Shown here: one piece after another, positions 1-64,000 of the stretch | Layout of the letters: every line of letters begins with the position of its first letter | Numbering within the stretch: position 1 is the stretch's first letter | NCBI GenBank assembly: GCA_902792555.1 | Contig: CADAZW010000003.1 | Location: forward strand, 28,030-92,029 | DNA from: an uncultured Bacteroidales bacterium | Lineage (GTDB): Bacteria > Bacteroidota > Bacteroidia > Bacteroidales > Bacteroidaceae | Length of the DNA: 64,000 nucleotides | Direction: 5' to 3' | Notes under the pieces: generated by a model | Databases searched by the model: none | What the model saw: the letters and a program-made list of their open reading frames with translations, nothing else | What the model was told of the DNA's origin: nothing | Position numbers and translations under genes: made by a program

Positions 1-981
1 ATAATCGTGGCAGCAAAGGCGGTGCGCGAATCCATAAACACCCTAATAAAAATGGGCACAATGGCAAAGGGCACCATAAGAAAACAGAAGGATCAGACTC
101 AGCAACATTGCCACACTCCTAACGTCGCGTGCATAGTCGCTGCGGTAAAGCACCAGATATGTCATAAACACACCGAGCAGGATGAGCACGCACAACAACT
201 GTCCTATAATCAGCAGCACAGCCTCTGCCCCGCTGCCGCTGCGCTTGTCGGTTTCCTTCTGCAGCGACTGCAGCACCTTCATCGTATGCTCAGTCACGAT
301 CTCTCCACGATCAATGATTTTCTGGCCACTCTGCACCAGCCCATGACTGGGCGCAATGTTAGACAAGGCATCCTTACGCACCGAGGCAGTACGCTCCGCA
401 TCATATATAAGATTTGGAGCAATATAATTATTAAGATTGCTGCGGCCTACCGTTTCCTTGGACAGATGCAAAGAATCAGCTTTTCTAACTATGTACTCAT
501 AAGCCATCCTCGGCGACAGCATCGCAGTAACGGACCTTACCTGGGCAACTCCACCGCTAACTACGCTTACTGCCTTCACGCTGTCAACTACCAAGTCATA
601 GTCATGCTGGCTGGTGATGCCGCGAGCATAGACCTGAGTCAACAGGCGACTCAGTTCCACCCTCTCACGATAGTTGAGCACCATAGTCATATCGGTACCT
701 GTGTCACGCTTAAAATTATTTACCTGCAGCTTGCCTATCGAATCATCCAGGTTGAAGAAAGGCTTGAGGTTAAGCAACACGCTGTCGCGCTCAGCCTCCA
801 GCTGGGCATCCGACTTGTATATAGGAAAATCATACTCAGCGATAATCTGCGAATACTTCCACGGCTTACCCACTGAATAGTCGTAAGTAAAGGTGTGCTC
901 ATGGGGCATGAAGTACACAATTATAGCTGCGCATACCACCAAGAGCAGCACTCTGGTCAAAATCTTATATCTGCTCAACAT
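1..981 (-). CDS. 7TM-HD family phosphohydrolase (PgpH-like), N-terminal part, apparent frameshift, cut by left edge
   Basis: Bacteroidetes homologues are membrane HD-domain phosphodiesterases thought to hydrolyse cyclic dinucleotides. I start at the ATG at 979-981 (MLSRYKILTR), which puts one hydrophobic segment at residues about 8-25, followed by a roughly 200-residue extracytoplasmic domain of the 7TMR-HDED type and then the first helices of the membrane bundle. In this frame a TAG stop appears at 43-45. However, a second frame beginning near position 80 continues the family sequence without stops to the window edge (LMVPFAIVPIFIRVFMDSR), so the A4 run at 81-84 carries one base too many for a continuous gene. 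This is either a sequencing or assembly error in a homopolymer or a real frameshift. The catalytic HD domain would lie outside the window. A TAAATTTG -7 box lies at 1006-1013. Family assignment is confident; whether the gene is intact is not. Confidence 0.75.
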
Positions 982-1005
982 AAGGATTGGCAATTGTTTA
1001 CACGG

Positions 1006-1013
1006 CAAATTTA
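1006..1013 (-). promoter_or_regulatory. Bacteroidetes -7 promoter box for the 7TM-HD gene
   Basis: On the minus strand the sequence reads TAAATTTG, matching TAnnTTTG, 24 bases ahead of the chosen ATG. No well-spaced TTTG -33 element is visible. Confidence 0.5.
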
Positions 1014-1209
1014 AGCAATTAACTCTAAACGGGGCACAAAAACAACTAAAAACTACATATTGCCCAACAAAAACGGCGCCGACTGAAATAAAAATAAATT
1101 TACGGGACAATCTTAGCAGCACGGCTGCTACTGGCGCAATTTACCCCACTCCGTGAATACGCTTCTCCTTTTTATATATATAAATAAGGTATATACCACT
1201 TTTTTTCAT

Positions 1210-1217
1210 TACCTTTG
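1210..1217 (+). promoter_or_regulatory. Bacteroidetes -7 promoter box for gltX-waaA
   Basis: TACCTTTG matches the TAnnTTTG -7 consensus and sits 20 bases before the gltX ATG, so the leader would be short. The -33 element is not recognisable. Confidence 0.55.
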
Positions 1218-1237
1218 CCGTCAAAACATTTTTTATC

Positions 1238-2800
1238 ATGGTTCAGACACCAGTAAGGGTGCGCTTTGCGCCCAGCCCAACAGGCCCACTGCATATTGGC
1301 GGCGTTCGCACCGCGCTTTACAATTATCTCTTTGCACGCCAGCACGGCGGCAAGATGATTTTCCGTATCGAAGACACTGACTCAACACGATTTGTGCCAG
1401 GAGCAGAAGAGTATATTATTGAAAGCTTCAAATGGCTCGGAATCAAATTTGATGAAGGCGTAGGCATAGGCGGTGACTTTGGCCCCTATCGCCAGTCGGA
1501 GCGACGCGACATATATAAGAAATATGTTGACCAACTATTGCAGAACGGCTCCGCATATCTGGCCTTCGACACCCCTGACGAGCTAAACGCCAAGAGAGCT
1601 GAAGTGCCAAACTTCCAATACGACGCCTCCACCCGAATGGAGATGCGCAATTCTCTCACTCTACCCAAAGACGAAGTGCAGGACCTCGTAAGCTCCGGCG
1701 CGCAATATGTAGTACGCTTCAAGATTGAGCCAGGCAGAGAGGTGCATGTACGCGACTTAATACGCGGCGATGTAGTAGTCAATTCCTCCGTGCTTGACGA
1801 CAAAGTGCTCTATAAGAGTGTCGACCAGCTACCCACCTATCATCTGGCCAACATCGTGGATGACCACCTGATGCAGGTGTCGCATGTAATCAGGGGCGAA
1901 GAGTGGCTGCCATCGGCACCACTCCACGTGCTGCTTTACGAAGCCTTCGGCTGGCAAGATACCATGCCTGCCTTTGCCCACTTGCCGCTCCTACTCAAGC
2001 CCGACGGCAAAGGCAAACTGTCGAAGCGCGATGGTGACAAGCTCGGCTTCCCCGTTTTCCCATTAGAATGGCACGACCCACAGAGCGGTGCTATCTCCTC
2101 CGGCTATCGCGAGAGCGGTTACCTGCCAGAAGCCGTCATCAACTTCCTTGCCCTGCTAGGGTGGAATCCCGGCAGCGACCAGGAGCTGTTTACCATGCAG
2201 CAGCTGGTGGAACTGTTTGACCTTAGCCGCTGCTCGAAAAGTGGTGCACGCTTTGACTTCATGAAGGGCTGGTGGTTCAACCGCGAATATCTGCTGCAGA
2301 AGACAGACGAGCAACTGGCTCCCGATTTTGTAGAATTGCTGAAGGCAAATGGCGTGACCGCAGAACCAAGCCGCGCAGCCCAAGTGATCGGTATGATGAA
2401 GCAGAAGGTAGTGGAATACACCGATGGCCAAAGCGGCCAGACCAAGAAACGCAACATCTCCTTTATCAGCGACCTATGGCCGCTCTGCGATTTCTTCTTC
2501 ATCGCCCCGCAGGAGTTTGACGCCGAAGACAAATTCATCCGGAAGAATTGGAAGGAAACCACTGCTACGGAAATGACTCAGCTTGCGGAACAGCTTGAGA
2601 AGGTGGAGAACTTCAGCATAGAAGGAATGAAAGCCGTCATTGACCCGTGGGTTGAGCAGACAGGCCTACGCCCATGGAATGCTTGGCGCATCTGCCTCGT
2701 TGGCAAGGGACAAGGACCGGACATGTACGAACTCGCTGCATTCCTTGGCAAGGAAGAAACCTTGAGCCGGATGCGTCATGCCATCGACACCCTGAAATAA
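1238..2800 (+). CDS. gltX: glutamate--tRNA ligase
   Basis: Class I aminoacyl-tRNA synthetase that charges tRNA-Glu in the cytoplasm. The N-terminus (residues 7-22, [16 protein letters not shown]) carries the HIGH-type nucleotide-binding motif, and KLSKR near residue 260 is the KMSKS equivalent. Between them lies the typical GluRS connective region, with [10 protein letters not shown] of the glutamate-binding part, and the C-terminal third is the helical anticodon-binding region. The length of 520 aa fits Bacteroidetes GluRS. The chosen ATG leaves only six residues before the conserved block and lies just after a -7 box. The gene ends seven bases before waaA, and this pair is probably one transcript. 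Nothing is missing or odd. Confidence 0.97.
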
Positions 2801-2807
2801 CACAGCC

Positions 2808-4130
2808 ATGTACTCCATAGCCATATATATCTATATGTTTTGCGTCAACCTTGTGGCAATCTTCAATCACAAGGCTCGTCTTCTTATGATCGGCCACAGC
2901 AAGACCTACGACATCATGCGCCGCGGCATAAGCAAGGACGACAAAATCATATGGTTCCACGCTGCGTCGCTTGGCGAGTTTGAACAGGGACGCCCCCTCA
3001 TAGAGAAGATACGCGCAAATCATCCCGGATACAAAATCCTGCTAACCTTCTTCTCGCCCTCCGGCTATGAGGTTCGCAAGGATTACAAGGGAGCCGATGT
3101 TATCTGCTACCTGCCGTTCGACACCAAGCTCAACGCACGCAAATTCCTCAAGATTGCCCATCCCTCCATGGCTTTCTTCATCAAGTATGAGTTTTGGCAG
3201 AATTATCTCACCGGCCTGCATCGCCGCGGAATACCCGCCTACAGTGTGGCCAGCATCTTCCGCCCCAACCAGATTTTCTTCCGTTGGTATGGCCACAAGT
3301 ACCGCAACGTGCTGCGCACCTTCGCCCATCTATTCGTGCAGAACCAAGAGTCAGTGGACTTGCTCCGCACGCTCGGTGTGACCAACACCTCCATCGTTGG
3401 TGACACCCGCATGGACCGTGTGCTGCAAATCAAGGAGCAAGCCCAGGAACTTCCTGCATTAGAATATTTCTGCAGCTATAATATTTCGGACGACCCTGAT
3501 GACGAACCCATTTTTGCCTATGCCGGCAAGACCGTCCCCAAAGGAGTGTTCGTAGCTGGCAGCAGCTGGCAACCCGATGAGGAGATTTTTATCCGTCATT
3601 TCCTGGAGAATAAGAAGTTCGGGTACGGCAAATGGAAGATGATTATCGCACCACACGTAATTGACGAGAACCATCTACAACAAATAGAGAATTCCTTGGA
3701 CGGCTGCAACGTGGTCCGCTACACAAAAATTAAGGTAGAAAACGATTGCAGAAAGTTAGAAAATGCCGACTGCATGATAATCGACTGCTATGGCCTGCTC
3801 TCCTCCATCTACCGCTACGCAACCATTGCATACGTAGGCGGCGGATTCGGCGTGGGCATCCACAATGTGCCGGAGGCTGCGGTCTATGGCGTGCCGGTAA
3901 TCATCGGCCCCAACAATCAGCGCTTCCGCGAAGCCCGCGACCTCATTGCTCTCGGAGGATGCTTCGAGATTCATAATGCAGAAGAGTTTTCCAACGTCCT
4001 CGACACGTTAACAGGCAATCCTGACGCTCTGGCAAAGGCATCCAAGGCCTCCGCTGATTATATTTGCTCCAATGACGGCGCGGTAGACATGATTTACAAT
4101 CACATCTTCCAAAACCCGGAAAAAGCGTAA
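2808..4130 (+). CDS. waaA: 3-deoxy-D-manno-octulosonic acid (Kdo) transferase
   Basis: Transfers Kdo from CMP-Kdo to the lipid A precursor, the first inner-core step of LPS synthesis, at the inner face of the cytoplasmic membrane. The protein begins with a short hydrophobic anchor (about residues 3-17). HAASLGEFEQGRP at residues 51-63 contains the glutamate (E57) that corresponds to the catalytic base of the WaaA family. The C-terminal half has the GT-B nucleotide-sugar site (YVGGGFGVGIHNVPEA, about residue 340 onward). The length of 440 aa is normal. It follows gltX after a seven-base gap and is followed by a strong bidirectional hairpin. An MsbA-like exporter that could move the lipid A product lies 13 kb away. 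Confidence 0.93.
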   Translation: MYSIAIYIYMFCVNLVAIFNHKARLLMIGHSKTYDIMRRGISKDDKIIWFHAASLGEFEQGRPLIEKIRANHPGYKILLTFFSPSGYEVRKDYKGADVICYLPFDTKLNARKFLKIAHPSMAFFIKYEFWQNYLTGLHRRGIPAYSVASIFRPNQIFFRWYGHKYRNVLRTFAHLFVQNQESVDLLRTLGVTNTSIVGDTRMDRVLQIKEQAQELPALEYFCSYNISDDPDDEPIFAYAGKTVPKGVFVAGSSWQPDEEIFIRHFLENKKFGYGKWKMIIAPHVIDENHLQQIENSLDGCNVVRYTKIKVENDCRKLENADCMIIDCYGLLSSIYRYATIAYVGGGFGVGIHNVPEAAVYGVPVIIGPNNQRFREARDLIALGGCFEIHNAEEFSNVLDTLTGNPDALAKASKASADYICSNDGAVDMIYNHIFQNPEKA

Positions 4131-4184
4131 CCTCCTTCCGAGCAAAGGCGTATGATTGTTGTTTGAGGAACAGAAAAATATACA

Positions 4185-4223
4185 GCAAATGCGGCTGCAA
4201 GTTTTGCTTGCAGCCGCATTTGC
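4185..4223. terminator. Bidirectional hairpin between convergent waaA and deacetylase genes
   Basis: A perfect 17-bp inverted repeat (4185-4201 with 4207-4223) encloses the five-base loop TTTTG. It sits between the stops of two converging genes. The stem is G+C-rich in its centre and A+T-rich at the outer ends. No long T-run follows on either strand, so it is best called a terminator by position and stem strength. Confidence 0.75.
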
Positions 4224-4242
4224 GTTTACGGACATCTTTCCT

Positions 4243-4854
4243 CTAAGGAATCATCTTAAACTCATAGCCCTCTTTTTGCAGCCATTCTATACTGCGGGGC
4301 AAAGCGCTCCAAAGCTTGTCGGCCGAGCGCAGCGAGTCGTGGAAAGTTATGATGCTCCCGGGCCGGGTGTAGCGCTTGACATTCTCAAAAACCTCGTCGG
4401 CGTTGAGACGCTTGCTATAATCGCGCGTCACCACGTCCCACATCACCAGCTTGAAATGGCGCTTGAGGAAATGGTACTGCAAATGGCGCAGCCACCCATG
4501 GGGCGGACGAAAAAGGTTGGAGTGAATGAGTTCGTCCGCTTTGTGCACATTGCGCACATAACTGCGTGTACTTGTGGTAAAGCCGCCAAGATGATTGTAG
4601 GTATGATTGCCTATGCGATGGCCTGCAGCCTTCACCATCTCGAACTCCTCGGGATGTTTTCTTATGTTGTCGCCCACCATGAAGAAGGTAGCCTTAATGC
4701 CATAGTGGTCAAGCATCTTAAGCACGCGCGGCGTCACATCCGGTATGGGGCCGTCGTCAAAGGTGAGGTACACCGCCTTCTCCTCCGGTCTGATTCGCCA
4801 CAGGGCGTTAGGATAGAAGATGCGAAGGAAAGCGGAAGGCTGCTCTATAATCAT
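4243..4854 (-). CDS. polysaccharide deacetylase family protein (NodB homology domain, CE4)
   Basis: A compact CE4-type deacetylase of 203 aa, expected to remove N- or O-acetyl groups from a glycan with a divalent metal. The five CE4 motifs are visible: TFDDGP (residues 31-36, general base and metal aspartates D33/D34), GNHTYNH (82-88, metal histidines H84/H88), RPPHGW (116-121), WDVVTRDY (about 139-146) and ITFHDS (169-174, H172). No signal peptide is seen, so it is either cytoplasmic or associated with the adjacent membrane protein. The ATG lies six bases beyond the stop of the upstream DUF2723 gene, making translational coupling likely. The substrate cannot be read from the sequence. Confidence 0.88.
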   Translation of the reverse strand: MIIEQPSAFLRIFYPNALWRIRPEEKAVYLTFDDGPIPDVTPRVLKMLDHYGIKATFFMVGDNIRKHPEEFEMVKAAGHRIGNHTYNHLGGFTTSTRSYVRNVHKADELIHSNLFRPPHGWLRHLQYHFLKRHFKLVMWDVVTRDYSKRLNADEVFENVKRYTRPGSIITFHDSLRSADKLWSALPRSIEWLQKEGYEFKMIP

Positions 4855-4860
4855 ACGCGG

Positions 4861-7800
4861 CTATAGGTCCAGCGGCACGCCGGCAGCATTGAGGCGGTCG
4901 TAGTATGAATTGAACACTGCTGTGTACTTCTTGGCCAGGTCGCTGCAGCCAATCTTCTCCAGGCAGAGAACGGCATCGTACAGGTTGTTCATATTCCTAT
5001 TGCAACCGTACGCACTCATCTGCACAGGCTTGGCCGAATAGTTGGCATACCAGTTGAGGTATTGCTCGGCCGTGCGGGCGAAGATGGTCAGTATCTCTTG
5101 GGCTTTTGCCTTGTTGCCGACAGCCGACCATGCCAGGGCCAAGTCGGTGGTGCCGCCGATGTAGTCGCCGTAAGACACAACGCTCTGCGGGAACACCTCG
5201 TCGGATTTTTCCAGCACTTCTTTGGCGCGCTTGAGGTCGCCCTTCTTCACCAGCTCATCTGCCAGGATGGCAAACATGCGGCGGTTAGACAGACACATGT
5301 GGCCGGTGGTCTCGTCAATGTAGATGCCGGGCTTGTTGAGATTGCCGAACTTATATTTGTGCATCACATTGTCGTACATCTTCTCCACATCCACAGTCAT
5401 GCCGTTGCCAAAGGCGTCAAACGGGGTGATGCGGTAGGCCAGGCCCTCCTGCACGAAGTTACGCTCCAGGCCGAGGAAGTTGTCGGGGCCTACGGTAGTG
5501 GCGAAATAGATGGGGCGCTCCCAGTTGGCATTGGCAAGCATCTCGAGCATCATCAGCGAAGGCTTGTAGAGCACGTTGCGGCCGCTAAGGCTGATGACCA
5601 TATGGTCGGGTATCTGCCCAGTGCTGTCGGCAATGAGCATCTTAGAGCGCTTGACAGCCTCCTTGTCGATAGTGATTACTATGCTGTCGGTAGGAATAAT
5701 GTTGAGCTCGGGATTGCGTACCCAGTATTTAAGGATATTCTTGAGCTCGTATGGATTGTCGCCAAACTGCTGGCGCGCCAGCTCGGGGTTCTCCTCATAG
5801 AATTGCTTTATCTGCGCCTCATACTCAGGCTGCACGCGCACAAAGTCGTTCTGTCCCGTCACATACTCATAGCGTTTCCATGAGATAGGCACTGCAGGCG
5901 AGCTGTATGCCGGACGGCACATCTGGTCGATATACCAGTCGGTCTGCAGATAGCTCAGGTTGCACACGCGGGCATCCTGACGCACGCCCTCGGTGTCCTG
6001 GTTATACCACAGGGGGAAGGTGTCGTTGTCGCCGTTGGTGAAGATGATTGGCGACGAGCCCTCCTGCAGGGTGTTGAGGTAGTTCTGCCCGAAGTCGCGG
6101 CAGGCATAGCGGCCACTGCGGTCATGGTCGTCCCAGTTTTGCGACGCCATCTGCAGCGGCACCAGCACGCAGGCCACGCTGACAACAGCGGCCACGACGG
6201 AATTGTCAAGTTTGATGCGGCGCAGCCAGTCGATGATAGCTGCAACGCCCATGCCTACCCAGATGGCAAAGGCATAGAACGAAGCCGCATAGGCATAGTC
6301 ACGCTCACGAGGCTGGGAGGGCACCTGATTGAGGTAAACCACGATGGCGATGCCTGTCATAAAGAACAGGAAGAACACCACCCAGAACTGCTGACCGCCC
6401 TTGCGTCCGCGGAATGCCTGCCAGAACAGACCGAACAGTCCGAGCAGCAACGGCAGCGCATAGTAGACATTGTGACCCTTGTTCTCCTTCAGGTCATCGG
6501 GCAGCTGGCTCTGGTCGCCCAGGCGCATATTGTCGATAAACGGAATACCGGTAATCCAGTTGCCGTACTCGGTCTCGCCCACGCCCTGGATGTCATTCTG
6601 GCGTCCGCAGAAGTTCCACATGAAGTAGCGCCAGTACATGAAGCCCAGCTGATAGGAGGTGAAGAAACTTATATTGTCTATCTGCGTAGGTATCTCAAGC
6701 TGCTGCACCTGGCCGTTGCCCGGGTCGTAATCTACAATATTATAGTGCAGTTCGCCCAGCCACGACTTATACTGCGCGGCCTTGCCGCTGTCCCAGATGC
6801 GCGGAAACAGCATATTCTGAGCATAGATATAGTCGGTCTTGCTGCCCACCTTCTCGTAAACGTCGGGCTCGTCGGCAGACTTCTTCTCCTTGCGCTGGTA
6901 GATATCCTTACCCTCCGAGCGCTTGGGAACCAGGCGGTTGGGGTCGTCGGGGTCGGTCTGCCACTCCAACTGCGAGTTGAAGGTCGGGCCGTAGAGCAGC
7001 GGCTGCTGGCCGTACTGGTCGCGGGCCAGGTAGTCGCCAATGGCAAAGATATCCTCCGGCGAGTTCTGGTCCATAGGCGGATTGGCAGCCGAGCGAATCA
7101 TGATCAGCGCATAGCTGGAGTAGCCAATCATCACCATCAGGAAGCACAGCAGCGTAGTGTTGAGCACACGGCGCAAATCAGTATTGGCGGCAATATTCCT
7201 ACGAATAAACAGTGCATAGAAGAGGGCCGCGAGAAGCAAGATGCCAATCACGATGCTCATAGCGCCGCTTCCGAAGAACGGGATACCGAGCATTGCCACT
7301 GAGGCGATAAACATCCATTTCGCTCTCTTCAGGTCCTTGTCCCTGAGGCTGAGCCAGATAGCGCTGGCCACAATGGCAACAAGCAGAATAAGGTAAACGA
7401 TAAGACCTGTATGGAACGGCATGCCCAGCCCGTTGACGAACAGCAGCTCAAACCAGCCGCCCACCTTCACGATGCCAGGCACCACGCCGTAGAGAATGAC
7501 GCCTATCAGCACAAAGCTGAACAACAGAGCCCACAGCGAGCCCTTCACGGCAGCATTGGGATAGCGGCGATAGTAATAGATCAGCACCATGGCGGGGATG
7601 CAGAGCAGGTTGAGCAGATGTACGCCTATCGACAGGCCCATCAGATAGGCAATCAGCACCAGCCAGCGGTCAGCACCCGGCTTGTCGGCATTGTCCTCCC
7701 ACTTCAGTATCAGCCAGAATACCAGCGCAGTAAAGAATGACGAGAAGGCATACACCTCGCCCTCTACGGCGCTGAACCAGAACGTGTCACTGAAGGTATA

Positions 7801-8190
7801 GACCAGCGAGCCGACCACGCCAGAGCCGATGATGGCAATCATCTGCACAGCAGTCTTAACCTCACCCTTCTCGCAGATAAGCCTACGCAGCAAATGGGTG
7901 ATGGTCCAGAACAGGAACAGGATACAGCCCGCGCTGAGCAAGGCCGACATCGTGTTGACCATCTTCGCCACACTGGCCGGTTCGCTTGCAAACAGGCTGA
8001 ACAGATTGGCCACCAGCATAAAGAACGGTGCACCAGGCGGATGACCGATCTCAAGGCGATAGCCCGTAGTGATAAACTCAGGACAGTCCCAGAAGCTGGC
8101 CGCCGGTTCAATGGTGGAGCAGTAAACCACCGCCGCAACGGCGAACATCAGCCAGCCGAACAGGTTGTTCACAAGGTTATATTTCTTCAT
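4861..8190 (-). CDS. DUF2723 / glycosyltransferase family 117 membrane protein
   Basis: Large polytopic protein (1109 aa from the chosen start) of the DUF2723 family, which is classed as GT117 and related to eukaryotic TMEM260 O-mannosyltransferases. The start is set at MKKYNLVNN because it precedes the conserved first helix; a longer reading adds 23 unconserved residues. The hallmark segment FWDCPEFITTGYRLEIGHPP lies in the first loop (residues about 32-52), with the acidic residues expected of lipid-linked-sugar GT-C enzymes. About ten helices fill residues 10-390, a further group lies near 590-720, and the C-terminus is a soluble helical, TPR-like region. A TAACTTTG -7 box is at 8230-8237. 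The deacetylase follows six bases downstream, which suggests shared glycan work. The acceptor is unknown. Confidence 0.88.
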   Translation of the reverse strand: MKKYNLVNNLFGWLMFAVAAVVYCSTIEPAASFWDCPEFITTGYRLEIGHPPGAPFFMLVANLFSLFASEPASVAKMVNTMSALLSAGCILFLFWTITHLLRRLICEKGEVKTAVQMIAIIGSGVVGSLVYTFSDTFWFSAVEGEVYAFSSFFTALVFWLILKWEDNADKPGADRWLVLIAYLMGLSIGVHLLNLLCIPAMVLIYYYRRYPNAAVKGSLWALLFSFVLIGVILYGVVPGIVKVGGWFELLFVNGLGMPFHTGLIVYLILLVAIVASAIWLSLRDKDLKRAKWMFIASVAMLGIPFFGSGAMSIVIGILLLAALFYALFIRRNIAANTDLRRVLNTTLLCFLMVMIGYSSYALIMIRSAANPPMDQNSPEDIFAIGDYLARDQYGQQPLLYGPTFNSQLEWQTDPDDPNRLVPKRSEGKDIYQRKEKKSADEPDVYEKVGSKTDYIYAQNMLFPRIWDSGKAAQYKSWLGELHYNIVDYDPGNGQVQQLEIPTQIDNISFFTSYQLGFMYWRYFMWNFCGRQNDIQGVGETEYGNWITGIPFIDNMRLGDQSQLPDDLKENKGHNVYYALPLLLGLFGLFWQAFRGRKGGQQFWVVFFLFFMTGIAIVVYLNQVPSQPRERDYAYAASFYAFAIWVGMGVAAIIDWLRRIKLDNSVVAAVVSVACVLVPLQMASQNWDDHDRSGRYACRDFGQNYLNTLQEGSSPIIFTNGDNDTFPLWYNQDTEGVRQDARVCNLSYLQTDWYIDQMCRPAYSSPAVPISWKRYEYVTGQNDFVRVQPEYEAQIKQFYEENPELARQQFGDNPYELKNILKYWVRNPELNIIPTDSIVITIDKEAVKRSKMLIADSTGQIPDHMVISLSGRNVLYKPSLMMLEMLANANWERPIYFATTVGPDNFLGLERNFVQEGLAYRITPFDAFGNGMTVDVEKMYDNVMHKYKFGNLNKPGIYIDETTGHMCLSNRRMFAILADELVKKGDLKRAKEVLEKSDEVFPQSVVSYGDYIGGTTDLALAWSAVGNKAKAQEILTIFARTAEQYLNWYANYSAKPVQMSAYGCNRNMNNLYDAVLCLEKIGCSDLAKKYTAVFNSYYDRLNAAGVPLDL

Positions 8191-8229
8191 CGTCGTACAA
8201 TTTTCCGAATCTAATACATAAAAACGCGG

Positions 8230-8237
8230 CAAAGTTA
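8230..8237 (-). promoter_or_regulatory. Bacteroidetes -7 promoter box for the DUF2723 operon
   Basis: Minus-strand TAACTTTG matches TAnnTTTG and lies 39 bases ahead of the chosen start. No TTTG -33 element is at the usual distance. Confidence 0.5.
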
Positions 8238-8329
8238 CATCTTTTTTCGCACACCCCATACCATTTCACTGCGAAAAGTTGTTCCGCCGCCGTCACCCGC
8301 ACCTTTAAAGTCACCAAAAAGCCAGCAAC

Positions 8330-8560
8330 CGCAACCTTATCACAATCTCACGCAGCCCATCCGCAAACCCACGCAGCAAACCTGCGTACTGCCGCAATCT
8401 AATCACGTGCTAATGAAACCTAATCGCGTGCTGCCGCAATCTAACTGCGAACTCCCACAATCTAAACCCGTTCAAAAAAGTTTTAGTCCTGTGGAAATCA
8501 AAACTAAAAGCCTTGAAACGAAATCTAAAAGCCTTGAAACGAAATCTAATCCCGTGGAAA
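8330..8560. repeat. 21-bp tandem array A (eleven degenerate units)
   Basis: From 8330 to 8560 the DNA can be cut into eleven consecutive 21-base units with no gaps (8330, 8351, 8372, 8393, 8414, 8435, 8456, 8477, 8498, 8519, 8540). The clearest units begin CGAAATCTAA and end in CCTTGAAA or CCGTGGAAA. Units at the left are more diverged (CGCAACCTTATCAC, CGCAGCAAACCTGCG). There are no unique spacers, so this is not a CRISPR array. It lies between two minus-strand genes (secDF and the DUF2723 gene). A short ORF through it (8407-8592) is explained by the period being a multiple of three. Confidence 0.85.
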
Positions 8561-8579
8561 ACGCCAGCTCCACGGGATT
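8548..8579. repeat. Inverted repeat at the right end of array A
   Basis: AATCCCGTGGA (8548-8558) is followed ten bases later by its exact reverse complement TCCACGGGATT (8569-8579). It overlaps the last array unit and may form a hairpin. There is no T-run directly after it. Confidence 0.6.
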
Positions 8580-8756
8580 AAAACTCTTTTGAACTGGATT
8601 AGATTAAACTTAGGCAATGATTATGCAAAAGACTTCTATTCTAATCAACGCTGCTATGCAATAAACATACAACTAACGCAGTCATAATTGGCCGCATTAT
8701 GAGTAATCTGTGCCAACATCTATATCATTACCATAATTTAAGTTGAATTATCTCAT

Positions 8757-8882
8757 GAGTGCGCGTTTAGATTGCAAGAGCACGCGACTACGACGCACGA
8801 GCACGGGTTTATATCACGGGAATACGCGACAAGTGCACGGAAGCACAGCTTTCTGTAAATGCGCACATAATATATAAATAAT
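8757..8882. repeat. 21-bp periodic G+C-rich array B (about six units)
   Basis: Six consecutive 21-base segments start at 8757, 8778, 8799, 8820, 8841 and 8862. The first four share the pattern GAGCACGCG or GAGCACGGG followed by a more variable half. The sequence differs from array A but the period is the same. It lies between array A and the secDF terminator. Confidence 0.65.
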
Positions 8883-8906
8883 GTACGCGCGCGAGGCCGG
8901 GCGCAA

Positions 8907-8946
8907 AAAGAGCAGTGGCGAAACCTCATGGGAAGTTTCGCCACTG
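8907..8946 (-). terminator. Rho-independent terminator of secDF
   Basis: A 12-bp perfect stem (8913-8924 with 8935-8946) encloses a ten-base loop. Read on the minus strand, the stem is followed by CTCTTTTTG. It lies about 70 bases beyond the secDF stop and fits a factor-independent terminator. Confidence 0.75.
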
Positions 8947-9013
8947 GCTATTGTGTATGGCTGGCGTTCGCCGCCGTTACACGGTCTTAATCCTTAAAGG
9001 ATTTCTATGCAAC

Positions 9014-12010
9014 TTACTTTGCTGCTTCCTCGTCCTCTGCACCCTTCTTGATCTTGCCGCCGAGGATAAGATAAGCCAGCGGGGCAGCGATGAAGAGTGA
9101 GGAGAGCGTGCCGTAGATCACACCCAGGATCATTGCGAACGAGAAGCTGCGGATGCTGTCGCCACCGAGGAAGAAGATACACAGCAGCACGAGCAATGTG
9201 GTGGTTGACGTGTTGACGGTACGGGCCAAGGTGGTGTTGAGCGACTGATTGAAGAGCAGCTGCTTGTCGCGCTTGGGATAGAGCTTGAGGAACTCGCGGA
9301 TACGGTCGAAGATTACCACCTTATCGTTGATGGAGTAACCGATACACGTCAGCACGGCGGCAATAAACGTCTGGTCAACCTCAAGGCTGAACGGCATGAC
9401 GCCCCACAGCAGCGAGTAGGTACCGATAATCAGCAGCGAGTCGCAAATCAAGCCCACGGTGCTACCGATGGAGAATGCCACGTTGCGGAATCGGATGAAG
9501 ATGTAGAGGAAGATGGCGATGAGGGCGAAGATTACGGCCTTGATAGCGCCATAGGTTACGTCCTTAGCCACCGACGGACCAACCTTCTGCGAGGAGATGA
9601 TAGAGCCGCCCTTCTGGTTATCACGGTCCTTAAACTGCTCGAAGGGAACACCGGCAGAAAGCAGGTTGCCTTCCTTGAGAGATTTGTAGAGAATGGTCTC
9701 AATCTCATTGTCCACGGAGGGATCGTTGCTCTCTATCTTATAGTTGGTGGAGATGCGCACGGTCTTGCCATCGGTGCCCAGTGCAAGCACTGCCACATTA
9801 GCCTCGCCGGCATTGGCCTGGACGAAATTTTTGACAGTCTCAGGCACTACCTCCTTCTCAAACTTCACGGTGTAGTTGCGACCGCCGGTAAAGTCAATGC
9901 CACTGCTCAAGCCGCGGGTGAAATAGGAACCGAAGCAAACAACCAGAGCCACTGCCCAAACGACGAAACTTACCTTATAGGCAGACATGAACTTGTACTT
10001 CGTGTTCTGCATCATATTCTTTGAGAACGGAGTGGTAAAGGTGATGTTCAGCCACTTATCCCTATTGTGGAAATGCTCAAAGACGATGCGGGTGAGCCAA
10101 ACGGCGGTGAATACGGATGCCAGCAGACCGATGATGAGGGTGGTGGCGAAGCCGCGGATGGGACCGGTGCCGAAGTTGAACAGGATTATACCGGTAATGA
10201 TAGAGGTGACGTTGGAGTCGATAATGGCAGAGAAGGCATTGCCGTAGCCGTCGGCGAGGGCAGTCTTAATCTTCTTGCCTGCGCGAAGCTCCTCCTTGGT
10301 ACGCTCGTAGATAAGCACGTTGGCATCCACTGCCATACCGAGGGTGAGCACCATACCGGCAATACCGCTCATGGTGAGCGCCGCCTGGAACGATGCCAGC
10401 ACACCCAGGATGAAGAAGAAGTTGATGATCAGGGCGCAGTTGGCGACCATACCGGGCTTGATGCCGTAGAGCAGACACATGTAAATCATCAGCAGCACGA
10501 AGGCCACGATACATGACATGATACCCTTGTTGATGGACTCCTGGCCGAGTGACGGGCCGACGGTGTCATCCTGCACAATCTTGACGGGAGCGTCCATCTT
10601 ACCGCCCTTCAGCACATTGGCGAGGTCCTTGGTGTCCTCAGTGGTGAAGTTACCGGTAATCTGCGAGTTGCCGCCGTTGATTTCGCTCATCACATTGGGA
10701 GCACTGTAAACCACGCCGTCAAGAACGATGGCAACAGCCTTGCCGATATTATTCTTAGTAAGGTTCGCCCATATGCGCGCGCCGTCGTTGTTCATCGACA
10801 TGCTTACCTCGGGCTTGCCGTACTGGTCAAAGTCAGACTTGGCGTCGGTGATAGCGTTACCCTCCAGCGGAGCCTTGCCGTCGGCAGTGGTGCGGATGGC
10901 GTAGAGCTCAAACACATCAGCGTTGGGGAACATATCGCTGGCCTTCACACCCCACTTCAGCGAGAGGTCGCTGCGCAGTGTGGTCTTAGCCTCGGGAGAG
11001 TTCAGCAGCTTGTTTACCTCAGCGGTATCGTAGGACATCACATAACCTACCACGGCACTGCCGCCACGGGCATTCTGTGCAGGCATCACCATGGAGAGCA
11101 GCGGGTGAGCCTTCTTGTCGGCAGCTGCCTGAGCGGTGTTCTGAGTCTTCTTAGCCTCGGGCTTGAGCTGGATACCAGTCTTGGCGGTATCGGCAGCAGC
11201 CTTCTCCTCGGCAGCGACCTCCTCCTTGGCAGCAGTGCTGTCGGTGGCAGCGCCACCACCCACCAGCTTGCTGTCGAGAGCCTGGAGCTCCGGCCATATC
11301 TCGGGGAAGCTGTAGGTCTCCCAGAACTCAAGGTTGGCACTCGTCTGGAGGAGCTTGCGCACACGCTCAGGCTCCTTTACGCCCGGCATCTCCACCATGA
11401 TTCGGCCCAGGCTGCCCTCCAGCTTCTGGATGTTGGGCTGAGCTACGCCGAAACGGTCGATACGCGAACGGAGCACGTTATATGAATTGTCGATAGCGTC
11501 CTTCACTTCTGCACGGAGCACCTTCTCGATATCGCTGTCGGAAGACTGAGCGTTTATCTTCTCACTCAGCTGCTGGGTAGCAAACACGGCTGACAGCTTG
11601 TTCTTGCCGGCAACCTTCTGATATGAGTTGATAAACAGGGTGATAAAGTCATCCTGGCTCTCATTGGCCAGCTTGTTGGCCTCTTCAAAAGCCTTCTGGA
11701 AGTTTGCGTCGCCGGCATTGTCGGCAGCAAGAATCTTCACGATGTCGGGCACAGAAACCTCGAGAGTAACATTCATACCGCCCTTCAGGTCGAGACCAAG
11801 GCCAAGCTGATACTCCTGGCACTCCTGCAGGGTCTTAAACATCCACACGCGCTCGTTCTTCATCGAGTCAAGGTAACGCTGGCCCATTGCAGGAGCCATC
11901 TTGGCGGCCTTTGCCTCATAGTGGCTGGTCACGAAGGAAAACGACAGGTAGTAGATGCACACAAGTGTAAGCAACACGGCAAACACTTTTACAAATCCTT
12001 TGTTTTGCAT
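9014..12010 (-). CDS. secDF: fused protein translocase subunit SecDF
   Basis: Uses the proton-motive force to help SecYEG-exported proteins leave the membrane; in Bacteroidetes SecD and SecF are commonly one polypeptide. The SecD half starts with one helix (residues 6-28) and the conserved GLDLKGGM (72-79), then a large periplasmic domain with an unusual A/K/T-rich linker around residues 255-310 and six helices. The SecF half (from about residue 660) has its own first helix and SSGIDFTGGRNYTV. The length of 998 aa is normal for the fusion. It is monocistronic: a TATATTTG -7 box lies upstream and a hairpin terminator downstream. Confidence 0.96.
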   Translation of the reverse strand: MQNKGFVKVFAVLLTLVCIYYLSFSFVTSHYEAKAAKMAPAMGQRYLDSMKNERVWMFKTLQECQEYQLGLGLDLKGGMNVTLEVSVPDIVKILAADNAGDANFQKAFEEANKLANESQDDFITLFINSYQKVAGKNKLSAVFATQQLSEKINAQSSDSDIEKVLRAEVKDAIDNSYNVLRSRIDRFGVAQPNIQKLEGSLGRIMVEMPGVKEPERVRKLLQTSANLEFWETYSFPEIWPELQALDSKLVGGGAATDSTAAKEEVAAEEKAAADTAKTGIQLKPEAKKTQNTAQAAADKKAHPLLSMVMPAQNARGGSAVVGYVMSYDTAEVNKLLNSPEAKTTLRSDLSLKWGVKASDMFPNADVFELYAIRTTADGKAPLEGNAITDAKSDFDQYGKPEVSMSMNNDGARIWANLTKNNIGKAVAIVLDGVVYSAPNVMSEINGGNSQITGNFTTEDTKDLANVLKGGKMDAPVKIVQDDTVGPSLGQESINKGIMSCIVAFVLLMIYMCLLYGIKPGMVANCALIINFFFILGVLASFQAALTMSGIAGMVLTLGMAVDANVLIYERTKEELRAGKKIKTALADGYGNAFSAIIDSNVTSIITGIILFNFGTGPIRGFATTLIIGLLASVFTAVWLTRIVFEHFHNRDKWLNITFTTPFSKNMMQNTKYKFMSAYKVSFVVWAVALVVCFGSYFTRGLSSGIDFTGGRNYTVKFEKEVVPETVKNFVQANAGEANVAVLALGTDGKTVRISTNYKIESNDPSVDNEIETILYKSLKEGNLLSAGVPFEQFKDRDNQKGGSIISSQKVGPSVAKDVTYGAIKAVIFALIAIFLYIFIRFRNVAFSIGSTVGLICDSLLIIGTYSLLWGVMPFSLEVDQTFIAAVLTCIGYSINDKVVIFDRIREFLKLYPKRDKQLLFNQSLNTTLARTVNTSTTTLLVLLCIFFLGGDSIRSFSFAMILGVIYGTLSSLFIAAPLAYLILGGKIKKGAEDEEAAK

Positions 12011-12095
12011 TTTTTATTGTTGTTTTATGTTTATATTTTCTGCTTTTTATGCCCTACGCGCCGGCTGCCAGCACAGATTCGCATAATTGGGCGTG

Positions 12096-12103
12096 CAAAT
12101 ATA
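12096..12103 (-). promoter_or_regulatory. Bacteroidetes -7 promoter box for secDF
   Basis: Minus-strand TATATTTG matches TAnnTTTG, 85 bases ahead of the secDF start, giving a moderately long leader. The -33 element is not clear. Confidence 0.5.
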
Positions 12104-12196
12104 GTATTTTTTTTCCATCCCGATAAGATACGGAGTATTTATTTCACCAAATCGCGGCTTTTTGTCTTTCTTTTGCCACTAATTGACGGCAAAAAA

Positions 12197-13251
12197 CTAC
12201 TTATTTATACGTTTTAGCCATGCCTCAATGGGATAATGGTCCGACATCTTCTGACGATTGTCAACCCGTGCGCCAAAAGACCTCCAATGGCTGCTACACA
12301 GTATATTGTCGAGACGGAAATACATCTTATTAAGGTGGTAGGAGATGCCGGGACCGTTGCCGGAGGCCGTGTAAGCATCATTCAGCAGGCGACATAGGCG
12401 GGTGTGGACATAGGAAAGCGGAGTCTCGTTGAAGTCGCCGCACACAATAATCGGCCTGTCGCCCTGCTGCTCCAGATAAAGAGCCAGCGAATCGGCCTGC
12501 TTGGCACGGCGAAGGCCGGCATCGTTAACCTTGCGCCCCAGGCGCAGGATATCCTCGCTGGTGCTGTCGCGATCGGAGATGGTTACTATTTTCTGATAAG
12601 TGGCCTTATCCTCCGGATTGATGGCATTAGACACGAAATGGCAGTTAACCACTACCACGGTGTCGCCCTCTATCTTTACATTATAGGCCACGCACACATG
12701 GCCTGGCGAGGACGAATGAATCACATGGCGGTCAAGTATGGGATAATTAGAGAAAAGGGTGAGCGCGTTGCAACTCTTGGGGATAAACACGGAGTCACGG
12801 TATTTCCAATGGGCCACGGCCTCCTCCACTGTGCTCTTATGCCCCAGGTTGTAATTGCTCTCCTGGGCACAGAACAGGTCTGCATCACTGTTGCGCAGAT
12901 AGTCCATCATCTGTTTGTAGATAACAGATAGCTCACCACCTTGATGGCGCCCTTGGGCACTGGCTGCGGCATGTTTATCGGGCAATAAGTGCGCAGTTGG
13001 AAGACGCATAGAATCAGCGCACAGAAGCTTACCAGCCATCTGCGCGACTGTACCACCAGCCAGCCGGCCATAAAGAGAAATGACAAAAGCACGAGGAAAG
13101 GAAAAAGCAACGCCAGCGAGCCCTCCCAACCAAAGGTGTTGGGATTGATGTAGCCGCCCCATGCGGACAAAAGCAGCATGGCCGCAACTATTACGTTGAC
13201 AACCAGCAGCAGCTTTGAAATTATCTTGCCTATGTGCCTGTGTACCTTCAT
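12197..13251 (-). pseudogene. endonuclease/exonuclease/phosphatase (EEP) family membrane protein, disrupted
   Basis: Two reading frames together make one Bacteroidetes-type EEP protein. The first frame (13251 down to a stop at 12907) encodes the two-to-three-helix N-terminal membrane part and runs to KVVSY, where the family normally continues SYNV with a catalytic Asn. Instead it reads LLSTNR and stops. The EEP domain continues in another frame from about 12940, with CAQESNY (metal-binding Glu), VNCHFVSN, CGDFNETPLS and the terminal SDHYPIEAW. The SYNV motif and some following residues are absent from both frames, so this is a real indel and not a single-base miscall. The gene starts 31 bases after the rhomboid gene, probably in one operon. 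The C-terminal fragment alone would lack a key active-site residue. Confidence 0.75.
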
Positions 13252-13282
13252 TGTCTCGTTTGGCTCCGCCTTCACGGCTCTG

Positions 13283-14200
13283 CTAATGATTGCGGAAGTC
13301 AAAGATTGTCTTTTTCTCCTCGTCGGTCAGGCAATCATAACCCGACCGCTTTACCTTCTCCAGTATGCGGTCCACCTCGGCCTGACGTGCCCGGCGCCGG
13401 GCAAGCTCATCGGCATAGTCATCGATGGAATCGGCGTTTTTTGTTTCTTTTTCCTGCTGCTGCGCAGGTCTCTTGACACGCTCCCACACACTCTTCTTGG
13501 GCTTGTATTCCTGCCATGTGCTGAAGCCGCCACGCCCGATGCCGGCCTTACGGCGCCAATAGAGAATCAGCACCAGACCAAAGAGCATACCGCCCAGGTG
13601 AGCGAAGTGGGCAACATTGCTGCCGCTGGAGCCAAGGCCCGACAGCAGCTCTATCACTGCGTAGCCTATAACCAGATACTTGGCCTTGAGCGGCATGGGC
13701 GGGATAAGCAGCAGGATGCGCTCGTTGGGGAATGTCATGCCGAAGCCCAGCAATATGCCATAGACGGCGCCCGAAGCGCCCACGGTGGTCCACATGCGCA
13801 GATATTCCTTCATAGGTATCTGGTTTACGCCGTCCGACACCATATTATATTCTGCCATACCTGAGCTGGCGTACTCAATATACTGCACCAGTTCCTGGCA
13901 CAAGCCTGCGCCCACGCCGCACACCAGATAGAATATCAGGTATCTCTTGGCGCCCCACTCCTGCTCCAGCACACGCCCAAACATCCAGAAGGCCAGCATA
14001 TTGAAGAAGATATGCTCAAAATTGGCGTGCATAAACATATAGGTGAGCAGCTGATAAGGCATGAAGCTATCCGACTTGAAGAAATGCAAGCCCAGCAAGT
14101 CGTTGAGGTCTATGCCGTTGTTCTGCAGCAAACCCGTGGCGAGAAACATCAAAATATTAATCACCAGCAGGTTCTTCGTTATAGGGGGCATCTTAAACAT
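13283..14200 (-). CDS. rhomboid family intramembrane serine protease
   Basis: Six-helix core rhomboid protease that cleaves membrane proteins within the bilayer. The start MFKMPPITKN is chosen because it sits just before the first helix; the longer reading runs into the promoter. HANFEHIFFNML in helix 2 gives the His/Asn pair of the oxyanion region. GASGAVYG near residue 143 carries the nucleophilic Ser, and HFAHLGGM near residue 200 carries the catalytic His. After the core there is a charged cytoplasmic tail of about 80 residues. The EEP-family gene follows 31 bases downstream, and argS is divergent. The substrate is unknown. Confidence 0.9.
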   Translation of the reverse strand: MFKMPPITKNLLVINILMFLATGLLQNNGIDLNDLLGLHFFKSDSFMPYQLLTYMFMHANFEHIFFNMLAFWMFGRVLEQEWGAKRYLIFYLVCGVGAGLCQELVQYIEYASSGMAEYNMVSDGVNQIPMKEYLRMWTTVGASGAVYGILLGFGMTFPNERILLLIPPMPLKAKYLVIGYAVIELLSGLGSSGSNVAHFAHLGGMLFGLVLILYWRRKAGIGRGGFSTWQEYKPKKSVWERVKRPAQQQEKETKNADSIDDYADELARRRARQAEVDRILEKVKRSGYDCLTDEEKKTIFDFRNH

Positions 14201-14226
14201 GGTGCGTCTGTTTTCAATTAAGGGTG

Positions 14227-14234
14227 CAAATTTA
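14227..14234 (-). promoter_or_regulatory. Bacteroidetes -7 promoter box for the rhomboid gene
   Basis: Minus-strand TAAATTTG lies 26 bases ahead of the chosen rhomboid start. This placement supports the shorter start. Confidence 0.5.
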
Positions 14235-14381
14235 GACAAAAAAATCCACATTAGCCATAATAACACTTCTTTTAGCGCACCTATTGGATTATTTTACCAT
14301 TCTTTGCATTACTTTCTCCACCTTTTATTATTGCTAAAACAAGACAGAACTCGCCTCGGCACAAAAAACAAACTCGTTTTT

Positions 14382-14412
14382 TTTGTTGTACCCTCGGTTT
14401 TCACTACCTTTG
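14382..14412 (+). promoter_or_regulatory. Complete Bacteroidetes promoter for argS
   Basis: TTTG (14382-14385), a 19-base spacer and TACCTTTG (14405-14412) match the TTTG-N19-TAnnTTTG consensus exactly. It lies about 80 bases before the argS ATG. It is the best-formed promoter in the window. Confidence 0.75.
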
Positions 14413-14493
14413 CAGCCAAATAACTTAATTTGGGTTATTATAGCCAATCGACAAAAAGAACAAACGAAACAGAAAAACAACATTAAACAGACA

Positions 14494-16311
14494 ATGGATA
14501 TTCAGAATGTTATACAATCGGCTTGCGCCAAGGCCGTCAAGGAATTGTACGGCGCTGAAGTAAGCTCCGAGCAATTACAGCTGCAAAAGACAAAGAAAGA
14601 GTTCGAAGGCCATCTCACGCTGGTAGTATTCCCCTTGCTGCGCATCTCCCGTAAGAAGCCCGAGGACACTGCGCAGGAGATAGGCCAGTGGCTTGCCGAC
14701 AATGAGCCCGCAGTGGAGAAATTTAACGTCATCAAGGGTTTCCTCAACCTTAGCGTAGCCACCTCCAGCTGGACCACGGTACTCAACAATATAGCCCGCA
14801 CCGCCGACTACGGCACGGTGAAGCCTACGGCCCAGTCGCCGCTCGTGATGATAGAGTATTCATCACCCAACACCAACAAGCCGCTCCACCTGGGCCACGT
14901 GCGCAACAACCTGCTGGGATGGTCCATCAGCCAGATAATGGAGGCTGCCGGCAATCGCGTAGTCAAGACTAACATCGTCAACGACCGCGGTATTCATATC
15001 TGCAAGTCGATGCTGGCATGGCTACGCTGGGGCAACGGCGAGACACCTGAGACCAGCGGCAAGAAGGGCGACCACCTCATCGGCGACTACTACGTGGCCT
15101 TCGACAAGCACTACCGCGAAGAGGTCAGCGCACTGACCACCCAATTCAAGGCTGAGGGCCTCGACGACGAGGCCGCTAAGGCTAAGGCTGAAAAAGAAGC
15201 CCCACTCATCCAAGAGGCTCACGATATGCTGGTAAAGTGGGAGCAGAATGATCCCGAGGTACGCGCTCTGTGGAAGAAGATGAACGACTGGGTTTACGCC
15301 GGGTTCGACCAGACTTACAAAGCGCTAGGCGTTAGCTTCGACAAAATATATTATGAGTCCGATACTTACCTGGTAGGCAAGGCCAAGGTGGAAGAGGGAC
15401 TTGCCAAAGGCATCTTCACTCGCCATGCCGACGGCTCCGTGTGGGCCGACCTTCGTCCCGAAGGGCTGGATGAGAAATTGCTGCTGCGCTCCGACGGCAC
15501 CTCAGTCTATATGACACAGGACATCGGTACCGCCAAGCTCCGCTTTGACGACTACCCCATAGATAAGATGATCTATGTCGTAGGCAATGAGCAAAACTAC
15601 CACTTCAAGGTGCTGTCCATCCTGCTCGATAAGCTCGGCTTCGAGTGGGGCAAGGACCTGGTACACTTCTCCTATGGTATGGTGGAGTTGCCCAACGGTA
15701 AGATGAAAAGCCGTGAGGGCACCGTAGTGGACGCCGACGACCTAATCAGCGAAATGATTAGCACCGCCCGCCAGACCAGTGAAGAGCTGGGCAAGTTTGC
15801 CGACATGAGCGCGGAGGAAAAGGACGAGATTGCCCGCATCGTGGGCCTCGGCGCACTGAAATATTTCCTTCTCAAGGTTGACGCCCGCAAAAACATGCTC
15901 TTCAATCCCGCCGAGAGCATTGATTTCAACGGCAATACCGGCCCGTTCATCCAATACACCTACGCCCGCATCCGTTCGGTGCTGCGCAAAGCCACCGAGG
16001 CCGGCATCAACTTTGCCGAGGGAGTAAAGGAAGACACGCCTGTCAACGAGAAAGAGCAGAGTCTTATCCAGCACATGGCCGACTTCCCCGCTATTGTGCA
16101 GCAGGCTGCAGCAGAATACAGCCCCAGCACCATCGCCAACTACTGCTACGACCTCGTGAAGGAGTACAATCAGTTCTATCACGACTACACCATTTTGGGC
16201 GAATCCATCGAGGAGAAACGCCAGCTCCGCCTGGTGCTGTCAGAGCAGGTGAGCAACATCGTACGCACCGGCATGCGTCTGCTTGGCATAGAGGTGCCAG
16301 AGCGAATGTAG
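14494..16311 (+). CDS. argS: arginine--tRNA ligase
   Basis: Class I synthetase that charges tRNA-Arg. The start MDIQNVIQSACAKAV is chosen because it begins the conserved N-terminal Add-1 tRNA-binding domain; an upstream in-frame ATG overlaps the promoter. SSPNTNKPLHLGHVRNN near residue 130 carries the HIGH signature, YGMVELPNGKMKSREG is the KMSKS-equivalent region, and the C-terminus is the helical anticodon-binding (DALR) domain. The length is 605 aa, as usual. It is the first gene of a likely plus-strand operon with the RNase H gene 33 bases downstream and is driven by the promoter at 14382-14412. Confidence 0.96.
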   Translation: MDIQNVIQSACAKAVKELYGAEVSSEQLQLQKTKKEFEGHLTLVVFPLLRISRKKPEDTAQEIGQWLADNEPAVEKFNVIKGFLNLSVATSSWTTVLNNIARTADYGTVKPTAQSPLVMIEYSSPNTNKPLHLGHVRNNLLGWSISQIMEAAGNRVVKTNIVNDRGIHICKSMLAWLRWGNGETPETSGKKGDHLIGDYYVAFDKHYREEVSALTTQFKAEGLDDEAAKAKAEKEAPLIQEAHDMLVKWEQNDPEVRALWKKMNDWVYAGFDQTYKALGVSFDKIYYESDTYLVGKAKVEEGLAKGIFTRHADGSVWADLRPEGLDEKLLLRSDGTSVYMTQDIGTAKLRFDDYPIDKMIYVVGNEQNYHFKVLSILLDKLGFEWGKDLVHFSYGMVELPNGKMKSREGTVVDADDLISEMISTARQTSEELGKFADMSAEEKDEIARIVGLGALKYFLLKVDARKNMLFNPAESIDFNGNTGPFIQYTYARIRSVLRKATEAGINFAEGVKEDTPVNEKEQSLIQHMADFPAIVQQAAAEYSPSTIANYCYDLVKEYNQFYHDYTILGESIEEKRQLRLVLSEQVSNIVRTGMRLLGIEVPERM

Positions 16312-16344
16312 CAACAATGCTGCACTCAGAATCCAAGTACGACA

Positions 16345-16977
16345 ATGAGTAAACAGAAGCCTAAATACTATGTTGTGTGGCAGGGCCGCAAGCCTGGCAT
16401 CTACCTCACTTGGGACGAATGCAAGGAGCAGGTGCACGGCGCTGAAGGCGCCCGCTACAAGTCTTTCCCCACAATGGAGGAGGCACAACGGGCGTTTGAG
16501 GAAGGAGCACCGCCAATCACTCGCGCCAAAGCCTCAAACCTTAAACCTCAAACCTCAAACCTCAAACCTCAAATAATCCAAGATGCCTATGCTGTGGACG
16601 CCGCCTGCAGCGGCAATCCCGGCATGATGGAGTATCGCGGCGTGGATGTGAAGAGCGGCATACAGCTATTCCACTTCGGCCCGATTATGGCGACTAACAA
16701 TATAGGCGAGTTCCTGGCCATAGTCCACGCCCTCGCGTTGCAGAAGAAGCAGGGTACCTCATACCCTATCTATAGCGACAGCCGCAACGCCCTGCTCTGG
16801 ATCAACGCCCGCAAATGCAAGACCAAACTTGCACTCAACGACAAGACCGCAAAAGCGCACGAGCTGATTGCCCGCGCCGAGCAGTGGCTACGCAGCAACG
16901 ACTACTCAGAATTCAAAATACTCAAATGGCACACCGACCGATGGGGCGAAATTCCCGCTGACTTCGGCAGAAAATAA
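16345..16977 (+). CDS. ribonuclease H with N-terminal viroplasmin (hybrid-binding) domain
   Basis: Cleaves RNA in RNA-DNA hybrids. Residues about 6-55 (KYYVVWQGRKPGIYLTWDEC) form the viroplasmin/hybrid-binding fold. The RNase H domain follows with catalytic carboxylates D85 (AVDAACSGNPG), E122 (NNIGEFLAI), D145 (IYSDSRN) and D206 (IPADFGRK). The two domains are joined by a linker encoded by six tandem heptanucleotides (16533-16574), giving two copies of SNLKPQ. Because seven is not a multiple of three, a change of one unit would shift the frame before the catalytic domain. The gene lies 33 bases after argS and six before the ABC exporter gene. Confidence 0.9.
   Translation: MSKQKPKYYVVWQGRKPGIYLTWDECKEQVHGAEGARYKSFPTMEEAQRAFEEGAPPITRAKASNLKPQTSNLKPQIIQDAYAVDAACSGNPGMMEYRGVDVKSGIQLFHFGPIMATNNIGEFLAIVHALALQKKQGTSYPIYSDSRNALLWINARKCKTKLALNDKTAKAHELIARAEQWLRSNDYSEFKILKWHTDRWGEIPADFGRK
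16533..16574 (+). repeat. Heptanucleotide tandem repeat inside the RNase H gene
   Basis: Six consecutive 7-base units: CTCAAAC, CTTAAAC, three CTCAAAC and CTCAAAT. The same heptamer occurs in intergenic DNA at 52753-52773. In the gene it encodes the interdomain linker. Confidence 0.9.
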
Positions 16978-16983
16978 CAGATC

Positions 16984-18813
16984 ATGAAAGATTTCTTCCA
17001 TTTGATGAGCAAGTATTTCTCCCGCTACAAGCGATATATCGGGGGTACGCTGTTCTTCAATATCCTGGCCGCGCTGTTTAACGTGTTCTCGTTCACAGTG
17101 CTGCTGCCTATACTGCAGATTCTTTTCAAAATCAACACAGAGCGCTACCAGTTCATCGAATGGGGCACGGGCGATTTTCTGGAAACGGCCAAGAACAATG
17201 GTTACTACTACTCACAGCTGATGATAGACAGCTACGGCCCTGCCACCACGCTTCTCATGCTGGGCATCATCTTGGCTGTGCTCACATTGTTTAAGACTGC
17301 TGCCTATTTCGGCGGCTCGGCATGCCTTATGCCCCTGCGCACTGGCGTGGTCCGCGACATTCGCGCCGACATCTACAAAAAGATTCTCCGCCTGCCCCTA
17401 TCCTTCTTCTCCGAGGAACGCAAAGGCGACATCCTGGCCCGCGCCAGCACCGATGTCAACGAGATTGACTCCTCGATTACCTCGTCGCTCGACATGGTGA
17501 TTAAAAATCCCATTTTCATCCTCATCTACCTCGGCACCCTGCTGGCTATCAGCTGGCAGCTTACGCTGTTCACCTTGCTCGTGGTACCTTTCATGGCCAT
17601 GGGCATCGGTCGCATAGGCAAAAAACTGAAACAGAGGTCACTCTATGCGCAGAGCAAATGGAGCGACGGCATCAGTCAGATAGAGGAAACCCTCGGCGGC
17701 CTGCGCATCATCAAGGCTTTCATAGCAGAGAAGAAAATGGATAAGCGCTTCGAGAAAGTTAACAACGAATTTCGCAACGCCTCGATGCGCGTAGCCATAC
17801 GCCAGAGCGCAGCACACCCCGTCAGCGAATTCCTAGGCACCTGTATGATCGTGGTAGTGCTATGGTTCGGCGGCTATCTTATCTTCTCCGGCAATTCACC
17901 CATCGATGCCAGCACCTTTATATACTATCTCGTGATTCTCTACACCATTCTCCAGCCGCTGAAAGACCTCTCAAAGGCAGGCTACAGCATACAGAAGGGT
18001 ATGGCCTCGATGGAGCGCATCAACAAAATCCTCAATGCGGAGAATAACATCAAGGAAGTAGAGAATCCGCAGACTATCAGCGAACTTAAGGAGAGTATCG
18101 AGCTGCGTAACGTATGCTTCAGCTACAATGAGAGCAAGCAGGTGCTCAGCAATATCAACCTCGTAGTGCCAAAAGGCAAAACCATCGCTCTGGTTGGTCA
18201 GTCAGGTTCCGGCAAATCGACTATGGTGGATCTTATCCCGCGCTACCACGACGTTAGCAGCGGACAGATACTCATCGACGGACAGGACATCCGCCAACTA
18301 TCTATCCAGTCGCTACGCTCACTCATAGGCAACGTCAACCAAGAGGCCATCCTCTTCAATGATACAGTGTTCAACAACATTGCCTTCGGTGTGGAGCATG
18401 CCACGATGGAGCAGGTGGTAGAGGCAGCCAAGATTGCCAATGCCCACGATTTTATCATGGAGATGGAGCACGGTTACGACACCTCCATCGGCGACCGGGG
18501 CTGCCGACTGAGCGGCGGTCAGCGCCAGCGCGTCAGCATAGCCCGCGCCATCCTCAAGAATCCCCCAATCCTTATCCTTGACGAAGCCACCTCGGCCCTC
18601 GACACCGAGAGCGAACGACTGGTGCAGGAGGCTCTGGAGCGACTGATGAAGACTCGCACCACCATAGCCATAGCCCACCGCCTCTCCACTATCAAGAATG
18701 CCGACCGCATCTACGTGCTCCACGACGGGCAGATAGTGGAAAGCGGCACCCACGATGAGCTCATAGCCCTCGGCAAATACTACAAGAAACTCAACGACAT
18801 GCAACAGCTGTAA
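16984..18813 (+). CDS. ABC transporter, fused permease/ATPase (MsbA-like lipid exporter)
   Basis: Half-transporter of 609 aa that should act as a homodimer in the inner membrane. Six helices occupy roughly residues 15-330. The nucleotide-binding domain has Walker A GQSGSGKST (about 405-413), the signature LSGGQRQR (about 510), Walker B ILILDEATSAL (about 528-538) and a switch His in IAHRLST. It is closest to the MsbA/lipid A exporter group, and neighbouring waaA and the LTA-synthase-like gene fit a lipid export role; other lipids or peptides remain possible. It begins six bases after the RNase H stop and is followed 52 bases later by the LTA-synthase-like gene across a short GAATTGAA-type repeat. 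Confidence 0.85.
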   Translation: MKDFFHLMSKYFSRYKRYIGGTLFFNILAALFNVFSFTVLLPILQILFKINTERYQFIEWGTGDFLETAKNNGYYYSQLMIDSYGPATTLLMLGIILAVLTLFKTAAYFGGSACLMPLRTGVVRDIRADIYKKILRLPLSFFSEERKGDILARASTDVNEIDSSITSSLDMVIKNPIFILIYLGTLLAISWQLTLFTLLVVPFMAMGIGRIGKKLKQRSLYAQSKWSDGISQIEETLGGLRIIKAFIAEKKMDKRFEKVNNEFRNASMRVAIRQSAAHPVSEFLGTCMIVVVLWFGGYLIFSGNSPIDASTFIYYLVILYTILQPLKDLSKAGYSIQKGMASMERINKILNAENNIKEVENPQTISELKESIELRNVCFSYNESKQVLSNINLVVPKGKTIALVGQSGSGKSTMVDLIPRYHDVSSGQILIDGQDIRQLSIQSLRSLIGNVNQEAILFNDTVFNNIAFGVEHATMEQVVEAAKIANAHDFIMEMEHGYDTSIGDRGCRLSGGQRQRVSIARAILKNPPILILDEATSALDTESERLVQEALERLMKTRTTIAIAHRLSTIKNADRIYVLHDGQIVESGTHDELIALGKYYKKLNDMQQL

Positions 18814-18815
18814 AA

Positions 18816-18861
18816 GGGTTGAAGAATTGAAAAATTGAAGGATTGAAGAATTGAAAAGCTG
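18816..18861. repeat. Octanucleotide-like GAATTGAA repeat
   Basis: Four to five 8-base units (GAATTGAA, AAATTGAA, GGATTGAA, GAATTGAA) fill the gap between the ABC exporter and LTA-synthase-like genes. The same motif appears in the direct repeats at 52645-52772. Confidence 0.75.
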
Positions 18862-18865
18862 ACGG

Positions 18866-20809
18866 ATGAAAGCGCGCCTCAAATATCTTGGTTTGTTTTT
18901 CATTATTATCCTCACCACCTTTCTGATGATGAAGGTGGTGTTTATGCTTTACAATGCCAAAGGCAACGATTTTGGCGTGACCGATATCTTTGCTGTGCTA
19001 TGGCACGGACTGCCCCTCGACCTCTCCACCACTTCCTACCTCACTAGCATCCCGTTGCTCGTCAGCATTCTTTCCCTCTGGATGAGCGGCAAATGGCCGC
19101 GACTCACTACAAAGATCTACTGCTGCATCATAGCTCCGTTGCTGTCCTTAATACTGGTGGCTGACACGGTACTCTACAGATTCTGGCAATTCAAGCTCGA
19201 CGCTACCATATTTAATTATATAGACAGTCCCAAAGAAGCCGTTGCCAGTGTGTCTGTGTGGTTTGTGCTTGTCGCAATTCTCTGCATCGCTACCCTCACA
19301 GTCCTGCTACTCATTGCGCTGAAGAGAGTGTGGAGAACAGCAGAGGCGCTGGGATGGAGAGATGCAGAGCCCGATGCGCGAACAGTCTTTTCAAAGATTT
19401 CCAAAGGGGGCCCAGGTCACAAAGCATTGTCTTTCCTTGTTTTGCTCTTCACTGGCGGCGTATTGTTTCTCATGATTCGCGGCGGCATTGGCCGCTCCAC
19501 AATGAATGTTGGGTACGTTTACTATTCACAAAACCAATTCCTCAATCACTCAGCCGTCAACCCCGCTTTTTCGCTACTCAGTTCCTCGCTCAAGGTTCAG
19601 AAGTTCGACAAGCTCTACCGCTTCTACGACCCCGCCGTATGTGATAGCCTTTTCGCTCAATTGCAGTATTCAACGGAGAGCCTCAACTCCGACACTCTGC
19701 TCACTACACGCCGTCCCGACATCATGCTGATTATCATGGAGGGATGCGGTTCCGTCTTTTTGGACAAGAATTTTACCCCCAACCTAAACCATCTGGCCGA
19801 GGAAGGAATCTTCTTCAGCCACTGCTATGCCAACTCCTTCCGCACCGACCGCGGACTTGTATGCGCCCTCAGTGGCTACCCGTCCTTCCCCGACATCTCC
19901 GTCATGAAACTGCCAGAGAAGTCGCGCACCCTTCCCTCCATAGCCAGAAGCCTTGTCGCCAACGGCTACAGCACCCATTTCCTCTACGGCGGCGACATCA
20001 ATTTCACCAACACAAAAAGCTATCTCCTCTCCACCGGTTTCCAACAGGCCCGTGGCTACGAAACCTTCCCTCTCTCCGTACGCCACACCCATTCGTGGGG
20101 TGTGCAGGACCACATCACTCTCGACACCTTATATAATATTATAAAGCCCCACCCTAACCCTCCCCTCAAAGGAGGGAACCCTGGCGCCAGAGTCCTACCC
20201 CATGAAGGGGAGATAGAGGGGGCTCACTCCTTCACCGCCTGCCTAACCCTCTCCAGCCATGAAGACTGGCAGGTGCCGTACAGCAGGATAAAGAATGACC
20301 ATGTCGCCAATGCGATGGCCTACCTCGACGATTGCATCGGCAAACTGGTTGCTCGGCTCAAAGCCTCCCCCGCGTGGGACAATCTCCTGCTAATCATCCT
20401 GCCCGACCACAGCATCAGCTACCCTGCAGGCATCACAGAGGCCAACCCAGAGCGCAACCGCATCCCCATCATCTGGACAGGCGGAGCCGTTAGAAAGCCG
20501 CGCCGCATCGAAGCCATCTGCAACCAGACCGACCTCGCTGCCACCATGCTCGGACAGCTCGGTATTCCCCATAGCGATTTTTCCTTCAGCCGCGATGTCC
20601 TCAGCAGCAGCTACACCTATCCTTGCGCTGTCCACACCTTCAGCGGCGGCATTTCCTTCATCGACTCCACCGGCTACATCGTTGAGGACCTCAATGCCAA
20701 AAAGATTATAAAGAGCGAAAGAACTGTTAAAGGAGAAAGCAAGGGAGACTTTCTTTCACTTCCTCACGCATACCTACAGCACACCATCACCGACTTCGCA
20801 GAACGATAG
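18866..20809 (+). CDS. LTA synthase family protein (alkaline phosphatase/sulfatase-superfamily phosphotransferase)
   Basis: Membrane enzyme of the LtaS-like group, expected to transfer a phospho-alcohol headgroup to an envelope polymer or lipid on the outer face of the inner membrane. Five helices lie in residues 5-215, followed by the periplasmic hydrolase domain: IIMEGCG (metal Glu near 292), SFRTDRG with Thr nucleophile T327, FLYGGDINFTN, and LPDHS near 512 with the metal Asp/His pair. Residues about 427-454, read as KPHPNPPLKGG followed by NPGARVLPHEGEIEGAHS, come from a palindromic intergenic-type element inserted in frame between YNII and TACLTLSSHEDW, in a surface region close to the substrate-binding loop. 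The real acceptor is unknown. It is the last gene of the argS operon. Confidence 0.8.
   Translation: MKARLKYLGLFFIIILTTFLMMKVVFMLYNAKGNDFGVTDIFAVLWHGLPLDLSTTSYLTSIPLLVSILSLWMSGKWPRLTTKIYCCIIAPLLSLILVADTVLYRFWQFKLDATIFNYIDSPKEAVASVSVWFVLVAILCIATLTVLLLIALKRVWRTAEALGWRDAEPDARTVFSKISKGGPGHKALSFLVLLFTGGVLFLMIRGGIGRSTMNVGYVYYSQNQFLNHSAVNPAFSLLSSSLKVQKFDKLYRFYDPAVCDSLFAQLQYSTESLNSDTLLTTRRPDIMLIIMEGCGSVFLDKNFTPNLNHLAEEGIFFSHCYANSFRTDRGLVCALSGYPSFPDISVMKLPEKSRTLPSIARSLVANGYSTHFLYGGDINFTNTKSYLLSTGFQQARGYETFPLSVRHTHSWGVQDHITLDTLYNIIKPHPNPPLKGGNPGARVLPHEGEIEGAHSFTACLTLSSHEDWQVPYSRIKNDHVANAMAYLDDCIGKLVARLKASPAWDNLLLIILPDHSISYPAGITEANPERNRIPIIWTGGAVRKPRRIEAICNQTDLAATMLGQLGIPHSDFSFSRDVLSSSYTYPCAVHTFSGGISFIDSTGYIVEDLNAKKIIKSERTVKGESKGDFLSLPHAYLQHTITDFAER
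20145..20224. mobile_element. Palindromic miniature repeat element inside the LTA-synthase-like gene
   Basis: An 80-base block bounded by AGCCCC and GGGGCT. It contains nested inverted repeats (CCCTCC/GGAGGG, the 10-mer palindrome CTGGCGCCAG at 20181-20190, CCCC/GGGG). It reads through in frame as HPNPPLKGG, the translation typical of Bacteroidetes intergenic palindromes. Related CCCCTTTAGGGGG blocks occur at 28620-28700. I see no transposase. Confidence 0.65.
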
Positions 20810-21020
20810 TGTGACATTCGTCTAGTTGCTATTTTACTTTTGCCTTCGCTATTAGGGCTTTCAACACGGCGACAAATAAGAAATTTGTCGTCAGCTTCGG
20901 CCACGTAAGCTATAGATGCTCAGCGCGCACGCGAACGCAACATGCTTATATACAAGGAAAGACTATGATGCACGGCTTAGGCTACACGCTGGGAAATGTC
21001 GCTTTTGTGAGGACGCGCAG
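20810..21020. other. Intergenic region without recognisable gene
   Basis: No credible coding frame. It holds a small hairpin (CGACAAAT at 20870-20877 with ATTTGTCG at 20883-20890) and one stretch, GCGCGCACGCGAACGC (from 20923), in the vocabulary of the 21-bp G+C-rich arrays. Confidence 0.5.
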
Positions 21021-21056
21021 AAGCGTTTTTGATATAAAAAAATAAAACGCTTTTTT
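21021..21056 (+). terminator. Possible terminator after the argS operon
   Basis: AAGCGTTTT (21021-21029) pairs with AAAACGCTT (21044-21052), with a 14-base A+T-rich loop and a run of six T. It lies about 210 bases after the last stop, so it is a plausible but distant terminator. Confidence 0.5.
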
Positions 21057-21149
21057 GCCTACATTCCCGCATTATTTCGGCTAAAGAATTGATAAAGAGA
21101 TGGTTCTGTATGCAGGATAATGCAGGCAAGGGCAGGAACCATTCTTGTT

Positions 21150-21235
21150 AAAATGTACAAATTGACAATGTACAATGTACCATTTAGGTACAATGTACTA
21201 TTTATGTACAATTTAGCTATTTACAGGAAAAACGA
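21150..21235. repeat. Degenerate ACAATGT/ACAATTT heptamer repeats
   Basis: Imperfect heptamers ACAATGT, ACAATGT, ACAATGT and ACAATTT, alternating with ACCATTTAGGT or ACTATTTATGT, lie between the LTA-synthase-like gene and the LRR gene. The same type recurs at 23909-24035, 26221-26281 and 26657-26717. Confidence 0.65.
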
Positions 21236-21367
21236 TAACGGTAAACCGTAAACCAAAAGAAACTGTGATTTCGGTTTTCTTTGATTAAGCAGTCAGGCAG
21301 ATTGTTTTGATCTGTTGTCTGTGCCAACTCTATATCATTGCCTAACTTTTAACGGACAGCAATAACT

Positions 21368-23752
21368 TTATTTCCCTGAGATAATAATATTATAGACATC
21401 TACCACGTCGGCGGAGTTTACTTCATCGACGCCATTAACGTCGGCATCCTCCAGTCTGATGGTGGAAGCTGTACCTTTGAGAATATAGTTGTAGATGCTG
21501 ACTACGTCTGCGCTATTGATTTGGCCATCGCAGTTGACATCGCCACGGGCAATCCGCTTGATTGTCAGAGTATCTCCTACCAACAATTTTCCTTGGTACT
21601 CATAGAACTTTTTGTCCTTATAGTAGGCACCATTCGGCTCGGTTACGCGATAGCGGCCATCAAATATTATGTCCTTCCAATTGTAGATAGGGCTTATATC
21701 TTCCAGCCAATAATTGCCAGCAGTCACCGTCGCATTATCCCCTATCGTAAGGTTGCCACCTCCCCACATGCCGCAACGTCTTCCTTTCGCACTTACCACC
21801 ACGTTGCCGCCAATGGTAAGATGTACCCTTGAATCTTTAGCATAGATAGCAGCGGTGGCATCAGTGCTGCCGAAATAATATTCCAGTTCGAGCGTATCAT
21901 TGCCCGCAATGCTGGCACTGGCATCGAGGCGCATTGCATGGTAGGCTTTGTCGATACTATAATCATTACTCTGATTAATACCTGTAATAGTCGTCTTCCC
22001 CTGCACATCTATCGTCAGGCCATCGACTGCGCTATAGAGTCCGTGGCGATCGGTTAGTCCAAAACTATTACTCGGTATATTTCCACCTTTGAGGGTAAGA
22101 ACCTTTGTGGAAGGATTATAGCTGGCACCGCTGCCCAGGTCGCTGCAGTTATAGCTACTTACCTGAGCTCCGCCCAGCGTCAGCTGGTAGATGTCACACC
22201 CGCTGGTGGGATTCCATGCGCCTTCGCCCTGCCTGTCGTCGTAGTGGAGAACGGTCCACCCCTTATTCTTTGCGCTCTGCACCTGCTCGGCAGTACACTG
22301 GTTGCCGTCGTAATATCCCGCTTTGTGATAAACCATGTACAGCTGCTTATTTGCCGAGCTGGGCAAGCTGTTAATAACAGACGTCACAACCGATCCTGTC
22401 AGTTTATTTTCATAACAACGGAGGGCCGTCAGGGATGGGCAGCTTGTGCTGAGCGTCAGCGACGTCAGCTCGTTGGTGTGGCAATCCAGCTCCTGCAGCT
22501 TGCTGCTTGCAGACAGGTCAAGGCTGGCAATTTGGTTGTTGTCACACTTGAGGACCTCCAATTCCTTACAATTAGCAGTCAGTTTAGTAATACTGTTGCT
22601 GCTGCAATTCAACTGCTTCAGCTGAGTGTTGCCACTCACGTCAAGCGCAGTCAACTGATTGTTGCTGCAGTTAAGGTTCTGCAGCGCGGTATTATAGCTT
22701 AGGTTTATAGACGTCAGTTTGTTGTTGCTGATATTTAGCGTCACGAGCTTGGTCAATAAACTTATGCCTTTAGCATTAGAAATGCCTTCACCACTTGCAT
22801 TCAGCGTCGTCAGGTATTCTATATCGCTGGGAAAGAGGTAGGTGTACCGCTTAGCATAAATATTCGTGCTGTTTCTCTGCGACGAATACTTAGCTCGTGC
22901 AGCATAAGCTATACGTTCACGCAGTTTCTCGTCAGGCACTTCTGAAACCAGTGTGTAGCGTGCCTTTTCCAGCACAAAGCCTTTGCTCTTATCATAATAA
23001 GGATTGTCTCTGACGCGACCAGACGTAAATCCTCCTGCCTGGGGACCGGCAAACTCCATGTCGTCATTCATGTATATATTCTTGTTGTCGGCAAAGACGT
23101 TGGCACTGTCAGGTGCCATAAAAGAGATATTGGAACTCCCCATTTCCACATAATAGAAATTATACAGGGCGTGGCCGTCCGATGCTTGGGTCCTAAAGTC
23201 AATATTGCTGTTGTTAATGAACAGGTACTGCTTCTGAGAAGTAGCACAGATGGCATCGCTTGACAAGGCGACAACCACCAAGTGAGCGTCTATAATTTTA
23301 CAGAAAGTTTTGTCGTTGCCCACCGTGATGGCGTCCTCCTCGTCGCCATAGATTTTTGTCACGGCCCCCGAGGCACCGCCGGCACATTTTATAGTGGTTT
23401 CGGCGTTTATCCTCACTGGAGAGGAGTTCTCGGCGGAGAGGAAGTTCTCGCCATTGAAGACAACGGTCAGTCCTGCGTTGCTCTCGTTTAGGATGGCTCG
23501 GTTGTCCTTGCCGCTACGTATGATACTGATGTTCGTAAGGGTTACGGTATTTGTACCTGCATCGTACACCACCGAGTAGGGTTTCGATGAATCACGGGCC
23601 TTGATATTGGAGCCGGTCACATTGCTGGCGTTGGAGGAGGTGACACTCACTCCGCCAATCTTAAAACCATAGTCGGCGGCCTGAGCCACGACAAATACCA
23701 TAAACATAGCCAGCAGAGTAGCTGCAAATCTCTTGATTATTCTTTTACGCAT
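21368..23752 (-). CDS. secreted leucine-rich-repeat surface protein with C-terminal dockerin-type repeats
   Basis: Start MRKRIIKRFAATLL is chosen because it begins a clear signal peptide (cleavage near VVAQAAD) and lies 26 bases after a -7 box; a longer reading adds 22 residues upstream. Residues about 25-290 are rich in beta-strand with carbohydrate-dependent-fold-like repeats (VVYDAGTNTVTLTNISI). Residues about 325-465 contain at least six LRRs with the pattern LNCSNNQLTALDVSGN, of the internalin/BspA-like type. A second beta-rich region with NGAYYKDKKFY follows. The last 60 residues carry two EF-hand-like dockerin repeats (GDVNCDGQINSADVV and DADVNGVDEVNSADVV). It is probably an outer-surface adhesin. 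No cohesin partner is present in the window. Confidence 0.85.
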   Translation of the reverse strand: MRKRIIKRFAATLLAMFMVFVVAQAADYGFKIGGVSVTSSNASNVTGSNIKARDSSKPYSVVYDAGTNTVTLTNISIIRSGKDNRAILNESNAGLTVVFNGENFLSAENSSPVRINAETTIKCAGGASGAVTKIYGDEEDAITVGNDKTFCKIIDAHLVVVALSSDAICATSQKQYLFINNSNIDFRTQASDGHALYNFYYVEMGSSNISFMAPDSANVFADNKNIYMNDDMEFAGPQAGGFTSGRVRDNPYYDKSKGFVLEKARYTLVSEVPDEKLRERIAYAARAKYSSQRNSTNIYAKRYTYLFPSDIEYLTTLNASGEGISNAKGISLLTKLVTLNISNNKLTSINLSYNTALQNLNCSNNQLTALDVSGNTQLKQLNCSSNSITKLTANCKELEVLKCDNNQIASLDLSASSKLQELDCHTNELTSLTLSTSCPSLTALRCYENKLTGSVVTSVINSLPSSANKQLYMVYHKAGYYDGNQCTAEQVQSAKNKGWTVLHYDDRQGEGAWNPTSGCDIYQLTLGGAQVSSYNCSDLGSGASYNPSTKVLTLKGGNIPSNSFGLTDRHGLYSAVDGLTIDVQGKTTITGINQSNDYSIDKAYHAMRLDASASIAGNDTLELEYYFGSTDATAAIYAKDSRVHLTIGGNVVVSAKGRRCGMWGGGNLTIGDNATVTAGNYWLEDISPIYNWKDIIFDGRYRVTEPNGAYYKDKKFYEYQGKLLVGDTLTIKRIARGDVNCDGQINSADVVSIYNYILKGTASTIRLEDADVNGVDEVNSADVVDVYNIIISGK

Positions 23753-23778
23753 TGTGTTCGTTAGTTTTGTTTCCAATG

Positions 23779-23786
23779 CAAAAGTA
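23779..23786 (-). promoter_or_regulatory. Bacteroidetes promoter for the LRR protein
   Basis: Minus-strand TACTTTTG matches TAnnTTTG. A TTTTTGG stretch lies about 20 bases further upstream, near the expected -33 position. Confidence 0.6.
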
Positions 23787-23852
23787 GCCATTTCCCAAAT
23801 GACAGCCAAAAATTTCATGTAAATTAAGATTCAGACTGTGCCGGCATATATA

Positions 23853-23887
23853 TAATAAGGTGGGACCACGAGGGTCTCACCTTATTA
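23853..23887. terminator. Stem-loop downstream of the mutase operon
   Basis: A 15-bp stem (23853-23867 with 23873-23887, one G-U pair) encloses a five-base loop. It lies about 150 bases beyond the mutB stop. There is no strong T-run, so termination is inferred from position and stem length. Confidence 0.5.
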
Positions 23888-24040
23888 GATTAGCCATTTT
23901 TATTTCACAATTTGACAATTTACTATTTCACAATTTAGCCATGTCCGAGTCCAACGGTCTAAGCCCCCAAACCATCTAAAAGGGAGTGTAAAGTTCAACG
24001 GCCTGCCAAATTGTAATTTGTAAATTGTCTAATTGTCAAA

Positions 24041-26212
<2,172 letters not shown>

Positions 26213-26220
26213 GATATTTA

Positions 26221-26281
26221 TTTACTATTTAACTAATTACAATTTACAATTTATGTACAATTTAATTATTTAACAATTTAC
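26221..26281. repeat. ACAATTT heptamer repeats, left flank of the four-helix-bundle gene
   Basis: A+T-rich stretch with ACAATTT units (two adjacent, further copies spaced), directly between the mutB start and the four-helix-bundle stop. The region at 26657-26717 carries the same heptamer in inverted orientation (AAATTGT). Confidence 0.65.
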
Positions 26282-26656
26282 CTACTGTAAGGCGCCATCG
26301 GCTTTCATCCTTGCCTTTGTTGATACAATTGCCTTTACGATGATGCTCAGTAGTTCGCGGCATTCTTGAATAAGCGGCTCCACTCTTGAGGCTGCCACCA
26401 TCTGGCTGCGCGTTATAACATCAAGCCAATGCACTGTTTCGTCGAGTTCTTCCTCTACCATCTTGAGCTTGTTGACAAAATCCTTGTCAGATTTTGCAAG
26501 GCATGCTGCGCGATAATTTGCAGAGGGCGAAGTACCCGAGCGCACAATCTGGCGGGCAATAGCAACACCTGAGATGCTGTTTGGCAAAGTGTCCACCATC
26601 TTGATTATCCCTACGGCAAAAACCGTAAGCCGCTCGCGTAAATCATCTTTCGTCAT
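26282..26656 (-). CDS. four helix bundle protein (23S rRNA intervening-sequence protein family)
   Basis: A 124-aa all-helical protein of the S23/IVP four-helix-bundle family, recognised by the pattern ARQIVRSGTSPSANYRAACLAKS followed by a long charged helix (VEEELDETVHWLDVI) and a C-terminal helix. Relatives include proteins encoded in 23S rRNA intervening sequences and the Avd accessory proteins of diversity-generating retroelements; most copies, including this one, are stand-alone with unknown role. No reverse transcriptase or variable repeat is nearby. It sits between mutA and mutB on the same strand and is flanked on both sides by inverted ACAATTT/AAATTGT heptamer tracts, which suggests insertion into a formerly continuous mut operon. 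Family assignment is good; function is unknown. Confidence 0.85.
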   Translation of the reverse strand: MTKDDLRERLTVFAVGIIKMVDTLPNSISGVAIARQIVRSGTSPSANYRAACLAKSDKDFVNKLKMVEEELDETVHWLDVITRSQMVAASRVEPLIQECRELLSIIVKAIVSTKARMKADGALQ

Positions 26657-26717
26657 AAACTACAGTAAATAGCTAAATTGTAAATCAATTGTACCTTGTA
26701 AATTGTGAAATTGTAAA
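26657..26717. repeat. AAATTGT heptamer repeats, right flank of the four-helix-bundle gene
   Basis: Copies of AAATTGT, alternating with short variants, between the four-helix-bundle start and the mutA stop. They mirror the tract at 26221-26281 in orientation. Confidence 0.65.
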
Positions 26718-28565
26718 TTAAACAATTCCTAACTTAGCGTTAAACTCTTTGAGTGTCTGGAGCTGGTCCACACGCACATGGATAAAGTTCTCTATTCCGG
26801 CAGCCTTGAGGTCGTCGCTGCATGCGGGGGCACCGGCAATGACGAACAGGGCGCTGTCGCCCACGGCCTTGAAGGCTGGCACGCCGTACTCAGCATACTC
26901 ATCGTCGCTGGAGCAGAGCACCACGATGTCGGCACCGGCCTTGCGAGCTGCCTCGGCACCTGCCTCCACGCTCTCAAAGCCGAGGTTGTCAATCACCTTG
27001 TAGCCTGCGGCAGCAAGGAAGTTGCAGCTGAACTGGGCGCGGGCCTGACGCATGGCCAGGTTGCCGATGGTGAGCATAAATGCCACGGGCACCTTCGCGG
27101 CCTGCTCGGTCTTGAGGCGCAGAGCCTCGAAGTCGCTGGCCAGACGGGTGGGCTTGATGGCGGGTATGTCGGCATCGTCCTGATGCTTGCATGCGCAGCA
27201 GCACTCCATCGGCGTCTTGCCCTCGCTCTTCTCGGTGAAGTTGGGGAACTGGTTGGTGCCGAGGATAAACTCCTTGCGCTTGCCGGCATTGGCATGACGC
27301 TGCTTGTTGGTCTCGTTGATGGCCTCCTGAATCTTACCCTCCTGGGTAGCCTTGAGGAAACCGCCCTCCTCCTCCACGCTGAGGAAGAGCTTCCAGGCCT
27401 GCTCGGCCAGGGCGTCGGTGAGGTGCTCGATGAAGTAGCTGCCACCGGCCACGTCCACAATCTTGTTGAAGTGGCACTCCTCCTTAAGCAGGAGCTGCTG
27501 GTTGCGGGCTATGCGCTCGGCAAAGTCGGTGGGCACCTCAAAGGTCTCATCGAAGGGAGTAACCACGATACTCTCCACTCCGGCCAGGGCGGCAGACATG
27601 GTCTCCGTCTGGGTGCGCAGCATGTTGACATAGCTGTCGAAGAGGGTGAGGTTGAAAGTGGTAGTGCTGGCACATACGTGCATCTTGGCGCTCTCCTTGC
27701 ACTCGGTGTACTGGCTCACGATCTGAGCCCACAGCATGCGGGCGGCGCGGAACTTGGCAATCTCCATGAAGTAAACGCCGTTGATACCCATATTGAACTT
27801 GATGTTCTGGGCAGCCTGCTCAGCAGGCACGCCGGCGTCAACCAGCTGCTGCAGATACTCGTTGCCCCAAGCCAGGGCGTAGCCGAGCTCCTGATAGCTG
27901 AACGCACCGCTGTCGGTAAGCCTGAAGGCATTGACGGCGATGGCGCGGAACTTGGGATAGTCCTTGAGAGCCTCAATCATGGCCTTGCCCTCGCCCACCA
28001 GGGCGGAGGTGTCCTTACCCTTGACGAGCATGCGCTCAATGGGATCGAAGCTGATGGATCCGCAGATGTTGGCCTTGTCGTAGCCCTTCTTGTCGAAGTA
28101 GTCGGCCAGCAGCTTAGCCAGCTCTACGGCGTGGCGCTGACAGGTCTTGAAGTTGAGCTCTATGCAATCGGCATAGATACCGCTGAGCAGGGTCTCGATG
28201 AACTCAGCGCTCAGCTTGTCGGCAGGCACGCAGAATCCCAGCGAGTCGATGCCCTTGTTGAGAATGTCAAGAGCCTTGGCGTTAGCCTCCTTGGCATCTT
28301 CCACACAGATGTTCTGACGTACGAACCATGTGTTCTCGTCAGCCTTGTTGCCGCGCACATAGGGAAATTCGCCGGGCAGGGCATTCATCAGGGGGAGGTC
28401 CTTAACGTCCTCCTGCTGATAGAACGGCTGCACGCTGAATCCCTCATTGGTGCGCCACACCATCTTCTTGTTGAAATCGGCGCCCTTCAGGTCCACCTGG
28501 ATCTTATCCAGCCATTCCTGCTTGCTAACGGGCGCGAAATCAGAAAAAAGTTTCTTTTGTTCCAT
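26718..28565 (-). CDS. mutA: methylmalonyl-CoA mutase small (non-catalytic) subunit
   Basis: Partner of MutB in the heterodimeric bacterial mutase. Start MEQKKLFSDFAPVSKQEW is chosen because family members begin with this block; the open frame upstream runs through palindromic intergenic repeats. The protein (615 aa) has the same barrel plus Rossmann layout as MutB, but the C-terminal domain lacks the DxHxxG cobalamin motif (it reads FMLTIGNLAMRQARAQF at the matching place), as expected for the small subunit. It is the first gene of the mut group. No perfect TAnnTTTG box is seen; the closest is TAACTTCG on the minus strand at 28712-28719. Confidence 0.95.
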   Translation of the reverse strand: MEQKKLFSDFAPVSKQEWLDKIQVDLKGADFNKKMVWRTNEGFSVQPFYQQEDVKDLPLMNALPGEFPYVRGNKADENTWFVRQNICVEDAKEANAKALDILNKGIDSLGFCVPADKLSAEFIETLLSGIYADCIELNFKTCQRHAVELAKLLADYFDKKGYDKANICGSISFDPIERMLVKGKDTSALVGEGKAMIEALKDYPKFRAIAVNAFRLTDSGAFSYQELGYALAWGNEYLQQLVDAGVPAEQAAQNIKFNMGINGVYFMEIAKFRAARMLWAQIVSQYTECKESAKMHVCASTTTFNLTLFDSYVNMLRTQTETMSAALAGVESIVVTPFDETFEVPTDFAERIARNQQLLLKEECHFNKIVDVAGGSYFIEHLTDALAEQAWKLFLSVEEEGGFLKATQEGKIQEAINETNKQRHANAGKRKEFILGTNQFPNFTEKSEGKTPMECCCACKHQDDADIPAIKPTRLASDFEALRLKTEQAAKVPVAFMLTIGNLAMRQARAQFSCNFLAAAGYKVIDNLGFESVEAGAEAARKAGADIVVLCSSDDEYAEYGVPAFKAVGDSALFVIAGAPACSDDLKAAGIENFIHVRVDQLQTLKEFNAKLGIV

Positions 28566-28720
28566 TACTTGTTGCTGTATAGTTGTTAGTTGAAAAAGAA
28601 TCGTAAATTCACTATTTTTACACTCCCATTTAGGGGGATAAAAGGGGTTCTTTTTTCTATTCTCTGTTATCTGTTTTCTGTTCTCTACCCCTTTAGGGGG
28701 ATTGTGCGGCGCGAAGTTAA
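28566..28720. repeat. Palindromic G-rich and heptamer repeats upstream of mutA
   Basis: Two copies of a CCCATTTAGGGGGAT / CCCCTTTAGGGGGAT palindromic block (28623-28640 and 28687-28702) flank four heptamers TTCTCTG, TTATCTG, TTTTCTG, TTCTCTA (about 28661-28688). An AGTTGTTAGTTGAA repeat lies next to the mutA start. The 168-codon open frame over this region looks accidental. Confidence 0.65.
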
Positions 28721-28980
28721 GCATTTTTTTGTTCCCCACCTTATATATATAGTGAAAAAAGAAATATTATGCACTTTGGCCGCACATTATGACCTCCCCC
28801 GGCGCAGAAATGCGCCTGCGCGGCAGATAGTCCACACAAGGCACAGCCCCCGTTGCACGGCCGCCGATTTTAATCTCGCGAACACAGAAAACAGTGCCGA
28901 CCTTATCAAATTTTGCATCGGGGGCAGAAATTTTACACCCGGGTACAGCACTATTACTCCCGAGCGTAGCAGTTTTTGTG

Positions 28981-29215
28981 CCGAGCTCGCTGAAATTAAA
29001 GCCGTGCTCGCTGAATTTAAACGCGAGGAAATTGAAAATAAATCGCGATTAAATTTCCGTTTATTCGCGATTAAATTTCCGTTTGTTCGCGATTAAATTT
29101 CCGTTTGTTCGCGATTAAAATTCAACTTCTGCGCAACTAAATTCAGGCTCTACGCGACTAAATTCAGGCTCTGCGCGACAAAAATCAGGCTCTGCGCGAC
29201 GAAATCCGGCGAGCT
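28981..29215. repeat. 21/22-bp tandem array C (eleven units)
   Basis: Eleven consecutive units start at 28981, 29002, 29023 (21 bases each), 29044, 29066, 29088, 29110 (22 bases each), 29132, 29153, 29174 and 29195 (21 bases each). Central units read CGCGATTAAATTTCCGTTTG; later ones read CGCGACTAAATTCAGGCTCTG. The switch between 21 and 22 bases argues against coding. The core is homologous to the array at 50600-50704 in the same orientation and to array A in reverse complement. It lies between divergent mutA and the envelope protein gene. Confidence 0.88.
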
Positions 29216-29363
29216 CGGAGATTGGCTTTCTCCACTCAGCATCAGGATTTGCGGGCACGCTCTCTGTTTGGCTCCGCAGGGGCGCAAATCCTCTGCCGCC
29301 GGACTAAAGACTTCTTTCGTCAGAAAAACACTCCTTTTTTCTCCGCTTTTATGGAAATCGTCT

Positions 29364-29371
29364 TACCTTTG
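29364..29371 (+). promoter_or_regulatory. Bacteroidetes -7 promoter box for the 29.4-kb envelope protein
   Basis: TACCTTTG matches TAnnTTTG 36 bases before the ATG at 29408. This supports the shorter start. Confidence 0.55.
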
Positions 29372-29407
29372 CAGAAAGAAAAGACCGTCTGCAAGACAAT
29401 CCTAAGT

Positions 29408-32047
29408 ATGAAAAGAGCACTCCTCACCCTATTGGCCGGAGCCTTCGCGCTCGTCTCTGCCACGGCATCAGCGCGCCCCGAAGCCGCCGAGACCACCGAC
29501 AGCGCCGCCCTCAGGCGCATGGCCCTGTTTGCCGGCAACATGCTGACCTACAACAACAATTTCACCCAGGAGAAAGTATATCTGCACCTCGACAACAACG
29601 GCTACATTGCCGGCGAGCACCTGTGGTTTAAGGCCTACGTCTTCAAGGCCGCCAGCCTACTGCCCACCGACATGAGCAAGGTGCTCTATGTGGAGCTGCT
29701 CAACCCCGACGGTCAGCTGGTGGAGCGCAAGACACTGCGAGTGGACAACGGCCGCACTTACGGCGACTTCGACCTCAACCCCACGGAGTGCCATCAGGGA
29801 TTCTACGAGCTGCGAGCCTACACCCGCGCCATGCTAAACTGGGACCAGGCCTTCATTTACTCACGCGTCATACCCATCTTTGAGCAACCCAAGGACACCG
29901 TCAACTTCACGGGCATGGTGCTCCACGAATACGACTACGACCCCAACCCCGGCCCCGAGACACGCCCTGCGCCCGAGCCGATGGCCACCGACGGCACACT
30001 GGCCTCTAAAGACCTCATGCTTACCTTCTACCCCGAGGGAGGCCACATCACCCGCGGCGTACCCTCACGCGTGGCCTACAAGCTCACCGACCGCCAAGGG
30101 CTGCCTGCCGACTACGCTCTCAGCATCCATAGCGACGACGGCCAGACCATAGCGGAGTCCTACGTTCTCCACGATGGAATGGGCGATTTTCAATTGCCTG
30201 CCACGTGGACCGGCGGCTATGCCGAGGTTAAGACCGAGGCCGACGGCAGCGTACGGTTCAACCTGCCCTCGCCGCGCCTGGAGGGCTGCGACATCAGCAC
30301 CACCTGCTCCAGCAGCAATGGGCTCGACATCACCTTGCGCCCCTCGCAGGGCATGACGGGGCGCACGCTGGGCCTCAGCGTGACGTGCCGCGGCACGCTA
30401 CTCTACTTCAACACCGTCACTCCCGACCATGAGACGGAGATAAACATCCCCAACGGCAAACTGCGCGATGGAATCGCCCAAATCACCCTCTTCACCGCCG
30501 AGGGCCTGGTGCTCAGCGAGAGGCTGGTATGGGTGGAGCCCCACAAGGCAGCGCCAAAGATGGAGATCAGGCAAAACCAAGAGGTCTATCATCCCTTCCA
30601 GCCCGCAGTGCTCGACATCAGCCTCCACGACAGCGAAGGCCAGCCCCTGCAGGCCGACTTCTCGCTGGCCGTACGCGATGCCGCTACCGAGGTGGGCCCC
30701 GACAGCCACGGGCTACGGGTGGAGATGCTGCTCAGCTCAGAGCTCAAAGGCTATATCCACAATCCCGACTACTACTTTGAATCCGCCGACGAGGCTCACC
30801 GCCAGGCCCTCGACCTGCTGCTGATGGTGCAGGGCTGGCGCAGATACCAATGGCAGGAGATGAGCGGCGTGGAGCCTTTCCAACTGAAGCAACCCGCCGA
30901 GGACGGCCTCACCCTCATCGGCACCCTAAGCAGCACCAAAGCCGCCGAGCACAGCCTGGAGCGCGAGGGGAGCCTGGACGTCAACTTTCTGATGCAGACC
31001 ATCAACGGCACCAAGGTCTTCAGCGTACAGACCGACAGCATCGGCCGCTTCGCCGTGCAGCTGCCTGACTTCAACGACGACGCCCCCACCGTGATGACCG
31101 TGACCAACAATAAGGATAAGCGCGTATATACCCATTTCATACTCGACCGCGACTTCGCCCCCGCTGCCATGCCCTACGAGCCACTGCAGACAGCCTCCAG
31201 CGTGGCTATCATGGAGAGCCGCGTCGATGCGCTGGCACACGAGCCCGCCACCTTTGAGTGGCAGGACACTATTCCCGACCAAGTCTCGCGACTCATCCAA
31301 CTTGGCGAAGTAACCGTGAAGGGCAAGAAGAGGCCGGGCTACAATCCCGGAGCCCGATTCACATGGATGGGCGGCGAGAGCGCCACCAAAGGCAGCGCCG
31401 CTATCTTCTACAACCTGCGCAACGAGCTCGACCGCTACCTCGACCAAGGCGAGGAAGTACCCGTGGTGTGGGAGTGGCTCTCGAAGAACAACAAAAATTT
31501 CTACTACGACATCACCACCGGCGAGATGTGGTACAGGGGCCGCCAAGTGGTGGTAGTGGTGGACAACAACTTCCCCGGCGCATCGATGACCGCTGCCTAT
31601 CCCACTGAGGGCGAAGCCCTGACAGGCAGCAACTATGCCATGAACCGGTTTCAGTCGCTCAGCATAGTGGATAACGAGGCTGTGGCCAGCAACATACTGC
31701 AGCACACCCTGCGCGATGCCAACAACCCCATGCCCAGCGCCCGCGTAGTGTTCTTCCTCTACACCCGCACCGACATGCGCGAGCCTAACAGCTACCGCCG
31801 CGGCACCCGATGGATCAACCTCCACGGATACTCGCTCTGCACCGAGTTCTACAGTCCCGACTACCGCCAGCAGGACATTCCCACCGACACTGACCACCGC
31901 CGCACCCTCTATTGGAATCCGTCGCTCGTCACCTCTCCTGAAGGCAAGGCCCAAGTCATCTTCTACACCAGCTCGCGCCCCGACGAGCGACTGCATATCA
32001 ATGCGCAGGGCATAGCCGTCAACGGACAGATGGTGGAAGGAAAATAA
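29408..32047 (+). CDS. large exported envelope protein (alpha-2-macroglobulin MG2-like / carboxypeptidase-like domains)
   Basis: The 879-aa protein starts with a signal peptide (MKRALLTLLAGAFALVSATASA). The first domain has EKVYLHLDNNGYIAGEHLWF at residues about 55-75, a motif of Bacteroidetes MG2-like envelope proteins that often precede or resemble TonB-receptor plug proteins. Several beta-sandwich repeats follow. Near residues 630-720 lies a weak plug-like segment (LGEVTVKGKKRPGYNPG), and the C-terminus is beta-rich (LYWNPSLVTSPEGKAQVIFY). No enzyme motif is seen. It stands upstream of the cobalamin riboswitch and has its own promoter, so it may not belong to the B12 set. The function is unknown; it is probably a periplasmic or outer-membrane-associated protein. 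Confidence 0.75.
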   Translation: MKRALLTLLAGAFALVSATASARPEAAETTDSAALRRMALFAGNMLTYNNNFTQEKVYLHLDNNGYIAGEHLWFKAYVFKAASLLPTDMSKVLYVELLNPDGQLVERKTLRVDNGRTYGDFDLNPTECHQGFYELRAYTRAMLNWDQAFIYSRVIPIFEQPKDTVNFTGMVLHEYDYDPNPGPETRPAPEPMATDGTLASKDLMLTFYPEGGHITRGVPSRVAYKLTDRQGLPADYALSIHSDDGQTIAESYVLHDGMGDFQLPATWTGGYAEVKTEADGSVRFNLPSPRLEGCDISTTCSSSNGLDITLRPSQGMTGRTLGLSVTCRGTLLYFNTVTPDHETEINIPNGKLRDGIAQITLFTAEGLVLSERLVWVEPHKAAPKMEIRQNQEVYHPFQPAVLDISLHDSEGQPLQADFSLAVRDAATEVGPDSHGLRVEMLLSSELKGYIHNPDYYFESADEAHRQALDLLLMVQGWRRYQWQEMSGVEPFQLKQPAEDGLTLIGTLSSTKAAEHSLEREGSLDVNFLMQTINGTKVFSVQTDSIGRFAVQLPDFNDDAPTVMTVTNNKDKRVYTHFILDRDFAPAAMPYEPLQTASSVAIMESRVDALAHEPATFEWQDTIPDQVSRLIQLGEVTVKGKKRPGYNPGARFTWMGGESATKGSAAIFYNLRNELDRYLDQGEEVPVVWEWLSKNNKNFYYDITTGEMWYRGRQVVVVVDNNFPGASMTAAYPTEGEALTGSNYAMNRFQSLSIVDNEAVASNILQHTLRDANNPMPSARVVFFLYTRTDMREPNSYRRGTRWINLHGYSLCTEFYSPDYRQQDIPTDTDHRRTLYWNPSLVTSPEGKAQVIFYTSSRPDERLHINAQGIAVNGQMVEGK

Positions 32048-32101
32048 CACCCTGTTTTTACAAAAAACCGCACGGAAATACTCTGTTACAGAAATTTTTA
32101 C

Positions 32102-32109
32102 TAATTTTG
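32102..32109 (+). promoter_or_regulatory. Bacteroidetes -7 promoter box for the riboswitch-btu operon
   Basis: TAATTTTG matches TAnnTTTG and lies just upstream of the riboswitch, so transcription would start at its 5' edge. Confidence 0.55.
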
Positions 32110-32116
32110 CCGCGTC

Positions 32117-32295
32117 AAGGTTTGTACGGATGCTCTGCGCATCCATGCAATTAAAAGGGAACGGGGTGAAAATCCCCGACAGTCCCGCTGCTGTAAGCTC
32201 CATTTGTTGCTTCGCCCGCATGACATGCCACTGAGCCCCAAAAGCTTGGGAAGGCGCGAGACGCTGGGAGCAAGTCAGAAGACCTGCCTTGGTGA
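32117..32295 (+). ncRNA. Cobalamin riboswitch (B12 element)
   Basis: The leader contains the conserved cobalamin-aptamer blocks in order: a 5' stem, AAAAGGGAACGGGGTGAAAA with its closing CCCCGACAG, CCCGCTGCTGTAA, a variable arm, and the B12 box AAGTCAGAAGACCTGCC (about 32272-32288). It lies directly before a btuB-type receptor gene. By analogy, adenosylcobalamin binding should reduce expression of btuBGF. The boundaries are approximate. Confidence 0.93.
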
Positions 32296-32324
32296 AGACT
32301 ATCCACGGCCTCGAGGAAAGGCCG

Positions 32325-34337
32325 ATGTTAACTATGCAACATTTCTTCTGCTTAAGACACGCACTCGCTGCGTTTGCTCTCGTGCTATGCCTTGTGGGCT
32401 ACGCCGCCAACGGACAGCAGGCCGACACTCTCAGGAGCCGTCGGCTGAGTGAGGTTAAGGTTAGCGGCAGCAGCAGGCAGAAAGCCGTCAGCAACTCAGC
32501 CCCCGAACAGACGTTCACCGCCAGGGATATGGAACAGATGGGCGCCAGCTCGGTGAGCGACGCCGTGCGCCACATGGCCGGAGTAACCCTCCACGACTAC
32601 GGCGGCGCCGGAGGCCTCAAGACCGTCAGCATACGCGGACTGGGAGCCCAATTCACTGGCGTGAGCTACGACGGAGTGCCCCTGAGCGACGTGCAGACCG
32701 GCCAGATTGACCTGCAGCGCTACACCCTCAACGGGGTGAAGCAGCTCGACCTGCTGATTGGCGAAGGCAACGACATATTCATTGCCGCCCGCGAAGCCGT
32801 GATGCCCAGCCTGCTGACCATCAGCACCCAGGGTGTAAGTCATAGCGACCACGACCTCCACCTCACGGCGCAAGCTGTGATGGGAGCCTGGGGCTACGTC
32901 AGTCCCACGCTGAGCGCAGAGAAATCCTGGGGCAAAGTGGGCGTCAACGTGCTGGCCGACTATGTCTATGCCGAGAACGACTATCCCTTTACCATATATA
33001 ATATAAAAGAGCGCATCCACAAGCACCGCGTCCACTCCTTGATGAATCAGGGCCACGCCGAGCTGAACATGCGCTACGCCTTCAGCGACAACCACAGCCT
33101 CAACCTCAAGCTATACTACTATGACAACGACCGCCAACTGCCCGGAGTGGTGCGCTACTACACCGACGACAGCCAGCAGCAGCTGCGCGAGCGCACAGCC
33201 TTCGGCCAGCTGCAATACCGCGGGGTGCTGAGCCCCCGCTGGCAGCTCAAGGCCGCGGCCAAATGGAACTGGGCCAACACCGACTACCGCGACAGGCTAT
33301 ACCCCGAAGGCAACATGGACGGCAACTACTGGCAGCGCGAGGGCTACCTAACCGCTGCGACGCTATGGAATGCCACCGAGAGCCTGCGCTTCAGCTACGC
33401 CAGCGACTATCTGCACAACGACCTCAACTGCCGCTGCCCCATGGCGCCAGATGTCAAGCCCAGTCGCACGGCATGGCTCAACACCCTTTCTGCCCGATGG
33501 AACCGCGGTTTTTTGTCTGCCACGGCCCGCATCCTGCACTCCGCCTACATCAACCATGCCGAGCGCGGCACGGCAGCCTCCGACTACCGCCACTGGAGCC
33601 CCAGTTTCAGCACCTCAGTGCGCCTGGGCAGCGGATGGCAGGCCAGGCTGATGTGGAAGGACATTTTCCGCATGCCCTCATTCAATGAACTATACTTCTA
33701 CCACCGCGGCGACACCAACCTGAAGCCCGAGCGCACCAGCCAATGGAACGCCGGCATCACATGGCAGGGCCGCATAAGCCAGCGACTCAGCGGATCGATG
33801 ACCATCGACGGCTATATAAACAAGGTGAAGGACAAGATTGTGTGCATACCCTTCAACCTCTTCATCTCGCGCAACGTAAACGCAGCCAAAGTAAGGGTGA
33901 AGGGCATTGACCTGAGTCTCGCCGCCAAATATGACATTGCCGATGGCCACGCCCTGGAGGCGCAGGGCCACTACTCATATATGAACGCGGAAGACCGCTC
34001 CTCGCGCGGAGCCTCCTCCTACGGCAAACAGATAGCCTACACCCCCGAGCACAACTACAGTGCCGCCCTCACATGGCGAAACCCATGGGTCAACATCTCG
34101 CTGACGTCATACGGAGTCAGCAAGCGATGGGCCACCAACGAGCACACCAAAGGCACCAGTCTGGGCGGCTATGCGGAACTGGGCACCAGCCTCTTCCGCG
34201 AATTTAAACTCAAGGGCCGCCAGCGACTCACCGCCTCGCTCAGCATAAGCAACCTGCTCAACAAGCAATATGAGGTAATCACAGCCTACCCCATGCCCGG
34301 CATAGGATGGCGCTGCATGGTGAGGTGGGAAATGTAA
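32325..34337 (+). CDS. btuB: TonB-dependent outer membrane receptor for cobalamin (BtuB family)
   Basis: Gated beta-barrel that takes up cobalamin or a related corrinoid across the outer membrane. The start is the first ATG after the riboswitch (MLTMQHFFCL; the ATG nine bases later is equally possible), giving a signal peptide ending near ANGQQA. The plug domain (residues about 45-150) includes SVSDAVRHMAGVTLHDYGG and KTVSIRGLGAQFTGVSYDG. The rest (to 671 aa) is barrel strands ending in an aromatic residue region (GWRCMVRWEM). Cobalamin specificity is inferred from the riboswitch and from the BtuG- and BtuF-type genes that follow. The barrel family alone would not identify the ligand. Confidence 0.87.
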   Translation: MLTMQHFFCLRHALAAFALVLCLVGYAANGQQADTLRSRRLSEVKVSGSSRQKAVSNSAPEQTFTARDMEQMGASSVSDAVRHMAGVTLHDYGGAGGLKTVSIRGLGAQFTGVSYDGVPLSDVQTGQIDLQRYTLNGVKQLDLLIGEGNDIFIAAREAVMPSLLTISTQGVSHSDHDLHLTAQAVMGAWGYVSPTLSAEKSWGKVGVNVLADYVYAENDYPFTIYNIKERIHKHRVHSLMNQGHAELNMRYAFSDNHSLNLKLYYYDNDRQLPGVVRYYTDDSQQQLRERTAFGQLQYRGVLSPRWQLKAAAKWNWANTDYRDRLYPEGNMDGNYWQREGYLTAATLWNATESLRFSYASDYLHNDLNCRCPMAPDVKPSRTAWLNTLSARWNRGFLSATARILHSAYINHAERGTAASDYRHWSPSFSTSVRLGSGWQARLMWKDIFRMPSFNELYFYHRGDTNLKPERTSQWNAGITWQGRISQRLSGSMTIDGYINKVKDKIVCIPFNLFISRNVNAAKVRVKGIDLSLAAKYDIADGHALEAQGHYSYMNAEDRSSRGASSYGKQIAYTPEHNYSAALTWRNPWVNISLTSYGVSKRWATNEHTKGTSLGGYAELGTSLFREFKLKGRQRLTASLSISNLLNKQYEVITAYPMPGIGWRCMVRWEM

Positions 34338-34421
34338 ACCACTGATAACTGAAAATTTGTTGTATATAGTTGATAGTTGAAAAACACATTATTTAAAAAC
34401 CCTTTAAAAATTACCAATTCT

Positions 34422-35510
34422 ATGAAAAAGCTTTTGAAATTTGCTTTGATGGCTGTTTGCGCCTTCGGCATGACAGCATGTAACGATGACGACAACAACA
34501 AGCCCATCATCGACCCCGTGGAGCCGAGCGTTAATGTGACCGGTGTTTACGTGCTCAGCCAGGGCAACTACTACAACGGCCTCAACGGTGACCTGACCTA
34601 CTACAACCCCGCCACCAGCGACTACACCAACGGTCTCTTTGAAGCAGTGAACGAACGCGCATTCGGCGGCACAGCCAACGATGCAGCCATTTACGGCAGC
34701 AAGCTCTACATTGCCAACACCGACGAGAACGTACTGGAGGTGGCTAACGCCCAGACCGCCAAGAGCATCAAGCAGATCAGCCTGAGCGGCGCACGCAGAA
34801 TTGTTGCCGACGGCGGCTACATCTACGTTACCTCCTTCTACGGCAACAACGTAACCAAGATTGACACCACCACCCTCGAAATAGTAGGCACCGCTGAGAC
34901 CGGCACCTACCCCGAGGCTATGGCCATCCAGAACGGCAAGCTCTATGTAGCCAACTCCGGCTACGGTAGCGGCAACACCGTTACCAAGATTGACCTCGCC
35001 AACTTCACCGTTGACGCTACCCTCGACGTGCCCGTAAACCCCGTAGAGATCTTCAGCGTTCACGGCCAGCTCTACCTGGGCTGCAGCGGCGAATACAACG
35101 ACGACTATACCTACAAGGTTAATCCCGCCATCTATGCCCTCGCCACCGACGGAACTGCCACCAAGTTGGTAGAAGCTACCATCAGCGCAGCCGGAAAGGA
35201 CAATATCTATTTCATCGACAACAACTACTACAAGACTGAAGTAACCTACGGACGCATCTCTGCCACCGACCAGAAAGTAGAGAACCTCGTCTTCGACAAG
35301 CCCGTGGTCTATCCCTGTGCCATCGCTGCCAATCCGCAGAACGGCGACATCTACATCACCGGTTATGCTGAGATTGACTACGGCGGCGGCTACTACGGCG
35401 CAGACTACAACAGCAACGGCACCTGCTACCGCTTCAGCGCTGACGGCATGAAGCTCGACCAGTTCCCCGTTGGCATCAGCGCCGGCAGAATCGTTTTCCT
35501 TACTAAATAA
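34422..35510 (+). CDS. btuG: BtuG-type surface lipoprotein, cobalamin-binding beta-propeller
   Basis: Lipoprotein of 362 aa: signal peptide with lipobox FGMTAC (Cys near residue 20), then an acidic DNDD-rich stretch typical of surface-exposed Bacteroidetes lipoproteins. The body has YVTN/YncE-like blades (IYGSKLYIANTDENVLEV, GGYIYVTSFYGNNVTKID, NGKLYVANSGYGSGNTVTKI), as in the BtuG family that captures cobalamin with very high affinity and caps BtuB. It lies between btuB and the periplasmic binding protein gene, whose GTG start follows this stop with no gap. All three genes are probably under the riboswitch. Confidence 0.88.
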   Translation: MKKLLKFALMAVCAFGMTACNDDDNNKPIIDPVEPSVNVTGVYVLSQGNYYNGLNGDLTYYNPATSDYTNGLFEAVNERAFGGTANDAAIYGSKLYIANTDENVLEVANAQTAKSIKQISLSGARRIVADGGYIYVTSFYGNNVTKIDTTTLEIVGTAETGTYPEAMAIQNGKLYVANSGYGSGNTVTKIDLANFTVDATLDVPVNPVEIFSVHGQLYLGCSGEYNDDYTYKVNPAIYALATDGTATKLVEATISAAGKDNIYFIDNNYYKTEVTYGRISATDQKVENLVFDKPVVYPCAIAANPQNGDIYITGYAEIDYGGGYYGADYNSNGTCYRFSADGMKLDQFPVGISAGRIVFLTK

Positions 35511-36632
35511 GTGTATCGTTTCATTACATATGTAGTGAGCATCGCCTGCGTGGCGATGTTCACAGGCTGTGGAGGCAGTGTCGGCAACAAAGCCGGCACT
35601 GCCATTGCCCTGCGCTATGCCAAGCTACTCAAGATAGAGCAGCACGACGGCTATAGGCTGGCCACGGTAAGCGATCCGTGGAAGGACGGTGCCGTGCTGC
35701 ACCAATATGCGCTGGTGGACAGCGGCGGCGATGCTTCCTCCGTTCCTGAGGGTGCCACCATCATCAGGGTGCCACTGAAAAGACTCTGCATCAGCACCTC
35801 AGTGCATGCCGGGCTGATGCACAAACTGGGAGTGTTGGATCATATAAGCAGCATCTGCGAAGGAAAATACATCCTCAATTCCGCAGTGCAAGCCCAGATC
35901 AAGAGCGGCCGCATCAAAGACGTAGGCAGCGGACTCAACCCCAACGTGGAGATGATTGCCCAGCTGCGCACCGACGCCCTGCTGATGTCGCCCTTTGAGG
36001 GTGCCAGCTACGGACTGCTCGAAAAGACGGGCATCCCCATCATTGAATGCGCCGACTACATGGAGACTTCAGCCCTGGGACGCGCTGAATGGATGAGATT
36101 CTACGGCATGCTGGTGGGCCGCGAGGCTGAAGCCGACAAACTCTTCGATGAAATCGAAAAAAACTATAATGAGCTCAAGGCTCTGGCCGCCAAGGAAAAG
36201 ACTCACCCCAAACTGCTGGCCGATATGCTCAACGGCAACACTTGGTACCTACCCGGCGGAGCCAGCATCTACGGCGCGCTCTACAGAGATGCCGGAGCAG
36301 ACTTCAGCATTGCAAGCGACGATGCCAAGGGCAGCCAGCCATTGTCGCTCGAAAAAGTGTTGCTGGAAGGCAGGGATGCCGACATCTGGATTATCAAATA
36401 CAGCCGCCCACAGAACTTCACCTATGCCTCGGTGCTGAAGGAGAACGACGTGTACGGCAAATTTACGGCCTTCCAACAGAAACACATATTTGGCTGCAAC
36501 GCCTTCTCCGTGCCCTTCTACGAAGAGGCTCCCTTCCGCCCCGACCTGCTGCTGGGCGACATTATCAGCATCCTCTATCCCAGCCTGTTGCCAAACCGCA
36601 AGATGGTATTCTACACTCCTCTTGAGGATTAA
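35511..36632 (+). CDS. btuF: ABC transporter substrate-binding lipoprotein for cobalamin (BtuF-like)
   Basis: Periplasmic-binding-protein type III fold (373 aa). The GTG start directly abuts the btuG stop. A short signal ends in the lipobox AMFTGCGG. The two-lobed fold is seen from VPLKRLCISTSVHAGLMHKLG (lobe 1) and MLNGNTWYLPGGASIYGAL (lobe 2), joined by a long helix with GREAEADKLFDEIEKNY. This group includes siderophore, haem and cobalamin binders. The assignment to cobalamin comes from its place in the riboswitch operon. The matching permease and ATPase (btuC, btuD) are not in the window. Confidence 0.85.
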   Translation: MYRFITYVVSIACVAMFTGCGGSVGNKAGTAIALRYAKLLKIEQHDGYRLATVSDPWKDGAVLHQYALVDSGGDASSVPEGATIIRVPLKRLCISTSVHAGLMHKLGVLDHISSICEGKYILNSAVQAQIKSGRIKDVGSGLNPNVEMIAQLRTDALLMSPFEGASYGLLEKTGIPIIECADYMETSALGRAEWMRFYGMLVGREAEADKLFDEIEKNYNELKALAAKEKTHPKLLADMLNGNTWYLPGGASIYGALYRDAGADFSIASDDAKGSQPLSLEKVLLEGRDADIWIIKYSRPQNFTYASVLKENDVYGKFTAFQQKHIFGCNAFSVPFYEEAPFRPDLLLGDIISILYPSLLPNRKMVFYTPLED

Positions 36633-36657
36633 GGATTAGGAAACAGCGCTATGCGAA

Positions 36658-36699
36658 AGCATACGGATATATATACAAAGCATACGGATATTTATACGA
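36658..36699. repeat. Two 21-bp direct repeats after btuF
   Basis: AGCATACGGATATATATACAA (36658-36678) is followed directly by a near-identical 21-base copy (36679-36699). The sequence is unrelated to the other arrays but has the same period. The rest of 36633-36960 holds the near-palindrome CCGGCTAACGTGTTAACCGG (36713-36732) and the next promoter. Confidence 0.7.
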
Positions 36700-36875
36700 A
36701 GCTATGAGCTGACCGGCTAACGTGTTAACCGGTTGCCTGCCTCTCAACCTTTGCTTTCGTCCCCGATTGATTTCCCGTTAACTTTATTTCTTCTACTTCT
36801 GCCTGCTTTTGGACTTTTCGCACAACAAAAGCAGTTTTTTGCTATATAATTATACGGTTATACATAAATATTTTC

Positions 36876-36883
36876 TAACTTTG
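36876..36883 (+). promoter_or_regulatory. Bacteroidetes -7 promoter box for the papain-like protein
   Basis: TAACTTTG matches TAnnTTTG, 78 bases before the ATG. No clear -33 element. Confidence 0.5.
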
Positions 36884-36960
36884 TATGCCATTTTTGAGCG
36901 TTTGCGTAAACAGACCTTTGCGACACAACATAAACAAACGAAATATTATATTGACTTAGA

Positions 36961-39900
36961 ATGAAAACATTTAAGCAACTGGCTCTCGCGGCCATCAGCG
37001 CACTGCTCCTGCTGGGCACAGCGCAGACATCCACCGCTCAGGACGTAGACCTGAGCAAGTATCCCGACTGGAGGCCCTATGACCCCGCTCTAGAGCGTCC
37101 GTTCAAGAAACTGAAGAGGCAGGCGGCTGCCAAGTCGGGGTCCGCCACCCAGCGCCCCGACCACCTGAACAATGCGCTGAGCATGTTCTTCCCGCCGGTG
37201 TTCAACCAGAGCGGCGGTTCCTGCGGTTCCGCCCAGGCCATCGGCTACATCTTCACCCACGACATGAACAACATGCGCAATACCGACGCATCGCTCGAAG
37301 AGAACCAATATCCCAGCCACTTCACCTGGCTCTTTACAAACACCGACGTAGCCAAAACCCCGATGGCTGTGGGCAACGGCATCCCCAACGTAACTACCTA
37401 CGGCGGCCGCACCTACAGCAATGACTTCGGCTATCAGGTACCTGAATACTATTACTTCGGCTGGATGCAGGGCTACGACAAGTGGTTTAACGCCATGCAC
37501 AACCGTATGATTGACTTCTTCTATGGCACCAACTTCAGTAACTGGTACGGCGCCCGCGAGGACCTGAAGCAGTGGCTCTGGAATCACTACGGCGAGGAAG
37601 GCTACATTGAAGGCGGTTGCGCCGGATTTGGCGTTGCCAGCGGCGGTACTTGGGAAAATATCCCATCCACAGCCGTCAATGACGAGCTCGGAGTAAGCGG
37701 GAAGAAATATGTTTGGCGCTGGGGCAAAACCTACGACCACGGCCTCACCATCTGCGGCTATGACGACCGCATTGAGTTTGACCTTGACCAAAACGGAATT
37801 GCCGGCGAAGAGGACAAGGACGAGAAAGGCGCATGGATAATCTGTAACTCGTGGGGTGCCAACTGGTGCAACCAAGGCTTCATCTACTGTCCCTATGCCC
37901 ACAGCTACTCCATGATCAACGACGCAGGCAACCACACCCTGCCATGGGCCATAGAGCTCTACCACTACCGCCACAACTACCGCCCCCTGCGCACCATCAA
38001 GATTCTGATGGACTACGACCACCGCTGGGAACTCTCCCTTATCGGCGGCATGGCTCAGGACACCAGCAAGGCTAATCCCGAGCAGACCACCCCGTTTGTT
38101 CACTTCCAGCAGGTAACCAAGTTTGACCAAGACGGCGTGTCGCCCGAGTGCCCCATGCTGGGTCGCTGGACCGACGGCTACCACTATGAGCCTATGGAAT
38201 TTGGCTATGACCTCACCGACCTCGGCGAGAGTTTCGACAAGTCGAAGCCCATCAAATACTTCCTCACTATCAAAACCAAGAGCGGAGGTATCGGACAGGG
38301 CCATCTCTACAAGGCCTCCATCCTTAACTACGAATACGACAAGGACAACCCCGTGGAGATTCCCTTCAACATCGATACCATCGACATCCAGGGTGGCGGA
38401 GAGGCCATAACCGTTGCTGTAACAGTGCCTGGCGAAGCCATCAATCCCCCACTCAATGCCACGCTCAACAAGAATACCCTCACTTGGAGCACGCCCGAAG
38501 CTACTACCCTGCCGCGCAACAAATACTATATATATCAAGGCGGCCAGCTTATCGACAGCGTTGGCACTTCGCGCAACAGCTATACCGTCAAGGATCCCGA
38601 TGCCGTGTATGCCGTAGCCGCAGTCTATAAGTACAAAGGCATGCAACTCATCTCCGACCTGAGCAACAATGCCAGCACACCTAACATCTTTGACAATACC
38701 GACAACCAGGTGCTCACCCTTAGTCAGCAGGGGCTCTGCATACCCAACCTGTTCTCCAAGAAAATCTATCAGGCCACCTTTGAGTTTATGCTCAAGACCA
38801 ACAAGCTCAACTCTCTGAGCAACAAGATGGGTAGCGAAGACGGTGACTTCTTTATCAATGCCTCCGCCAGCGGCCAGATAGCCGCCGGATGGAGCACCGC
38901 CAATAACAATGACTTTGCCGCTACCACCGCCTCTCAAATCAGGAATGGCCAGTGGAAACACATAGCCATCGTGGTGGACCGCAACACCATTACCATCTAC
39001 ATTGACGGTATGAAAAAGAAGAGTGTCACCTCCTCCACCTTTAGCGGCATACCCGCCATGGGCGACTTCATGGTAGGCCTAACCGACGGCCTCATGGAGG
39101 GCACCATTGACGAACTACGCGTTTGGAAGTCCGCCCGCAGCCTATCCGAGATATTCAGCGGCAAGGATGAAGCCATCGCCAACCCTGCAGCCATGAATGA
39201 CCTGCTCGTCTATCTGCCCATGACCACCTTTGAGGAAAATGGTCAGCTTAAGGTACGCGACTATGCCGGCGGTATGCACGCCACACTCATAGGAGGCGTT
39301 GATCAGGAAGCATTCACCATCGACAATAGCATCCTGCAGGGAGGCAAGATTGCCATCGCTCCCACCATCACCGCCGCACAGGACTCTGCATTCGCAGGTT
39401 CGCCCGTGCAGTACTCTGCCGTTGCCCCTCTATCATGCACAAGCTGGAGGTGGAGCGCACCCGGAGCCCAAACAGAAACCTTTACCACCCAGTCGCCCTA
39501 CATTATATATAACACCTCGGGCGACCACACCATCACCCTGACTATCACCAACGCCGATGGCAGCACCTCCGAAGTGACCAAGGACATTTATGTCCGTCCC
39601 GCCACCAAGCCCGTTGCCGACTTCGACATTGCCGAAGATACCAAGGATGCCGGTGAACTCTTCAGTTTCATCAACCGCTCCACAGGTGCCAATGCCACCT
39701 ACACTTGGGCTATTCGCGGGGCTCACGATGAGCTTGTCAACAGCACCAATGCCACCGCCGTCTATGACGCCCCTGGCACCTACACTGTAGTCCTGTCGGC
39801 CACCAACCCCTCCGGCACCTCCCTCAAGAGCAAAAAGGTAACCGTCAAGGCTGCCGCCCCCACCCCGGGATTCAGCGTCAACCCCAGCGCCATACTCCTT

Positions 39901-41532
39901 GGCGAGCAGACCTATCTCGTCGACAATAGCCGCGGCAATGCCGACAACTGGTTCTGGACCCTCGACAACGGCAAGCGCGTGTTAGGAGTTAACGGCCAGA
40001 ACTCGTCCTACACTCCCAAGCATCCCGGTGTCTACGACGTATCCCTCACCACCTCCAACGACGTGGGCAGCAAGTCGCTCACCCAGAAGCGCCGCCTCTA
40101 CGTTAGCAATGCCGATGCCAAGAACGCACTCAGCTTTGCCGGCGATCAGGCCGTAACATTTATCTGCCCGCTCCAGACTAACTCCAAGACATGGAGCATC
40201 GAATGGTGGATGAATCCCCAGCAGTACACCGGCGCAGGCGGCTTTGCCACGGTCAACGACTTCCTCCATATGGGCGGTGAAGCCAACGGAGCCTACAAGA
40301 TAGTAATCAACGGCTCCACTATGATAAGTCCCTCCAACTTCGTTATCCTCAATCAGTGGCACCACTACGCCATCACCTATAGCCTTGGCACTGTTCGCTT
40401 CTATCGCGACGGTGAACTCTTCTCCGAGCCCGAAAACAAACTGACCTACACCAGTGGCAAATGGAACGGAATGATGACCATCAGCGACCCCCTCAACCCT
40501 TATAAAGGTCTCATTGACGAAGTGCGCATCTGGAGCAAATCTCTCACTACCTCTGCCATCAAGGCCAATGCCAACGCCCCCATCGCCAACCCCGAGGAAA
40601 CGTCAGGTCTGGTACTCTACTATGACTTCAACGATGGTCAGGGCAACGTAACCGACCATTCCTTGCAGAAGCACGACGGCGTCCGCTCAGGATTCGGTCC
40701 CGATGGCGATGCTTGGCCACTGGCCACTGGAGTCTTCACCCTCGACCTTGAGCCAGCTGACCTCAAGAGCCTCGACGTGACAGACACCTATCTCAAGAAC
40801 TATGAGCGTCCCTTCCTCTATGACGAGAGCACTATTGTCAACAACTATAACACCAACCGATTCTACGCTCTCCAGGGACCATGGCAGGTGATCGGTTCCA
40901 CCACAGAAGGCAACACCACCACAGGTGTGCACGTTGACAAGAGCTACTACAGCGACTTCTGTCTCTCCACCACATACTTTGGCTTTGCGTCGGCCATCAA
41001 CGACCATAGGGCATTCCAGACCGTCACCCTGCCCGCTGGCAAATACCACTTCGTGGCAACCCCCAGCACTGTTTCCGGCACCATGACCAACGTATACCTC
41101 GTGGCCACCCTCGGCGATGAACTAAGCACAAACTCTACTCTCGGCTCATCCCTGGCTCACGCCAGCATAGCCAATGCCAGCAGTATTGACTTCGTCCTGG
41201 GGCAAGACACCCAGGTGAGCCTCGGCATACTCTACAACCTCAGCTCCTATAGCCGCTGCAACTTCACCAAGTTCACACTCTACCGCCAAGAGCTCGACGT
41301 AGCTGAGGCCGACGGCGAGACAAGCATCTACGATGCCATCGCCGATGGCAACGCTCAGACCATCACCTCGCGTGACGGAGGAGTCGTCATCGCCAGCAAG
41401 GACAAACAAGAGTTCCGCATCTACACCGTTGACGGTAAGTGCGTATTCAATGAACTCGTGCAAGGCACTCACTTCATCCCCATGCCTGCTGGCATTTACG
41501 TAGCCGACGGCCAGAAGATTATAGTAAAGTAG
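36961..41532 (+). CDS. exported papain-like (C1) cysteine peptidase with LamG and PKD domains
   Basis: A 1523-aa protein with signal peptide (cleavage near STAQD). The N-terminal domain is papain-like: the proposed triad is C88 (NQSGGSCGSAQA), H260 (YDHGLTIC) and N296 (IICNSWGANW), with Q83 near the oxyanion position but one residue closer to the Cys than in papain. Next comes a fibronectin-like segment, then a LamG/concanavalin domain (about 600-740), two to three PKD-type repeats (about 790-1050, IYNTSGDHTITLTITNADGS), a second LamG domain (about 1055-1220) and a beta-rich module. The end, GIYVADGQKIIVK, resembles a T9SS sorting domain. Secretion to the surface and adhesion to glycans or host matrix are inferred. 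The proteolytic substrate is unknown. Confidence 0.8.
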   Translation: MKTFKQLALAAISALLLLGTAQTSTAQDVDLSKYPDWRPYDPALERPFKKLKRQAAAKSGSATQRPDHLNNALSMFFPPVFNQSGGSCGSAQAIGYIFTHDMNNMRNTDASLEENQYPSHFTWLFTNTDVAKTPMAVGNGIPNVTTYGGRTYSNDFGYQVPEYYYFGWMQGYDKWFNAMHNRMIDFFYGTNFSNWYGAREDLKQWLWNHYGEEGYIEGGCAGFGVASGGTWENIPSTAVNDELGVSGKKYVWRWGKTYDHGLTICGYDDRIEFDLDQNGIAGEEDKDEKGAWIICNSWGANWCNQGFIYCPYAHSYSMINDAGNHTLPWAIELYHYRHNYRPLRTIKILMDYDHRWELSLIGGMAQDTSKANPEQTTPFVHFQQVTKFDQDGVSPECPMLGRWTDGYHYEPMEFGYDLTDLGESFDKSKPIKYFLTIKTKSGGIGQGHLYKASILNYEYDKDNPVEIPFNIDTIDIQGGGEAITVAVTVPGEAINPPLNATLNKNTLTWSTPEATTLPRNKYYIYQGGQLIDSVGTSRNSYTVKDPDAVYAVAAVYKYKGMQLISDLSNNASTPNIFDNTDNQVLTLSQQGLCIPNLFSKKIYQATFEFMLKTNKLNSLSNKMGSEDGDFFINASASGQIAAGWSTANNNDFAATTASQIRNGQWKHIAIVVDRNTITIYIDGMKKKSVTSSTFSGIPAMGDFMVGLTDGLMEGTIDELRVWKSARSLSEIFSGKDEAIANPAAMNDLLVYLPMTTFEENGQLKVRDYAGGMHATLIGGVDQEAFTIDNSILQGGKIAIAPTITAAQDSAFAGSPVQYSAVAPLSCTSWRWSAPGAQTETFTTQSPYIIYNTSGDHTITLTITNADGSTSEVTKDIYVRPATKPVADFDIAEDTKDAGELFSFINRSTGANATYTWAIRGAHDELVNSTNATAVYDAPGTYTVVLSATNPSGTSLKSKKVTVKAAAPTPGFSVNPSAILLGEQTYLVDNSRGNADNWFWTLDNGKRVLGVNGQNSSYTPKHPGVYDVSLTTSNDVGSKSLTQKRRLYVSNADAKNALSFAGDQAVTFICPLQTNSKTWSIEWWMNPQQYTGAGGFATVNDFLHMGGEANGAYKIVINGSTMISPSNFVILNQWHHYAITYSLGTVRFYRDGELFSEPENKLTYTSGKWNGMMTISDPLNPYKGLIDEVRIWSKSLTTSAIKANANAPIANPEETSGLVLYYDFNDGQGNVTDHSLQKHDGVRSGFGPDGDAWPLATGVFTLDLEPADLKSLDVTDTYLKNYERPFLYDESTIVNNYNTNRFYALQGPWQVIGSTTEGNTTTGVHVDKSYYSDFCLSTTYFGFASAINDHRAFQTVTLPAGKYHFVATPSTVSGTMTNVYLVATLGDELSTNSTLGSSLAHASIANASSIDFVLGQDTQVSLGILYNLSSYSRCNFTKFTLYRQELDVAEADGETSIYDAIADGNAQTITSRDGGVVIASKDKQEFRIYTVDGKCVFNELVQGTHFIPMPAGIYVADGQKIIVK

Positions 41533-41628
41533 ACTTTTCTAACAATTAGCCAATATAAGCATTGGGCAATTAAATCTCCTTGCCGGCCGACGGCTAGGTA
41601 ATCAAATTGCCAGAAAGTCTTCCTTGAC

Positions 41629-41671
41629 AACAATCCGCCTGTTTCATCGGAAAGCAGGCGGATTGTTTTTT
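41629..41671 (+). terminator. Rho-independent terminator after the papain-like gene
   Basis: A 13-bp perfect stem (41629-41641 with 41655-41667) encloses a 13-base loop and runs into TTTTTT. It lies about 100 bases after the stop. Confidence 0.85.
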
Positions 41672-41790
41672 CATATGACAAAGAACACTTCATCGTGTTT
41701 TTGCAACCTGCGCATTGCAATCTCCGCTTTTCGGCAAGCAAAAAACACATTCGTCCATTATGACATTCGAACAAAAGAAAAAGATATTCC

Positions 41791-41798
41791 TAAATTTG
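41791..41798 (+). promoter_or_regulatory. Bacteroidetes -7 promoter box for the exported-protein operon at 41.9 kb
   Basis: TAAATTTG matches TAnnTTTG, 56 bases before the ATG at 41855 and after the terminator at 41629-41671, so a new transcript begins here. Confidence 0.6.
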
Positions 41799-41854
41799 AA
41801 CACAACAATCTATAATCCAGACAATTATTAACAATATAGATATTCTTACAAAAG

Positions 41855-44800
41855 ATGAAAAAACACAAATTTTATCTCCATTTTGCGCTTACAGCAATAT
41901 GCCTAACGGCTATTAGCATAACGGCGCTAGCTGATGACCCCGTACTCGTTGGAGCATCAGAAATCAAGGCTGGAATGGAACTCTATCTGGAGTGCGGTCC
42001 GACCGCCTACAACGGAAAATACATGGTGGCGCATCCCACCAATGCTAATGCAAACGCAGTTATGTGCGATGAGGCGCTGACTGACGTTGGCACCGCAGCC
42101 CAATGGGTGTTCGAAAGTGCCGGTGGCTATGATGCCATCTACACTGACAAGCCCCTCTACTACCTTAAAGACGTGACCACTGGCAAATACTATGGTGCTG
42201 CATCCTCAACCACCTCAATAAACCAAGGAGACAAGCGTATGGTGGAGGGCACCACGCTAGCCTACACCTTCTGCCTGCTCACTGCCGACGAAATAAAGAC
42301 CAAGGAAGGCCACAACGTCAATAACTATGGCAATACCAAGGCAGTATTCATTCACCATAGCAACAGCGACGGCACATGGTTCCGCCTTAGCCGATTTGGC
42401 GGATATACCCAGGTTTACTATATCAGTTCCACCGTATATCCTACCAATGCCGACTGGTATGCATGGAATGCTTACGCAGCAGAGGAACCCAACAGCAGTA
42501 AGGCCGCGGAGGGCATCGCAGCCCTGCAGGCATACTATGATGAGGTTAACGGTTACTACGCCATCATGACAGACCCCACATACGATGACGTAGCATTTAC
42601 CGCAGCACAGAAGACAGCGCTGGCAGACGCTTTGGCAGCTGCCAAGACAGCGCTCGACGATACTCCCTCTGGTGAAAATTCCTACTACACCGACCTCAAG
42701 GCCCAGCTTCAGGCAGTGTATGAGCAGGTGCCCTACGTGGCTGGCGGCAAGAAATATTGGGCCATAAGCGTTAATGACCTTACCAATGGCTCCAAGGTAA
42801 TCTTTGAGAGAGGTGCGCGCAACACCACCAACTACAAAGACCCTCTCTACATGGTGGCCAACACGGGAGCTACTGGCAACAACGCAGTGCTGACTAATGC
42901 CGACAGCAAGAATGCCACTGCAGTATGGCAACTGGAGGCTACCGGCAACTACGACAAGATCTACACCGACAAGCCGACCTACTACCTCAAGGATGTTACC
43001 TCAGGCAAGTATTTCGGCACGACCGACCTCACTGGCACGGGCAGCAACAAAAAGGACATGGTTAGCACCACCGCCATGGCTTACCCCTTCAGCTTTCTGA
43101 GCATTGAAGATGTAAAAAACAAGCAGGGAATCACCATCAACGACTACGGCAACCCCGATGCTGCGATAATACAATACTCCATTGACTCTGAAAACTGGCT
43201 GCGCCCTGTAAGCTTTGGTAGCTACACCTATGTTTACATGTACGACAGCTACAACACCAACACGTCCTATACCACCAACACCATGTGGCCGGCATGGAAT
43301 GTCTATACTGGCGAGCAAAACCTAAGTATACAAGACGAGCTCACCGACGTGATGGCAGAATATGGCAGCAAGACATTCCCCAACACCGGCAGCGACCCCG
43401 GCTGCTTCGACGAGAGCAAGGTGCAGCCCTATACTGAAGCTGTGGCAGCTATTAACGCACTTACCGCCACCAGCACCCGTCAGGAGATACGCACCGCCAT
43501 CGACAATCTCAAGACTGCCTATGAAACCGTAAACAACCTTGAGGTACTGCCCGTTACCGACGACTACTATTATATCGAGAGTGCATGGAGCTCACTGGCA
43601 GGACAAAACTGCCGTGCTTGCGACCCCAACGATGGCACCAATGTCGTGAACCGTAAAAACTACAATGAGCCCGACAAATATGCCATCTGGCAAATTAAGG
43701 AAACCACAACGGGACAGTACACCGTGCAGAACTTTGGCAGCGGCCTCTATGTAGGCAATCAGATAGATGCCAACAATGTGACATTGGTAAGCGACGTGCC
43801 CACAGCCACCTACCAGAAGTTTACCTACGATGCCGAAGGTCAATTCAAGTGGACAGACAGCGGCACATCTTTTACCTACTACATCAAGACCTACGGCGAC
43901 AATGCCGTAGGCCGCTACTACAAGCGGGGCACCAGCGATTTCGATGCCTGGTATCTCAAGCGCGTGCCCGCCGAAGTAATAGCTGACATCTTAGGAGCCG
44001 ACTACACCTATGCCGATGGTGTCATAACCACCGACAGCGAGGTTGACCTCACGATCCTCAAGACCTTCATCGACAGCAAGGAGAAAGTGACAGCCGTTGA
44101 CCTTACAGCAGCCACCCTACCCACCGGCACCACCGCCGAACAACTTAGCGCCCTGGTGAGCGGCACCAATGCCCTCGTCTATGTCAGCGACGGCAGTCTG
44201 CTCGGCACAAACGTTGTAAGCAACGGTTACTGTGAAAATCTGAGCCTCTTGGACAAAACCGACTTTGCCCCCATGGAAGGAAGCCTCGTGGCCGGCAGCG
44301 CCACCATCACACGCAAACTCTATGCGGGTCTCAACACCGTGTGCGTGCCGCTTGACCTGAGAGTCCGCAATATTCCCGTGGAGGGCGCCAAGCTCTACAC
44401 CTTCAGCGGAGTAGACGGCAGCACCATCACCTTCAGCGAGACAACCAGCGTAGCAGCTGGCACTCCCTGCATAGTAGAACTGCCTGCCACCACCGTCACC
44501 GCCGACTATCAGCTCACCTTTACCGAAATGATCATGGCAGCCAACACACCCGTAAACACCGACAAGATAATAGGCTCCTACACCAACAAAGACATCGGCG
44601 AAGGATTCTACAAGCTAGACCTGGATGACGTCTTTGTAAAGACCACCGCCACGTCCACCATCAAGGCCTTCCGCTTCTATCTCAACCTGGGCGATGCAGC
44701 GAGCAGCACCTTCAAGCTCAGCCTCAGCAGCGACGACCCCACGGGAATAGACAGCAACGAGCAGAGAATGGAAAACCGTGGGCAATACACCATCTGCTCC

Positions 44801-44890
44801 GCCGACGGCACAAAGCGCAGCACTCTACAAAAAGGCCTTAATATAATAAGGTATAACAATGGTACCTCTCAGAAAATCCTTATAAAGTAA
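41855..44890 (+). CDS. large exported repeat protein with T9SS-like C-terminus, function unknown
   Basis: The 1011-aa protein has a signal peptide (cleavage near ITALAD). Two long internal repeats are visible, about residues 28-215 and 300-480. Each contains a W-x-F/L-E core, YDxIYTDKP followed by YYLKDVT, a region ending in a Tyr-rich strand, and W-x-A-W-N. A third, more diverged copy covers about 560-710 (DDYYYIESAW, YAIWQIKETTTGQYTVQNFG). Helical spacers between them resemble FIVAR-like sugar-binding modules. The C-terminal 100 residues end GLNIIRYNNGTSQKILIK, like a T9SS sorting domain. I do not recognise a characterised homologue. Ricin-type or other lectin-like folding of the repeats is possible. 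It is the first gene of a run with the small peptide and the SGNH hydrolases. Confidence 0.75.
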   Translation: MKKHKFYLHFALTAICLTAISITALADDPVLVGASEIKAGMELYLECGPTAYNGKYMVAHPTNANANAVMCDEALTDVGTAAQWVFESAGGYDAIYTDKPLYYLKDVTTGKYYGAASSTTSINQGDKRMVEGTTLAYTFCLLTADEIKTKEGHNVNNYGNTKAVFIHHSNSDGTWFRLSRFGGYTQVYYISSTVYPTNADWYAWNAYAAEEPNSSKAAEGIAALQAYYDEVNGYYAIMTDPTYDDVAFTAAQKTALADALAAAKTALDDTPSGENSYYTDLKAQLQAVYEQVPYVAGGKKYWAISVNDLTNGSKVIFERGARNTTNYKDPLYMVANTGATGNNAVLTNADSKNATAVWQLEATGNYDKIYTDKPTYYLKDVTSGKYFGTTDLTGTGSNKKDMVSTTAMAYPFSFLSIEDVKNKQGITINDYGNPDAAIIQYSIDSENWLRPVSFGSYTYVYMYDSYNTNTSYTTNTMWPAWNVYTGEQNLSIQDELTDVMAEYGSKTFPNTGSDPGCFDESKVQPYTEAVAAINALTATSTRQEIRTAIDNLKTAYETVNNLEVLPVTDDYYYIESAWSSLAGQNCRACDPNDGTNVVNRKNYNEPDKYAIWQIKETTTGQYTVQNFGSGLYVGNQIDANNVTLVSDVPTATYQKFTYDAEGQFKWTDSGTSFTYYIKTYGDNAVGRYYKRGTSDFDAWYLKRVPAEVIADILGADYTYADGVITTDSEVDLTILKTFIDSKEKVTAVDLTAATLPTGTTAEQLSALVSGTNALVYVSDGSLLGTNVVSNGYCENLSLLDKTDFAPMEGSLVAGSATITRKLYAGLNTVCVPLDLRVRNIPVEGAKLYTFSGVDGSTITFSETTSVAAGTPCIVELPATTVTADYQLTFTEMIMAANTPVNTDKIIGSYTNKDIGEGFYKLDLDDVFVKTTATSTIKAFRFYLNLGDAASSTFKLSLSSDDPTGIDSNEQRMENRGQYTICSADGTKRSTLQKGLNIIRYNNGTSQKILIK

Positions 44891-44898
44891 CTCTCGCC

Positions 44899-45075
44899 AT
44901 GAAGAAAAAATATATCACCCCGATGCTGGAGGACGTGCATCTTCACCTTCCCGTGCTGATGCTTGACATATCCAAAGACGACAGCAAGACCGACGACAGC
45001 GACTCCGACAAATCCAGGAGTTTCTGGGGTCCAACAATCTTTGACAGCCAAGATAACGACGACAATGATTATTAA
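44899..45075 (+). CDS. small acidic peptide of unknown function (58 aa)
   Basis: Begins eight bases after the previous stop and ends 22 bases before the next start. It encodes 58 residues starting MKKKYITPMLEDVHLHLP and ending QDNDDNDY, and about one third are Asp/Glu, concentrated in the second half. Short Bacteroidales proteins starting MKKxYxxP with an acidic or Gly-rich tail are common next to exported proteins, but I know of no function. There is no signal peptide, lipobox or Cys. The position inside the transcript, the tight spacing and the codon use similar to its neighbours support a real gene. A leader-peptide or chaperone-like role is only speculation. Confidence 0.65.
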   Translation: MKKKYITPMLEDVHLHLPVLMLDISKDDSKTDDSDSDKSRSFWGPTIFDSQDNDDNDY

Positions 45076-45097
45076 AAAGTTTAAATCCTTCAGTAAT

Positions 45098-48000
45098 ATG
45101 AGAAAATTAATAATATTGCTCGCCTTAATCGTCAATTGTCAATTATCAATTGTCAACGGCCAAACCTGGCATGACGCTAATCAAGGCGGCATCCTGTTCG
45201 GCCAAGGCTGGACCTCTGAGATAGGCTCTACCTATCAGCGTTTTCCCGCCAGCGCTCAAAGCAAGGTGCCAAGCGGTGTATGGAACCTGTCGAAGAACAC
45301 GGCAGGACTCAACGTGCGCTTCACCACCAATGCCAAGACCATCTACGTTAAGTACACTCTCACTGGCAGCGCACTGAGCTACCATAACATGCCTGTTACG
45401 CTGCAGAGCGGCGTTGACCTCTATTGGAGACAGCAGGGCGGCCAGTGGCACTGGGTAAGCCAGCAGAAGAAATTCTCCTTCAACGGTCAGAATGCCACAT
45501 ACACCTATTCCGACCTCAGCCCCGCCTCCTCCGACGATGGCAGCGACCCTGAGTATATGCTCTACTTCCCCATGTACAATGGAGTCAGCGCCATGAGCGT
45601 AGGCGTGGATCAAGGCTGCACTTTTGAGTACGTGAGCGTACCAGCGGACGACAAGCCCATCGTGGCCTATGGCACCTCCATCTGCCAGGGCTGTTCGGCC
45701 AGTCGTCCGGGCATGGCATGGACCAGCATCATTAGCCGTGAGCTGGAGAGCAATGTCATCAACCTAGGCTTCTCCGGTAGCGCATTTATGGAGAGCGGGG
45801 TCTTCGATATGCTGGCCGAGCTCAAGCAGGCCAAGCTCTTCATTATCGACGCCATACCCAACATCAAGAGTTCGCCGGGCTCCATAGTCAACAGCACACT
45901 CAGCGGAGTAAAGAAACTGCGCGCCGTGAGCGACGCCCCCATCCTGCTGGTAGAGAGCTTCGGCAACTCCGACAAGGTGATGTCGCCCAGCGAGGACAAC
46001 ATCGACTCCAAGGGCAATGCCAAGCTTAAGGAAGCCTTTGAGGAAATAGAATACGAAGGCATTCGCAACGTCTTCTACCTCACCGAGGAGGAGATTGGCG
46101 CCACCGAGGATGCCATGATTGAGGGCACCCACCCCAATGACATCGGCATGCGTGAATACGCCGATGCCTATATTGAGAAAATCAACTACATCATAGCTAA
46201 CCCCGACACCGCTAACGGCGGCGAAGGCCTTCCCATCGACACACTGGTGCGCGAGACACGCCATGAACTTAAGAAATGGCACTTCGGCAGCAATCCCGGC
46301 GAGACGCCTGAAACCCTGAAAGTGAAAATCGACCAGCTGCTAACCGCTGCCCAGGAGGCCATTGACAGCCACTCATGCGATGCCCAGTGCGAAGGGCTCA
46401 TGGCCGACATCCGCTCCACCATGGAGGAGATACGCACCACCCGCAACCCCATGGAGGAAGGCTACTACTATATCGTGAGCGCCTTCGACGGATTCTATGA
46501 CACCAAGGGCTACGAGATGGCCATGTACACCAAGGGCACTGCCCTCAACTGGGCCAAGCTCGACTCCCTCAGCACCGCCTACGTCTATAAGATAACCGAA
46601 CAGGCCGACGGCAACTGGGCCATCCAGAACTGCGCCACCGCCACCTATATCAACACAGCTGGCAACGGACAGTCGCTCACCATGAGCAACAAGTTGCTCA
46701 CCAATCAGGTCATCACTCCTGAAACCGACTGGTCGGCACGCTTCCGCATCTGCAATACGGCCAACAGTCTGCCCTACATACCCAACAGCAACTACTTCGG
46801 CTCTGCCGACGGTGCCGACGTGTTCAACATGTCCACATCCAGCTACTCCGCCACTGACCCCACCAGCCAGGCCTACGGATGGTACACCTGGTATCTGCGC
46901 GCTGTCACCGACACCGACGTGCTTGACGAGATACTGCGCACCATGAAGACCGAGGAGACCATCGAGCTGGAGGCTGCCATAGCCGAGGCTGAGGAAGTGA
47001 TAGATATGGCCATGGCGCTACAGGCCGACGAGAACACCAAGCTCATCACCGAGGCCAACGACAACGACCCCGCCCATTGCCAGTTTTCCAGCAATGCTAA
47101 GATGCCCGAGAACACCCGCGTCTGGGGATACTACCGCAACCTCCTTGACGGCGACCGCAGCACATTCTTCATCACCATCCACGACCGCACCTATGGCGAG
47201 CCCACCGAGCCGCACTATCTGCAAGTGGATCTCCGCGACAATCCCGTCGACGCCTTCATCTTCCGCTACGGACGCAGCAGCAGCTGGCCCACATTCTCAT
47301 GGAAGGACGTAACAGTGCTAGCCTCCAACGATGGCGAGCAATGGACCGAGATAACCGAACTCTCCGGACTGCCTTCCTCCGACACCTACGATTCGCCCAT
47401 CATCAAGCTTGGAAAGACCTATCGACACCTGCGCTTCTCCGTCAATGCCACAGAGGGCAACCTGAAAATCGGTGCCGGCCCGGCCTTTGCCATCGGCGAA
47501 TTTCAGATGTATCCCGTAGTGTCGGCAGATGACGCTCCATTCCTCACCAACACTACAGTAAACATCAAGACAAGAGCACTGCAGACAGCCATGATTGAAG
47601 CAGCGCAGATAGTAGAAGCCAACACTGCGACAGCCGACTATATCGCCCTCTTCAGGCGAGTTACAAAGGACGTTGTTGACGCCATCAATGGCGAGACATC
47701 CGAGTCAATAGCCCTCGACAGCCTTATCACAGCCGCCGAACAAGCATATCTCCTCGCATATGGCGACGATGCAGTTGCCGACGACAGCCAGAAGCTTGTC
47801 ACCGAGGCCGACGACAACGACCCGGAGCACTGCCAGTACTTCTGCAACTGCCCCTATCCCAACAATAAGTACGCCAACCTCATCGACGGCAATCTCAACT
47901 CCTACTTCTTCTCGCTCCACAACAAGAACCACGGCACCCCGCCCGAAGGCTACCACTTCCTGCAGGTAGACCTCAAGGACAATGCCGCCGACGCCATTGT

Positions 48001-48448
48001 TTTCCGCTACGGACGAAACCCCAGCTGGCCGACCTTCCCATGGAAGACTGTTGACGTCTACGCAAGCAATGACTCCGTCAACTGGAACTATATAGAGCGC
48101 CTCACCGACCTGCCCACAGGCACCGACGTCACCTACTACGACTCCAAAGCCATCATCATGTGGCAGACCTACCGCTACGTCAGGTTTGAAGTAGCAGAGA
48201 CGGCAAGCAACAGCCCCATCATCGGAGGCGGACCGGCGTTCTGCATAGGTGAATTCCAGGTCTATAGAGCCAAGCCGTCAGACACCGCCCCATACACCAC
48301 CGTCACAGGCGTAGCCCAAGCCGCCGATGCCCTGTATGCGGCATTGCCACAGGCCAGAGCGAAACGGCAAGATAAGACGGCAACCGCAGACGACGTCAGT
48401 CAGATAAGATTATTGCTGGACAATCTGAATAACCTGCTAAACAATTAA
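45098..48448 (+). CDS. exported SGNH/GDSL hydrolase with two F5/8-type-C-like domains
   Basis: The 1116-aa protein starts at MRKLIILLALIVNCQ (signal peptide to near NGQTWHD; part of the signal is encoded by heptanucleotide repeats). Residues about 25-180 form the beta-sandwich found before this SGNH family. The esterase domain has GTS with S194 as likely nucleophile and EGTHPND at 342-348, where family members usually have DGTHP; here Asp is replaced by Glu. A helical region and a module like the neighbouring 41.9-kb protein (YYYIVSAFDGFYD) follow. Two related discoidin-like domains sit at about 645-805 and 890-1080 (HYLQVDLRDNPVDAFIFRYG / HFLQVDLKDNAADAIVFRYG). Probable carbohydrate acetyl-esterase, not proven. 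Confidence 0.82.
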   Translation: MRKLIILLALIVNCQLSIVNGQTWHDANQGGILFGQGWTSEIGSTYQRFPASAQSKVPSGVWNLSKNTAGLNVRFTTNAKTIYVKYTLTGSALSYHNMPVTLQSGVDLYWRQQGGQWHWVSQQKKFSFNGQNATYTYSDLSPASSDDGSDPEYMLYFPMYNGVSAMSVGVDQGCTFEYVSVPADDKPIVAYGTSICQGCSASRPGMAWTSIISRELESNVINLGFSGSAFMESGVFDMLAELKQAKLFIIDAIPNIKSSPGSIVNSTLSGVKKLRAVSDAPILLVESFGNSDKVMSPSEDNIDSKGNAKLKEAFEEIEYEGIRNVFYLTEEEIGATEDAMIEGTHPNDIGMREYADAYIEKINYIIANPDTANGGEGLPIDTLVRETRHELKKWHFGSNPGETPETLKVKIDQLLTAAQEAIDSHSCDAQCEGLMADIRSTMEEIRTTRNPMEEGYYYIVSAFDGFYDTKGYEMAMYTKGTALNWAKLDSLSTAYVYKITEQADGNWAIQNCATATYINTAGNGQSLTMSNKLLTNQVITPETDWSARFRICNTANSLPYIPNSNYFGSADGADVFNMSTSSYSATDPTSQAYGWYTWYLRAVTDTDVLDEILRTMKTEETIELEAAIAEAEEVIDMAMALQADENTKLITEANDNDPAHCQFSSNAKMPENTRVWGYYRNLLDGDRSTFFITIHDRTYGEPTEPHYLQVDLRDNPVDAFIFRYGRSSSWPTFSWKDVTVLASNDGEQWTEITELSGLPSSDTYDSPIIKLGKTYRHLRFSVNATEGNLKIGAGPAFAIGEFQMYPVVSADDAPFLTNTTVNIKTRALQTAMIEAAQIVEANTATADYIALFRRVTKDVVDAINGETSESIALDSLITAAEQAYLLAYGDDAVADDSQKLVTEADDNDPEHCQYFCNCPYPNNKYANLIDGNLNSYFFSLHNKNHGTPPEGYHFLQVDLKDNAADAIVFRYGRNPSWPTFPWKTVDVYASNDSVNWNYIERLTDLPTGTDVTYYDSKAIIMWQTYRYVRFEVAETASNSPIIGGGPAFCIGEFQVYRAKPSDTAPYTTVTGVAQAADALYAALPQARAKRQDKTATADDVSQIRLLLDNLNNLLNN
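45131..45158 (+). repeat. Heptanucleotide repeat in signal-peptide region, first SGNH gene
   Basis: Four heptamers GTCAATT, GTCAATT, ATCAATT, GTCAACG encode IVNCQLSIVNG in the signal peptide. Loss or gain of one unit would shift the frame. Confidence 0.85.
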
Positions 48449-48462
48449 AACAATACTAAGCG

Positions 48463-49734
48463 ATGAAAAAACTTATCATACTACTCATCTTAACGGTCAG
48501 TGGTCAATGGTCAATGGTCAATGGCCAGACGTGGCATGACGCCAGCGAGGGCGGATTCCACATCTTCGGCCAGGGCTGGCCTCAGCTTTCGCAGAAGAAA
48601 TTCCAGCGACTGCCCATCACCGAGAAGTCTAAACTCAACAACGTCGCTCTTTGGAACGCCTCCCAGCTCAGTGCAGGTCTCTATGTGCGCTTCCGCACCG
48701 ACGCCACATCCATCAGCGTTCGCTTCACCCTCACCAAGCAGGCCGTACAGCACTACAACATTTCATCCTTCGGCCAGAGCGGAGTAGACCTATACGCCCG
48801 CAGCGACGACGGCAAGACCTTCCACTGGCTGGGCAACCACCTCAACTATGGCTTCGGCACCCCAGCCACCGCCAACTTCCGCAACATCGTGCCGCAGAAC
48901 ATGGAGGGCAACAAAGAGTGCGAATACATGCTCTACATGCCCAACTTCAACGGCGTAAGCAAGCTGGAGGTAGGAGTGAACGAGGGAGCCTCCTTCCAGT
49001 ACATCGAGGTGCCGGAGGACGATGAGCCCATCGTGGTCTATGGCTCCTCTGCCGTGCAAGGCAGCTCAGCCAGCCGCCCCGGCAACTCATGGGCCAACAT
49101 GCTGGGCCGCGAGCTTGACGCGCAGATTGTCAACATGGGCTTCGCCGACAACGCCAAGCTGGACGAAGGCATCTTCAAGGTGATGGCCAACCTCAAGCCC
49201 CGTGTATTCATCATCGATGCCATGCCCGACATGAAGACCATGCCCCAGCTCATCAAGGAGCGCGTCGTAGCGGGAGTCAAGATCCTGCAGGCCATGACCA
49301 ACCGCCCAGTGCTGCTGGTGGAGAGCCCCGGAGCCCCGGACCGCCTCATCCGTCCCGGTCAGGACGAGCTTCATACCAAAGCCAACGAGCAGCTCAGGGA
49401 AGCCTATGACCAACTCACGCAAGACGGCTACACCAACCTCTTCTATATGACACAGGAAGAGCTAGGCCTCAACGAAGAGGACTTCCTCGACGGCATCAAC
49501 CCCAGCGATCTGGGCATGAAGCATTACGCCGCCGCATATGCCAAGAAGCTCGCCTACATTGAAGAAAACAAAGATCCCATCATCGATGCCGTAGAGGCTA
49601 TAGAGGACAAATCTCAAGCCGCTGACCTAAAATCCCAAACAATCTACGACCTCCAAGGCCGCAAGGTTACCGGTACTCAGCTCAGCGAAGGCCTCTACAT
49701 CATCAACGGCAAAAAGATAGTGATTGAAAAGTAA
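48463..49734 (+). CDS. exported SGNH/GDSL hydrolase paralogue, catalytic His apparently replaced
   Basis: 423-aa paralogue of the preceding protein, which it follows after 14 bases. The signal peptide ends near NGQTWHD and is again partly encoded by heptamer repeats. It is followed by the same N-terminal beta-sandwich (about 25-185) and an SGNH domain with YGSSAVQGSSASRPG (likely nucleophile S196). At the site where the family has DGTHP, this protein reads DGINPSD: the Asp is kept but N346 takes the place of the catalytic His. It lacks the discoidin domains and ends with a T9SS-like sorting sequence (LQGRKV...GLYIINGKKIVIEK). It may be a binding protein, or activity may depend on another His. 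Confidence 0.82.
   Translation: MKKLIILLILTVSGQWSMVNGQTWHDASEGGFHIFGQGWPQLSQKKFQRLPITEKSKLNNVALWNASQLSAGLYVRFRTDATSISVRFTLTKQAVQHYNISSFGQSGVDLYARSDDGKTFHWLGNHLNYGFGTPATANFRNIVPQNMEGNKECEYMLYMPNFNGVSKLEVGVNEGASFQYIEVPEDDEPIVVYGSSAVQGSSASRPGNSWANMLGRELDAQIVNMGFADNAKLDEGIFKVMANLKPRVFIIDAMPDMKTMPQLIKERVVAGVKILQAMTNRPVLLVESPGAPDRLIRPGQDELHTKANEQLREAYDQLTQDGYTNLFYMTQEELGLNEEDFLDGINPSDLGMKHYAAAYAKKLAYIEENKDPIIDAVEAIEDKSQAADLKSQTIYDLQGRKVTGTQLSEGLYIINGKKIVIEK
48495..48522 (+). repeat. Heptanucleotide repeat in signal-peptide region, second SGNH gene
   Basis: Four heptamers GGTCAGT, GGTCAAT, GGTCAAT, GGTCAAT lie at the position matching the repeat in the upstream paralogue. Confidence 0.85.
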
Positions 49735-49813
49735 AAAACACAGCGCTATAGTCTATATTCACACGCCACCGGCCCTACGGCTCACGCGCAAGAAGAATAC
49801 TATTCAAGGATTT

Positions 49814-50215
49814 ATGCTCAAAGTTCAATACCTGACAATTATCCTGTGCAGCTGCGTGGCAATGTCTTGCAGCAAAGGCGAGGCGCCCGCCGACCCCGAA
49901 CAGGCCGGGCAGCAGTGGCTGGCCAAGGCACGCACAGCACTTGGCCGCTCCGACTACGCCCTTGCCAAGCAATGCATCGACAGCCTGCGCACCCGCACAG
50001 CCGAGGCCTTCGGCGCCCGCGAGGAAGGCATACTGCTGCTTGACTCCATAGAGCTGGCCGAGGCCCGGGTGGAGCTGACAGCCGCCGAGCAGGCAGCCTC
50101 ACAGCAGGGACTCGACATCTATGCCCGCGATTCGGTGGACACTCAGCTCGACCGCGCACAGACCAAGGTGCGATTCTACGAGAAGAAACTGGAACACGAC
50201 AGGCAGAAGCCCTGA
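49814..50215 (+). CDS. small helical lipoprotein, function unknown
   Basis: Starts at MLKVQYLTIILCSCVAMSC, a lipoprotein signal with lipobox VAMSC (Cys 19). An upstream in-frame ATG overlaps the preceding gene and would hide the signal, so it was not used. The mature part (about 115 residues) is Ala/Glu/Arg-rich and helical, with a TPR-like start (AGQQWLAKARTALGRSDYALAKQCIDSLR) here split by family drift, followed by a coiled-coil-like tail. It is the last gene of the exported-protein run and is followed by a strong terminator. I do not recognise a characterised homologue. Confidence 0.75.
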   Translation: MLKVQYLTIILCSCVAMSCSKGEAPADPEQAGQQWLAKARTALGRSDYALAKQCIDSLRTRTAEAFGAREEGILLLDSIELAEARVELTAAEQAASQQGLDIYARDSVDTQLDRAQTKVRFYEKKLEHDRQKP

Positions 50216-50270
50216 CTCATCCTGAGCAGCAGGCTTCTCCTCAAAGAACCGATATCTTTTCTGCCTTTAA

Positions 50271-50308
50271 TAAAATGGCCGTACTTAGTGCGGCCATTTT
50301 ATTTTTGC
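50271..50308 (+). terminator. Rho-independent terminator of the exported-protein run
   Basis: A 12-bp perfect stem (50271-50282 with 50292-50303) encloses a nine-base loop and is followed by TTTT. It lies 55 bases after the lipoprotein stop. Confidence 0.85.
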
Positions 50309-50328
50309 CTACACATTATTAAAATACG

Positions 50329-50433
50329 AGCGTATGCGTGGAGCATCTGCGCGCACGCGAGGACCGACTGCGCACGCGCTAAACAAGAGCACGTACTCGT
50401 GTATTTTTATTGCGTGCTCCCGTAATTTAAGAA
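50329..50433. repeat. 21-bp periodic G+C-rich array D (five units)
   Basis: Five 21-base segments start at 50329, 50350, 50371, 50392 and 50413. They share GCGYRYRCGCG-like left halves (GAGCGTATGCGT, GCGCGCACGCGA, GCGCACGCGC, ACGTACTCGTG, GCGTGCTCCCG). It resembles array B in composition and period. Confidence 0.6.
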
Positions 50434-50599
50434 TGTGAAATTATCAAACTCAAAAATTAAGCTTATTATAAAATCCTTAATTTCGTTATTTGCTTGTAAA
50501 AAAATTTGTTAAATCACTATCAAGTCTAACAAATCTATCACTAAAAAGATGTCATACTTCGCTTATAATATTCCTAATTTCGTAGAGATTTTATTTAAT

Positions 50600-50704
50600 C
50601 GCGCAGAGGCGTACAGTTTCGGCGCGATTAGATTTGACTTTGGCGCGATTAGATTTCGTTTCGGCGCGATTAGATTTCGTGAGCACGCAAAAAAATTGTG
50701 TGAG
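50600..50704. repeat. 21-bp tandem array E (three clear units, two diverged)
   Basis: Units start at 50600, 50621, 50642, 50663 and 50684. The middle three read GGCGCGATTAGATTT with variable last six bases. GATTAGATTTCGTTTC (50647-50662) is the exact reverse complement of 8536-8551 in array A. The short frame through it (FGAIRF repeats) is a by-product of the period. The remaining DNA to the tRNA gene shows no gene. Confidence 0.85.
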
Positions 50705-50897
50705 TATGGGGTTCCGGCGTGCGAGATTGCGATTGAGAGGCGGAAGGACAGAACTTGAGTGCGGGAATTTGCGGTTAGATTATTGTGGATGTCTGGCTAT
50801 AGTTACCAGGAGGCGCTGTCCCACAAAGGGTCTGGCGCGACAGAAATAAATTGCCTATGGGAGTACGCCACACGGCGAGGCTGACTGTTGCGCAGCA

Positions 50898-50939
50898 TAA
50901 AAAAAGAGAAAGAACCACACCTTTTGGCGTGATTCTTTC
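50898..50939 (-). terminator. Rho-independent terminator of tRNA-Cys
   Basis: A 14-bp stem with two G-U pairs (50908-50921 with 50926-50939) encloses a four-base loop. On the minus strand it is followed by TCTTTTTTT, 12 bases beyond the tRNA end. Confidence 0.85.
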
Positions 50940-50950
50940 AATGCACCCTG

Positions 50951-51021
50951 AGGTACCTAGCAGATTCGAACTGCTGTACACGGTTTTGCAGACCGTTGCC
51001 TAGCCACTCGGCCAAGGTACC
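50951..51021 (-). tRNA. tRNA-Cys (anticodon GCA)
   Basis: Read on the minus strand it has a 7-bp acceptor stem (GGTACCT with AGGTACC), a D-arm with GCCGAGTGGCTAGGC, the anticodon stem ACGGT/ACCGT enclosing CTGCAAA (GCA anticodon), and a T-arm with GTTCGAATC. The discriminator base is T(U), as in bacterial tRNA-Cys. CCA is not encoded. A terminator follows immediately. Confidence 0.95.
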
Positions 51022-51226
51022 ATTCTTTAATAGCTTGCCGTTGCGGTCTTCAGAGCAAGTCTGAGAGCAAAAGCAGCGGCAATGCCGAAGGCATCGCGAA
51101 CTGCTCATCGGCTGTCGGCGAAGCCGGTGCCGATATCAAAGAGCAGTGAGAGCAAAAGCAACGGCAAAGGTAGTACTTTTTTGCTTACGCACCAAGAAGA
51201 TTGCAGTTTTTTTGCTTTGATTGGCC
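51022..51226. other. Intergenic region with inverted and direct repeats before tilS
   Basis: No gene. Two copies of GAGAGCAAAAGCARCGGCAA (51063-51082 and 51148-51167) bracket a segment with inverted repeats (CTGCTC/GAGCAG, ATCGGC/GCCGAT, GCGGCAATGCCG). The segment can fold back on itself, but I recognise no RNA family. Confidence 0.5.
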
Positions 51227-51255
51227 TTGCGAGAGCAAGAAAAGGACTAATTTTG
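51227..51255 (+). promoter_or_regulatory. Promoter of tilS
   Basis: TTG (51227-51229), 18 bases, TAATTTTG (51248-51255): a near-consensus Bacteroidetes promoter 27 bases before the tilS ATG. Confidence 0.6.
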
Positions 51256-51282
51256 TACCTAAATTAAAAGTACTTACGCCCT

Positions 51283-52620
51283 ATGCCTTCTCCTTTCGCG
51301 TGTAATATTGCCCAGAGCATCGAGCGTCATGCCATCATGCCCCCTGCCGCCTTGAAGGACGGCAGCAAGACGCGCGTACTGGTGGCCCTGAGCGGTGGCG
51401 CCGACTCTGTAGCTCTACTCAGGGTGATGCTGGAGCTGGGCTACCAGTGTGAGGCTGCTCACTGCAACTTCCACCTGCGTGGGGCGGAGTCGGACCGCGA
51501 CGAGGGCTTCTGCGCCAACCTTTGCCGCTCCCTTGGCGTGATGCTGCACAGGGTTGACTTCCACACTGCCGACTATGCGCGGGAGCACGGCATCAGCATA
51601 GAGATGGCAGCCCGCGAGCAGCGCTACGCCTTCTTCCATCGGCTGAAGGAGGAGGGGGGCTTCGACTGCGTGGCGGTGGCTCACCATCGCGACGACAATG
51701 TGGAGACCATCCTGCTCAACACGGTGAGGGGCACGGGCCTCAGAGGTCTGGCCGGCATGCCTCGCCGAAACGGCGATGTGGTGAGGCCTCTGCTCGACGT
51801 GAGCCGCCAGCAGATACTTGACTATCTGAACGAACTGGGCCAGGACTTCGTTACCGACAGCAGCAACCTTGTGGCCGACGTTAAGCGCAACGTGGTAAGG
51901 CTCAAACTTCTGCCGCTGCTGAGAGAGCTCAATCCCTCGATAGAGGACACATTGCTGAGCAATGCTGACCACGCCCGCGAGGTGCAACACTTTGTTGAGC
52001 AGCACACATATATAAATAAGGTAAGGCTGGCCGACGGCAGCATAAGCATAAACCTAACCGACATCAAGGAGCACCTCGCCCTCTATGAACTGCTGCACCC
52101 CATGGGGTTCACTCCCGCGCAGATCATCGACATCTGGCAGCGGCGCAACGGCCAGAGCGGCGCAGTGTGGCACAGCGCCACCCACGACCTGCTGCGCGAC
52201 CGCGACTGCCTCGTCGTGAGAGAGAAAGGAGCATGCGACTCTGAGGAAACGATACAGATAGAGAGCCGCATTGTGGATATCAGCGAGATAAAGGAGATCA
52301 GCCGCGACCCGAGCGTTGCCATGCTCGATGCCGACAAGGTTGGCAACAGGATGGAGGTGCGCCATGTGAGAGAGGGTGACTGGTTTGTGCCCTACGGCAT
52401 GAAGGGGCGCAAGCTGGTGAGCCGCTACATGGTAGACTGCAAGATGAGCGCCTTCCAGAAAGAGCGCCAGCTGGTAGTGACCAACGGCAAGGACATCGTG
52501 TGGCTGGTTGGGCAGCGGCCGGACGACAGATTTAAGATTGTGGAGGGCCAGACGACAAGAGTGCTTTGCCTGAGATGCCATCTCCCGTGCTTCCAGAGGA
52601 AGGAGAATACGGGAAGTTAA
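51283..52620 (+). CDS. tilS: tRNA(Ile)-lysidine synthetase
   Basis: Converts C34 of the CAU-anticodon tRNA-Ile to lysidine so that it reads AUA codons. The PP-loop ATP-binding motif SGGADS is at residues 37-42. HCNFHLRGAESDRDE and HHRDDNVETILLN follow as in the N-type ATP pyrophosphatase fold. The C-terminal half carries the TilS-specific domain, with a final substrate-binding segment around WFVPYGMKGRKLVSRYMVDCK. The length of 445 aa is normal for Bacteroidetes. It is a single gene with its own promoter, followed by a tandem 64-bp repeat. Confidence 0.95.
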   Translation: MPSPFACNIAQSIERHAIMPPAALKDGSKTRVLVALSGGADSVALLRVMLELGYQCEAAHCNFHLRGAESDRDEGFCANLCRSLGVMLHRVDFHTADYAREHGISIEMAAREQRYAFFHRLKEEGGFDCVAVAHHRDDNVETILLNTVRGTGLRGLAGMPRRNGDVVRPLLDVSRQQILDYLNELGQDFVTDSSNLVADVKRNVVRLKLLPLLRELNPSIEDTLLSNADHAREVQHFVEQHTYINKVRLADGSISINLTDIKEHLALYELLHPMGFTPAQIIDIWQRRNGQSGAVWHSATHDLLRDRDCLVVREKGACDSEETIQIESRIVDISEIKEISRDPSVAMLDADKVGNRMEVRHVREGDWFVPYGMKGRKLVSRYMVDCKMSAFQKERQLVVTNGKDIVWLVGQRPDDRFKIVEGQTTRVLCLRCHLPCFQRKENTGS

Positions 52621-52644
52621 GGAAAAGTTAGGAAAATTGAAGAA

Positions 52645-52772
52645 TTGAAGAATGGAAAAATGGAAGTCGCCTCCGGACTTGGCTAAACCTCAAATCTCAA
52701 AAGGAAAGTTGAAGAATTGAAAAATGGAAGTTGCCTCCGGACTTGGCTAAATCTCAAACCTCAAATCTCAAA
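52645..52772. repeat. Tandem 64-bp direct repeat between tilS and the metalloprotease gene
   Basis: Copies at 52645-52708 and 52709-52772 share TTGAAGAATKGAAAAATGGA, GCCTCCGGACTTGGCTAAA and CTCAAAT heptamers. They combine the GAATTGAA motif of 18816-18861 with the CTCAAAC heptamer of the RNase H gene. Confidence 0.8.
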
Positions 52773-52813
52773 TTTAAAGCTATGATAATTCCCTCTCTTT
52801 GACAGAATATTTG

Positions 52814-52821
52814 TAAATTTG
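52814..52821 (+). promoter_or_regulatory. Bacteroidetes -7 promoter box for the metalloprotease
   Basis: TAAATTTG matches TAnnTTTG, 23 bases before the ATG at 52845. Confidence 0.55.
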
Positions 52822-52844
52822 CAAACAAAACATACACAACTACT

Positions 52845-55322
52845 ATGAAGAAAACACTTTTTATCCTTCTATCGATGGCCATCGGCACCGCCATGAGCCA
52901 CGCACAGGAAATAAGCGACATCACGTTTGACAACGGCCGCTTGACACTAACCGACGACATCTGCTGCGGCTTCAGCCTCAGTCCCGACAAGACGCCCAAG
53001 GCGCCGAAGGCTCCCCAAGCCACCAAGGATGACAAGAAAAAAGGTGGCGTTGCTGCAACCAAGGCCGGAGTGCCCAAGTCGCCTATCTTCAACGACAAAG
53101 CCGCCATGCTGCCCGCCACAAAGGACGAGGACAACTGGTTTGTCGAGGTGCCCGACAGCATACTGGGCCGTATGCTGCTTACCGTGACGCGCTTCACCTC
53201 CACTCCCGCAGGACTGGAAATCTACGGAGGTGAGCAACTGCGTCAGCAGACAGTTTATTTCGAGAAGACTTTCGCCAGTGGCAAAGACGCACTGCTGCTA
53301 CGCCAGAATCGCATGTACATACACGCCGACACCATCGACGCCATATCTAAGGCCGTGAATGTCAGCAGCAGCGATCCTATCCTCGGCATATTCAAGATAG
53401 AAGAGACCAAGGACCATAAATATAAAATCAACATCTCATCACTGCTACTGCAGAACGATGCCTTCAGCCTTGCCAACTATCACAAGACGGAGCTGCGCAT
53501 CACGATGCAGAATCCCGGCGCCAGCTATGTGGAGAGCATCCACTCCTATCCCATCAACACGGAGATACGTGTAGTACGCACCTTCAACACCAGCAACGGT
53601 GGCACCTACACCTTCGGCATGAACACCTCGTTTGTGCTGCTACCCAAGGAGCCTATGCGCCAGCGTATCTTCGATCCCCGTGTGGGTTTCTTCATCGACG
53701 GTTATGATCTTTACTCCGATGCCCAGCAGTCAGTGGAGGAGCGCTATTTCATTACACGCCGCCGCCTTGAGCCCAAGAACGAAGAAGACGCTGCCAAGCA
53801 GCGCAATGGCGAACTGATAGAGCCCAAGAAGCAGATTGTCTATTACATCGATCCCGGCACGCCCAAGCAGTGGAGGCCCTACCTGATTCAGGGTGTCAAC
53901 GACTGGAATGTCGCCTTTGAGCAAGCCGGTTGGAAGAATGCCATCACCGCCAAAGAGTGGCCCGAGAACGACTCCACCATGTCGATGGAGGATGCCCGCT
54001 ATTCTTTCATTATGTATCTTGCTTCCGACATTGCCAACGCCTACGGCCCCAATGTTCACGACCCACGTTCAGGCGAGATAATGGAAAGTCACGTGGGCTG
54101 GTATCATAATGTGATGAAGCTCGTGCACGACTGGTATCAGGTACAGTGCTCCGCCATTGACCCCGAAGCCCGCAAGGCTAAGTTCAGCGACGAGCTGATG
54201 GGCGAGCTGATACGCTTTGTCTCTTCCCATGAGATAGGCCACACTCTCGGTCTGAGGCATAACTTCGGCTCGTCAAGCACAGTGCCCGTGGATAGCCTGC
54301 GCTCCAACAGCTTCCTTGAGAAGTGGGGCCACACCCCGTCGATTATGGACTACGCTCGCTTCAACTACGTGGCACAGCCCGGCGACGGAGTGGAAATAAA
54401 GAATCTCTTCCCCCGCATCAATGACTACGACAAGTGGGCCATCGAGTGGGGCTACAAGACCATCTTCGATGCCACATCCGCTGAAGATGAGCAGTATGTG
54501 CTCAAGCAGGAAGTCAGCCGCCGCCTGGATGGCAATAATCGCCTGTGGTGGGGTGACGGCGAGAGAGGAGTCAACGACCCGCGCTGCCAGACAGAAGACC
54601 TAAGCAACGATGCCATCAAGGCCAGCGAGTTGGGCATTGAAAACCTCAAGCGCATCCTTCCACAACTGGCTAGCTGGAACTACTGGGAGACAGATGTGAC
54701 AAGCGACAAGGTACGCACAATGTACGGCCAGGTGGTAAATCAGTACTATCGCTACATGCTCCACGTAGCCAACAACCTTATCGGTGTGTACAACACTACC
54801 TCAGCGCCCGAACAGAACACAAAGATGCTGCAGATTCCGCCAGTGGAGAAAGCCAAGGCTGTGGTGCCATTCCTCAAGGCACAACTCTTTGAGAAGCCCG
54901 AATGGCTCGTCAACGTGCCCTATGCTGACCGCATCTTCGCCAATCCTGACGACCAGCTACAGAGCGTTGCCAATCGTATACTGCCTTCACTCATAAGCAC
55001 CTACCGCATAGGCCAGCTCAACCCCAACTATGGTGCCGCCAACTATCTCAGCGACCTGAAGAACGCCATCTTTAAGGACTTCAACACCAGCAAGCCCGTA
55101 GACAGCTACGACCGCTTCCTGCAGCGCACCTTTGTCAACACACTTTGCAGCGAATATACCAGTATGCGCAACTCCACCGCTAACGATGCTCTCGCCGCAG
55201 TGCTGATGACTCTCAAGGATCTTGACCGCCGTCTGAAGAACGTGAGCAACCCCGACCCCGTAAGCGAGGCACACTACGCTATGCTTAGCGACAAGCTTCA
55301 GCGCGCACTGATAATCAAGTAA
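52845..55322 (+). CDS. exported zinc-dependent metalloprotease (DUF5117/DUF5118 type)
   Basis: An 825-aa protein with signal peptide (cleavage after SHAQ). A Lys/Pro/Ala-rich stretch (residues about 45-75) separates the N-terminus from a conserved beta-rich domain (DNWFVEVPDSILGRMLLTVTR). The catalytic domain has HEIGHTLGLRH at 462-472, the extended metzincin-like zinc site HExxHxxGxxH. A Met-turn candidate is SIMDYARFNY shortly after. The C-terminal region is helical. The family is widespread in Bacteroidetes and probably acts in the periplasm or outside; the substrate is unknown. It lies 27 bases before tatA, but no RR motif is present in its signal, so it should use Sec. Confidence 0.9.
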   Translation: MKKTLFILLSMAIGTAMSHAQEISDITFDNGRLTLTDDICCGFSLSPDKTPKAPKAPQATKDDKKKGGVAATKAGVPKSPIFNDKAAMLPATKDEDNWFVEVPDSILGRMLLTVTRFTSTPAGLEIYGGEQLRQQTVYFEKTFASGKDALLLRQNRMYIHADTIDAISKAVNVSSSDPILGIFKIEETKDHKYKINISSLLLQNDAFSLANYHKTELRITMQNPGASYVESIHSYPINTEIRVVRTFNTSNGGTYTFGMNTSFVLLPKEPMRQRIFDPRVGFFIDGYDLYSDAQQSVEERYFITRRRLEPKNEEDAAKQRNGELIEPKKQIVYYIDPGTPKQWRPYLIQGVNDWNVAFEQAGWKNAITAKEWPENDSTMSMEDARYSFIMYLASDIANAYGPNVHDPRSGEIMESHVGWYHNVMKLVHDWYQVQCSAIDPEARKAKFSDELMGELIRFVSSHEIGHTLGLRHNFGSSSTVPVDSLRSNSFLEKWGHTPSIMDYARFNYVAQPGDGVEIKNLFPRINDYDKWAIEWGYKTIFDATSAEDEQYVLKQEVSRRLDGNNRLWWGDGERGVNDPRCQTEDLSNDAIKASELGIENLKRILPQLASWNYWETDVTSDKVRTMYGQVVNQYYRYMLHVANNLIGVYNTTSAPEQNTKMLQIPPVEKAKAVVPFLKAQLFEKPEWLVNVPYADRIFANPDDQLQSVANRILPSLISTYRIGQLNPNYGAANYLSDLKNAIFKDFNTSKPVDSYDRFLQRTFVNTLCSEYTSMRNSTANDALAAVLMTLKDLDRRLKNVSNPDPVSEAHYAMLSDKLQRALIIK

Positions 55323-55349
55323 TTCACACTCTTACAAAATATTACCACC

Positions 55350-55556
55350 ATGTTTGGAAGAATTGGCATCTGGCAGATTGTCCTGATTGTAATTGTCGTG
55401 CTGCTACTGTTTGGCGGCAAGAAGATTCCCGAGCTGATGAAAGGGCTCGGCAAGGGAGTGCGCAGCTTTAAGGAGGGCATGAACGGCGAAGAATCCGACA
55501 AAGCCTCCGAAAAGAGCAGCCAGAATACCGACACCGACGAAAAGAACGCCAAATGA
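55350..55556 (+). CDS. tatA: Sec-independent protein translocase subunit TatA
   Basis: 68-aa pore-forming Tat component. One N-terminal helix ([19 protein letters not shown]) is followed by the conserved [16 protein letters not shown] hinge and amphipathic helix, then an acidic/Ser-rich tail. No separate TatB gene is present, as is usual in this phylum. Its stop overlaps the tatC start by four bases (ATGA), indicating translational coupling. Confidence 0.95.
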
Positions 55557-56272
55557 CATTCTGGGAGCACCTCAATGAGTTGCGCTCCTGCATCATCCGC
55601 ATTGCTGCGGTTGTGATGGGACTGGCTGTGGTTGCATTCTGCCTTAAAGACTGGCTATTTGCCATAGTGCTGGCTCCCAGCCACGGCGATTTCCTTACCT
55701 ACAGGCTGACAGGTGTGCCGATGAGCGATCTGCAGCTTATCAACACGGGGCTGACCACTCAGTTTAGCCTGCACATGGCAGCAGCCCTTGGTGCCGGCGT
55801 AGTGGTCGGCTCGCCTTGGGTGCTGAAGGAATTGTTTGGATTTGTGCGCCCCGCGCTTTACGCCAAGGAGCAGCGCTATGCGCTCCGCATCACGCTGGCG
55901 GCCTACGGAATGTTTGTAATTGGCGTGCTAGTCAGCTACTTCATCGTTTTTCCGATGATGGTGCATTTCTTCGGCAGCTATCAAGTGAGCACCGAAGTTC
56001 CCAACCTTATCTCAATAGAATCCTATATGGATTCGCTCATGTCCACGACCCTTGTAATGGGCCTGATGTTTGAGTTGCCCATGATGTGCTGGATGCTGGG
56101 CAGATTCGGACTCATCAGCGCTGCATGGATGCGCCGCTACCGACGCCATGCCCTGGTAGGCATTATGATAGTTGCCGCCATCATCACACCGCCCGACGTG
56201 ATGAGCATGTGTCTGGTGGTGCTGCCCATATACCTACTCTATGAGCTGAGCATCAGGATAGTTAGGAATTAA
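55553..56272 (+). CDS. tatC: Sec-independent protein translocase subunit TatC
   Basis: 239-aa multi-helix receptor for twin-arginine signals. The N-terminus [17 protein letters not shown] is the TatC hallmark (HLxELR with the recognition Glu), and [14 protein letters not shown] and [12 protein letters not shown] mark the first and third periplasmic/helix segments. Six helices are predicted. It is coupled to tatA by a four-base overlap and precedes the ferredoxin and Tat-signal reductase genes, which are likely clients. Confidence 0.96.
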
Positions 56273-56296
56273 ACTCTAAAAAAAGATTAGACATCT

Positions 56297-57799
56297 ATGC
56301 TAAGAACCATTAGAATTGCGCTGGCGCTGGTGATGATTACAGGCATCACCCTGCTGTTTCTCGACTTCACCGGCACGCTTCATATCTGGCTTGGATGGAT
56401 GGCCAAGGTACAATTGCTGCCTGCAGTGATGGCCCTCAACCTGATAGTCATAGGCGCACTGGTGTTGCTCACTCTGATATTCGGCCGCATCTACTGCTCT
56501 GTCATCTGTCCCCTGGGAGTAATGCAGGACATCATTGCGTGGTTTCACCGCAAGACTAGCAAGAAACACAGATACCAACTGACTAAGGCCCATACTTGGT
56601 TGCGCTACAGTGTGCTGGTCCTGTTTGTCGTCAGTCTGGTGGCAGGCGTAGCTGCCATAGTGGTACTGCTGGCGCCGTATAGCAGCTACGGACGTATGGT
56701 CTCCACCATGCTGCAGCCGCTCTATATTCTGGTAAACAACGGTCTGGCCTCCATAGCCGAGCATTTCGACAGCTACTCCTTCTATTCCGTCGATACTTGG
56801 TTGCGCTCATTGCCCGCCCTACTGATAGGCGCAGCCTCGTTCGCGGTAATCTTCTACATGGCATGGACACGTGGCCGTCTCTATTGCAACAGCATCTGCC
56901 CTGTAGGCACTGTGCTAGGTTTCCTGTCGCGCTTCTCGCTACTGAAGATTCGCTTCCGCCAGGACAAATGCATCGATTGCGGACTCTGCGCCAAAAACTG
57001 CAAGTCACAATGCCTTGACTTTAAGAATCACAAGGTTGACTACAGCCGCTGTGTTAGCTGCGGCACATGCCTCACCAAATGCAAGAAGGCAGCCCTGGTC
57101 TATGGGCTGGCCTCTACCAACAAATCCCCTAAAGCCCCCGAGCCCACTGTCGCCGTTGACCAAGGCAAGCGTGCTTTTCTCATTGGCGGCGCCATGGCCG
57201 CTGGCACCGCCCTGATGGCTCAGGAGAAAAAGAAGGTGGACGGCGGCCTTGCCGTGATAGAAGATAAAGCCATCCCCACACGCAGCACGCCGCTGGTGCC
57301 ACCCGGCGCAAAGAGTCTGCGGCATTTCGGGCAGCACTGCACCGCCTGTCAACTGTGTGTGACCGAATGTCCTAACCAGGTGCTCCGCCCCTCCACCAGT
57401 CTCGAGCGTCTCATGCAACCTGAGATGAGCTACGAGCGCGGTTTCTGCCGACCCGAGTGCACGCGATGCTCCCAAGTGTGCCCTGCCGGAGCCATAGAGC
57501 CCATAGAGCGCGCCGACAAGGCAGCCATTCAGATCGGCCATGCCGTGTGGATTAAGGATAATTGCGTGGTGCTGACCGACCATGTCAACTGCGGCAACTG
57601 CGCCCGCCACTGCCCCTCTGGAGCCATCAGCATGGAGCCCGTAGAATCGCTATGGGATGGCAAAAGCGACAATATCCCCGTGGTGCCCATAGTAAACACT
57701 GAACGGTGCATCGGCTGCGGAGCCTGCGAGAATGTATGCCCGTCACGCCCATTCTCCGCCATATATGTGGAAGGCCATGAGCAGCACCATGAGATATAA
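56297..57799 (+). CDS. polyferredoxin membrane protein (NapH/MauN-like N-terminus, several 4Fe-4S clusters)
   Basis: The 500-aa protein has about four helices in residues 7-215 interleaved with two cytoplasm-facing CxxxCP motifs (IYCSVICPLG, LYCNSICPVG), as in NapH-type quinol-linked proteins. A ferredoxin pair follows at about 222-265 (CIDCGLCAKNC, CVSCGTCLTKC). Residues about 292-312 (KRAFLIGGAMAAGTALMA) look like an internal hydrophobic, Tat-like segment. Three to four more 4Fe-4S sites lie in the C-terminal half (CTACQLCVTEC, CTRCSQVCPAG, CGNCARHCPSG, CIGCGACENVC). It could pass electrons between the quinone pool and the reductase encoded next, which has two ferredoxin sites. The direction and substrate are unknown. 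Confidence 0.85.
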   Translation: MLRTIRIALALVMITGITLLFLDFTGTLHIWLGWMAKVQLLPAVMALNLIVIGALVLLTLIFGRIYCSVICPLGVMQDIIAWFHRKTSKKHRYQLTKAHTWLRYSVLVLFVVSLVAGVAAIVVLLAPYSSYGRMVSTMLQPLYILVNNGLASIAEHFDSYSFYSVDTWLRSLPALLIGAASFAVIFYMAWTRGRLYCNSICPVGTVLGFLSRFSLLKIRFRQDKCIDCGLCAKNCKSQCLDFKNHKVDYSRCVSCGTCLTKCKKAALVYGLASTNKSPKAPEPTVAVDQGKRAFLIGGAMAAGTALMAQEKKKVDGGLAVIEDKAIPTRSTPLVPPGAKSLRHFGQHCTACQLCVTECPNQVLRPSTSLERLMQPEMSYERGFCRPECTRCSQVCPAGAIEPIERADKAAIQIGHAVWIKDNCVVLTDHVNCGNCARHCPSGAISMEPVESLWDGKSDNIPVVPIVNTERCIGCGACENVCPSRPFSAIYVEGHEQHHEI

Positions 57800-57857
57800 A
57801 TCCCATAGCAATCCCCCAAGAAACTATTGGACTATAGAACAGAACAGTACACACGCC

Positions 57858-59273
57858 ATGAAAGAACAGAAACACAATATATCCCGCCGCTCATTTCTCA
57901 AGAAGATGGGAGCCGGAGTGGTGGCTACCTCGGCAGTAATGACAGCCTGCAAACAATCGGTCAGCAATCCCACGACAACCATCGTTACGCAAGAACCACC
58001 CAAAGGAAAGATGACCATGCGCACCCTGGGCGACAAGCAGGTTTCGCTGCTGGGCTACGGCATGATGCGACTGCCCACCACCGACGGTACTGCCGCACGT
58101 GAAAGTGAGGCACCCATCGACCAGGAGCAGGTTAACCGCCTTGTGGACTATGCCATTGACCACGGCCTAAATTTGTTTGACACCTCTCCTGCCTACTGCA
58201 AGGGCGACTCTGAGCGCGTAACCGGCATAGCCCTCAGCCGCCATCCGCGAAACAGCTTCCTCGTGAGCACTAAGCTCTCCAACTTCGCCCCCGAGACCTG
58301 GGGGCTGAAAGAGTCGAAAGAGATGTTTGAAAATTCGCTAAAGCAACTACAAATAGACTATGTTGACATACTCCTGCTACACGGCATCGGCATGCCCGAC
58401 GATAATGGTGATGCCCTCGCCGCCTTCAACGGCCGATTCATGGACAACAAGCTGCTAGACTGGCTGGTGGAACAGCGTGCCGCCGGACGTATAAGTAACC
58501 TGGGATTCTCCTACCATGGCGACATCAAAATATTCGATATGCTCCTGCAGTGGCATGACGAAGGACACTACCACTGGGACATCGTGCTCATTGAACTCAA
58601 TTACCTTGACTGGCACTATGCCAATGAAATCAACGAGCGCAACACAGATGCCGAATACCTGTACGATGAACTGCACAAGCGCAATATCCCCGCTCTTATA
58701 ATGGAGCCTTTGTTGGGCGGCCGCCTCAGCAATGTGCCACAATCCGTGGCAGTGGAACTCAAGCGGAAGGATCCTAACAGGAGCGTGGCCTCATGGGCAT
58801 TCCGCTATGCCGGCACCCGAGAGGGAGTGGCTAGCGTGCTGAGCGGCATGACCTATATGGAACATCTCAAGGACAACCTACTCTCCTACTGTCCGCTGGA
58901 ACCCCTTAACGAAGAGGATATGGAGTTTCTCCATACCAACATAGCAGAGGAGATAGTGGGATTTGAAACTATCCCCTGCAACGACTGCAAATATTGCATG
59001 CCATGCCCCTACGGCATCAACATTCCCGCCGTATTTGTTCACTACAACAAATGCAAGAACGAGGGACGCCTGCCTATGCCAGGCAGCGAGGACTATGCCC
59101 AGCTGCGTCGCGAATTTCTTATTGGCTACGACCGCAGCGTGCCGCGCCTGAGACAAGCGAATCACTGCATTGGGTGTGGTCGGTGTGTAAGTCATTGCCC
59201 GCAAAGCATCAATATCCCGCAAGAGATGACAAAGATAGACAAATACGTAGAGCAACTCAAACAAAGCGAATAA
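57858..59273 (+). CDS. aldo/keto reductase with Tat signal and C-terminal ferredoxin domain
   Basis: Start MKEQKHNISRRSFLKKMGAG gives a twin-arginine signal (RRSFLKK, then a hydrophobic stretch and Ala/Cys-containing end); the longer reading overlaps the previous gene. The aldo/keto reductase barrel (about 60-380) begins MRTLGDKQVSLLGYGMMRLP and has NLFDTSPAYCKGDSE with the catalytic Tyr position. The C-terminus (about 370-460) carries two 4Fe-4S motifs (CNDCKYCMPCPYG and CIGCGRCVSHCPQ). It lies 58 bases after the polyferredoxin gene and directly downstream of tatAC, a consistent export-and-electron-supply unit. The substrate is unknown. Confidence 0.9.
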   Translation: MKEQKHNISRRSFLKKMGAGVVATSAVMTACKQSVSNPTTTIVTQEPPKGKMTMRTLGDKQVSLLGYGMMRLPTTDGTAARESEAPIDQEQVNRLVDYAIDHGLNLFDTSPAYCKGDSERVTGIALSRHPRNSFLVSTKLSNFAPETWGLKESKEMFENSLKQLQIDYVDILLLHGIGMPDDNGDALAAFNGRFMDNKLLDWLVEQRAAGRISNLGFSYHGDIKIFDMLLQWHDEGHYHWDIVLIELNYLDWHYANEINERNTDAEYLYDELHKRNIPALIMEPLLGGRLSNVPQSVAVELKRKDPNRSVASWAFRYAGTREGVASVLSGMTYMEHLKDNLLSYCPLEPLNEEDMEFLHTNIAEEIVGFETIPCNDCKYCMPCPYGINIPAVFVHYNKCKNEGRLPMPGSEDYAQLRREFLIGYDRSVPRLRQANHCIGCGRCVSHCPQSINIPQEMTKIDKYVEQLKQSE

Positions 59274-59282
59274 CCTCTTATC

Positions 59283-60362
59283 ATGAAAAAAGCCCTGCTT
59301 TCCCTTCTCCTGACAATCACGCTGCAAACATGGGCTCAGGATAGCATTGAGATTGTCAACATCGAGAATGCTGCCGTACAAGCCTACATGGCTGACAGCA
59401 CTTATTACTATAATGACGACTGCGACCTGACTGTCATCACCAACTACACCAACCGCGACCTCTACGGTGAAAGACTGGACCGTCCCGCAGGCAAAACTAT
59501 AAATTGGACGCCAACAACTGCACCCGAAAACATTTCAGAGATTCGCATCACCCTTAGCGAGCATAGCGATTACACCGACTCGCTTACCCATTTCCCCACA
59601 TCCAAGAAAGCCTCATCTTACCTGATAACCAATCTCTTGCCTAATCGCATATACTATTATAAGGCAGAGGAAATCCACTCCGACAGCACCATAGCCCTAC
59701 TTGACCAAGGCAAATTCCGCACCGTGGGACAAGTGCGCATGATTCGCATGGCAGGCTCCAACAATGTGCGCGACATAGGCGGCTGGCCCACCAGTTTCGG
59801 CGTGCCTATCAAATATGGTATACTCTTCCGCAGCGCCCATCTAGACGACGTAACAGAGGAAGGTTACCATGATTTTGTCGAAAACCTTAATGTTACTGCT
59901 GAGTTAGACCTTCGCGGGCTCTTCCGCAGGGAGCCCCACCTCAAGTCCTCTCGTATGGGTGACAAAATCGACTTTACACGTATTGTAGCCGATAGCTATG
60001 CCCTCTCTTCCAATCGCTTTATCTATGCCCAGGCCCTCAACTGGATTATCAGCCGCCTGCGTGAAGGCAAGCATATAGACTGGCACTGCGGAGTGGGCTG
60101 CGATCGCTGCGGCACACTGAGTTTCCTTATTGAAGGTGTGCTTGGCATGAGTGAGGTTGATCTCTGCCGCGACTATGAACTATCAAGCCTTAAGGGGCAC
60201 AAACGCTATCGCGGCCACGTGGGATTCCGCAAACTGCTACCGTGGATGAAAAGCCACTGGCCAGACACAGACCTGACACAATGTTTCTACAACTATTGGG
60301 TAGAGAGTGGTGTCAGTGAATCCGACATCAAATTTCTGCGTGATGTGATGCTCGACAAATAA
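59283..60362 (+). CDS. exported tyrosine-protein phosphatase-like protein
   Basis: 359-aa protein with signal peptide (cleavage near TWAQD). An N-terminal Ig/fibronectin-like domain (about 30-150) has NLLPNRIYYYKAEE. The Y_phosphatase3-type domain follows: SNNVRDIGGWPTSFGVPIKYG, LFRSAHLDD, TAELDLRG and the active-site loop HCGVGCDRCGTL, with C269 and R275 in C-x5-R spacing. The loop is unusual: family members generally have AGKDRTG where this has GVGCDRCG, with two extra Cys. It starts nine bases after the reductase gene and ends the operon at a strong hairpin. The exported location makes a phosphosugar or phospholipid substrate possible. Confidence 0.83.
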   Translation: MKKALLSLLLTITLQTWAQDSIEIVNIENAAVQAYMADSTYYYNDDCDLTVITNYTNRDLYGERLDRPAGKTINWTPTTAPENISEIRITLSEHSDYTDSLTHFPTSKKASSYLITNLLPNRIYYYKAEEIHSDSTIALLDQGKFRTVGQVRMIRMAGSNNVRDIGGWPTSFGVPIKYGILFRSAHLDDVTEEGYHDFVENLNVTAELDLRGLFRREPHLKSSRMGDKIDFTRIVADSYALSSNRFIYAQALNWIISRLREGKHIDWHCGVGCDRCGTLSFLIEGVLGMSEVDLCRDYELSSLKGHKRYRGHVGFRKLLPWMKSHWPDTDLTQCFYNYWVESGVSESDIKFLRDVMLDK

Positions 60363-60391
60363 AAGTTTTCTTCCCCCATATTGTTTGATAC

Positions 60392-60449
60392 AAAAGATTC
60401 TCATACTCCCCACCGCAGCACGGCATACGGGGCGTATGAGAATCTTTTT
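60392..60449. terminator. Bidirectional terminator between phosphatase and CotH genes
   Basis: A 15-bp stem (60392-60406 with 60434-60448) encloses a 27-base loop and is followed by T on the plus strand. It lies between the stops of two convergent genes. Confidence 0.8.
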
Positions 60450-60495
60450 CAAATACTCATCCTTCCTTTCTGCAAAAAAAAAGGAAGGCCCTTTT

Positions 60496-62946
60496 TTAGT
60501 ATCCCAAATCGCTGAAGTACTTTTTGTTTTCCTCTTCAGTTATTGACAAAAACTGGCGCAAGTCCTTGAGCATCATCTTATTCTTCACGGAGAATCTTTC
60601 ACGGAATTTGACTATGTTTTTCTCCCACGTATTGTAGCTCAGCTGCGGCCAGCGCTCGCAATTACGCTTCATCTCGGGACGAATGGTCTTCACCAGGGCA
60701 TCAAAAACGGCTATGGTATTTTTTACAGTAAATGTATTATGCAAATGATGCGACAACCGCTCCATAAACAACTGACGAAATTCGCTGTTTGCCAATAGCC
60801 GACTTATCATCCTATTGTGGACACCCACACTTGCCTCTCCGCCAGTGGCACTGGCAGAAAGATAAAATGATGCCGTAGGCTTGTCGCCCACCCATGTGGC
60901 ATCAAGGTCGTAGAAAACAAAGTGCCACTTCTTATCACTACCTTCGTCGGTGGAGCGAACATAGCGAATATTGCCCACATCACTATTGCCAGAGTAAATC
61001 TCGCCAATCTTAAAATCTATCAGTCCCAGCAAGTCCACTCTCTCCTTGACATAATCATAATTATCCTTGTCGGCCATACTCTGGCTAGTGATGAAATTCA
61101 TCAGGCGATTATATTCCTTGTTATTACCTTCCTCCGGATAGCCCACCGACATGAGTATCGTTATGGAATCATTGCTCACACCAAGCCGCCGAGCAACAAA
61201 ATCGCGATCAATCTTGTCACGCAGGTAGTAAAGACCGAAGTATTCCGCATTGACATATAATGCTATAGGGCGGTAAGGCTGCGTAAGCAACGTGGGACTC
61301 TGCGCTGCCATCAAACTAGTAAAGAACTCATCGCGCACCATACAGCGGTTGTAGTCTTGCGAACCCGAACGCAATACCAGATCGCTGAGAGTTACAGGTT
61401 CCCCTTGGTCAAAGAAGTCATAGGTTACCTCTTTGGCACCATACGTATTCTTAAACTTAAGGCAGAAAGATTTCTTGGCCTCGAATCTTGAAAATCCGCC
61501 AAATATTTTAATGCCACAGTCGGTGCTGAAACCCTCACCTCCATCAAAAAACTCCACATGAGCATTCCTAGTCCATGGTTTCCAATAGTTTGCTCCCAAA
61601 TGGGGCCACTCTGGCGAATAACCAGGTCCCTGAGCATAAATACCGCGATTATAGTCGTAGAGGTCAGCACTGTTCATCGACACGCATAGCACCGGCAGGC
61701 TGTGCTTCTCGTTTATCAGATAGCTAGCCGTCATGATACTGCTGTTCAGGGTGGCGGAGTCGCCCTCAGCATAGGCTCGAACCACGGTGCTCTTGGTGAT
61801 AACCAGCGAATCCTTCCATACCGGCGAACTAGCAGTAGGTTCACTGCCGTCAAGGGTATAATGAACCCTGCGCTCACATGTGTCAAGGTGAAGCACCAGC
61901 TTTTTTACCTTATTATATATACCGGCCTTCCTGTCCAGCCGCGGCTGCTCGGCAATAAAACGGTGGGGGCCAATATTTTCCGCACCGCGTGAAGGCGAGG
62001 CGAAGAAAAAGAAACCCTTGCGACCTTTGGCGCGGCCTATCGATGTTCCTCTAATGGTAGGCTTAGCACACACTCCGTCCACAAAACGCCCATCCTTGGT
62101 CAGCATCACCGTCTCGGAATTGCCCAAAGTGAAGGTTGCGTGGAGAGGGTTGAATCTGTTAGCTTTGCGTCCGGCAGTCTGTATCAACACACTCTGACCA
62201 GCAGCCAGCGTCTTATCCGGCAGTTGCCACTCCTTACCTTTCTTGCTGCTGAGAGTGTACTGCGAAATGTCAACAGCCGTATCACCAACATTCTTGAGTT
62301 CTACCCAATTGGTATAATTTTTATCTGCGCGGCTCATCACTTCCCAAATCAACAAAGGATCCTTGCGCTGACTGTCAATCAGCACATTATATTTCTCATA
62401 ACCCTCCTTCGTATTGTCGAAGCCGGGACTCTGCATATACGTCTTTTCATAAGAGCCATCCTCGCGGCGACTGTACGATTGGTCAGCAGCCATATCAGTA
62501 TATTCTACCTGATCAACAACATCACCATCACACAACAGACGAAGGAATCCACCTTTCTTGCTCACCTTAAGTTTTGCATTGAGCATATCAGTCTTGCCCT
62601 TACTACCTTTTTTTGTCAGATATATAAGCAAGCTACCGCCGCCTGCAATGGCCGTGTCGGGCAAGACCCACTCTCTGTCGGCAGCAGAGTCAGCATCCCT
62701 GGCCACGGCCAGCGCATAATCCTTAAGTTCTACCCGTAAGGAAGAAAGATTCTTCAGTTCTACCCAGTCGTGTGTCTTGCCATCAGGTGCCAGCAAGCCG
62801 GTGCGGTTAGACAGCATTAGTTCATTGATTACCACCGAGTCACTGCCTCGCACAAGACCAATGATGCCACTCTCACCTGTACATCCTGATAACAACGCGA
62901 CAATCACTGCCAGCAAAGCTACAAACATCAAACACTTGGACTTCAC
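60496..62946 (-). CDS. lipoprotein with lamin-tail domains and CotH-like kinase domain
   Basis: 816-aa lipoprotein (lipobox LLSGC at about residue 22). Two lamin-tail (LTD) domains cover about 35-165 and 180-320 (VVINELMLSNRTG, HDWVELKNLS; LIWEVMSRAD, NYTNWVELKN). A chitobiase/FN3-like segment (VHYTLDGSEPTASSPVWKDS, about 370-395) leads to the CotH domain (about 420-800), with GIKIFGGFSRFEAKKSFCLKF, YFGLYYLRDKIDRDF and FVFYDLDATW (Asp pair). CotH proteins are atypical secreted kinases. Which protein or glycan is modified here is unknown. It lies 107 bases downstream of the beta-propeller gene on the same strand. Confidence 0.85.
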   Translation of the reverse strand: MKSKCLMFVALLAVIVALLSGCTGESGIIGLVRGSDSVVINELMLSNRTGLLAPDGKTHDWVELKNLSSLRVELKDYALAVARDADSAADREWVLPDTAIAGGGSLLIYLTKKGSKGKTDMLNAKLKVSKKGGFLRLLCDGDVVDQVEYTDMAADQSYSRREDGSYEKTYMQSPGFDNTKEGYEKYNVLIDSQRKDPLLIWEVMSRADKNYTNWVELKNVGDTAVDISQYTLSSKKGKEWQLPDKTLAAGQSVLIQTAGRKANRFNPLHATFTLGNSETVMLTKDGRFVDGVCAKPTIRGTSIGRAKGRKGFFFFASPSRGAENIGPHRFIAEQPRLDRKAGIYNKVKKLVLHLDTCERRVHYTLDGSEPTASSPVWKDSLVITKSTVVRAYAEGDSATLNSSIMTASYLINEKHSLPVLCVSMNSADLYDYNRGIYAQGPGYSPEWPHLGANYWKPWTRNAHVEFFDGGEGFSTDCGIKIFGGFSRFEAKKSFCLKFKNTYGAKEVTYDFFDQGEPVTLSDLVLRSGSQDYNRCMVRDEFFTSLMAAQSPTLLTQPYRPIALYVNAEYFGLYYLRDKIDRDFVARRLGVSNDSITILMSVGYPEEGNNKEYNRLMNFITSQSMADKDNYDYVKERVDLLGLIDFKIGEIYSGNSDVGNIRYVRSTDEGSDKKWHFVFYDLDATWVGDKPTASFYLSASATGGEASVGVHNRMISRLLANSEFRQLFMERLSHHLHNTFTVKNTIAVFDALVKTIRPEMKRNCERWPQLSYNTWEKNIVKFRERFSVKNKMMLKDLRQFLSITEEENKKYFSDLGY

Positions 62947-63053
62947 GACCTAACTACTTTTTATTTTGTCCGCGAAGTTACCACTTTCTTTGCATATCGG
63001 CATTTCCTTCCTACCTTTTTATTCGCCTATTTAACTTTTTCAAGCCCCAAGAA

Positions 63054-64000
63054 CTATATTATAGAGAATCTATATATCTCTTTGCCCCTGGAGCCAACCA
63101 CTAGGTAATTACCCACCACCACAGGTGAAGACTCGAAATTGTTGACCATATGCTCCGTGAAAATAATGCGTCCTGTCTTGCCCTCTATAAGATAGGCATT
63201 ACCTGAGGAATCGCCCGTAAAGATAAAAGTCTGTCCCTGCTCATTAAGAAACGCCACTGGGCTCGACCAGGCAAAAGCCTTAAGAGCAGTGCGATAGACA
63301 ATCTCACCAGTCTTCTTGGAAAATGCCGTAAACTCAGCATTGCTGCTATTGTCACGCTGACAGATATTTGCAAACAGCAGGTCTCTACAGTCGCCCTTAC
63401 CAGGCAGCGGCGTGCAGTAAAGACCGCCGTCGAAATGCTTACCACCCAGATTGAGCTTGCGACAGGCAATCTTCTGCTCCCATACGGGCTGACCTGTAAT
63501 ACCATTGAGTTTTACCATGTGGCAGATGCCTCGGTCGCCCTGTTTGTCAACCTCACAGCCTCCGTAGAGATATGGCACTCCTTCTTCCTCCTCGCATACC
63601 AGGCTGCCATCAATATCATCATGGTTATCGTAGTGCCACACAGGCCTCAAACTGTTGAGGTTGATACAAATAATATTACCATGGTTGTCGCCAAAGTAGC
63701 CATAGTTGCGGTAAACACAAAGGCTATTCTCCACACCTGGGGCAGCACCGCGGCAGCGGTAGCGCAAGGCAGAGTGAAGTGTGATGGTAGAATCACCCAC
63801 CTTATATTTATATATGGTACCATTCTCGCCTGGCCAGAACAGGTATCCTCCTACCACCACTGGCGAAGAATCAAAGGCTCCCCATCCGCGTCCCGCCTTA
63901 CGATCGGCACCGGAGAAGAATGTGCATCTATGTTTCCTGAGGTCAAAGACCAGCTGGCTCATAGGCGGTACCTTGGGTATCCCGTGTCCCACAAAGAGCA
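63054..64000 (-). CDS. PQQ-type beta-propeller protein, N-terminus outside the window
   Basis: The reading frame is open to the right edge, so the N-terminus is missing. At least five propeller blades with outer strands of the PQQ/BamB type are visible (FDSSPVVVGGYLFWPGENGTI, YFGDNHGNIICINLNSLRPVW, KLNGITGQPVWEQKI, FSKKTGEIVYRTALKAFAW, and the final SSPVVVGNYLVVGSRGKEIY). The ending closes the propeller. No enzyme motif is seen in this part. Co-orientation with the CotH gene suggests a joint envelope role. It could be a BamB-like scaffold or a surface sensor. Confidence 0.75.
   Translation of the reverse strand, partial: LFVGHGIPKVPPMSQLVFDLRKHRCTFFSGADRKAGRGWGAFDSSPVVVGGYLFWPGENGTIYKYKVGDSTITLHSALRYRCRGAAPGVENSLCVYRNYGYFGDNHGNIICINLNSLRPVWHYDNHDDIDGSLVCEEEEGVPYLYGGCEVDKQGDRGICHMVKLNGITGQPVWEQKIACRKLNLGGKHFDGGLYCTPLPGKGDCRDLLFANICQRDNSSNAEFTAFSKKTGEIVYRTALKAFAWSSPVAFLNEQGQTFIFTGDSSGNAYLIEGKTGRIIFTEHMVNNFESSPVVVGNYLVVGSRGKEIYRFSII

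Follow-up and report, generated by a model that had tools for sequence, protein, structure and literature searches.

Intergenic tandem arrays with a period of two helical turns in an uncultured Bacteroidales bacterium and other Bacteroidaceae

Three intergenic regions in a 64,000-nucleotide stretch from the genome of an uncultured Bacteroidales bacterium of the rumen (contig CADAZW010000003.1; the whole stretch is called the window below) are built of short units set head to tail. They raise the question of what such rows are: accidents of composition, members of a described repeat class, or sites whose spacing is kept for a reason. The regions, named arrays A, C and E, had been singled out in an initial annotation made from the letters of the window.

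Periodicity and anatomy of arrays A, C and E

Self-matches of the three arrays were counted at successive lags, with 400 dinucleotide shuffles as background. None of the 400 shuffles scored as high as arrays A, C and E at lag 21, or as array C at lag 22, and lags 18-20 and 23-24 stayed within |z| <= 1.7. The 21-base periodicity first claimed for these regions was thus upheld, and the objection that shuffled DNA might give equally long 21-base runs fell away, the shuffles falling short. For comparison, three further gaps between genes in the window were tested: two gave no lag-21 signal (z -1.6 and 0.3), and region 36633-36960 displayed a weak one (z 2.6).

The finer details given at first were also recovered. 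The four 22-base units of array C start at 29043, 29065, 29087 and 29109; cores lie at 8540 in A, at 50644 and 50665 in E, and at 29044, 29066 and 29088 in C; and the 16-mer at 8536-8551 is the exact reverse complement of 50647-50662, with no third copy in the window. As to array limits, the periodic stretches are real, yet their first-given extents (8330-8560, 28981-29215 and 50600-50704) were too short, since a degenerate 21-base phase continues outside them. Beyond array E, at 50705-50900, the shuffle test gave no lag-21 signal (z 0.4). Units of opposite orientation were located at about 8573-8607 and 8762-8775 in array A and at about 50590 in array E; arrays A and E each consist of two arms facing away from a centre. 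The features are as follows.

8330-8560, minus strand: conserved arm of array A, 21-bp units with cores on the minus strand (128 self-matches at lag 21 against 57.0 in shuffles, z 10.6)
8561-8860, plus strand: opposite, degenerate arm of array A (lag 21, z 3.2)
28780-28980, minus strand: degenerate left arm of array C in 21-bp phase (lag 21, z 4.0; lag 19 also z 3.0)
28981-29215, no single strand: conserved part of array C, 22-bp units from 29043 with 21-bp units on either side (120 self-matches at lag 21 against 53.8 in shuffles and 112 at lag 22 against 53.1, both z 9.5)
29034-29057, no single strand: centre of array C, where a minus core at 29034 overlaps the plus core at 29044 at an offset of 10, an imperfect palindrome
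29216-29330, plus strand: degenerate right arm of array C in 21-bp phase (lag 21, z 3.5)
50330-50589, minus strand: degenerate left arm of array E in 21-bp phase (lag 21, z 5.5 for 50330-50599; lag 23, z 3.1)
50590-50704, plus strand: reverse partner core of array E at about 50590, followed by plus cores at 50623, 50644 and 50665, centre offset 33 (for 50600-50704, 55 self-matches at lag 21 against 21.1 in shuffles, z 7.6)

An ORF was called from 29222, inside the right arm of array C; its true start is probably an ATG near 29409, since alignments with homologues from relatives begin only at about residue 26 to 89. The gene adjoining array C encodes methylmalonyl-CoA mutase, and a cobalamin riboswitch (Rfam RF00174, 107.3 bits; 32101-32305) lies about 3 kb from it.

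The array family of the source genome

Arrays A, C and E turned out to be members of a genome-wide family, not the three loci reported at first. The core CGCGATTARATTTC, with at most one mismatch, matched 269 times in the source genome (an assembly of 2.29 Mb in 145 contigs, 80.5% complete) and the reversed-pattern control not once, which also disposed of the concern that the genome might hold no further arrays. Tandem Repeats Finder reported 39 arrays of period 21, 3 of period 42 and 5 of period 63.

Array geometry was studied in 567,254 bases of this genome (the window plus 20 and another 20 stretches, most of them chosen at core matches), which contained 50 clusters of at least two cores. 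Cores on the same strand were 21 bp apart in 94 gaps and 22 bp apart in 22, together 116 of 124. Units are therefore contiguous, as the initial annotation had stated in denying CRISPR-like spacers. In CRISPR arrays, unique spacers of matching length stand between the repeats; the present units, like CRISPR repeats, are short, partly palindromic and set in rows, but a CRISPR identity was rejected because here the unit itself recurs every 21-22 bp.

All 27 clusters with both orientations had every minus unit to the left of every plus unit, and the distance across the centre was 33 (16 clusters), 10 (9 clusters) or 54 (2 clusters), with no other value. This order and these fixed centre offsets define the array as a two-armed, outward-pointing object. 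Arrays often had several units to one side of the centre and a single partner unit to the other.

Core matches (at most one mismatch) lay outside called coding sequence in 157 of 159 cases, with intergenic bases making up only 82,846 of the 567,254; genes were codon-usage calls made in this analysis, with no annotation used. The intergenic location first reported was thereby borne out. Conservation faded outward: over 44 array sides, identity to the unit consensus, followed in 21-bp steps beginning at the last recognised unit, was 0.72, 0.52, 0.44, 0.41 and 0.39, against 0.33 for random intergenic DNA. Within neighbouring unselected units, the core was better conserved than the linker (means of about 0.79 vs 0.44 bits, computed from the position table). 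The main unit displayed no obvious dyad of its own.

Of the clusters, 21 lay in convergent gaps, 14 in codirectional and 11 in divergent ones (the 4 of 50 without two called neighbours were left out); available gaps of at least 94 bp numbered 35, 96 and 34, respectively. An apparent preference for gene 3' ends is much explained by gap length, since among gaps of at least 400 bp arrays were present in 10 of 13 convergent, 10 of 16 codirectional and 8 of 11 divergent ones.

Other repeats were recorded in the same genome. Short rows of period 7 (26 arrays), 8 (15) and 9 (22) made up 63 of the about 163 arrays reported by Tandem Repeats Finder. Such intergenic rows, often AATTGT-like, lie in the window at 23902-23936, 24007-24042, 26219-26253, 26687-26719 and 45127-45156, among others. 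That 7-9-bp repeats are common in these gaps suggests that some general repeat expansion is under way. A 64-bp tandem repeat of nearly two copies (92% matches) was found at 52645-52765, beside a tilS-like gene.

Constant spacing and changing letters among relatives

Among 60 relatives, the core of the source genome was matched 79 times in G007, a member of the same genus, and 5 times in G012; the other 58 displayed at most 4 matches each, which is the range of the reversed control. A looser two-unit pattern gave 190 matches in the source genome, 48 in G007, 7 in G012 and at most 2 in each of the other 58. Intergenic autocorrelation peaked at 21, 42, 63 and 84 in the source genome, G007 and G012, in stretches chosen at core matches. 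In blind stretches, G005 displayed a clear lag-21 signal (z 5.3) although it had no core match; its unit is GGAATGTACGTTCC plus 7 bp. Signals were weak in blind stretches of G008 (z 2.9), G004 (z 2.1) and G023 (z 1.8), and no lag-21 peak was found in those of G018 (z 1.4), G030 (z 1.2) and G027 (z 0.1).

For a wider view, 80 named Bacteroidaceae-type loci were gathered by one scan with SecDF, and an array was scored where a 63-base stretch displayed at least 36 matches at a given lag, in intergenic regions no shorter than 94 bp. Of 478 such regions, 51 passed at period 22 and 13 at period 21; each other period (15-20 and 23-30) gave 0-6 regions, and shuffles 0-0.3. At the same threshold, 34 of 128 regions of the source genome passed at 21 and 10 of 128 at 22. 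Periods 21-23 taken together were present in 70 of 479 intergenic regions (at least 94 bp) of the 80 loci, some of these being low-complexity rows. Tandem Repeats Finder reported periods 11 (16 arrays), 22 (34), 33 (3) and 44 (7) at these loci. Helical phasing, as first proposed, thus gained ground: the peaks at 11, 22, 33 and 44 across the loci, like those at 21, 42 and 63 in the source genome, are whole-turn spacings, which would let all units face the same side of the DNA.

Further Bacteroidaceae gave 7 of 91 regions at period 22 and 1 of 91 at 21; other families of the order, in 13 usable stretches, 1 of 60 at 22 and 2 of 60 at 23; the class level, 1 of 64 at 22 and 3 of 64 at 21, all three being low-complexity and from one genome; and the phylum level, 0 of 20. 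These samples from outside the family, like the weak or missing peaks in blind stretches of relatives and the three B. finegoldii matches given below, tell against a clean family-wide rule. Genomes yielding less than 9 kb were left out (7 of 20 stretches in the order-level sample, 5 of 40 in the class- and phylum-level sample). Two stretches of E. coli K-12, with 38 regions, displayed none at periods 21-23. In another Bacteroidales family, two gaps of a single contig (locus L221 of genome G054, at 8223 and 9647) held an array of period 23 (CTCACAA..TTGTCA); in two further stretches no region passed the threshold.

Unit letters varied by species: CCGACACGTGTCGG at L140, AAATCC-N6-GGATTT at L169 and GTTTC-N7-GAAAC at L134. 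They are common to one genome and its near relatives and different in more distant species. Spacing is thus held more strictly than sequence, as had been claimed: 21-22 bp was kept within the source genome and across the family while letters differed. Dyad symmetry within units reached z >= 2 in 25 of 59 arrays (mean 0.61 vs 0.51 in permuted columns, by hand count).

Three origins were discarded. Chance is ruled out by the shuffles, which gave 0-0.3 regions across the 80 loci and never reached arrays A, C and E. Coding DNA peaks at many multiples of 3, intergenic DNA at 21, 42 and 63, and the period 22 of the wider family is no multiple of 3. An artefact of metagenome assembly was rejected because the isolate genomes of B. 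xylanisolvens (L134), B. pyogenes (L147) and B. caecigallinarum (L140) carry arrays.

Bacteroides provided a well-defined unit. The pattern GTTTC-N7-GAAAC-N5-GTTTC matched 91 times in B. xylanisolvens, 83 in B. faecis, 54 in B. faecichinchillae, 85 in B. bouchesdurhonensis and 3 in B. finegoldii, these counts summing both strands so that rows are counted nearly twice; the reversed control gave 0 in all five genomes. GTTTC-N7-GAAAC-N5 is a genome-wide family in four of the five. In B. xylanisolvens the matches correspond to 18 loci, grouped by hand. With the origin not located, Rayleigh tests of placement gave p 0.09 for these and p 0.26 for 19 loci of B. bouchesdurhonensis; a 16S search meant to orient the two chromosomes returned no match in either. 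Phage and plasmid origins were rejected. The Bacteroides unit pair was present in two stretches of the viral collection and that of the source genome in none; array C had no plasmid match, and the L134 array had two partial ones, both in B. finegoldii "plasmid" records that look chromosomal.

In B. finegoldii TSDC17.2-1.1, two records each seem to hold one half of an array that B. xylanisolvens carries whole (L134, 16474-16556). The left half lies at about 1535-1590 of L373 (NZ_OY725917.1), followed after 249 bp by a gene for a site-specific integrase, and the right half at about 1500-1560 of L372 (NZ_OY725938.1), adjoining an AGE epimerase gene. The arrangement resembles what an integrative element inserted into the array would leave behind.

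Competing explanations and a possible protein-docking role

The class period is two helical turns, that is 21-22 bp, and 23 in a few cases. Spacing that outlasts letter change, whole turns and outward-pointing units are most simply explained by a protein touching its neighbours on one face of the helix. The arrays form a class that is scattered among the intergenic regions of Bacteroidaceae chromosomes, and we give about an even chance to a reading, drawn from sequence comparison, in which they would act as DNA-level multi-site platforms for a putative helix-phased protein that oligomerises. This putative sequence-specific protein would nucleate at the central dyad and then fill successive sites outward along one helix face via protein-protein contact. 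Its geometry would set the unit spacing, and unit letters would drift along with its DNA-binding surface. Local tandem duplication would refresh and homogenise units, copying would carry arrays between loci, and outer units would decay. Nucleoid architecture, insulation between transcription units and segregation are candidate roles of the bound complex, a nucleoid or partition protein having been suggested in the initial annotation. Several points count against the model: the lack of a lag-21 peak in blind stretches of G018, G027 and G030 and the weak ones in G004, G008 and G023, the near absence of the Bacteroides unit from B. finegoldii, the main unit of the source genome without an obvious dyad, the commonness of 7-9-bp rows in the gaps of that genome, and no significant chromosomal clustering.

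Orthologous loci displayed considerable turnover. At locus A, the gap between secDF and a TMEM260-like gene measured 754 bp in the source genome and 887 bp in G007, both with arrays of outward design whose linkers differ and, in G007, with locally homogenised units. The same gap was about 187 bp and free of arrays in the nearest named relative (L128), and blast matches left well under 100 bp in G009, G012 and G001. At locus C, the gap between conserved flanks was about 560 bp in the source genome and about 74 bp, without array, in G007; no array was seen in the G012 and G014 sequences of this locus. At locus E, the gap between coding matches was 1071 bp in the source genome and 1152 bp in G007; in the remaining seven members of the genus with both matches it was 243-325 bp. 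The outer 200 bp of array C had no match elsewhere in the source genome, its central part matching other places there at 73-88%. Taken together, sister species differ by the gain or loss of arrays, which do not come and go as recent exact copies having their ends in common; orthologous loci without arrays argue against an essential fixed position.

Such turnover also suits a second reading, possible if rather doubtful, which takes the arrays for selfish or neutral minisatellite or MITE-like elements in the manner of BrickBuilt: a non-autonomous element would enter a gap between genes, and its internal 21-23-bp repeats would then grow and shrink by slippage with no host protein. Presence in one species with absence from relatives, the homogenised units of G007 at locus A, and three B. 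xylanisolvens arrays (2833368, 3126156 and 4459449) with the same first unit word and last linker and differing interiors all speak for it. As decay and homogenisation of units and presence or absence of arrays were all seen, this reading has to be taken seriously as a rival. Common ends are however lacking: among 31 clusters with 700-bp flanks, similarity stopped with the array except in one pair, which went on matching at 93% for 179 bp past the units, and the outer parts of array C are unmatched. Slippage alone would account neither for periods of whole turns in species whose letters are unrelated nor for the outward polarity of all 27 mixed clusters.

BrickBuilt of Porphyromonas gingivalis (PMC4596501) is a close described counterpart, contrary to the first impression that no element like this had been described. 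As far as the available text of that report goes, it is a 23-nt, spacer-less, dispersed intergenic repeat of the same order with imperfect units and 19 elements in one genome, has a leader, a tail, IS5-like terminal repeats and predicted long stem-loops, and is described as confined to P. gingivalis and P. gulae. By that account, likeness consists in spacer-less, imperfect tandem units of about two turns, dispersed within a Bacteroidales genome and intergenic (157 of 159 core matches here). Unlike BrickBuilt as described there, the present arrays have units of 21 or 22 bp, outward-pointing arms, a far higher number, many species with different letters, and no common leader or tail segments outside the repeats (31 clusters, one pair excepted; array C). 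The terminal inverted repeat given for BrickBuilt, GAGACCTTTGCA, occurred with at most two mismatches at five places in the window, none of them at array A, C or E. In the part of the open-access literature that was covered, subscription journals being outside its scope, no recognised description of a family-wide class of 21-22-bp arrays was found.

Transcribed structured RNA, as tandem hairpins or a long hairpin serving as terminator or 3' UTR element, is improbable. Arrays A and C did fold better than every shuffle (z -4.35 and -3.55; z -2.69 for the array of L048), and within-unit covariation was 187 vs 159.4 in shuffles, a figure that is not relied on here, being biased by a choice of axis made from those very data. 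Yet array E folds weakly (z -1.84, 10 of 200 shuffles being equally good), arrays also occur in divergent gaps (8 of the 11 over 400 bp in the source genome), and an RNA would need no whole-helical-turn period. Arm-to-arm pairing found no support, mean complementarity being 9.5 within an array vs 10.3 to the arms of other arrays (30 arrays, p 0.63).

Sites of a tyrosine recombinase or integrative element, with inverted arms around a 7-bp spacer, are more improbable still. The arm-N7-arm form of the Bacteroides unit and the apparently split B. finegoldii array, with its left half 249 bp from an integrase gene, would fit; but the split is a single case, dozens of units per genome come without cargo, the unit of the source genome has no arm-spacer-arm form, and periods of 11, 33 and 44 are unexpected for such sites. 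REP elements mobilised by RAYT (a Y1 transposase) are hardly tenable: the arrays resemble REP and BIME in being short, partly palindromic, dispersed, intergenic and of high copy, but they form tandem rows at whole-turn spacing, which is not known as a REP feature, and PF01797 (RAYT), matched in 4 of 19 genus members (G003, G010, G012 and G018), had no match in the array-bearing source genome (80.5% complete), G007 and G005, which largely refutes this origin.

Plasmid iterons and ParR/parC-type centromeres offer a parallel to the protein-docking platform, being direct repeats of protein-binding sites about two turns apart. Each of those is one locus on its replicon and has a gene linked to it, whereas the present arrays stand at tens of chromosomal loci, with no linked gene found. 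Going further, we tentatively picture a satellite-like system of Bacteroidaceae, in which a family-invariant two-turn spacing persists, letters are replaced lineage by lineage, and one or more putative fast-evolving oligomerising DNA-binding proteins would use the result. If true, bacteria would have a counterpart to the way in which satellite and centromere DNA turns over in eukaryotes. Between its genes, a dominant family of the gut and rumen carries a regular two-turn repeat grammar, which similarity searches miss because letters differ between species, and the defined unit in cultivable Bacteroides makes the platform idea directly testable.
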